This document shows positions 1-34,982 of a stretch of 34,982 nucleotides of DNA, piece by piece. This stretch comes from Microcaldota archaeon (GTDB lineage Archaea; Micrarchaeota; Micrarchaeia; Anstonellales; Bilamarchaeaceae). The stretch is taken from assembly GCA_016926175.1 (NCBI GenBank), contig JAFGPA010000005.1, positions 1-34,982 of the forward strand, given 5' to 3'. Made by a program: the position numbers and the translations under genes. Numbering within the stretch: the first letter of the stretch is position 1; each line of letters begins with the position of its first letter. Under the pieces are notes generated by a model. That model did not search any database, was not told the origin of the DNA, and saw nothing but the letters and a program-made list of their open reading frames with translations.

Positions 1-2
1 CC

Positions 3-473
3 AAGGAAATAAAAACAGCAAAATATCTTGCCATATCATATCTTCTTGATAACCTTGAAGCGCATGTAGCCGCAGGAAATTATTGCGAGGTTTCCGGTCT
101 TGCCGGAGATCAGACTCTGTTCTCAACTGTAAGGGATGCTGCGAATTCAAATCTTGAAACAACTGCCATGCAGGCCCTTAAAAAAGAAGGAAAGTATCTG
201 GATGAAAAATACCAGCAAAATCTTTTTGCCGTTTCCATAGGCAGAAATCCAGCATTAAGACAACTGGCATCTGACCGGCTTACTCTTGTGGCAAGAAACA
301 TAAGGGAGCTCCATAAAAAAGAGCACACGGCAAGGCCTCCCGGCATTGTTCTTTCCCTGCCTGACGGCGAAACTACACCAAATATGCCTTCCATGAGGCT
401 GGTTGAATCTGAACTGACGCCAAAAGCTCCAAAAACATATGAAAAAAAGGCAAGAAGAGTCAGCGGTCAATAA
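3..473 (+). CDS. Hypothetical protein, 5'-truncated by the window edge (C-terminal part)
   Basis: Open frame runs from position 3 (KEIKTAKYLAISYLLDNLEAHVAAGNYCEV...) without a stop into the 168..473 ORF and ends at TAA 471-473; the tracked ORF is only its C-terminal part. Confidence 0.75.
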   Translation, partial: KEIKTAKYLAISYLLDNLEAHVAAGNYCEVSGLAGDQTLFSTVRDAANSNLETTAMQALKKEGKYLDEKYQQNLFAVSIGRNPALRQLASDRLTLVARNIRELHKKEHTARPPGIVLSLPDGETTPNMPSMRLVESELTPKAPKTYEKKARRVSGQ

Positions 474-2703
474 CAGGCATTTTTGCTTTCCACTGCTCTA
501 CACCCTCATTGAATTTGTTTTTATCTACAAAAATCACTGATTCGCTTATCCTTCCTTTCATGTAAACTATTACGTTTGAGGAACCAACAGCAACAAAGCT
601 CTGCGGATCACGCTGGCCGAGCTTCTTGGCAATTGTTTTAAGGTAATTCCTGAGCTTCAGCGCAAGCGCCTTTTTCACGGTTCCGCTGCCTTCTGCAAAA
701 TCAGACATTACAATTTTTTCCTGTCTGATAACAATTGCACCCTGAAGCACTTCCTTTACAATCATCTGATGTATGATGCTCTCAGCAGAAACTGCCTTTT
801 TCTTGATTCCATCATGGTCAAGAACCACTCCTTCTGTTTCTGATGCGTATTTGTTCAATGCCCAAGTCCTCAGCGAAGCAGGTATTGTTATCAGTGATGG
901 CGAATAAACTTCGTTCTGCTCATCAAGCATTTTTGAAATGCTGTCCTGCCATCTTGGCCAGTTTTCTTCTGCAAGCTTTCTTTTTTCCAGAAGGCTTTTT
1001 ATGGAGCCTTCTACGCTTGCAAGTTCATCATCCATTCTTGCCTTTGTTTGTGCCGTAATCCTGGCCATCAGCTTATCAACATCTATACCCTTTGCAGATG
1101 TAAGCACATCATACTCTCTGCTGAATTCAAAGTTCTCCTTCGAATACTGGTTTATCAGGGATTCAAGCTCTCCGATTTTTTCCTTGAGTTTTGCAGCCTT
1201 GGCAACATACATGTCCTTTTCGTGTCTTATTACCATTCCATATGCTCTTTCAAGAACTGTTATCTTTCCAAGGTTGTCTGCAGTCAGGTATATGAAAACA
1301 ATTCCAATAAATACAAGGCCAAATCCAAGCATTCCGATTCCGCTTCTGATAATAAATTCAACTGATTCCAGCAGGGTAGGCATTATTTCAGGAAGCTCTG
1401 CATGAAATGATGAAATATAATACCCTATTGCAAGAAACACCATCGCAATGATAATGTCGCTCTTCCAGGTTACTACTGTCCTTCCAAAAGCCCTCCGGAA
1501 GCCCGCGGTAAATGTTGCGCCTGCAGCCCTTTCAGTTATAAGAACAAAGATCAGGATCAACAGGTTGTATAAAACCAAAAGCGCTGCTACGGTCAAACCG
1601 GCTGCAACCCCAAGCGATATGTAATAGTTGCCCGTTGCTCCCATCATAATTCCCAAAACTGCATTTGTTGGAGCAAGCACGCTCATATCAAGCTTTGTTG
1701 CTGATATCTCTGGTTTTTTAACTGAAGAAAGCATCTCTTCAGGGGCTTTCTGGGAGCTGTATTCATAACTTATCAGATATCCTGCATCTGATGGCATTTT
1801 TGAATTCCAGGTTACATCAACTCCGGAATCCTGTTTTGAAACTTTTACTGTGTCATGTATTGTTGTTATCTCTCCGTCAACAAAAGGCGGTATGTTGTCT
1901 ATTAATGTTACCGAAATGATTTCTTTTTCAAGTTCATCCGATTTCATTTTTGGCTTTACGGAAACTATAACTGTGTACTCATAACTTAGAGGCCTCGTTG
2001 AGTAATTTCCCACCATTTCTGCGGCCTGGGTTATGTATTTCACTCCAAAATCAGAATGTTCACAAAGGACAAGTTCCGGATAGTTGTATAGTGGGTTGGC
2101 GTTTATGCTAGCAATCCTTGATACCATTTCCCTTGTTTTTGAAAGGAACTCACTCTTTTCATCCATATCTCCTTCCTTCAGCTCCTTTACCATTCTTCTT
2201 GTATCCAGTATCAATGACCTTAGTCTTCCATTGTCCTGGACATAGGTCATCATTGATCTTGCAAGAGTTTCATCATATGCTTCTGCAATTGCCCTGCATT
2301 TTGAGGATGCGGTTGAGCATAGCCTGCTGCATGTTGTGATGTCAGAACAGACAAAATCCATTATTCCGAGATTTTGACTGCATATTCCATCAGACTGGCT
2401 TCTTGATTTTGAGAATTCATCAAGGTTTTTGTCTGTGTTGTAGATCAGAAGATCTGTTATGTTGTTTAATTCAGTATAGGAAGCGCAGGTTATTGTTGAC
2501 ACGGTTATCATCCTGCGTATCTCCATATCCCCTGCCATATATTCTCCATAACTGTAAACTGCATAATCTGTTATGCCGTCGTTATCCAGGTCATGAGTTT
2601 CACTATTCAAAAGCACTTCATTGCCAAGATTATCTATTTTAGTATCTTCTATGCATCCAAAACCAAGCAAAAACATCAGTAACAATATATGGACAGTGCG
2701 CAT
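460..2703 (-). CDS. Large putative lipoprotein/membrane protein with central TM segments and a cytoplasmic coiled-coil region
   Basis: Long ORF; likely start is MRTVHILLLMFLLGFGC (signal peptide plus lipobox-like LGFGC), internal to the 2712 start; DLDNDGITDYA motif near the N-terminus; several hydrophobic TM stretches mid-protein, then a charged helical region. Confidence 0.75.
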   Translation of the reverse strand: MRTVHILLLMFLLGFGCIEDTKIDNLGNEVLLNSETHDLDNDGITDYAVYSYGEYMAGDMEIRRMITVSTITCASYTELNNITDLLIYNTDKNLDEFSKSRSQSDGICSQNLGIMDFVCSDITTCSRLCSTASSKCRAIAEAYDETLARSMMTYVQDNGRLRSLILDTRRMVKELKEGDMDEKSEFLSKTREMVSRIASINANPLYNYPELVLCEHSDFGVKYITQAAEMVGNYSTRPLSYEYTVIVSVKPKMKSDELEKEIISVTLIDNIPPFVDGEITTIHDTVKVSKQDSGVDVTWNSKMPSDAGYLISYEYSSQKAPEEMLSSVKKPEISATKLDMSVLAPTNAVLGIMMGATGNYYISLGVAAGLTVAALLVLYNLLILIFVLITERAAGATFTAGFRRAFGRTVVTWKSDIIIAMVFLAIGYYISSFHAELPEIMPTLLESVEFIIRSGIGMLGFGLVFIGIVFIYLTADNLGKITVLERAYGMVIRHEKDMYVAKAAKLKEKIGELESLINQYSKENFEFSREYDVLTSAKGIDVDKLMARITAQTKARMDDELASVEGSIKSLLEKRKLAEENWPRWQDSISKMLDEQNEVYSPSLITIPASLRTWALNKYASETEGVVLDHDGIKKKAVSAESIIHQMIVKEVLQGAIVIRQEKIVMSDFAEGSGTVKKALALKLRNYLKTIAKKLGQRDPQSFVAVGSSNVIVYMKGRISESVIFVDKNKFNEGVEQWKAKMPVIDR

Positions 2704-2740
2704 GTGAAACATTTATTAGTCTTCTTTTAAAACCTTACTT

Positions 2741-3982
2741 ATGCAGGAAATTTTAAGGTATATAAAGCCAACGGACAGGGAAATGGACCGGGAGCTTGGC
2801 TTTGCAAGAAAGCTTGTGGAACATCTCAAGCTCCATATTCCGGATTCCTGCGAAGCTGTACTTACCGGATCAATTGCAAAGAAAACCTTTCTCAGAAACA
2901 AAAAAGATGTGGATATTTTCATATTGTTCCCGCGAACCGTTCCAAAAGATGCGCTTGAGCCAGCAATAAAAAGTATTATGAAATCTGCATTCCCTACAAT
3001 GGGCTACCAGATAAGCTATGCCGAACATCCGTATGTGAGATTTCACATAAGCGGAAGAAAGGTTGATCTGGTGCCTGCATACAAAATTTCCAATGCCGAA
3101 GAGCGCCTCAGCGCCGTAGACCGTTCTGTTTTGCATACCCGTTTTGTTCTTAACTCCCTTAAAGTCGGGCAGACAGACGAAATCCTTGTTTTCAAACAAT
3201 TTCTTCAGTCAAATTCCCTTTATGGTGCAGAGATAAAGATCAAGGGATTTTCAGGCTATCTCTGCGAACTTCTTATCATAGAGTACGGAACCTTCAGCAA
3301 GCTTGTTAAAGCTGCTTCCAAATGGAAAACAGTTTTCATTGATTTGAAAAAATACTACAAATCCAGTGAAATTTCTTCTGCAAGAAAGAGATTCGGAAAT
3401 TTTGTGGTCATTGATCCAACTGACAAAAACAGGAATGTTGCCGCGGCAGTTTCTGAACAGAATTTCCAGGCCTTTACTGGTCTCTGTAAAAAATACCTTA
3501 AAAAGCCTTCAAAGTCCTTTTTCTTCAAAAAGCCGGAAACGTTTGAGCGAAAATGGAAGCGTATTGGAAAGGGAAAAAAGACCTACGTTGTTTCCATGCC
3601 CCGCCCGGATATCGTTGACGACGTTCTCTGGGGGCAGCTTCATAAGCTGATCCGGCAGCTGGAAATGCACATGAAAGAATTTGAAGCCAGAATAATTGCA
3701 GATGACACCCGCCATATGGTACGTCTTGCTATTATTATGAAAAAAGACCGGCTTCCGGTAACTGTGCTTCTGGAAGGCCCTCCGCTTTCAATGAAAAAAC
3801 ATGTTTCTGAATTCAAGAAAGTCCGCAAAAAAACCAGGATCAAAAACAAGAAAATCTATGCTGAGGCCAAACGTCAGATTACAAAGGCAGACGATGCAAT
3901 CAGGCAGTTTTTCAGAAAATACAGCGAAACAGATTCCCATCTTGCATATCCGGAGGAAATCCTTATAGTAGAGAAGAAATAA
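2741..3982 (+). CDS. cca: Archaeal class I CCA-adding tRNA nucleotidyltransferase
   Basis: 413 aa; N-terminal nucleotidyltransferase motif LTGSIAKKTFLRNKKDVDIFILFP (GS...DxD) with archaeal CCA enzyme-like architecture. Confidence 0.92.
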   Translation: MQEILRYIKPTDREMDRELGFARKLVEHLKLHIPDSCEAVLTGSIAKKTFLRNKKDVDIFILFPRTVPKDALEPAIKSIMKSAFPTMGYQISYAEHPYVRFHISGRKVDLVPAYKISNAEERLSAVDRSVLHTRFVLNSLKVGQTDEILVFKQFLQSNSLYGAEIKIKGFSGYLCELLIIEYGTFSKLVKAASKWKTVFIDLKKYYKSSEISSARKRFGNFVVIDPTDKNRNVAAAVSEQNFQAFTGLCKKYLKKPSKSFFFKKPETFERKWKRIGKGKKTYVVSMPRPDIVDDVLWGQLHKLIRQLEMHMKEFEARIIADDTRHMVRLAIIMKKDRLPVTVLLEGPPLSMKKHVSEFKKVRKKTRIKNKKIYAEAKRQITKADDAIRQFFRKYSETDSHLAYPEEILIVEKK

Positions 3983-4044
3983 CTGAAAAACATGCATTTT
4001 TAAACATTTTTAGACACTATATTTATGTGAAATTCAAACCCCTC

Positions 4045-4389
4045 ATGCCAGAAAACAGGCATTTCCGCTTTGCTGCTGCAGCAGTAATGGCAGGCGGTCT
4101 GATGATGGCAGGGGCATGCTCTACGATCAGGATAAAAGGTGACGAATCAGGCAATTATGAACTTTCAGCTCCTGGATTAAAGGCTGATTTTTCCTGCACA
4201 GAATGGCTTGGCAGATCGAACATTTGTTTTTCTGATATCCGGGCCGGTCCTCTGAATTCCCAGGTCCAGTTCTGGTGGAATCCCGGGTCTGCCGCCTTTT
4301 CACTTGCAAAAACAAATCTGGATACAAACAAGCAGGATGAAATTTTTGTAGACACCGGCAAAAAATCCGTGAAATTCAAAAGCAATTAA
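4045..4389 (+). CDS. Small putative lipoprotein
   Basis: Signal peptide and lipobox-like MAGAC|STIRIKG; ATG 4045 preferred over GTG 4027 because an AT-rich TATA-like tract (about 4017-4025) would give a near-leaderless start. Confidence 0.6.
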   Translation: MPENRHFRFAAAAVMAGGLMMAGACSTIRIKGDESGNYELSAPGLKADFSCTEWLGRSNICFSDIRAGPLNSQVQFWWNPGSAAFSLAKTNLDTNKQDEIFVDTGKKSVKFKSN

Positions 4390-5615
4390 ATTCTGATCCT
4401 TTCCCCTTCCTTCGGAGCAATGGCATTATACCCAAAAGCCTCATTCAATTCCGTGGCGAACCCCTGGGTATCATCACCATGCACTAAAATTATTTTTTCA
4501 GGATTGGCATGTTTTATGAAATTCAGCAGATCTGCCCGTCCTGCATGCGCTGAAAAATCAAGATACTCCCATGGAAGGTCAACATGGAGTTCTTCCTCAT
4601 CCCTGATTATATACCCCTTATGCTGCAAAAGCCAGCCATTTGTTTCTTCCACACAATATCCTGTGAATATCAGCTTTGACTGTGCATTGCTGTGGAACAT
4701 GTAATTAAGGATAGGCCCTCCATTCATCATCCCTGCGCTTGAAATTATTATGGAAGGCTCCCTTGTTGCTGATTTCTTGTCCGGTATTCCTGATACCATC
4801 CTAACGCTCTTCACCGCTCTCCTGAATGCCTTTGCATCCCTTATGTATCTTGGATGGTCAAGATAGATTCTGGTAATCTCCCTTCCCATGCCATCTACAA
4901 AAACCGGTATCTCTTTATCATAGTTTCTTATGGTTGCAATAAGCTCCTGCGTCCTTCCAAGGGCAAATGAAGGCAACAATATGTTTCCTCCATTGTCTAT
5001 TGTTTCATAGACATTATCCATCAGAATCTGGTCTGTATCGCTTCTTTTTGGATGCTCCCTGTTTGCATAGGTGCTTTCTAGTATCAGAATATCAATGTCT
5101 TCGTAATAGTCAGCTCCTTTATGCATGAAAGTGTCCTGGCATTTGAAATCACCTGTATAAAACACTCTCTTTCCCTGGTATTCAATGTCCACCATGGCAG
5201 CTCCTGATATATGCCCTGCATCGTGGAGCGTAACTTCTGTTTCTCCTGTCCTGATGGTTTGCTCATAGAGAAGGGGAGTCCATTTCTTCAGCGCCCGTTT
5301 ATAGTCAGCAAGAGTATAAGGCAATCCTTCGCCCATGATCTTCATGGAATCTTTCCATAAGACATCTACAATGTCTCTTGTCGGGGGGGTTGCATACCAT
5401 CTGTATTTGGATAGCATGGGCAGACAGCCGCTATGGTCCAGATGGGCATGGGACAGTACCACCATATCCGGATCTATGCTCTCAACAGGGAACTTTGCAG
5501 TTCCGCTCTCATCAAAAAGCTTTATCCCATAATCCATCATTATCTTTTTGTCAGTATGAAGGAGGAATGCACTCCGTCCAACTTCTCCTGATGCGCCTAA
5601 ACATTCTAATTCCAT
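4386..5615 (-). CDS. Metallo-beta-lactamase/beta-CASP ribonuclease (archaeal CPSF/RNase J-like family)
   Basis: HAHLDHSG metal-binding motif; FYTGDFK; ILESTYANREH; LLPSFALGRTQE; IIISSAGMMNGGP beta-CASP motif; ILVHGD near the C-terminus. Confidence 0.92.
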   Translation of the reverse strand: MELECLGASGEVGRSAFLLHTDKKIMMDYGIKLFDESGTAKFPVESIDPDMVVLSHAHLDHSGCLPMLSKYRWYATPPTRDIVDVLWKDSMKIMGEGLPYTLADYKRALKKWTPLLYEQTIRTGETEVTLHDAGHISGAAMVDIEYQGKRVFYTGDFKCQDTFMHKGADYYEDIDILILESTYANREHPKRSDTDQILMDNVYETIDNGGNILLPSFALGRTQELIATIRNYDKEIPVFVDGMGREITRIYLDHPRYIRDAKAFRRAVKSVRMVSGIPDKKSATREPSIIISSAGMMNGGPILNYMFHSNAQSKLIFTGYCVEETNGWLLQHKGYIIRDEEELHVDLPWEYLDFSAHAGRADLLNFIKHANPEKIILVHGDDTQGFATELNEAFGYNAIAPKEGERIRI

Positions 5616-5667
5616 TAATCATTATATCGCAGTCGAATATTTAAATCTCCTCGTACAATAAAATTTC

Positions 5668-6045
5668 ATGGCAGGAGATCCTGTAAATTCCAGTCTTATC
5701 AACATGCTTGCACTGCTTTTTCTGATTTATGCTGTTGCAGTTCCCTTTTTTATGCATTTTGAAGGCCTCAGATTCCTTGATGCGGTTTATTTTACCTCCA
5801 TGACAATCACCACTGTTGGTTACGGAGATTTCATTCCACAAACTGATGAAGGCAAGATATTTGTGATGTTCCTTGCCTTTGCAGGAATTTCAGTCATTTT
5901 TTATCATATCATTCACATAGGCCGGTTCAGGGAGAGAACAATTTATCCTCGTATTAACTCCCACTTGGCCCTTCTTGGTAATCTTACTAAAATTTACGGA
6001 GAGTCCAAAACCAAAACGAAAAAGCTTAAGAGAAAGATGAAATGA
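5668..6045 (+). CDS. Minimal two-TM potassium channel pore protein
   Basis: 125 aa; selectivity filter TITTVGYGDF between two hydrophobic helices; short basic C-terminal tail and no room for an RCK domain. Confidence 0.85.
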   Translation: MAGDPVNSSLINMLALLFLIYAVAVPFFMHFEGLRFLDAVYFTSMTITTVGYGDFIPQTDEGKIFVMFLAFAGISVIFYHIIHIGRFRERTIYPRINSHLALLGNLTKIYGESKTKTKKLKRKMK

Positions 6046-6698
6046 CTTATCATGAAAAATTTTCCTGCAATTCTCTTACTTCAAGCCAGCAGGATGAATT
6101 AAGGGCATTCCCAATTGCCATAGTCGGTCTTGGAGGGACGGGCGGCTTTGCGCTGGAAAATCTTGTCCGCCTGGGCGCAGAGAACATTATCGTTTTTGAT
6201 CATGACCGCTTTGAACTTTCCAATTTCAACCGGCAGATCCTTGCAACAGAAGATTCCCTGGATATTAAAAAAACCAGTGCGGCTGCAGACCGTGCAAGGT
6301 CGATAAACAAAAGAACCAGAATACGGGCATATTCAAGATTTACGGGCCCGAAAAATGCAAAAATTGTTGTCGACGGAGCGGATAATGTTGAAACGAAACT
6401 CAGGATAGCCCGGACAGCAAGAGAGAAAAAAATTCCCCTTGTATTCTCTTCTGCAAATTCCTTTCGCGGCATCGTTACTGTCTTTACAAATTACCGATTT
6501 GAAAAAGCCTTTCAGATCAATGAAAATCTGGAATACAAAAAATGCTCTTCCATCCTTGCTCCAGTTGCAGCCATAGCAGGATCTTTTGCAGCTTCGCAGG
6601 CGCTGAATTATATCGTGGGAAGGCCATATGTAAAAGCCCCAGAGGCCTTGTTTTTTGATCTTTTCAAAAATAAATTCTGGAGGGCGGAACTTGGATGA
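6042..6698 (+). CDS. ThiF/MoeB/HesA (E1-like) adenylyltransferase-fold protein
   Basis: IAIVGLGGTGGFALENLVRLGAENIIVFDHDRFELSNFNRQ nucleotide-binding motif; VDGADNVETK; CSSILAPVAAIAGSFAASQAL; the start overlaps the upstream stop (ATGA). Confidence 0.88.
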   Translation: MTYHEKFSCNSLTSSQQDELRAFPIAIVGLGGTGGFALENLVRLGAENIIVFDHDRFELSNFNRQILATEDSLDIKKTSAAADRARSINKRTRIRAYSRFTGPKNAKIVVDGADNVETKLRIARTAREKKIPLVFSSANSFRGIVTVFTNYRFEKAFQINENLEYKKCSSILAPVAAIAGSFAASQALNYIVGRPYVKAPEALFFDLFKNKFWRAELG

Positions 6699-6976
6699 AA
6701 TATTATGTTGTTGAGCCATGCACAACCGCAAACGGCTTTGAGATCAAGCTGAAGAAGCGGATAGATATCGGCAAAGCCGAACATGTATTTTCAAAACTTG
6801 GCGAAATAATCGCAAGCAGTCCTGTTGTCCTTCTTGTAAAGATTAAAGATTATTCGGCAAGTGTATATGCCAGCGGCAGAATAATGATCAAAAGCGAAAG
6901 GAAAATGGAAAAAAAAGAGGCGGATGACCTTGCAAGGGAAATAGTTCCAGAGCTTGAATCCGGAGGGATAATATGA
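6695..6976 (+). CDS. Conserved-looking small protein of unknown function, possibly a single TBP-like repeat
   Basis: 93 aa; 4-nt overlaps with both neighbours; VVLLVKIKDYSASVYASGRIMIKSERKMEKKEADDLAREI loosely resembles a TBP half-repeat. Confidence 0.7.
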   Translation: MKYYVVEPCTTANGFEIKLKKRIDIGKAEHVFSKLGEIIASSPVVLLVKIKDYSASVYASGRIMIKSERKMEKKEADDLAREIVPELESGGII

Positions 6977-7596
6977 AAATAGACCTTCACGTTCACACCA
7001 GCAATTCAATTGACTCCCTCATCCGTCCGGAGGACCTTGCAGCAAAATCAGAAAAACTTGGCATAATACCAGCAATTACCGATCACAATTCCATTGCATC
7101 AAACAATCTTTTTCCCTCCATAGCAGGCGAAGAGATCAAAACCGACCGCGGCGATCTGATAGCATTGTTTGTTACAGACCTGATCCCAAAGGACACCCTG
7201 TTTGAAGACGCCCTGGACATTATACGGGAGCAGGGTGCAATTTCCTACCTCCCTCACATGTATGATTCCACAAGGCATGGTACAGTTCCAAAAGAAAATG
7301 AAATTGCAAAAATCGACGTTATTGAAATATTCAATTCACGCACTTTGCTTGACAGGTACAACCAGGCAGCCCTGGAATTTGCTGAAAAGCACGGAAAGCC
7401 GGGGGCAGTTGGCAGCGACAGCCATTTCCTGCTTGAATTCGGCTCAACATACAATGAAGTTCCTGATTTTGACCTTGATGATCCCAAACAGTTTCTTAAA
7501 TCCCTGAAAAAAGCCAAATTTGTGAAAAAAAAGGCCCCGTTTTATGTAAGGGGAACAACAACCGTGGTCAAATTCCTGAAAAGGGCGTTTAAATGA
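6973..7596 (+). CDS. PHP-domain metal-dependent phosphoesterase
   Basis: MKIDLHVHTSNSID (HxH), ITDHNSI, SYLPHMYDS and GSDSHF are PHP metal-ligand motifs; 4-nt overlap with the upstream ORF. Confidence 0.88.
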   Translation: MKIDLHVHTSNSIDSLIRPEDLAAKSEKLGIIPAITDHNSIASNNLFPSIAGEEIKTDRGDLIALFVTDLIPKDTLFEDALDIIREQGAISYLPHMYDSTRHGTVPKENEIAKIDVIEIFNSRTLLDRYNQAALEFAEKHGKPGAVGSDSHFLLEFGSTYNEVPDFDLDDPKQFLKSLKKAKFVKKKAPFYVRGTTTVVKFLKRAFK

Positions 7597-7606
7597 ACAA
7601 ATCAAT

Positions 7607-7741
7607 ATGCGGCAGATGGCCACAACTGCGGAAGGCGTGCCTGCAAGAGCCCACACAATTGTGATTTCCGGTGAAACTCTCCAATATCAGCTGTTCATAA
7701 ATAATAAAGCCGGATTCAAAATCGCAATTCCATTGATATGA
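7607..7741 (+). CDS. Possible small ORF (44 aa) translationally coupled to the downstream membrane protein
   Basis: ATG 7607 to TGA 7739-7741 (MRQMATTAEGVPARAHTIVISGETLQYQLFINNKAGFKIAIPLI); the stop overlaps ATG 7738 as ATGA; below the ORF-track cutoff. Confidence 0.3.
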   Translation: MRQMATTAEGVPARAHTIVISGETLQYQLFINNKAGFKIAIPLI

Positions 7742-8367
7742 AAGTGCCCTGGTTTAAGTTACAAAAAACTCGGATTTTTATGCTTTTTGATTTCAATTAC
7801 CTCATGGAAATTGTATCTAACCTGAGAAGAATCAAGGATAACCTGCTGCTTATACCGGAAGAGAAATTCGACATTCTTTCCAAGGATGCCCTGTCTGTTT
7901 CATTTGTATACCTGCTTGGTTTGCTGATTTTGTCAGTGCCTTTTGGTATCCTGGTTTCTTTTTTTTCTGATTCTCCGCTGGAAGCGCTCATGTCCCTTCC
8001 ATTTTCATATCTGATTCTTATTCCGGTTCTGTACATTGGTTTTGGAATCAATCACCTCTTTCTTAAGATAGTTGGAGGGAAGGCAGGCTTTTCAGAAACA
8101 GCAGCGACAATTATCCATGGCGAGACTCTTTTCCTTATAATCTCCTCGATTCCGTGCATTAATTTTTTGGCAGGCCTTGTTGCACTTGCAAATATAGTCA
8201 TTGGTGCAAAAAGAGTTCACAAAATCTCGCTTATCCGGTCAATAATTGCAATTATAGTGATTCCCCTGATCCTGTTGGTTATTCTGTTCGCCTTTGCTAT
8301 ATTGTTCTTCGCTATGATCCTGGGCAGTACCATTAGTTCAATGGGACCGGGAAACTTCTACTATTAG
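7738..8367 (+). CDS. Polytopic membrane protein, Yip1-domain-like
   Basis: Several hydrophobic helices and a Yip1-like arrangement (FSYLILIPVLYIGFGINHLFLKIVGGKAGFSETAATIIHGETL). An internal ATG at 7780 or 7804 may be the true start. Confidence 0.6.
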   Translation: MKVPWFKLQKTRIFMLFDFNYLMEIVSNLRRIKDNLLLIPEEKFDILSKDALSVSFVYLLGLLILSVPFGILVSFFSDSPLEALMSLPFSYLILIPVLYIGFGINHLFLKIVGGKAGFSETAATIIHGETLFLIISSIPCINFLAGLVALANIVIGAKRVHKISLIRSIIAIIVIPLILLVILFAFAILFFAMILGSTISSMGPGNFYY

Positions 8368-8405
8368 CGAAAGTTATTTAATGGATAAATCAGATTCGTT
8401 CTGCA

Positions 8406-9491
8406 ATGAGTGAGTTTCCCGGGGTGGAGATTGCGGTTATTGTTGTTTCAGCATCCATTGTATTTGCAGGCATACTCTTGGGCCTTGGAAAGGCCTTTGG
8501 ATACAAGAGAATTGAGGATTTCGGTGTTGAAGAACTTATCCAGTCCATAATAAACGCAGCAATTATCGGTGCATTTGCAGCAATTATAGAACTTGTAGGT
8601 GCTGTAAGCTCCACCATCGTAACCCCAACATGCGAGCAGGGCAATGTTGTCCAGCAGCTTATCTGCGTTCTCGGGCATATCAATGACGGTCTCTTCCTGA
8701 TGTTCCAGAACCTTGTGCAGATTCTTAATCTGCTTGGCTATTATCAGAGCCTTGCCCTTGATTTTGGGGCGTTTGCAATAACTCCCTTCGCTAATCTCGA
8801 TGCAGTTTCAGCTGTTTTATCCGTTCAGCTTCTTTCTCTCAATGCGATAATAGTACTGCTTGCACTGAATATCCAGATTGTAGTTTTCATAGCAGGAAAT
8901 GCCCTTGGCCTTCTTTTCCCGGTTGGCCTTGTCCTGCGAACAATGTTTGCCACCAGAAAAGTCGGCGGTTTTCTTATTGCACTTGCGGTTGGCCTTTATA
9001 TTTTCTATCCGACATTTGTGCTTATATTCCCTGATCCTCAGATTGAAATAAACCAGTCTGCAATAATCATGGAAAACTTTACAAACAACAGCTTCTATGC
9101 AACGCCGCCGATTATAGACCTCAATAATAACTATGCAATTGCAGCCAAATTCGACATTCTGAGCGGCCGCTGCCACCCGGACATGTTCAATACAACCAGC
9201 ACCAATCTCACCAACACAACCATAAATATCTCCAATTCTTCAATTCTTATGGCATGCAATCAGACTCTGGCAGACTATAATATAACCAATCTCACGGCCC
9301 AGAACGTTTCCATTGATTTTACGGGGGATCTTACTGAGATCACACAATCAAACAATACGGCAATATCCAAGTCCCTTCTCTATGCGGTTGTTGCGCCGCT
9401 GTTTTCCCTTCTGGTTACTATCGTATTCGTCAAAGAACTGGCTTCACTCCTCGGAAGTGAGATTGGTCTGAAGACCATAGCTTCAATTTAA
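8406..9491 (+). CDS. Polytopic membrane protein, VirB6/TrbL/CedA-like
   Basis: 361 aa with many TM helices; LLFPVGLVLRTMFATRKVGGFLIALAVGLYIFYPTF followed by an Asn/Thr/Ser-rich loop and a C-terminal helix ending FVKELASLLGSEIGLKTI; located directly upstream of VirB4-like genes. Confidence 0.7.
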   Translation: MSEFPGVEIAVIVVSASIVFAGILLGLGKAFGYKRIEDFGVEELIQSIINAAIIGAFAAIIELVGAVSSTIVTPTCEQGNVVQQLICVLGHINDGLFLMFQNLVQILNLLGYYQSLALDFGAFAITPFANLDAVSAVLSVQLLSLNAIIVLLALNIQIVVFIAGNALGLLFPVGLVLRTMFATRKVGGFLIALAVGLYIFYPTFVLIFPDPQIEINQSAIIMENFTNNSFYATPPIIDLNNNYAIAAKFDILSGRCHPDMFNTTSTNLTNTTINISNSSILMACNQTLADYNITNLTAQNVSIDFTGDLTEITQSNNTAISKSLLYAVVAPLFSLLVTIVFVKELASLLGSEIGLKTIASI

Positions 9492-9516
9492 ATATGATAA
9501 AGTCGAGGTTGATAAT

Positions 9517-10299
9517 ATGATTATGAATCGCGCAGTTACAACGGTTGCCCTTGTAGGTGGCGTTCTTGCAATAATCCTTTCTCTGTTGTCAGGAAATATA
9601 CTTTTTCCGCTTATTGCTTCAGTATTCTTTACAATGAGCATTCTTCTGTGGAAATACGGTTATATTATAGTTCCTGTTCTCACAAAAGCAACAAACATTG
9701 TCGAAGTCCGCGGGGGATATGAAGTTCCGCCGACAAGAGACTATATCATCAAGAAAAACGATAGCGGGTATTATGCAGCCAAATTCCTTGAAGTAAGATT
9801 CTATGAAAGCTCCCTGGAAAAGGACAATGAACAAAAGAAAAACATGTTTGAATCCTTTGAAAAGGCAATCAGCTCCCTCAAATATATTGTAAAGGTAAGT
9901 CTTATGATCAGCACACTTGATCTTTCAAAGCATATAGACGAGATCAAAACCAAGAGAAGCACTGTGGAGGCCAAAAAGGCAAAAGGAGCCAAAATGGCCC
10001 AGAACGAAACTCTCCGCATGGATCGTGAGCTGGCCTACTGGAACAGACTTCTTGACAGGATTACCCAGGGCGAGAGGCCAGTCGAGGTTGTTGCATTTGC
10101 GTCTACAACATCATTTGGCCTTACCAGGGATGAGGCTTTGAGCAGGGTATCCAGGCAGAGCAAAGAGCTCCGTACCATCCTTTCCAGTTCACTTGGCTGC
10201 GAAGTCCGGGAACTGAAAGACACTGACATGCTGAAATGTTTTGAATGGGACTATTTCTTTCCTATAACAAGGGAGGAGATACAGGACAGCCTATTCTGA
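9517..10299 (+). CDS. Membrane-anchored protein with VirB4 N-terminal-domain-like region (PrgI/VirB3-like TM pair plus soluble domain)
   Basis: Two N-terminal TM helices, then a soluble domain (FESFEKAISSLKYIVKVSLMISTLDLSKHIDEIKTKRSTVEAKKAKGAKMAQNETLRMDRELAYWNRLLDRITQGERPVEV...ALSRVSRQSKELRTIL...LGCEVRELKDTDMLKCFEWDYFFP) resembling VirB4/TraC N-terminal domains; GAGGTT SD-like site 5' of ATG 9517. Confidence 0.65.
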   Translation: MIMNRAVTTVALVGGVLAIILSLLSGNILFPLIASVFFTMSILLWKYGYIIVPVLTKATNIVEVRGGYEVPPTRDYIIKKNDSGYYAAKFLEVRFYESSLEKDNEQKKNMFESFEKAISSLKYIVKVSLMISTLDLSKHIDEIKTKRSTVEAKKAKGAKMAQNETLRMDRELAYWNRLLDRITQGERPVEVVAFASTTSFGLTRDEALSRVSRQSKELRTILSSSLGCEVRELKDTDMLKCFEWDYFFPITREEIQDSLF

Positions 10300-10371
10300 T
10301 AATCAACCCAGGAACAGAATGAAATTGCGATTTTCATCCTTCTTTGACATAAACAGCGCCAACTTTCAGTA

Positions 10372-10386
10372 AAATTTATATATACT
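10372..10386 (+). promoter_or_regulatory. Candidate TATA-box promoter for the ATPase gene
   Basis: AAAATTTATATATACTCC lies about 50-60 nt upstream of ATG 10433; a TSS about 25 nt downstream would fall 3' of the tracked TTG start at 10391. Confidence 0.5.
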
Positions 10387-10432
10387 CCATTTGAGTATTG
10401 ATGGGTTGGGTCTACCTGAGGTGAGGTGGAGA

Positions 10433-11986
10433 ATGAAGTCTTCGTATATGCTATCCAAGGAGCTTGCACGTAATATGATATTTGTGCATCCTCCCGAGCC
10501 AAGAAAAGAACTGCTTCTGTCAGATCCATCCCAGGGAGTGTATATAGGCAAAACCCGGTTTCTTAATACTCCTGTATTCTGGGATCCTGAAAAGCTTGTC
10601 AATCCGCATCTTGCAATTCTTGGTATTACAGGTTCCGGTAAGAGTTATACTGTGAAAACATTTCTTACACGGGCATCTTTGATATGGAACACCAACGCAG
10701 TCATACTTGACTGGGTGGGAGAATACCGGGAATGGGTGAGGCAGGCCGGAGGAAGGATAATAGATCTTTCAAAGGAGCGTTTGAACATCATGGACCTTGT
10801 CGGCCTTCCCAAAAGAAGCAGGATAAGGCACATAATATCGGCACTTGATATTCTTGTAGATCTCAAATCATTTCCAAATGAAAGGGATGAAATAGAACAG
10901 GCACTGGAGGATATTTACTTCAACAATGCACATGTCCACCCTGCCATGTCAGAAATCAACAAAAGCCTTTCGCTGAGCAAGCTAAACAAAAAACAGAAGA
11001 ACGACGAGCTGAGAAAACTCAATAGCATGGTAGCAAAAAAACCTACTCTTGTCGATGTCGTTCGTGTTCTGGAAAAACGCGGCAACAAGAAAGCCGCACG
11101 GCTGCTGAAAAGATTTACTGTTGAAGGAACCGACTTTTTTGCAGGAAATTCAACCATGGATATCAAGGGACTGACCTCCAGTGGTCTCGTCTGTGTTGAT
11201 CTTCATTCACTGCCAACTGAAGAAATGAGAAGTCTTGCCGGACTCACCATACTTCAGTATATAAAGGAAATAATGAGGCAGGCCGGCATGCAGGAAAATC
11301 ACAAGAAAGTCAAGCTTTTCGTTGTCCTTGATGAAGCATGGAAAATAGCCCAGGATGAAAGAAGTGATGTCATAACGATAGTCCGCGAAGGCCGTAAGTA
11401 TAATTTCTCCCTTGTGATAGCCACTCAGAATCCTACCGATATGCACAAGACAATATTCAGCAATATCGGCTCAGTTTTTGTCCTCCGGCTTGTTCTCCGT
11501 GAATATAGGGACTATGTAAGGAATTCAATCGGCTATTCTGATTTTATCGACGATGAAATTTCCAAATTTGGTGTTGGGGACGCTGCAGTCAATATGATAT
11601 TTGCAGAACGCCAGTCAAGGGTCATGACATTTTTGATGGATAAAATAGACGGGGAAGAACCCCTTCTTATCTATAAGATTAAAGGTGGAGACATGAATGT
11701 TGAAATAGAGAGGGAACAGTTTGTCCGCATGCTTTACGAGCTTGGACTTACTGAAAGCCAGCTCAGCATGATAAAGGCAGAATTTGAAAAAGGAGACGGG
11801 CTTCTTGAAGGTGAGCAGCTGGTTGCAATCCTTGAAAAGTTTGGTTATTCAAGACCATCCATCATCTCATTCCTGCGCCAGCTTAGCATAGATGAGAAAA
11901 ACCTTATTAAGGTCTTCTCACTTGTAAGAATGAGGAAAGCTACCAAAGGCGTTGTCCATTTGGTAATGGAGGATGGAAATGTCTGA
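10433..11986 (+). CDS. VirB4/HerA-superfamily ATPase (CedB-like)
   Basis: Walker A LAILGITGSGKSYT, ILDWVGEYREW, Walker B LFVVLDEAWKIA, IATQNPTDMHKTIFSNIGSVFVLRL. ATG 10433 has a GAGGTG SD 8 nt upstream; the tracked TTG at 10391 is an alternative. Confidence 0.9.
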   Translation: MKSSYMLSKELARNMIFVHPPEPRKELLLSDPSQGVYIGKTRFLNTPVFWDPEKLVNPHLAILGITGSGKSYTVKTFLTRASLIWNTNAVILDWVGEYREWVRQAGGRIIDLSKERLNIMDLVGLPKRSRIRHIISALDILVDLKSFPNERDEIEQALEDIYFNNAHVHPAMSEINKSLSLSKLNKKQKNDELRKLNSMVAKKPTLVDVVRVLEKRGNKKAARLLKRFTVEGTDFFAGNSTMDIKGLTSSGLVCVDLHSLPTEEMRSLAGLTILQYIKEIMRQAGMQENHKKVKLFVVLDEAWKIAQDERSDVITIVREGRKYNFSLVIATQNPTDMHKTIFSNIGSVFVLRLVLREYRDYVRNSIGYSDFIDDEISKFGVGDAAVNMIFAERQSRVMTFLMDKIDGEEPLLIYKIKGGDMNVEIEREQFVRMLYELGLTESQLSMIKAEFEKGDGLLEGEQLVAILEKFGYSRPSIISFLRQLSIDEKNLIKVFSLVRMRKATKGVVHLVMEDGNV

Positions 11987-12680
11987 AGAGAAAATCATAG
12001 TAAAATGCCAGCAAAAGAAAAATCTCAAATCTCTTGCAACTTTGCTTAGCGGCCTTGGCTTTACAAAAATTTCCTATGCAAAGGGCAGACTTATTATTGA
12101 AAAGACCAAAGGGCGGGATCTCCGAGGCCAGCCTTACCTTGAATATCGTGTAGAATTTAAGGACGATACCCTGGAATTCACCTACAGTCTTTCCGGGAAG
12201 CGAAGCAAAAATGCACGGCTTCTTGAACTCATGCCAACTTTTTTGAATATCCTTCAGGTAGCCGAGGAGTATTATGACATCCAGCCGACACAGCTGTTTT
12301 CCCACATAAATACGGTTCTTCTTGAACTTTCAAAGATCGTTGATCATGATGCAGTCGAGTTTTCGACACAATTGACCGATCTTCAGGAAAAACACGCAGA
12401 TATCAGCAAGAAATACGATGATCTTGTAAGATCAAGCGAAGCAGGCACCAGGATTCTTCTCGAATGTGAGAGAAAGCGCGATGAGCTTCAAAAGAAGCTT
12501 TCCCAGCTGAGTGGCATGAGCGATGATCTGCTGAAAGAAACCCTTTACAACTGGATCAAGGTCCATGGAGGATCAATAGATATCCGGGAATTCTCAAAGG
12601 CAAATTCAGTTTCAGTGAGCAGAACAGAGGAAGGCCTTGACCAGCTCATACGTGAAGGCTACATAAGGAGGAGACTTTAA
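11973..12680 (+). CDS. Coiled-coil protein with C-terminal winged-helix-like domain
   Basis: Overlaps the ATPase end by 14 nt; heptad-rich centre (LTDLQEKHADISKKYDDLV...ECERKRDELQKKLSQL) and wHTH-like tail (LYNWIKVHGGSIDIREFSKANSVSVSRTEEGLDQLIREGYIRRRL). Confidence 0.75.
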   Translation: MEMSEEKIIVKCQQKKNLKSLATLLSGLGFTKISYAKGRLIIEKTKGRDLRGQPYLEYRVEFKDDTLEFTYSLSGKRSKNARLLELMPTFLNILQVAEEYYDIQPTQLFSHINTVLLELSKIVDHDAVEFSTQLTDLQEKHADISKKYDDLVRSSEAGTRILLECERKRDELQKKLSQLSGMSDDLLKETLYNWIKVHGGSIDIREFSKANSVSVSRTEEGLDQLIREGYIRRRL

Positions 12681-12838
12681 TGGCAAAGAAAAAAATTGCG
12701 CCGGCACAACCGACCACATATTTTTTTGCATTTGAAATCATAAAGCCCTATAACTATTGCCGTTCATATATACTAAAAGCGCCTCTGAAAAAATCATTCA
12801 AGGAGTCGTTTTCTGAACTTCTTATGGGTCGAGTATGA
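12680..12838 (+). CDS. Small ORF (52 aa), unknown function, between the ATPase cluster and purD
   Basis: MAKKKIAPAQPTTYFFAFEIIKPYNYCRSYILKAPLKKSFKESFSELLMGRV; starts in a TAATG overlap with the upstream gene and ends overlapping purD's ATGATG; not in the ORF track (<60 aa). Confidence 0.5.
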   Translation: MAKKKIAPAQPTTYFFAFEIIKPYNYCRSYILKAPLKKSFKESFSELLMGRV

Positions 12839-14133
12839 TGAAAGTTGTTCTAGTTGGAAACGGAGCCCGGGAACATGCAGTAGCAGCCGAGCTTGCAAAA
12901 GATGCTGAGCTGTATGCAATAATGTCGAAAAAGAATCCTGCGATTGCACATCTTTCCAAGGAATACTGGATCTGCAATATTGAAAATCCGGATGCAGTAG
13001 CCGCCGTGCTGAAAGGAAAGCAGTTTGATCTTGGTTTTGCCAGTCCTGATGCGACCCTTGCAGCAGGCATCAGTGATGTTCTTGAAGCCCATGGAATGAA
13101 TGTTGCTTCACCTTCCAAGGCAGCATCAAGGATTGAATGGGACAAGTCATTTCTCAGAAATCTTGCAGAGAAATACCATATTGCCGGAGCTCCAATACAC
13201 AAAGTAACAGGCGATCCGGATGAAGCGGCCTCATATATCACTGATCTTGGTGAAGTTGCAGTCAAGCCCCTTGGCCTTACCGGCGGAAAAGGGGTGAAGG
13301 TCAGCGGAGATCATTTTGCAAGTCCGGAGCAGGCCGTCGAATATGCAAAATCCCTTATCAAAAAAGACGGAAGCGTTCTTATTGAAGAAAAACTGATTGG
13401 AGAAGAATTCACTCTCCAGGCATTCTGCGACGGTTCCAATATCGCACTGATGCCGCCGGTTCAGGATCATAAAAGGGCATATCCTGATGACAAAGGCCCA
13501 AATACCGGGGGCATGGGCAGCTATTCAACAGGAATTCTTCTTCCATTCCTGAAAGATTCTGATATTGAACAGGCAAACAAGATAATCCGGGATACGGCCC
13601 ATGCAGTAAAGAAAGAAGGAAGCCTTTTCAGGGGGATACTTTATGGCCAGTTTATTGTAACCAAAAAAGGGATCAAGCTGATCGAATTCAATGCCCGGTT
13701 TGGAGACCCGGAAGCCATGAATGTCATGTCGCTTCTTGAAGATTCACTTTCAAACATATTCATTTCCATGGCAGACGGCAGACTCAAAAAAGCAAAATTT
13801 TCTGATGATACTACTGTAGTGAAATATCTTGTTCCGGAAGGATATCCAGAAAATCCTCAAAAAGACAAACCCGTAAATATTGACAATGCAGCATTGGAAA
13901 AAACAGGAGCAAAAGTCTATTATGCAGCTGTATATGAAACTGGGAACAGGATATACACGACGTCTTCCCGGTCATTTGGAATGGCAGGCCGGGCAAGGAC
14001 GCTTGAAGAAGCCGAGCAGATAGCTGAAAAAGCATGCTCCTGCATCACAGGCCCGCTCTGGCACAGAAGCGATATAGGAACCAGGAAACTTATCCAAAGC
14101 AAAATAGAGCGCATGAAATCTATTCGTGATTAA
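12835..14133 (+). CDS. purD: Phosphoribosylamine-glycine ligase
   Basis: MKVVLVGNGAREHAVAAEL N-terminus; ATP-grasp motifs VKPLGLTGGKGVKV, QDHKRAYPDDKGPNTGGMGSYS, FNARFGDPEAMNVM. Confidence 0.96.
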   Translation: MMKVVLVGNGAREHAVAAELAKDAELYAIMSKKNPAIAHLSKEYWICNIENPDAVAAVLKGKQFDLGFASPDATLAAGISDVLEAHGMNVASPSKAASRIEWDKSFLRNLAEKYHIAGAPIHKVTGDPDEAASYITDLGEVAVKPLGLTGGKGVKVSGDHFASPEQAVEYAKSLIKKDGSVLIEEKLIGEEFTLQAFCDGSNIALMPPVQDHKRAYPDDKGPNTGGMGSYSTGILLPFLKDSDIEQANKIIRDTAHAVKKEGSLFRGILYGQFIVTKKGIKLIEFNARFGDPEAMNVMSLLEDSLSNIFISMADGRLKKAKFSDDTTVVKYLVPEGYPENPQKDKPVNIDNAALEKTGAKVYYAAVYETGNRIYTTSSRSFGMAGRARTLEEAEQIAEKACSCITGPLWHRSDIGTRKLIQSKIERMKSIRD

Positions 14134-15252
14134 ATGCGGTTTTTTCTTCTGCTCCTTTTTATACCTCTTGCATTTTCCTCACAAATAACCATTGAAAGAG
14201 AGTGGAAGATTCCTGATCAAGAGGGCATGTTCGTTGATTTTCAAGGAGCACTTGTGGTAAACAACAGCCATCAGAAAATAATTTACATAGAACATGACGG
14301 GACAATCTTTCAGGATGAATACGGCACTATATGGATTCATTTCAATAAAAATCTTACTTCTGAAAAAATTCGCGGAAAAGCCATCGTTGAGGTAAATCAT
14401 TCAATAGAAATCCAGAGTGATTCTTATCTTCCGGAAATCCCAGTCAAAACAACCAGCCTTACATCTTATGATGAAGAGATGGCTGCAAAAGCAAAACAGC
14501 TTGCAACAAATTCTTCCCTGGAAACGATTGCCAATCTTGTCAACTGGGTGCATATTTCCATCGATTATGATGAATCCTACTGGGACAAGGTCATATCAGC
14601 AAAAGAAACATTCCAGGAAAAAAAAGGAGTATGCGTTCAGTATACCCATCTTCTCATTTCAATGGCCAATTCCCTTGGTTTTCAAACAAGATATGTAACC
14701 GGTTATATATATACTGATGACTGGCAGCCCCATGTATGGGCTGAAATATACGTTCCATCCTATGGCTGGCTTCCTTCTGATGCAACATACGGAAAAATTG
14801 GAAATCAGGATGATCATATTACCATTGCATATGGCCGTGATCAGCTGAGCACCTCTGATTTTCTTATTTCAAAAATCAATGAAAGTTCTCTTAGTGTTGA
14901 TGACACTCTTTCCATCCTGCAGTCAAAAAAAGTTTCACAGGACTACATTGACATAACTTTTGATGAAGACTCCCGCCTAATCCATGTTATGATCCGAAAC
15001 AACCGGCCGTATTATGTTTTTGGAGATTATTTCTTTGAGACCCCGTATTTCAACGATTCAGCAATTCTCCTCCTGAATCCCAACCAGACAATGAACAGGT
15101 ATTATGGAGTTAACAGATCTGTTTTTTCAAACAGCATTTCTGTTTCTGCTTCTTTTAACGGTGAAAGTGAAAAAAAGAATTTCGTAACAGAGCAGCCAAC
15201 AGCATGCCTGCCTCTATTCCTTCTTTTATATCTTTTAAGAATAGCTCTATAA
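14134..15252 (+). CDS. Secreted or membrane-anchored transglutaminase-like protease-fold protein
   Basis: Signal peptide MRFFLLLLFIPLAFS; Cys-His-Asp motifs GVCVQYTHLLISMANSLGFQTRYVTGY / PHVWAEIYV / WLPSDATYG; hydrophobic C-terminus. Confidence 0.88.
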   Translation: MRFFLLLLFIPLAFSSQITIEREWKIPDQEGMFVDFQGALVVNNSHQKIIYIEHDGTIFQDEYGTIWIHFNKNLTSEKIRGKAIVEVNHSIEIQSDSYLPEIPVKTTSLTSYDEEMAAKAKQLATNSSLETIANLVNWVHISIDYDESYWDKVISAKETFQEKKGVCVQYTHLLISMANSLGFQTRYVTGYIYTDDWQPHVWAEIYVPSYGWLPSDATYGKIGNQDDHITIAYGRDQLSTSDFLISKINESSLSVDDTLSILQSKKVSQDYIDITFDEDSRLIHVMIRNNRPYYVFGDYFFETPYFNDSAILLLNPNQTMNRYYGVNRSVFSNSISVSASFNGESEKKNFVTEQPTACLPLFLLLYLLRIAL

Positions 15253-15275
15253 TAATTTCTTTATCTGTTACTATT

Positions 15276-15947
15276 ATGAATCAGACGCTTATTCAAAAAC
15301 TTGAGCGATACCTGCCTCCAAAACATGCGTTGCCTATTTCAGAATCAATATGCGTTAGCATTGCAGAAAAAGGGTATCACAGATGTGCTGCTGCACTTCA
15401 AAATGCTGTCTTTGCAGAAATACGGCTTGGAAAAGCGGGTCTTGATGAGCTGGAGATACGCAGACTTTTTTCTCTTGGAAAGAAACTTATTGCAACATCA
15501 AGAACAAACAAGGTCCTTCTTGCTCATGCAGTTCTCTGCCATGCACCCCTGATAGATGTCGAGATTGACGCCTGCCACAGGAACCAGCTGATAACTGCCG
15601 CAAAGAAACAAGGCTCTAAAGTTATTGTTTCCCACCATGACTATGAAAAAACACCATCAAAATCGGAACTTGCAGAAATCAAAAAACAATGTTTTGATGC
15701 AGGTGGAGATATCGCAAAGATAGCGTGCATGGCACATACGGATGAAGACTGTGATGCCCTGCTTAGTTTTGCCGATCCTAGCACGGTTGTTTTCGGAATG
15801 GGTGATTTTGCCAGCCATACGCGCATTGCATCGCTTTTCCTTGGCAGTCCTTTTGCATATGCTGCTCTTGATTGCGGCAAGGAGACTGCTCCGGGCCAGC
15901 TTACAAAGGCCCAAATAGGTGAAATTCTGGCACGTTTGAGCCTTTAA
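15276..15947 (+). CDS. aroD: 3-dehydroquinate dehydratase, type I
   Basis: AEIRLGKAGLDEL, VIVSHHDYEKTPS (catalytic His), DIAKIACMA (Schiff-base Lys), Q near the C-terminus. ATG 15276 preferred over 15204, which lies inside the upstream gene. Confidence 0.85.
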   Translation: MNQTLIQKLERYLPPKHALPISESICVSIAEKGYHRCAAALQNAVFAEIRLGKAGLDELEIRRLFSLGKKLIATSRTNKVLLAHAVLCHAPLIDVEIDACHRNQLITAAKKQGSKVIVSHHDYEKTPSKSELAEIKKQCFDAGGDIAKIACMAHTDEDCDALLSFADPSTVVFGMGDFASHTRIASLFLGSPFAYAALDCGKETAPGQLTKAQIGEILARLSL

Positions 15948-15972
15948 AAAGACTTTTATCCAGTATTCCCGC

Positions 15973-17019
15973 ATGTCTGATGTTCATATTGTTGGTGCTG
16001 GTCCAGCCGGATCGCTATCTGCAATATCTGCTCTTGAAAAAGGCCATGAAGTGGTAATCTCAGAGGACCATCCGGAATCAGGATACCCCAAAAACTGTTC
16101 AGGACTTTTTTCAAAGGACGGTCTCAGCTCTCTTTCCATTGATTACAAAAAGCACATCATCAATCCCATTTATGGAGCTAATATCTATTTTGTTGACCAG
16201 AAACTCGAAATAAGAAAAAAACAGCCTGTTGGCTTTGTATGCAACAGAAGCAAAATCGACAGATCTCTTGCCGAAACCGCAGAACGTCTTGGTGCAAAAA
16301 TAAATTACAATGAAAAGATAAAGGATTCATTTCATTCAAAAACAATAATTGGTGCAGATGGTCCATTATCTGCAGTTGCAAGGCATTTCTCCTTTCCGAA
16401 AATATCTGCGTATGCATTTACCCTCCAGTCATTTGTTGACTATCAGGCAGAAGATCCATATATAGTGGAAGTTTTTCTTTCCAGCCGATTTAAGGGCTTC
16501 TTCGGCTGGATTATTCCGCATAATGAAGATGTTGCTGAGTTTGGCGTCGGTTCTCTTAACAATGTGCAGGGCGCCTGGAAAGCCCTTCTTGATATCAAAA
16601 GAATCTCGGCTCCAACCCCCCGCGGCTGGACAATTCCTATTGCCGTAAGGCCCAGAACCTCGCTGGCGAAAAACAACTACAAGGTTCTTCTTGTTGGGGA
16701 TGCTGCAGGCCAGGTCAAATCTACTACTGGTGGCGGTGTGATCTTTGGAGGGCATTGCGCCAAAATAGCCGGCAGGACCCTTAGCCCGCTGTTGTATGAA
16801 CTTGAATGGAGAACCCAGTTCGGAATTGATCTTAAAATTCATCAGGTTATCCAGAATTATCTTGCGGGACAGTCTGATGCCGGCATTCAGGCGCTTGGCA
16901 GAAGGCTTAAGAAGCTCAATTGCGATGAATTTTTATCCGGCTTTGGCCATATGGACCGGCCAACAAAAATGCTCGGTCCTGAAATGGTCGCTCACGTTAT
17001 CAGGAATTTGGGTGTTTAG
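15973..17019 (+). CDS. Geranylgeranyl reductase family flavoprotein (archaeal lipid biosynthesis)
   Basis: VHIVGAGPAGSLSAISALEKGHEVVISED (FAD GxGxxG), KNCSGLFS, LLVGDAAGQVKSTTGGGVIFGG. Confidence 0.93.
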   Translation: MSDVHIVGAGPAGSLSAISALEKGHEVVISEDHPESGYPKNCSGLFSKDGLSSLSIDYKKHIINPIYGANIYFVDQKLEIRKKQPVGFVCNRSKIDRSLAETAERLGAKINYNEKIKDSFHSKTIIGADGPLSAVARHFSFPKISAYAFTLQSFVDYQAEDPYIVEVFLSSRFKGFFGWIIPHNEDVAEFGVGSLNNVQGAWKALLDIKRISAPTPRGWTIPIAVRPRTSLAKNNYKVLLVGDAAGQVKSTTGGGVIFGGHCAKIAGRTLSPLLYELEWRTQFGIDLKIHQVIQNYLAGQSDAGIQALGRRLKKLNCDEFLSGFGHMDRPTKMLGPEMVAHVIRNLGV

Positions 17020-17021
17020 TA

Positions 17022-17777
17022 ATGAAGGTTGAAAAATACATTCTAGATGAACTTGAAAAGAAAAAAGGGCTGTTATTTGCGCTTATTGATCCAATCGATT
17101 ACAAATCCCTTGAAGATGCAGTGAAAACAGCAAAAAATGCGGATGAAGGGGGCGCAGATATAATCCTCATAGGGGGAAGTACCGGGGTTCAGGGCGATGT
17201 CCTTGATACCGTAACAAAAGAAATCAAACAGGTTGTTTCCAGGCCGGTGGTTCTTTTTCCAGGCAACATAGGGACACTGACAAAATATGCAGATGCGGTA
17301 TATTTTATGTCTATGCTGAATTCCAGAAATCCCTACTGGATAACCCAGGCACAGATGCTTGCGGCACCTGTTATGAAACACTATGGCATCGAACCTCTTC
17401 CAGTTGCGTACACTGTTGTTGAGCCGGGCGGAACTGTTGGCTGGGTGGGCGATGCAAAACTGATTCCAAGAAAAAAGCCAAAAATTGCAGCTGCCTATGC
17501 CCTTGCAGCCGAGTATATGGGGTTCAGGTTTTTCATCACCGATGCCGGCTCCGCACCTGCAGAAGGCCACATACCGCTTGAAATGATAAGAGCCGTAAGG
17601 TCAGCGATCAGCATTCCATATGTTGTTGCAGGAGGTATAAAAACACCGGATCAGGCAAAGTCTGTTATGAGGGCCGGAGCAGATATTATCCAGGTTGGCA
17701 CTGCATTTGAACATGAAAACGCCGTTGCAAAGGTAAAGGAAATGGTAAAGGCAGTGCGGGAGGGGGCGAAAAAATGA
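17022..17777 (+). CDS. Geranylgeranylglyceryl phosphate synthase
   Basis: LFALIDPIDY, DIILIGGSTGVQ, VVLFPGN, LPVAYTVVEPGGTVGWVGDAKLIPRKKP, YVVAGGIKTPDQAKSVMRAGADIIQVGTAFE. Confidence 0.96.
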   Translation: MKVEKYILDELEKKKGLLFALIDPIDYKSLEDAVKTAKNADEGGADIILIGGSTGVQGDVLDTVTKEIKQVVSRPVVLFPGNIGTLTKYADAVYFMSMLNSRNPYWITQAQMLAAPVMKHYGIEPLPVAYTVVEPGGTVGWVGDAKLIPRKKPKIAAAYALAAEYMGFRFFITDAGSAPAEGHIPLEMIRAVRSAISIPYVVAGGIKTPDQAKSVMRAGADIIQVGTAFEHENAVAKVKEMVKAVREGAKK

Positions 17778-18445
17778 ACATTTCATTCATAGAATTCCTT
17801 GCAAAAAATGATGCAATAAGATTTGGGGAATTTACCCTTAAAAGCGGGAGACCATCCCCCTATTTCATTGACATGGGCGTGCTGTCAACAGGCATGCAGT
17901 CAGCACAGCTCGGACAATACTATGCAACTGCCATAAAGGATAAGTTCGGGGAAAATTTCGACATTGTTTTTGGCCCTGCATACAAGGCAATACCTCTTGC
18001 AATAAGCACTGTTATTGCACTAGGCAGCAATGGAATAAATAAAAAATGGCTCTATGACAGGAAGGAAATGAAAATTCACGGGGCGGATGCAAATTCTGTT
18101 TTTGTCGGCTCGCAGACCATAGATCATGGCCAGCGCATAATACTTGTCGATGATGTGATGACTACCGGCGGAACAAAAATTGATGCAATAGAGAAGGTCA
18201 GTAAAACATTGAAATGTGAAGTTGTTGGAATCATAATCGCAGTTGACCGGATGGAAAAAGGGCAATACAAGAATGCCCTGGAGGAATTCAATGAAAAGAC
18301 AGGCATTCCGGTTTATTCAATAGAAAACATCCAGAATATCTTTGCCTACCTGAGTGAAAATGCCGTTGATGGAACAAAATACATTGACAGTGAAACTTTT
18401 GAAGCATATAAATCATATATGAGGAAATACGGGGCGCCTATATAA
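17774..18445 (+). CDS. pyrE: Orotate phosphoribosyltransferase
   Basis: FTLKSGRPSPYFIDMG, FGPAYKAIPLA, PRPP motif RIILVDDVMTTGGTKIDA. Confidence 0.95.
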   Translation: MNISFIEFLAKNDAIRFGEFTLKSGRPSPYFIDMGVLSTGMQSAQLGQYYATAIKDKFGENFDIVFGPAYKAIPLAISTVIALGSNGINKKWLYDRKEMKIHGADANSVFVGSQTIDHGQRIILVDDVMTTGGTKIDAIEKVSKTLKCEVVGIIIAVDRMEKGQYKNALEEFNEKTGIPVYSIENIQNIFAYLSENAVDGTKYIDSETFEAYKSYMRKYGAPI

Positions 18446-19409
18446 AATCCAAAAATTTGTCATCTATTTCTGTTACTTCAAGCCTGGTGCACTTTGCACT
18501 GGTTCCAAGCTCTCCTGCAATGCTCGGTTCGGTCCTTCCATTGTCGCCTGAAACCATTTCCTTTATGTATGTACCGGCTTCTGCCTTCACACTTATTGTT
18601 GCCTTAGTTCCATGATATTCTATTATTTCCACCTGCTTCAGCTTCCTGTGCCTTACCAGGTCTGCCCTTCTGTGTGCAACTCTTGTGGGAGTTTTCTGTA
18701 ACAGCGTTTTTCCCATCATGGATATTATTTTTCCAAGATCTTTTTCTGTTACCTCCCTTCCTAATTCAACTTCAGCCCGGTAGGTCTTGTCAAAATGCGA
18801 TTCAGTGACAAATTCCAGCATCCTTCGCTTCACGAATCTCAGGTCCGCTACGCTTACATCCCCGCGTATTTGCATTTCCATCAATTTGAGGTCAATATTC
18901 CGGATTCCAGGATTTTTTATCTCAAGAATAAATGCTCTTCCAGCGCTGTTTGTGGCATCAACATCCTCCCGCCCTGAAGCATGCAGAACATAATCATCCG
19001 CCTGCCCTGCTTTTTTGAACGGTTCTCCTATTCTTTCTTCTATCGATTCATAGTATTTTGTTCCGTCGGGTGCTTTCCACCTGCTTTGGGACAAGCCTGC
19101 AGAATGTTTTTTGTATCTTCCAAAAACAAACAAATTGGTTTTTTCAAGCGTTACCTTGTTTTTCCTGAAGTCAAATATAATCCTGACATCCCCTTCAACA
19201 GCATAATTTTTGCCGAGTTTTTCTGTAATGGTCCTGTTTATCCTGTTCTTTATGCTTTCATTTCCCAGCCTGATGTCCCATTCTTTTTCTTCCTCTATCA
19301 TCCATTCATCAGGAATCTTAGTTGAAATTGAATAGCTGCTGGCATCTCCAAGAAGCTCATTTGCCCTGCTGATCATTTCAGCAAGAGCCTGCTCTTCAAA
19401 GGCCATCAA
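18438..19409 (-). CDS. pus10: Archaeal tRNA pseudouridine synthase Pus10
   Basis: HASGREDVDATNSAGRAFILEIKNP, TPTRVAHRRADLVRHRKL, AEAGTYIKEMVSGDNGRTEPSIAGELGTSAKCTRLEVTEI. Confidence 0.95.
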   Translation of the reverse strand: MMAFEEQALAEMISRANELLGDASSYSISTKIPDEWMIEEEKEWDIRLGNESIKNRINRTITEKLGKNYAVEGDVRIIFDFRKNKVTLEKTNLFVFGRYKKHSAGLSQSRWKAPDGTKYYESIEERIGEPFKKAGQADDYVLHASGREDVDATNSAGRAFILEIKNPGIRNIDLKLMEMQIRGDVSVADLRFVKRRMLEFVTESHFDKTYRAEVELGREVTEKDLGKIISMMGKTLLQKTPTRVAHRRADLVRHRKLKQVEIIEYHGTKATISVKAEAGTYIKEMVSGDNGRTEPSIAGELGTSAKCTRLEVTEIDDKFLDFI

Positions 19410-19753
19410 AACAATTCCCTGTGCGGTTCAGAAGGAAGTGCATGCTTTATCCTGTAACCTTCAATAATCAGCGTTGCCCGTTCAATCTTCTCTTTCATAC
19501 CCCTTATCCTGTCTTCCGGAAGTCTTTCAATAAACAGTCCAAAATCAGCCAGTGTTGTGGTGCCATTGTTGCTCATCATGTCAAGAACATCGATAACAAT
19601 CTGTTTTCCCTTTGGTCCGCTTCCCCATATGCTCAGGGCCAGTGCTACCTGGTTGATGAAATGACCTTTATCAGATTCGCTCATATCCTTCCATTTATTA
19701 AGAATTTTTTCCTTGCTTTCCTCATCAAGAATATCCATCATCCTCTCACCCAT
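19406..19753 (-). CDS. Hypothetical protein (115 aa)
   Basis: Overlaps the pus10 start by 4 nt and the upstream gene by 16 nt. Confidence 0.65.
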   Translation of the reverse strand: MGERMMDILDEESKEKILNKWKDMSESDKGHFINQVALALSIWGSGPKGKQIVIDVLDMMSNNGTTTLADFGLFIERLPEDRIRGMKEKIERATLIIEGYRIKHALPSEPHRELF

Positions 19754-20061
19754 TTTTTGAAATTTATGGATTTGCTTTCTGTGGCTGTTTCAAGCTCTTC
19801 CCCAAGCTTTAGTGCTGCATCCAATGCAGTTGCCGTCATATGCCTGCTTATCCGCGTTTCTTCTATGCGCTTTGCAACCAGCTGGCCAATATCTGATTTT
19901 CTTGGCTTTGCAGTCCGAAGTTCTCTTGATTCAATTGCCGTCTGTTCATATCTCCTCAGGTTTTCCATCGAGAATCTTGGCCCTGACTGAAAAACATCAT
20001 CAAGAAATTCATTGAACCGTTCTCTTATATCCGTTTTTTTCTTTTGTGCAGGCTGAACCAT
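19738..20061 (-). CDS. Hypothetical protein (107 aa), helical and charged
   Basis: First ORF of the pus10 transcription unit; MVQPAQKKKTDIRERFNEFLDDVFQSGPRF... Confidence 0.65.
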   Translation of the reverse strand: MVQPAQKKKTDIRERFNEFLDDVFQSGPRFSMENLRRYEQTAIESRELRTAKPRKSDIGQLVAKRIEETRISRHMTATALDAALKLGEELETATESKSINFKKWVRG

Positions 20062-20150
20062 GCTAGCTATTCACGGCTATTGTTTATAAGAATTTCAGAG
20101 ATACTTTTTTAAGCATCATTACGCATCTATTGTAACATTGAGGCAATAAA

Positions 20151-20903
20151 ATGGCATTTTCAAAGCGGGTGGCACTTCTCAGTTGCGAACCACATGATCA
20201 GGAACCAATAGAATTCAAAGGTAAAAAACGCACAGTGCGCGACATCATATCCATTGGCTTGAAAGGCCATGGCCTTGAACCGATAATCTATTTTTCGAGA
20301 GATAAATGCGAGTTTCCAAAAAAAGGCGTTTTTGCAGGCATCATAATCGGCGGCTCAAAGCTCAGCATATTTGATTCAGATATTGAAAAACATGACTGGA
20401 TGAAGAAACTTCTTGATTTTATCCGGGAGAGCCATGGAAAAGTCCCCATTCTGGGCCTTTGTTTTGGTCACCAGGCCATTGCCCGGGCTTTCGGAGGGAC
20501 CTTGAAAAACTATGGTCCTGGGATATGTTATGAAGTCGGCCTTTCAGGGGTTTATCTTACAGAGCAGGCAAAAAAAGATCCACTGTTTTCAGGAGTTCCG
20601 GAACAATTCAGTGCGCTTTTTTCCCATTTTTCCTATGTATCTTATCTGCCTGATTCTGTTGTTCTCTGCCTTTCTTCAAACCCTGAAAACAAAAGCATAC
20701 AGGCATTCAGGGTTGGAGAAGTGACCTGGGGGCTGCAGTTTCATCCTGAGTACTCCCTGGAAGGCATCCGGGATCTCATTACTGCAAGAAGGGAAATGAT
20801 AAAACATCTGATTGATGTTGATGCCGCACTGAAAAGCCTTGATGATTCGAAAAGATTCGATATCATCCCATTCCGTAATTTTGCAGCAATCCTAAAAGAA
20901 TGA
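20151..20903 (+). CDS. Class I glutamine amidotransferase-like protein
   Basis: PILGLCFGHQAIARAFGG (nucleophile Cys) and WGLQFHPEYSLEG (His/Glu). Confidence 0.92.
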   Translation: MAFSKRVALLSCEPHDQEPIEFKGKKRTVRDIISIGLKGHGLEPIIYFSRDKCEFPKKGVFAGIIIGGSKLSIFDSDIEKHDWMKKLLDFIRESHGKVPILGLCFGHQAIARAFGGTLKNYGPGICYEVGLSGVYLTEQAKKDPLFSGVPEQFSALFSHFSYVSYLPDSVVLCLSSNPENKSIQAFRVGEVTWGLQFHPEYSLEGIRDLITARREMIKHLIDVDAALKSLDDSKRFDIIPFRNFAAILKE

Positions 20904-23258
20904 GTCAAGGCTCTGCTGTTTCCCCCCATGCCTCATGCTGTATTCATCATATCCAAGTTCTTTCATTATTTTCATTACTGCAGGAAGAATCTGATGGCTG
21001 ATGTAATACTCGGGGTCATAGTCTTTTGCAAGCTCTATTGGTTCTGCCTTTTCAGAAATAGTTGTCCCCTTCTTTCCTACAACATAGGATATCATGCTTC
21101 CTTTTTCTGCTGTCATGCCTGCCTTTATCATCTTCTTGGCTGCACTTAATTCCGGACTTTTTACCTCATAGCTGCCTGGATTCTTGTTCAGCTGTGTGCT
21201 TATTGCAAGCATTTCCAGAGGCACTTTTCCCGAGCTGATTTCCTGTATCATTTCGCGGATGATCTTTACGGCTTTTTCCTTGCTTCCGTCAATCAGGATT
21301 GCCTCTAAAACTTGTTTTTGTGTTTGTTTCGCAACTTTTGACCAGTCTCTTCTTACAAGTTCAAATCCCCGGATCTTGATTCTTCCGTCTTCTGCAAGAA
21401 GAGCATATTTTTTCTTGGCACCCTTTTCCTCTCCTTTTTTGCTTACAAAAACACCGCGTGGATAGAATCCTTCAAGCTCCAGCTCCATTTTTTCAGGTAA
21501 TTCGTTATTTATGTCGTTCATGAACTTCAAAACATCGTTTTTTTCCCTGTAGATCAAAAATACCGAATCAGTATCGGCATAAAGCACCTGGAATCCCTGC
21601 TTTTCTGCCTTTTCAATTGTTTCGTTAATATGTTTTCTCCCCCAAGCTGTCACGCTTTCTGCACACGGTCTCGAATACCATCTTGATCTTGCATACCCAA
21701 GATAACCATAAAATGAATTTGAAAGTATTTTCAGGGCCTGAGACCTTGCACTTATCCTTATGTATTCCTCACTTTCCTTATCAAGCTCTTTCAGTTCCCC
21801 CTTTATTTTTGATCGCATATCCACAAGATAGTCGAGAACCTCCGGAATAAGTCCAGTTTCTTTTTCTGAGAATTTAGCATTTGTGGGCGAGAGATGAACA
21901 GCTTCGCCATCTTCAACAAGAGTGCCGGGATCAATATTATAGGAAACTATTATGGAGGGATACAGCCCCCTGAAATCGAGGACAGCCATATTCTCGTAAA
22001 TTCCTGGTTCCGGCAGCTTTACAAAAGCCCCCTGTATAGGAGCATTTATCCTTTCAAAAACCGATTCTCCTGCAGGCCTTCTGGGAATGATCATCTTTCT
22101 CCTGCAGGCATGAAACATCAGCAGGCTCTCCACGAGCTGCCCGCTTGTGGACAATGATGTCTGAAACAATGGCATTTTGGCAACAGATGACATTTCTACT
22201 TCCAGAGGCAGGAATCTTTCTCCAAGAGCCTTTGTAAGCTCTGAATCAACAAGAGAATATTCTGCCAGTTTGTCAATATCTCCGCTGTCCCAGAGCTTCC
22301 ATATCTCCTCTTTTTTTACATCAATTTTCTTCTTTCCAAGAACATCCTCTGCTACAGCATCAAGAGTGTATTTTTGCACCTTTATAACTCCAATAAAGCC
22401 GAATAGCCTGGCAATTGGATAAATGTCAAAATGAATTCTTCCTTTGATTTCAAAGCCTTTTATCAATCCTTTTTTCATTTCCCTCAGATGGCCTCTAAAA
22501 CGGCCAAGATCAAGTTTTATCCCAAGGACATCTGATCTTGCTTTCAGATAGGGAAGGTCAAAAGTAGCTGAATTATAGCCCACCAGGACATCAGGATTTT
22601 CCTGCTTTACAATCTCTACAAACCTTTCCAGCATCTGTTTTTCATCCTTTACAGTTTCCACGAACCTGTTTTTTGATTTTTTGCAGCTTATTACCCCTTT
22701 TTTGTCACCTGCATAGCTGATCATGATTATTGGATCCTTATGCTCTCTGGGGGCACCCACCGGATTATATGTTTCAATGTCAAATGCCAGGATTTTCAGC
22801 TTTGGCGCTTCTTTTGACTGTATTTTCAGGATTTTCCTGATGAATCTGCCTTCTCTTTCATAGGTTATAATGTCAAATGGGGAAATCTGCATGTCATATA
22901 TGAACCTTCTTGCAAATGGTATGCTGTATTCATAGCAGGGAAAAGGTATTGCCTGCCTTATTACAGGTACATCCGCCGGTATCCTGCACATGACCTTGAT
23001 AAATCTCTTTTTTTCCAGCCCTACCTGTTTTTCTACAATTTTGACGTCCTTTGGCGAAGTCAGTTCCCCGTTTTTTCTTTGGGTTTCAATATTCAGGAAT
23101 TCATCTGCCCTTTCCACCGGTCCTTCTACCAAGAAATAGGGATCCTGCTGATAATACAACTTCACTGTTTTTCTGCCTTTGAGAAGAAGCGTGACGTATG
23201 TCTTGCCCTCCCGGACAACATAACCGGCATCAATAAAATAAGCCTTCTTTCTCTTCAT
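20892..23258 (-). CDS. polB: Family B DNA polymerase with C-terminal PIP box
   Basis: Exo I LAFDIETY, Exo II VGYNSATFDLPYL, Pol A DFRGLYPSII, KILSNSFYGYLGY, Pol C YADTDSVFL; C-terminus QQSLDSFF matches the PIP consensus. Confidence 0.97.
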   Translation of the reverse strand: MKRKKAYFIDAGYVVREGKTYVTLLLKGRKTVKLYYQQDPYFLVEGPVERADEFLNIETQRKNGELTSPKDVKIVEKQVGLEKKRFIKVMCRIPADVPVIRQAIPFPCYEYSIPFARRFIYDMQISPFDIITYEREGRFIRKILKIQSKEAPKLKILAFDIETYNPVGAPREHKDPIIMISYAGDKKGVISCKKSKNRFVETVKDEKQMLERFVEIVKQENPDVLVGYNSATFDLPYLKARSDVLGIKLDLGRFRGHLREMKKGLIKGFEIKGRIHFDIYPIARLFGFIGVIKVQKYTLDAVAEDVLGKKKIDVKKEEIWKLWDSGDIDKLAEYSLVDSELTKALGERFLPLEVEMSSVAKMPLFQTSLSTSGQLVESLLMFHACRRKMIIPRRPAGESVFERINAPIQGAFVKLPEPGIYENMAVLDFRGLYPSIIVSYNIDPGTLVEDGEAVHLSPTNAKFSEKETGLIPEVLDYLVDMRSKIKGELKELDKESEEYIRISARSQALKILSNSFYGYLGYARSRWYSRPCAESVTAWGRKHINETIEKAEKQGFQVLYADTDSVFLIYREKNDVLKFMNDINNELPEKMELELEGFYPRGVFVSKKGEEKGAKKKYALLAEDGRIKIRGFELVRRDWSKVAKQTQKQVLEAILIDGSKEKAVKIIREMIQEISSGKVPLEMLAISTQLNKNPGSYEVKSPELSAAKKMIKAGMTAEKGSMISYVVGKKGTTISEKAEPIELAKDYDPEYYISHQILPAVMKIMKELGYDEYSMRHGGKQQSLDSFF

Positions 23259-23325
23259 ACTGACTTATTGAATGAAAAGTAATAAAACCACTAATAAGAA
23301 AAACAACAAAAAAAGGCGATAAAAC

Positions 23326-24069
23326 TTATTTCCTCAATGAAGATTCCTTGCCTACGAGCTCAGAAAGGACCTCCTCATGGATAAATCTCCTTCCGCCGAT
23401 CTTGACATGGGGTATTCTTCCACGGTCCAGCCTTCTTTCGAACGCATTCCTCTTGATCCTTATCCCGCCCTTGTGCAATTCCTTGATTGCCTGGCTGACG
23501 GAATAGTAATTTGAGCTTATGTGTGTCAATGCATCTACGGCATCTCTCGGGACAAGCCTTCTTGTTCCGAATTTGACAGAAGGAATCGATCCTTTTTCAA
23601 TTCTTCCTATAAATGCCCTGAAATTGATTTTTGGGTTGGATTTCTTGTAGTTTTCATATGCCTCTTTTACGGTGTAAAATTCGCTCTTTGTGCTTGTGAT
23701 ATCGTCAAGAACAGATTTGGGTATGTATCTCTTTCTTCCAACCTTTACGAATGGTATGGTTCCACGTTCAATTCTTCCGCCAAATGCCCTGAATGATATG
23801 AATACTCCGCTATTTTTCAGGTAATCATATGCGGATCTTACTGAATATAAATCATGTTTGCCTTCAAGCTCATCTTCAGATGCTTTCTGTCGGTAGAGAT
23901 TCTGGGCCACCTTAAAAACATTGCCTATGGAAGAGGACAAGCTTTTTTCAGTCTTCTCTCTTTCCTTTCGAATTTCTCCAACATCAATAGACTTAAATCT
24001 GTCGACAAAGTCATCATCGATTTCTGTTTCAATTATTATCTTTTTTCCACGAGGCATGATATCACCCAA
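23326..24069 (-). CDS. Protein with three tandem excisionase/MerR-like HTH domains
   Basis: Three repeats with signature Y-[ST]-V-x2-A...RAFxGRIERGxIPxVKxGxRRxIPxxV, exact 57-aa spacing, after an N-terminal charged region of about 70 aa. Confidence 0.8.
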   Translation of the reverse strand: MGDIMPRGKKIIIETEIDDDFVDRFKSIDVGEIRKEREKTEKSLSSSIGNVFKVAQNLYRQKASEDELEGKHDLYSVRSAYDYLKNSGVFISFRAFGGRIERGTIPFVKVGRKRYIPKSVLDDITSTKSEFYTVKEAYENYKKSNPKINFRAFIGRIEKGSIPSVKFGTRRLVPRDAVDALTHISSNYYSVSQAIKELHKGGIRIKRNAFERRLDRGRIPHVKIGGRRFIHEEVLSELVGKESSLRK

Positions 24070-24087
24070 TTATTGTAATTTATGCAT

Positions 24088-24106
24088 TTGTATGTTTTCC
24101 ATACAA
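24088..24106 (-). promoter_or_regulatory. Perfect 7-bp inverted repeat; candidate operator for the triple-HTH gene
   Basis: TTGTATG-TTTTC-CATACAA, 19-37 nt upstream of the start at 24069; flanked further upstream by the palindromic TATA-like GTTTATAAAC (24123-24132). Confidence 0.45.
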
Positions 24107-24156
24107 TACTATAAACAACACAGTTTATAAACATAATGTTTGTGAGGCTTACTCGT

Positions 24157-25407
24157 CTATGCTTTTGATTTTATGCGAAATACCAGATAAATGGCTAAAA
24201 TCGCTATAAAACCACCACTTATTATGTAAAATAATGGCATTCCCTGATCTTCTGGCTCTGTTTTTTGTGTATCTGTCTGGTTTTGTGTGTCCGGGTCTCT
24301 GACTGTCAAAGTGGAGAATTTACCATCAATTGTGGCCCTGTTTTCTGCCCTGTCCTTTACATCTGCTCTAAACTGAACGATGCTGTTTGGTGGTAATTGT
24401 GGAAATTCAACAGCAAAACTATTAAAACCTGTCGCAAATACCGTTGCCGAATCCCATGGCGTTGTTGCATCTGCGGGTTCCAGCCTGTAATTTACCCTCA
24501 TAGAAGTAACTTCGATGCCTGATGCAAATATTCCTTCATCTGTAACCTGGATGTTCAACCTTGTCCTGTTATTCACAACCTCTGCAAATATCTCTCCGAA
24601 TGTCGGTGCATGAACGTCATAAATAACTTCTATTTTGGCATTTTCTGCAGGAACCAGCATTCCTGATTTTACAATTCCTCTGTATACTACCTCATACTCT
24701 ATGTATTCCCCATATGCCCTTTCAGAGTAATAGATACCATTGTGCAATGTTATGGTCTCTCCGAGAATGGTTATTGTTGCCGGTATATGATCGCCCCTGT
24801 CATCCTTTGTTTCAACCTGAATATTGCTGTATGGAAAAATCACTGTGAAATCAACATCTTCATCCACAACTATTGTTCCGCTTTTTTTTGCAGCTTCAAA
24901 ATTTGCAAGATAGCTGTGGCTTCCTTTTGGAAAATGGAATTTTGCATAGCCGTTTTTGTCTGTTTTCTTAAGTTTGTCTCCAATGGTAACCGAGGCATTT
25001 GAAAGGCCGGCATTGTACTGGTCCTTTACATAAAAGTTAATGGGATAGACCTCCCTGAACTGTATATCGATTATGGGCCCGTGTTCCAGTGCTTTCACTG
25101 AAATGCTTTGGTTTATCCCTTCCACCCTTGCATAAGCCCATATTGTGCAGTCAATTTCGCGTACAGTTGTCCCCTGATTTCTTATAAGATAATGCACTTT
25201 TCCGTTTTCGTCAGTCAATCTTGGAACTGTTGTGAAGTATTTTTCTCCAAATGAAGTGCCAGGGTCATACCTGATCCATACTTCGGCATTTTGTATTGGC
25301 CGAAACTTTGCATCAAGCACCCGCAAATCAAATTCAACTGTTTTTCCGGAACAGTCCACGGCAAAAGCAGGCGCCAGTAAAAGTAGCAAAATAATAATCT
25401 CTTTCAT
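24157..25407 (-). CDS. Secreted surface protein with Ig/carboxypeptidase-regulatory-like beta domains and C-terminal TM anchor
   Basis: Signal peptide MKEIIILLLLLAPAFA (internal start 25407 preferred to 25428); beta-rich repeats with AEVWIRYDPG, NASVTIGDKLKKTDKNGYAKFHFPKG; C-terminal LFYIISGGFIAILAIYLVFRIKSKA. Confidence 0.75.
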   Translation of the reverse strand: MKEIIILLLLLAPAFAVDCSGKTVEFDLRVLDAKFRPIQNAEVWIRYDPGTSFGEKYFTTVPRLTDENGKVHYLIRNQGTTVREIDCTIWAYARVEGINQSISVKALEHGPIIDIQFREVYPINFYVKDQYNAGLSNASVTIGDKLKKTDKNGYAKFHFPKGSHSYLANFEAAKKSGTIVVDEDVDFTVIFPYSNIQVETKDDRGDHIPATITILGETITLHNGIYYSERAYGEYIEYEVVYRGIVKSGMLVPAENAKIEVIYDVHAPTFGEIFAEVVNNRTRLNIQVTDEGIFASGIEVTSMRVNYRLEPADATTPWDSATVFATGFNSFAVEFPQLPPNSIVQFRADVKDRAENRATIDGKFSTLTVRDPDTQNQTDTQKTEPEDQGMPLFYIISGGFIAILAIYLVFRIKSKA

Positions 25408-25433
25408 GAAGTCTATAGTTGCTGCCAAAACTT

Positions 25434-26600
25434 TTAAAACTCTCCAATCGTCGTCTGCCTTGCCTTCAGCATCTCTCTCATAACAGTCCCCTGTTCAATG
25501 AATCTTGATACTGGCAGCTTCAGCCTTGTGGAAACATAATTCATTGCTCCTCTGAAATCTTCAAACTCTCTTGGTTTTTCTTTCATTGCGTTTCTTACAT
25601 TCTCCCTTACATTAAACACCCCCAGGGGGATGTATTTTTCATATGCTTCGCGCAGAACTATTGCTCCGGCCTGCTTTTTCATTGCATGCAATCCTTCCAG
25701 CACACCGAATTTGCAACTGTAGTAGCATCCGCCCACAGTTGAATATTCTGTTTTTGGCTTCCAGAATTCATGATCTGCAAATATCATTTCTTCCCGCCCC
25801 ATAATGTGTATAAAAGCTTCTATCCATTCATATTGCCACGGCGTCGGCAACAAAATGACTGCATAGTAGTTGTTCAGGCTTGAAAATTCAAATACCTGAA
25901 AACTGTGGAGGATGTCAAAATATTTTACCTGCTGATAAAGATGATCGGCAAGCATGCTGTCAACTGCTGTAATGGACCATCTTGTCGGAACAAGCTTTCT
26001 GTTTTTTCCAATTCCCATTGTTCCTGTGGACAATGCCTTCTGCATCTGTGAAACCAGCACATGTTTGCCATACAATTTTGTAACCGCCTCTTTTGCCTTC
26101 AGATCAGTATCGTAGTGTACATGCTCCAGATCCCTGTTCCATTTCACATTTGCAATGTCAAACCTTTCCAGTCCTGCACTTGGCCCGAATGGCTGGTGTT
26201 CATCATCAAAAGTGAATCCCCGGGGCTTTGTTTTGAATTCCGCTTCGCTCTGGACCGATTCCTCTGCCAGCGATATTTCCTGCAGTTTTCCAACAAGCCT
26301 GTTTTCAACATCATGGATGTCAACAAGCTGTTTCCCCCTGACAAGATCCATCCTGAAATTTATTATTTCCTCCTGGCTCTTATGCTTTGGAATCCATTGT
26401 TCAGGAGTGTCAAGAATGGAACTCTCGCCATAATCTGCTATCATAGGCCCAATTGCAACCTTTGGATAACCGGCCTTGCCGATAAAAACAGAAGGCGGAC
26501 TGCTGCCATCCATTTTTTCATCCAGTTCAACAGACTTCCATCTCATTCCTGAAGTTATTTTCTTCAGATAGGCTCCTTTGCCCATTGCCATTATAAGCAA
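25434..26600 (-). CDS. nreA: Nre-family archaeal DNA repair protein (NreA-like)
   Basis: SSPPSVFIGKAGYPKVAIGPM, NRKLVPTRWSITAVDSMLADHL, GGCYYSCKFGVLEGL; C-terminal QTTIGEF resembles a PIP motif. Confidence 0.92.
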   Translation of the reverse strand: MLIMAMGKGAYLKKITSGMRWKSVELDEKMDGSSPPSVFIGKAGYPKVAIGPMIADYGESSILDTPEQWIPKHKSQEEIINFRMDLVRGKQLVDIHDVENRLVGKLQEISLAEESVQSEAEFKTKPRGFTFDDEHQPFGPSAGLERFDIANVKWNRDLEHVHYDTDLKAKEAVTKLYGKHVLVSQMQKALSTGTMGIGKNRKLVPTRWSITAVDSMLADHLYQQVKYFDILHSFQVFEFSSLNNYYAVILLPTPWQYEWIEAFIHIMGREEMIFADHEFWKPKTEYSTVGGCYYSCKFGVLEGLHAMKKQAGAIVLREAYEKYIPLGVFNVRENVRNAMKEKPREFEDFRGAMNYVSTRLKLPVSRFIEQGTVMREMLKARQTTIGEF

Positions 26601-26644
26601 TTAGAAGTTTCAGATAATAAACATTCACACAGATCATTTCCGCA

Positions 26645-28555
26645 CTAGTCAACAACTATATCGTTTCCGACCCGCCTTATTTTTATTGCGCTGGGATGAT
26701 CCAGCTTTTTGTCGCTGATGTAGTAAAAGAAAATTTCTCCATTGGGGGATTCTGTTTTCAGTATGCTGTTCTCTCCGTATTTCATTTCAATTTTTTCAGC
26801 ATCTAATGCGTCCACTTCCAGTGCCCACCGCCCAGCTCCTTCAGGGAACCTGAGTAGGTAGGGCATTCTTAGTTTTGGATCGTTTGGCAGGCTTATTGCC
26901 TGTGGCGCTTCTGATATCCTTCTTCTTTCAAGGTCTTTTTTAAGGTCCTGAAGCCTGCCCTTCCAGTTATTTTCAATTCCAAGTACCTTTATCCTTCCGT
27001 TCTGGTAAGCCGTTCTTACTGTTTCAGGGTACTGGTATTCAAATGCAAGATACCACCTTCCCTTCAATGAAACGAGTGGGATGCCTGCCCCTCTTTCCAG
27101 CTGTCTTTCTGCAATTGAAAGAAGCGAATTAAGATCAGAAATTGGCAGATCCTTGAATTTTTCTCCAATTGGGTAAAGATATCTCTCCCCTTCCTGATAG
27201 GTCTGCATAAGCCCCTGAACCTCGGTTTCATATGGAAGCAATGTTCTGCCTTCTGGAGGAAGCGAGGGCCCCCGGTCACCATATCTGCTTGCATGGAATA
27301 TTTTTTCATTTAAGAAAAGGCACCTGCCGTTTCTGGGCTGAACCCAGATTTCATTGCCCTTTCTGCTTACAATCCTTGTTTTTTCCATTCCAACAACCGT
27401 CTCTTTCCAGTCTGAAAGATCGGCAATCCTGAAGATATAATATCTTCTGCCATTGATTGTTGCCTTATCAAATGCTGCAAACCTGTTCAACACCACTAGA
27501 TTGTATTCGTTTACTGTATCTTCATCAGGAACCGGGTGCATAAACAATGCCCTGTCCTCGGGAAGATATTTGAAATATCTTTCCATGTCATCATCGCTGA
27601 TCCTTTCCTGGACAAAATTTGGCGGCCATTCCACTTCTGCAAATTCCCTTGCAACAATATCCATTCTCTCAAGAAATTCCGGACTTGTCATTTCGTCCGG
27701 CCATATGTTGAGATATCTGCCCGTTCTTGCACATGATTTTGCCCCTTCTTCAGGATAATCCGCCACGCGATAGTACTTTCCTCCAAGCTTTATTCCATCA
27801 TCTTCTGAAGGAATTATCCACATTCTTATTCCTTCAGGAATGCATTCAGCGCCTTTGCGCTCTTCATCAGAAATCTCAAACAGGAGAAGCTCATCTTCCC
27901 AGGGTATCCCTTCCGGCATTAATTCTATTTCCTCGGTCTTTACCTCATATGTGTCATCCTGATCAGTAAGCTGCAGTCTCAATCGCACGCTTTCAAGAGG
28001 CACTTCTTCAATCTCTTCTTCCTGCATAACTGCCACTGGAGCCGGTTCCGGAGGCACTGAAAGATAATCAAGATCCTCTTCTTCAGCTTCTTCTGCAAGT
28101 TTTCTTTTTCTCTCTTCTATCGCATTCCTTTTCTCAGCCAGTCTTTTTTCTTCTTCAGCCTTTTTACCAATTATGGCTTTGACGTCCTCCAGTGCCATAT
28201 CCAGAGAATCAGTTTTGTCGGGAATTCCAAAGGCTTCAAGATGAAACAGCTCTTCACTGTCGTCGACAGCGCCTGTTGGTTTGCTGTCTCTTGCGCTGAA
28301 AATCACACCTGCCTTTGGCGGAACAGCTCTTTTTCTTGCTGTACCCTCATGAAGAGCAACAAAATCCGAGGTGCCGATTCTCAACCTGTCTGCAAGTATA
28401 TTTGCTCCCTTTTGCAGGTCCTCAGTCATTCTTAACATGAGATTTTCTGTTTTCAGTGGTTTTAGTCCCCATTGCAATCTAAGCCTTGCTCCCATTCCGT
28501 CTGTTGATAAATGGATGTTTTTTATGTTCACTGAGTGCTTTCTAGTGCTGCCCAT
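26645..28555 (-). CDS. Large cytoplasmic protein of unknown function with repeated small beta modules and an acidic/coiled linker
   Basis: 636 aa, no signal peptide; recurring GGKYYRVAD / NGRRYYIFR / KGRWYLAFE / NGEIFFYYIS motifs; charged stretch KKAEEEKRLAEKRNAIEERKRKLAEEAEEEDLDYL. Confidence 0.75.
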   Translation of the reverse strand: MGSTRKHSVNIKNIHLSTDGMGARLRLQWGLKPLKTENLMLRMTEDLQKGANILADRLRIGTSDFVALHEGTARKRAVPPKAGVIFSARDSKPTGAVDDSEELFHLEAFGIPDKTDSLDMALEDVKAIIGKKAEEEKRLAEKRNAIEERKRKLAEEAEEEDLDYLSVPPEPAPVAVMQEEEIEEVPLESVRLRLQLTDQDDTYEVKTEEIELMPEGIPWEDELLLFEISDEERKGAECIPEGIRMWIIPSEDDGIKLGGKYYRVADYPEEGAKSCARTGRYLNIWPDEMTSPEFLERMDIVAREFAEVEWPPNFVQERISDDDMERYFKYLPEDRALFMHPVPDEDTVNEYNLVVLNRFAAFDKATINGRRYYIFRIADLSDWKETVVGMEKTRIVSRKGNEIWVQPRNGRCLFLNEKIFHASRYGDRGPSLPPEGRTLLPYETEVQGLMQTYQEGERYLYPIGEKFKDLPISDLNSLLSIAERQLERGAGIPLVSLKGRWYLAFEYQYPETVRTAYQNGRIKVLGIENNWKGRLQDLKKDLERRRISEAPQAISLPNDPKLRMPYLLRFPEGAGRWALEVDALDAEKIEMKYGENSILKTESPNGEIFFYYISDKKLDHPSAIKIRRVGNDIVVD

Positions 28556-28665
28556 TTGGTTCCTCTCTTGAGTTAATTGTGTTAAAAACAGTTTTTAAAT
28601 GTTTGTCAATCCCTTTCCTGGCCATTGTTTTTATATTTCTTTTCCAACAAGCTATTTTCCTAATT

Positions 28666-28737
28666 GCGACCGTAGTCTACCGGTTATGATTCGAGATTGC
28701 CAATCTCGCGGACCGGGTTCGATTCCCGGCGGTCGCA
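28666..28737 (+). tRNA. tRNA-Gly (GCC)
   Basis: 7-bp acceptor stem GCGACCG/CGGTCGC with discriminator A; anticodon arm GAGA-TTGCCAA-TCTC; T arm CCGGGTTCGATTCCCGG; no intron and no encoded CCA. Confidence 0.97.
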
Positions 28738-28826
28738 TTGACCGGGGCAGTCCAACCGCTTTTTCATATCTCTATAAATCCGGCAAAAATAGTCTTCTTT
28801 TAAAGCTATCCAAACACAGAAAAATA

Positions 28827-29621
28827 ATGGAACAACTAATGGAGGAATTGCTATCCTGTTTGGAAATAAGGCCGGTCAAAGACCTGCTTCCTCATGAACA
28901 GACAATCCCCTACAATCTAAAAAGACTCAAAGTTGCAATGCTGAATCTTGGCCAGATAGTGGACCCAATCATCACTGATACAAAAACAGGGCTGGTGATA
29001 GACGGCAATCACAGGCGGAAAGTCCTTGAAATAATGGAAATTCCATTTGCCCCGGTTCAGACTGTTGATTATATGCGGGAGGACATAGAGGTTGGCACCT
29101 GGCACATTTCCCTTAAATTCAAGCCCCGGGATCTTTTCACAATAGACTCATTAAACCATGAGAAAGTGGACTATGAAACCGGAAAACAGGCAGTAAACTC
29201 CCTCAAGGCTCCATTCATGCTTATAAGCAAAGATGAATGCCACCTGATCAATCCTGGAGATTACAAGCTCAGGGAGATGGTGGAGGAGCAGAATCACATT
29301 ATTGACAGTCTTGAAAAAACATCTCTGGAATACTTCCCTGCAGAAGACATAAACCAGCAAATAGAAAGAGGCCAGTCCGTACTTTTCAGAAGGTCGTATA
29401 CCAAACACGAAATAATCAAGACAGCACAGGAGCATTCTCCGCTTCCTCCCAAATCAACAAGGCATCTTGTTCCATGGAGGGTTATCCGGCTTAATATGAA
29501 GCTGGGCTGGCTCCATCGTTCCATTGAAGATGCGGGAACAGAAATGAAAAGAACCCTTAGCAACCGGATTTACAGCGGCAATGTGAGAAAATATTATGAA
29601 CCTGTAACAGTTATTTACTGA
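28827..29621 (+). CDS. ParB/SerK-like protein (putative free-serine kinase family)
   Basis: ParB-like GLVIDGNHRRKVLEIM and family-like SYTKHEIIKTAQEHSPLPPKSTRHLVPWR; ATG 28827 used because the tracked upstream extension runs through the tRNA gene. Confidence 0.7.
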   Translation: MEQLMEELLSCLEIRPVKDLLPHEQTIPYNLKRLKVAMLNLGQIVDPIITDTKTGLVIDGNHRRKVLEIMEIPFAPVQTVDYMREDIEVGTWHISLKFKPRDLFTIDSLNHEKVDYETGKQAVNSLKAPFMLISKDECHLINPGDYKLREMVEEQNHIIDSLEKTSLEYFPAEDINQQIERGQSVLFRRSYTKHEIIKTAQEHSPLPPKSTRHLVPWRVIRLNMKLGWLHRSIEDAGTEMKRTLSNRIYSGNVRKYYEPVTVIY

Positions 29622-30214
29622 TTTTTTGATGCAAAATCAGGATTTATAAGGTTATATTCTGCAGGCATTCTCATATGGTGGGTGCCTATTCCGTTTTCAA
29701 ATTCCATCCTTATGACTTTGCCACTTAAAAATTCATCATAAAACAACGCCCTGTCGGGTTTTACTACCACTCCTTCCATTTTGCCTTCAACAGCATAAGC
29801 GGACCGGAGATCTATCATTTTTTCTATTTCCTCCAAACTTAATTTTCCCCGGCCTACTATGTTTGCCGGAAAAATGCCGCTTCTTAAAACTTCTGGCAGC
29901 TCATTTGTTTTTCTCATGTAATAAAGCACTGCATCGTGCTTTTCTTCAGGACCAAAAAACTGTCCTTTGCCAAGGTCAAAAATGTCAAAAATCATGTATC
30001 TTGCAGGCACTGCGTAGGTTATGGAATGCCTTTTTTTAAGGTCCTCTGTACAGAAAATGTATTTTCTACAGCTTGCAATAGTTTGTTTTCCATCCATTTT
30101 TTCTTCTACAATTACTTTTCCAGACAAAAGATAATCCCTGTCCTTGTCAGACATCACTGGCTTCCTTATATTGTTGTTTCTGAATCTCACTGGTTTTGGA
30201 TAAGTAAATTGCAT
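29615..30214 (-). CDS. Minimal RNA/DNA ligase-like nucleotidyltransferase (199 aa)
   Basis: Motif I EEKMDGKQ (KxDG), motif III-like ARYMIFDIFD, motif IV MEGVVVKP, motif V-like GKVIRMEF; no room for an OB-fold or other C-terminal domain. Confidence 0.7.
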   Translation of the reverse strand: MQFTYPKPVRFRNNNIRKPVMSDKDRDYLLSGKVIVEEKMDGKQTIASCRKYIFCTEDLKKRHSITYAVPARYMIFDIFDLGKGQFFGPEEKHDAVLYYMRKTNELPEVLRSGIFPANIVGRGKLSLEEIEKMIDLRSAYAVEGKMEGVVVKPDRALFYDEFLSGKVIRMEFENGIGTHHMRMPAEYNLINPDFASKNQ

Positions 30215-30304
30215 ATCTTCATTAATAACTGAAACCCTTTTTAAATGTTATTAAAAGTGTTATAATAGTTACATTTAAATACATTATTATACATATTATA
30301 TCAC
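30215..30304. promoter_or_regulatory. AT-rich divergent promoter region between the ligase-like and PIN-like genes
   Basis: 90-bp intergenic region; TTTAAA-type boxes near 30240 (minus-strand gene) and 30272 (plus-strand gene), both at distances suggesting leaderless starts. Confidence 0.5.
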
Positions 30305-30817
30305 ATGCAGACATTACGTTCCCTTTCTCTTCTGCCCAAGAAAGAGCCATTCAAAGGTATTGCCCCACTCACAGACCGGCCTAAGCAGAAAGTGCTCCTT
30401 TTCGATACCTGCTATGTCATATCGCTTGCAAAGTCCGGCTATCCAATAGAAAAATCTCTTGAAAAACTTAAACAAAAAGGCAATGTTCCTGTTACCACAA
30501 CTCAGGTAATGGAGGAGCTGGAGAATATAGCTTCATCAAGAAGAAAAGACAATGGCGAGCCGGTACTTACAAGCAGGCAAATGTGCGAAATCCGCACGTG
30601 TACCTACAATGGCATTCTCAATGTTTTTTCTGTTGAAATCAGCGATATGCTCAGGAAAACAGCAAAAAAGCTCCTAAGAAAACATTCACAAAAAAACAAT
30701 GAACGGGTTGGCGAAGGAGAGCTTTCACTATTTGCACTTTCCCATAAGCTTGGCCTTGCGTCAATCTCATGGGAAATAAAAAGCAATGATTCTGATGTTC
30801 AGGCGCTGGTTGCCTAG
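30305..30817 (+). CDS. PIN-like domain protein (putative RNase)
   Basis: LLFDTCYVISLAKSG (first Asp), VPVTTTQVMEELENI (Glu), GEGELSLFALSHKLGLASISWEIKSNDSDVQALV (distal acidic residues); divergent from canonical VapC. Confidence 0.5.
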   Translation: MQTLRSLSLLPKKEPFKGIAPLTDRPKQKVLLFDTCYVISLAKSGYPIEKSLEKLKQKGNVPVTTTQVMEELENIASSRRKDNGEPVLTSRQMCEIRTCTYNGILNVFSVEISDMLRKTAKKLLRKHSQKNNERVGEGELSLFALSHKLGLASISWEIKSNDSDVQALVA

Positions 30818-31104
30818 TTTCCAAAAGGATCGAAAATCGTATTATTTATGAATTCCTCCCTTTTGGGGGGCTCCTTTTTTTTCAGGGCATCTTCTATCAG
30901 TTGGGGGTTGAACCCCACAACGATCCTTCCGTTTATCTCCAGGACCGGCACACCAGTTTTTCCGCTTTTCCTTACCATCTCTTCAGCTTTTTTCCCGTCC
31001 CTGGAAATATCATAATCGACAAATTCAATGCCCCGGTTTTGCAGGTATTCCTTTGCCATGTTGCAGAATCCGCATTCCGGCATACTATAGATTATCACAG
31101 CCAC
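30814..31104 (-). CDS. Glutaredoxin-like protein
   Basis: IIYSMPECGFCNMAKEYLQNRGIEF (CxxC), cis-Pro TGVPVLEINGRIVVGF. Confidence 0.9.
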   Translation of the reverse strand: MAVIIYSMPECGFCNMAKEYLQNRGIEFVDYDISRDGKKAEEMVRKSGKTGVPVLEINGRIVVGFNPQLIEDALKKKEPPKREEFINNTIFDPFGN

Positions 31105-31156
31105 TTTTTCAACTTAGCCTGGCAGTTCTTTTAATTATTGCCTTCAAATCTAAATC

Positions 31157-32227
31157 ATGACAAATTTGCTTTCTCCAGGCCCAGTACCAGTTCTTGAGGA
31201 AATCTCCCTGGCACAGACAAAAGAAATGATAACCCATCGTTCCGAGGCAATGACAGAACTTTACAGGGATCTTGTTACCAGGCTGAAAAAATACCTGAAC
31301 AGCGATGAATCCTACATTCTGACAGGTTCAGGAGCGCTTGGCCTTGAAACCCTTGTCATGAACCTATGCGACAGAAATGACAGGGTGGTATGCTTTCCAA
31401 ACGGAGATTTTGGCAACAAGCAGGTTCTTACAGTGAAAGTGTATTCCAATGCCATTGAAAATACAATTGAAGACGGAAAAGGATGGAATCTTGAAAGGAC
31501 AAAGGAAAAAATAGACTCAAGCGATGCAACTGTACTTGCCATTGTTTACAATGAAACCTCCCTTGGAGTAAGAAATAATATCCGGGAAATCTGCAGATAT
31601 TCAAAATCGAAAGGCATGCTTACCATTGTGGATGGCATATCAGCATGGCCAGGAACAGAAATGGATATGAAGGAATTCGGAGTGGATGGCTTTGTTGCAG
31701 GCAGCCAGAAATGTCCCGGAGCCCCTCCAGGCATGGCACTTCTTGGCCTTTCCAAAGATGCAGTTGACCGGTATAGCAGCAGGGAACTGATACCTGGCTA
31801 TTACTGTGATCTGCGCAGGCATAAGAAATACTATGAAAAAAACATGCAGACTCCAAATACCCCGGCAATAACTTTGTTCTGGGCATTGCAGAAAGCATTT
31901 GATATCCTAGATGAAAAAGGGGGCGTTGAAGCTGCTGTGAAAAGGCACGCATCGGCTGCAGAATATACAAGAAACCGGCTCCTTGACATGGACATTGCCC
32001 TTATTGCAGAAAAAGGCTTTGAATCAAACACCGTAACCGGTTTTGTCGTTCCAGAAGGCTTTAAAGCTGCAGATGTAAAAAAGAGGCTGAAAGCTGAATT
32101 TGACATCCAAATCGTAGGTGCCAGGGGCACCTTCAAGGAAAACGGCTTGAGAATTGCACATATGGGCAATTTTGACATCAGCAACATCGAAGCTGCCCTT
32201 GATGCTATGGAGAAAATAATTAAATAG
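31157..32227 (+). CDS. Class V PLP aminotransferase (alanine-glyoxylate/serine-pyruvate aminotransferase-like)
   Basis: LLSPGPVPVLEE; YILTGSGALGLET; VDGISAWPGTEMDMKEFGVDGFVAGSQKCPGAPPGMALL (PLP Lys in GSQKC). Confidence 0.93.
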   Translation: MTNLLSPGPVPVLEEISLAQTKEMITHRSEAMTELYRDLVTRLKKYLNSDESYILTGSGALGLETLVMNLCDRNDRVVCFPNGDFGNKQVLTVKVYSNAIENTIEDGKGWNLERTKEKIDSSDATVLAIVYNETSLGVRNNIREICRYSKSKGMLTIVDGISAWPGTEMDMKEFGVDGFVAGSQKCPGAPPGMALLGLSKDAVDRYSSRELIPGYYCDLRRHKKYYEKNMQTPNTPAITLFWALQKAFDILDEKGGVEAAVKRHASAAEYTRNRLLDMDIALIAEKGFESNTVTGFVVPEGFKAADVKKRLKAEFDIQIVGARGTFKENGLRIAHMGNFDISNIEAALDAMEKIIK

Positions 32228-32255
32228 ATTAACTTGAATATTCATGAGGTTGACT

Positions 32256-33383
32256 ATGTCTGAGGATTCCGTTAGTTTAAGCAAACTTGTTTCACTGACT
32301 TTTGATGCCGATCCAGAAGTCAGAAAGAAAGCCGCCACAGATCTTGCAGTGCATGATGATCCGGCAGCACTGTTTGCACTGGTTGAACTAAGCTATGACA
32401 AAGAACCATCTGTGAGGGAATGTGCCCAGAGAATCCTTGACAAGAAAAAAGAAGCTGAAGCGGAAGTAATGTCATTTGCGGAAATATTTTCCAGGGGCGA
32501 AAAGGAACCCAGGGAAAAGGATGTTCCAAAGGATGCAAGGCAGAAAGTACTGGACCCCATCACCCAGATATTCGAAAAGCGCCTTGGTAAAGAAAGGGCA
32601 GAAATTGTAAAGCAGAAAATGATGCCTTCCATAGAGAAAATGTATCTCAGGTCACAGAGACCCAAAAAAGACGGCGGAAGAAAAGTTGTTATGCAGGAAT
32701 TCCTTACCAATTATCTTGAAGTTATATCTGATCTTGACCATGTTGGCGGTTCTGAGACAGAATTGATTGTTCCGGCGGCAGTCCTGGCAGAAGACAAAAT
32801 TGTCCCGGAAGAGCTTGAAGAAGTTGGAATGAATGCCAGGACAGACCAGATTTCTTCAGAAATAGAGCATATTGAAAGCGAACAGATGGAAGAAATCAAG
32901 GAACAGCATGAAATAGAACACCTGCCGGACACATTCTTCAAAAAAGCATACGAAGTCATGATGCTTTCTGAAGGCGATGACAGGATCATGCGTACCGAAA
33001 TGACCCGCATGATCGATACCGCCAAAAAAGAAATCACGCTTGCATTCAACCTTGCCAAGAAAAAATTCAAGGAAACCAAGATTACAAATATCACAAAGAT
33101 CCGGGACGGCATGCGCAACATCAATACCGACACTCTCATAGTTATATCAGCTGAAAACCTGGAATACCTGAAAAGCAAGAAAGTAAAATCCATGGTGACA
33201 AGGATAATTGTCAATGATGATGAAGGCAATGAAGGGGTTCTTTATATGTTTGAAGACCGCGGCATGACAATCAAGCCCGGGATGAAAATAAAGGCTGAAA
33301 AGGCAATTGCCAAGACATTCAAGTTCTCTGGAGAGACAGTTCTTACCCTTGGCAAAAAAAGCAATGTTTATATTGTTTTATGA
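32256..33383 (+). CDS. Protein with N-terminal HEAT-repeat-like region, unknown function
   Basis: LTFDADPEVRKKAATDLAVHDDPAALFALVELSYDKEPSVRECAQRIL resembles two HEAT repeats; charged middle and a conserved-looking C-terminal domain. Confidence 0.65.
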   Translation: MSEDSVSLSKLVSLTFDADPEVRKKAATDLAVHDDPAALFALVELSYDKEPSVRECAQRILDKKKEAEAEVMSFAEIFSRGEKEPREKDVPKDARQKVLDPITQIFEKRLGKERAEIVKQKMMPSIEKMYLRSQRPKKDGGRKVVMQEFLTNYLEVISDLDHVGGSETELIVPAAVLAEDKIVPEELEEVGMNARTDQISSEIEHIESEQMEEIKEQHEIEHLPDTFFKKAYEVMMLSEGDDRIMRTEMTRMIDTAKKEITLAFNLAKKKFKETKITNITKIRDGMRNINTDTLIVISAENLEYLKSKKVKSMVTRIIVNDDEGNEGVLYMFEDRGMTIKPGMKIKAEKAIAKTFKFSGETVLTLGKKSNVYIVL

Positions 33384-33405
33384 GTGTTAATTTTTGGTGG
33401 GTTAA

Positions 33406-33573
33406 ATGGAATCAACTAAATATGAAATTGCACGCTTGATAGGCGCGAGGGCATTGCAGCTTTCTATGGGTGCACCACCTCTTATCAAGATCAAGGACGG
33501 AACAAAAACATTTATTCAGGTTGCCGAGGATGAGCTTGCAAAAAAGGCCATCCCCCTAGCGGTAGTCCACTAA
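33406..33573 (+). CDS. rpoK: DNA-directed RNA polymerase subunit K (Rpb6 homologue), 55 aa
   Basis: [55 protein letters not shown] matches the RpoK core (YEiARiiGaRALQ..mGAPpLi...A..El....iPl.V); below the ORF-track length cutoff. Confidence 0.92.
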
Positions 33574-34164
33574 TTCAACCCTGAATCCCTTTCCTTCTAC
33601 TTTCAAAAGAATCCTTCTTTCCTTGTCTATCCAGTCATATTCAGAAAATTCGCCCTCTGTTCTTATTTCAACAACAAATGCTTCCCTTCCATTGTATTCT
33701 TCCATCTTTATCACCCTGTAATGGGTTTCTGTTATGTATTGGGGCATATCGGAATAGTATATGTACATTGAGTTGTTCCAGCTCCAGTTTTCATGGAGTG
33801 CAAGCATCCATGGCTTGAAAAGGATAAATGCAGGTTCTTTGAATGAAGAATTGGATCCTGTCTCATCCATTCCCCATTTATCAATGCAGATGTGTGTTTT
33901 GTTTACGCTTTCCGCCACCAAAACCATGGTGCAATCCCCTCCATCTAATGCCAGGTAGGTTATGTTTACAACTGTGCCATTGGTATAATAGTTGTAGGTG
34001 TAGTAGTCTTCCGGCAAAATCTTAAGTTCCGTGTTTTTTTCAAGCGGGCTTTCCCTGAAAACGATTTTAGTGTCATCAAAAGCTGGTTTCACCATCAATG
34101 CTGCCGCTATTATCAAAACAAAAAAAGCCACAATCGTAAGCAACAGCGTGTTGTTTTTGATCAT
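33556..34164 (-). CDS. Hypothetical membrane-anchored extracytoplasmic protein
   Basis: N-terminal [23 protein letters not shown] followed by a beta-rich domain with Asn sequons (NGT, NIT, NKT, NSS, NWS, NNS). Confidence 0.7.
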
Positions 34165-34193
34165 CAGAATAATTATCCTGCTTCAGCTTAAAA

Positions 34194-34709
34194 TTACTGA
34201 TCCTTTGCAATCTGGCCGAATTTCTTGTATGGCTTCGTTGTCTTACTGCCCATTTTATGGAAAACAACCTGCGAAATTCTCATTCCTGCCCTCAGCTTCA
34301 CCGAAAAAGGGGCAAGATTAACTATTTCAAGCACCTGGTGGTTATCTGATCCGGGCTGTACCAGGGCACTGGTGATATGTATTATAAGCCCCATTCTTGC
34401 ATATCTGCTTCTTCCTTCCAGTTTTCCCATAATGTCTGCGGGAAGGGTGATTTTCTCCCTGGTTTTGGCAAGACACATTTCTCTTTTTTTCAGGGTTATT
34501 GCGTTCGCTTTTTTTGTTACAAATGCCCTCTGAAATTCTGTTTTTGAAAGATCAACAGTCCTTTTACTTAGGCTTGGCCTGAAGAACTGCCATTCGTTGG
34601 ATAAAGTAAGGTCAATGCTGGCAGGTCCTATCTGCTCCTCCTTCAGCTGTGTTATGATTATTTTTTTCTCCTTCAGCATCTTTTTGATATCCTCATTTGA
34701 AAGAATCAT
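34194..34709 (-). CDS. dcd: dCTP deaminase/dUTPase family protein
   Basis: QIGPASIDLTLSNEW, GKLEGRSRYARMGLIIHITSALVQPG, VLEIVNLAPFSVKLRAGMRISQVVFHKM. Confidence 0.85.
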   Translation of the reverse strand: MILSNEDIKKMLKEKKIIITQLKEEQIGPASIDLTLSNEWQFFRPSLSKRTVDLSKTEFQRAFVTKKANAITLKKREMCLAKTREKITLPADIMGKLEGRSRYARMGLIIHITSALVQPGSDNHQVLEIVNLAPFSVKLRAGMRISQVVFHKMGSKTTKPYKKFGQIAKDQ

Positions 34710-34793
34710 GCTAATTCTCCTTCATTTTCCTTTATAAATCTGTTTTTAATATTTTGCACATAAATCGACTATTAATAACACAAGAGGAAAGTC

Positions 34794-34982
34794 ATGAGAC
34801 ACCAGAATAAAAACATTTTAAAGAATCCAAGATTTGTCCTGGGGGCAGGAGCAACATCGCTTGCCATGATTACCGCCCTTCAAATTTTCAGCAGCTGCAA
34901 GTCTGAGTCTGAAAATATTCAGAAAAGCCATGCAGAAGCAGCAAACAACTCCGGCATTGCCGGACTTTATGATTATGTGCAG
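34794..34982 (+). CDS. Putative lipoprotein, truncated by the window edge
   Basis: MRHQNKNILKNPRFVLGAGATSLAMITALQIFSSC|KSESENIQ...; GAGGAAAG SD-like site upstream; frame open to 34982. Confidence 0.65.
   Translation, partial: MRHQNKNILKNPRFVLGAGATSLAMITALQIFSSCKSESENIQKSHAEAANNSGIAGLYDYVQ

Follow-up and report, generated by a model that had tools for sequence, protein, structure and literature searches.

Background

Domesticated machines resembling type IV secretion systems (T4SSs) have been described experimentally in crenarchaea, namely the Ced system of the Sulfolobales (CedA, CedA1, CedB and CedD; PMC9905601, PMC11868833) and the Ted system of the Thermoproteales (TedA, TedB and TedC; PMC9905601). 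For DPANN archaea, the means by which macromolecules travel between cell and host are still an open question. In a search of open-access papers we found no earlier report of a VirB- or Ced-like system in Micrarchaeota; the Mia14 report speculated on DNA exchange via type IV pili or conjugative elements (PMC5498576).

The locus described here lies in a 34,982-nucleotide stretch of DNA (the window), which is contig 4 (C4) of a 1.05 Mb, 93% complete assembly from a micrarchaeon that we infer to belong to the Ca. Bilamarchaeum genus. It shares with Ced a chromosomal setting, the lack of a relaxase, a VirB4-type ATPase whose nearest curated model is CedB, a pilin accompanied by a channel protein with a pilin-homologous N-terminus, and an anchor and ATPase that together align along CedB. 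It differs in that CedB is one polypeptide in Ced and corresponds to two genes here (the ATPase scores 86.6 bits and fails the curated CedB equivalog cut-off of 700), in having about 14 channel proteins rather than one or two, and in its extra conserved coiled-coil/winged-helix and large two-transmembrane (two-TM) proteins. With Ted it has in common a chromosomal VirB2/VirB4/VirB6-like set and a signal sequence on some of its longer pilins, as on TedC; however, the Ted VirB4 is not described as split, and Ted's ParA, HerA and Rad50 neighbours are not seen here. Bacterial conjugative T4SSs (R388 Trw; the Gram-positive CD1110/CD1112 systems) resemble it in the VirB4 fold of the anchor (TrwK), in the Pfam families of the pilins and in the gene order pilin, VirB6, VirB3, VirB4; unlike them, it has a split VirB4 and neither a VirD4, a relaxase nor detectable VirB6 sequence homology. 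The T4SS of Patescibacteria (PMC12102498) and the VirB4-like giant proteins of nanohaloarchaea (PMC10266531) are likewise chromosomal, widespread, mostly without a relaxase and found in host-dependent ultrasmall cells, but they belong to other phyla with other gene sets, and the descriptions consulted mention neither a split VirB4 nor multiplied channels.

Organization of the cluster

The cluster consists of five ORFs and one putative promoter element, as follows:

8406..9491, + strand: 361-aa polytopic membrane protein, putative CedA/VirB6-like channel subunit (profile, neighbourhood)
9517..10299, + strand: 260-aa membrane anchor with two N-terminal TM helices and a VirB4 N-terminal domain (AlphaFold/Foldseek, NCBIfam)
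10374..10384, + strand: TATA-like box, ATTTATATATA (with TTTATATA at about 10375-10382; read from sequence)
10433..11986, + strand: 517-aa VirB4-type ATPase domain protein without an N-terminal domain, Walker A GITGSGKS (Pfam, NCBIfam)
11973..12680, + strand: 235-aa coiled-coil and winged-helix protein (by eye; family beside the ATPase in nearly all loci)
12680..12838, + strand: 52-aa small conserved protein (C-terminal motif common to most congeneric loci)

A sequence check found all five + strand ORFs at 8406-12838 that the earlier note had listed, and the order anchor, ATPase, coiled-coil is retained in nearly all of 80 loci surveyed in other genomes. The ATPase is 75-84% identical to its closest relatives. 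We place its start at 10433, not at the upstream TTG, because the homologues begin with MKSSYMLSKE, matching the ATG at 10433; the longer TTG-start ORF from 10391 has no support among relatives. The TATA-like box lies about 50 bases 5' of this ATG and may serve as a separate promoter for the ATPase gene. The coiled-coil/winged-helix gene overlaps the ATPase gene by 14 bases, and in most congeneric loci a small ORF lies between it and purD, ending in the motif (Y/I)FxFE...YP..RS(Y/F).(L/I)KxPL(K/R)(K/R)SFKD; the 52-aa ORF, to judge by this motif, is a genuine small gene.

In agreement with the earlier note, no gene adjoining the cluster was recognised as a relaxase, NurA, Mre11 or Rad50. In congeners the context is one of conserved housekeeping genes (ThiF, PHP, purD). 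On the 3' side, at 12835-17019, come purD and the genes for a two-TM protein resembling transglutaminases and for a geranylgeranyl-reductase-like protein, in an order conserved in the genus. Immediately 5' of the cluster is a Yip1-like four-TM protein (7738-8367), which is probably outside the machine because most congeners lack it at that place. In one relative a TnpB-like ORF (recognised by eye; L049:5086-6303) is inserted between the channel and anchor genes.

A VirB4-type motor encoded by two genes

The ATPase matched the Pfam families DUF87 (4.5e-18) and AAA_10 (4.8e-17), and its best NCBIfam models were CedB (1.5e-24, aligned only at CedB positions 250-573) and the CD1110 VirB4 (1.9e-24), with HerA models at 2e-15 and weaker, all of these NCBIfam matches lying far under the model cut-offs. 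The CedB model scored 78.5 bits in the search of the genome, in which the S. acidocaldarius positive control was matched. The plasmid tblastn matches listed were mostly annotated VirB4/TraC conjugation ATPases, and distant. The description of the cluster as Ced/T4SS-like in the earlier note therefore holds as a resemblance, and fails as membership in Ced by score.

HerA structures occur among the PDB sequence matches of the ATPase; the protein itself is without a HAS-barrel, and the same genome encodes a separate true HerA with that domain (L008:2091-3581). In a maximum-likelihood tree that took in HerA, bacterial VirB4 and the micrarchaeal ATPase family (CedB sequences were left out), HerA and bacterial VirB4 were each fully supported and separate from the micrarchaeal family, the HerA branch having a length of 7.2 and support of 100/100. 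Nesting within HerA, the placement on which the earlier note had let its reading turn, is thus rejected; the tree alone does not place the family inside VirB4. The profile of the ATPase family aligns with most VirB4s in one piece and with HerA in fragments.

The 260-aa anchor by itself had no sequence match in the initial family and PDB searches. Its AlphaFold model (pLDDT 82.2, from a 63-row alignment) was compared by Foldseek with the PDB, a comparison that the earlier note had proposed with VirB4 in mind, and the first eight matches were TrwK/VirB4 of R388 (probability 1.00-0.98, E 2e-3 to 3e-2), the probability dropping to 0.47 at the ninth; the best of these E values (2e-3) is moderate, though the matches to this predicted fold are consistent. 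When the 63 members of the anchor family were searched against 18,950 NCBIfam models, the three models matched by the most members were VirB4_plasma (10/63), CedB (5/63, best 2.5e-5) and CD1110 VirB4 (5/63). Where positions were obtained, the matches fell on CedB 8-175 (residues 15-193 of the L055 homologue) and 137-214, and on VirB4_plasma 117-202. Since the anchor family covers CedB 8-214 and the ATPase 250-573, the two genes are colinear with one CedB/VirB4. Sequence and fold comparison thus show a VirB4 motor split in two, a 260-aa membrane anchor that holds the VirB4 N-terminal domain and a 517-aa protein with the ATPase domain, so that a VirB4 ATPase with its N-terminal domain is present as two proteins. 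This natural split separates membrane docking from ATP hydrolysis.

Direct hhalign comparison of the anchor with single bacterial VirB4 or PrgI proteins, or with a 5-sequence set, gave nothing significant. The two N-terminal TM helices of the anchor recall VirB3 in topology only; VirB3 homologues are stated to be absent in archaea (PMC11868833). We also considered a split VirB4 in the Gram-positive CD1110 systems and abandoned the idea, since some 170-200 residues precede the domain in their ATPases. In three relatives a single ATPase gene is preceded by a tandem pair of distinct anchor (VirB4 N-domain) genes (L199:10078-11731, L201:11607-13286, L202:10299-11992). This arrangement recalls CedB and CedD with their two complementary N-domains; the two proteins are stated to cover different portions of the VirB4 N-terminal domain (PMC11868833).

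Putative channel family and VirB2-like pilins

The 361-aa protein (AlphaFold pLDDT 82.7) had no Pfam, NCBIfam or PDB sequence match, and the VirB6-like structure anticipated for it in the earlier note was not borne out: Foldseek against the PDB gave no match to VirB6, and the best match, TTYH2 (E 0.04), was rejected. Direct comparison of the family with eleven bacterial CD1112 VirB6 proteins by hhalign found no homology, a tblastn search of plasmids returned nothing, and NF041016, tried as a candidate CedA model, is ArnR. What fits VirB6 is the family's position and topology; in relatives, the channel gene lies directly between the pilin gene and the anchor gene. Residues R178, R184, G187 and P202 are invariant in a wide alignment of the family.

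The profile of the channel family (A2) matches that of a VirB2-like pilin family (A4) over the N-terminal hairpin (hhalign E 7.5e-7; the lowest E for seven unrelated families of membrane proteins encoded in those loci was 0.05). By this profile match the 361-aa protein carries a pilin-like hairpin, as CedA does, its N-terminus being homologous to a CedA1/VirB2-like pilin; the same relation was reported by Beltran et al. for CedA/CedA1 and, more weakly, for VirB6/VirB2 (PMC9905601). The pilins are 80-145-aa two-TM proteins, encoded immediately 5' of the channel gene in several relatives, which match the Pfam families T4SS_pilin (10/16) and TrbC/VirB2 (5/16, best 1e-6) and have TrwL as their top, weak, PDB match. 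A 504-aa channel-family ORF (L046:6646-8160, contig C19) starts with two tandem pilin-like hairpins (E 4.8e-37) and is a fusion linking the two families.

The system across the genome

The source genome has three ATPase operons. Besides that of the window, one on C20 (L006) encodes pilin, channel, anchor, ATPase, coiled-coil, 704-aa and 1034-aa proteins, and one on C16 (L007) encodes anchor, ATPase, a small two-TM protein, coiled-coil and an 856-aa protein. Channel-family ORFs number 14 (a single one on each of C4 and C20, a tandem array of six on C19 and a further six on C2), and pilin genes lie on C29, C20 and C30, all outside the window. The earlier note missed that the 260-aa protein is the N-terminal half of VirB4, as well as the pilins and the 13 channel paralogues elsewhere. 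For an organism so reduced, with a genome of 1 Mb, about 14 channel subunits are an unusual number.

The VirD4 family (PF02534) gave no match in the genome, its controls being matched; this absence is provisional because the assembly is 93% complete. The relaxase family searched (PF03432) also gave no match, in a search in which only one control was matched. The absence of VirD4 and of this relaxase family is as in a domesticated system. A 523-aa ATPase on C16 (L140) was considered as VirD4 and rejected, as it looks HerA-like (DUF853-type) as read from the sequence. No relatives of the cluster were found on viral contigs.

Distribution across Micrarchaeota

We found the ATPase in all 59 near relatives; across the phylum, 246 of 295 genomes carry it (89 of the 96 good ones). 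The channel family was present in 107 of 116 genomes, with 14 to at least 16 matches per genome across most of the order to which the window belongs and usually 7-9 outside it. Channel and ATPase occurred together in 106 genomes, neither in 9 and the channel only in 1 (Fisher 1.3e-12, a test that ignores shared ancestry). Genomes without the system come from four families, and in one of these other members have both. The channel family and the ATPase are lost together, and the T4SS-like system is core to the phylum Micrarchaeota, which extends the domesticated machines of crenarchaea to a whole DPANN phylum.

In other families a single larger operon is kept. That of L199 comprises two pilins, six channels, two anchors and the ATPase, followed by a 99-aa ATPase-tail ORF, a small two-TM protein, the coiled-coil protein and a large two-TM protein; the operons of L200, L201 and L202 resemble it. 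The operon of the window therefore looks like a piece of an ancestral operon that would have been scattered and duplicated.

Proposed machine, its cargo and alternative explanations

With the parts list, the split VirB4, the pilin-channel homology and the co-inheritance established as above, we consider the cluster probably to encode the motor and channel of a T4SS-like machine for translocation, domesticated and chromosomally encoded, in an archaeon with a single membrane, with DNA the favoured cargo. The ATPase would form a hexamer docking on the anchor, beneath a pore of CedA/VirB6-like proteins; ATP hydrolysis would move a polymer through this pore, and pilin subunits (gene on C29) would form a short pilus or prime one. 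The leading candidate for the cargo, at about an even chance, is DNA, imported or passed from cell to cell as in Ced and Ted. In its favour are the rank of CedB as nearest curated model and the position of the pilin gene ahead of radA in 10 congeneric loci; protein moving to or from a partner cell comes next, as a tentative choice. The machine is a new candidate for how Micrarchaeota exchange DNA or proteins with neighbouring cells, and the near universality of the operon provides named genes that can be tested in existing Micrarchaeota co-cultures.

A protein-secreting T4SS working in symbiosis, exporting effectors or adhesins to the host cell or importing macromolecules from it, is possible though short of an even chance; such a role has been proposed for Patescibacteria and nanohaloarchaea (PMC12102498, PMC10266531). 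It would suit the host dependence of Micrarchaeota (PMC5498576), the large secreted or ectodomain proteins (700-1985 aa) encoded beside the operons, and the failure to find either relaxase or VirD4, and the epibiotic growth of Saccharimonadia needs a T4SS (PMC12102498). CedB as the nearest curated model and the pilin beside radA speak against it. So does the missing VirD4, since protein-secreting T4SSs usually retain this coupling protein. Assembly of a pilus or surface filament for attachment alone, with no cargo transport, is decidedly unlikely: the system includes pilins with VirB2 signatures, and the VirB4 of T4SSs also powers pilus biogenesis, but a plain filament would not readily account for the channel-like proteins, which reach at least 16 per genome.

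A VirB4-type ATPase and pilins are also hallmarks of integrative conjugative elements, and the cluster might be a remnant or resident one. This is very improbable given the occurrence of the system in nearly all genomes of the phylum, its conserved housekeeping context in the genus, the failure to find VirD4 or the relaxase family searched (PF03432), and a search for relatives that returned none on viral contigs and only distant VirB4s on plasmids; the earlier note's preference for a chromosomal machine over an integrated element stands. The remaining alternative, a HerA-type DNA-end resection helicase with accessory membrane proteins, would explain the DUF87 match and the HerA structures among the PDB matches, and is the least credible reading of all: the HAS-barrel is missing, the true HerA is encoded elsewhere, the families are apart in the tree, the profile aligns with HerA in fragments, and the membrane partner carries the VirB4 N-terminal domain. 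A HerA repair operon was rejected on the first three of these grounds, in line with the earlier note.

A more specific and rather unlikely reading would make the T4SS-like complex a symbiosis translocon on the symbiont side of cell-cell connections, its pore assembled from numerous CedA/VirB6-like subunits that differ from one another, with VirB4 N-terminal anchors of two kinds in some families, and serving the intake of host DNA, nucleotides or proteins. Cryo-tomography of the ARM-1 micrarchaeal co-culture has shown that nanotubes from the host dock on a 21-nm barrel within the envelope of the symbiont (PMC11329633), and the genes described here are a candidate for such a complex.

Accessory genes and insertions

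The 10 loci in which the pilin gene stands alone just 5' of radA (RadA recognised by sequence) are L169, L170, L172, L175, L176, L179, L180, L182, L183 and L184, all of the Ca. Bilamarchaeum genus; in other genera the pilin gene is directly upstream of the channel gene, not of radA, and the link, being confined to one genus, may be due to hitch-hiking. Operons of the C16 and C20 types encode, after the coiled-coil gene, a 700-860-aa protein with an N-terminal TM, an ectodomain, a second TM and a cytoplasmic tail (L007:6401-8971, L006:12170-14284, L108:12664-15201); it has no family match and is a possible VirB8/VirB10 analogue. Secreted or ectodomain proteins of 1034-1985 aa, one of them Cys-rich with a lipobox-like start, are encoded beside channel clusters or ATPase operons (L047:1-4120, L006:14220-17324, L106:15849-21548) and could be host-contact proteins. 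In two ATPase genes (L077:8333-11317, L078:2406-5483) the Walker A motif (GITGSGK|S) is interrupted by an intein-like insertion of about 500 aa, which ends ...FVHN|S and holds LAGLIDADG-like blocks, and the G024 ATPase has a similarly placed insertion.
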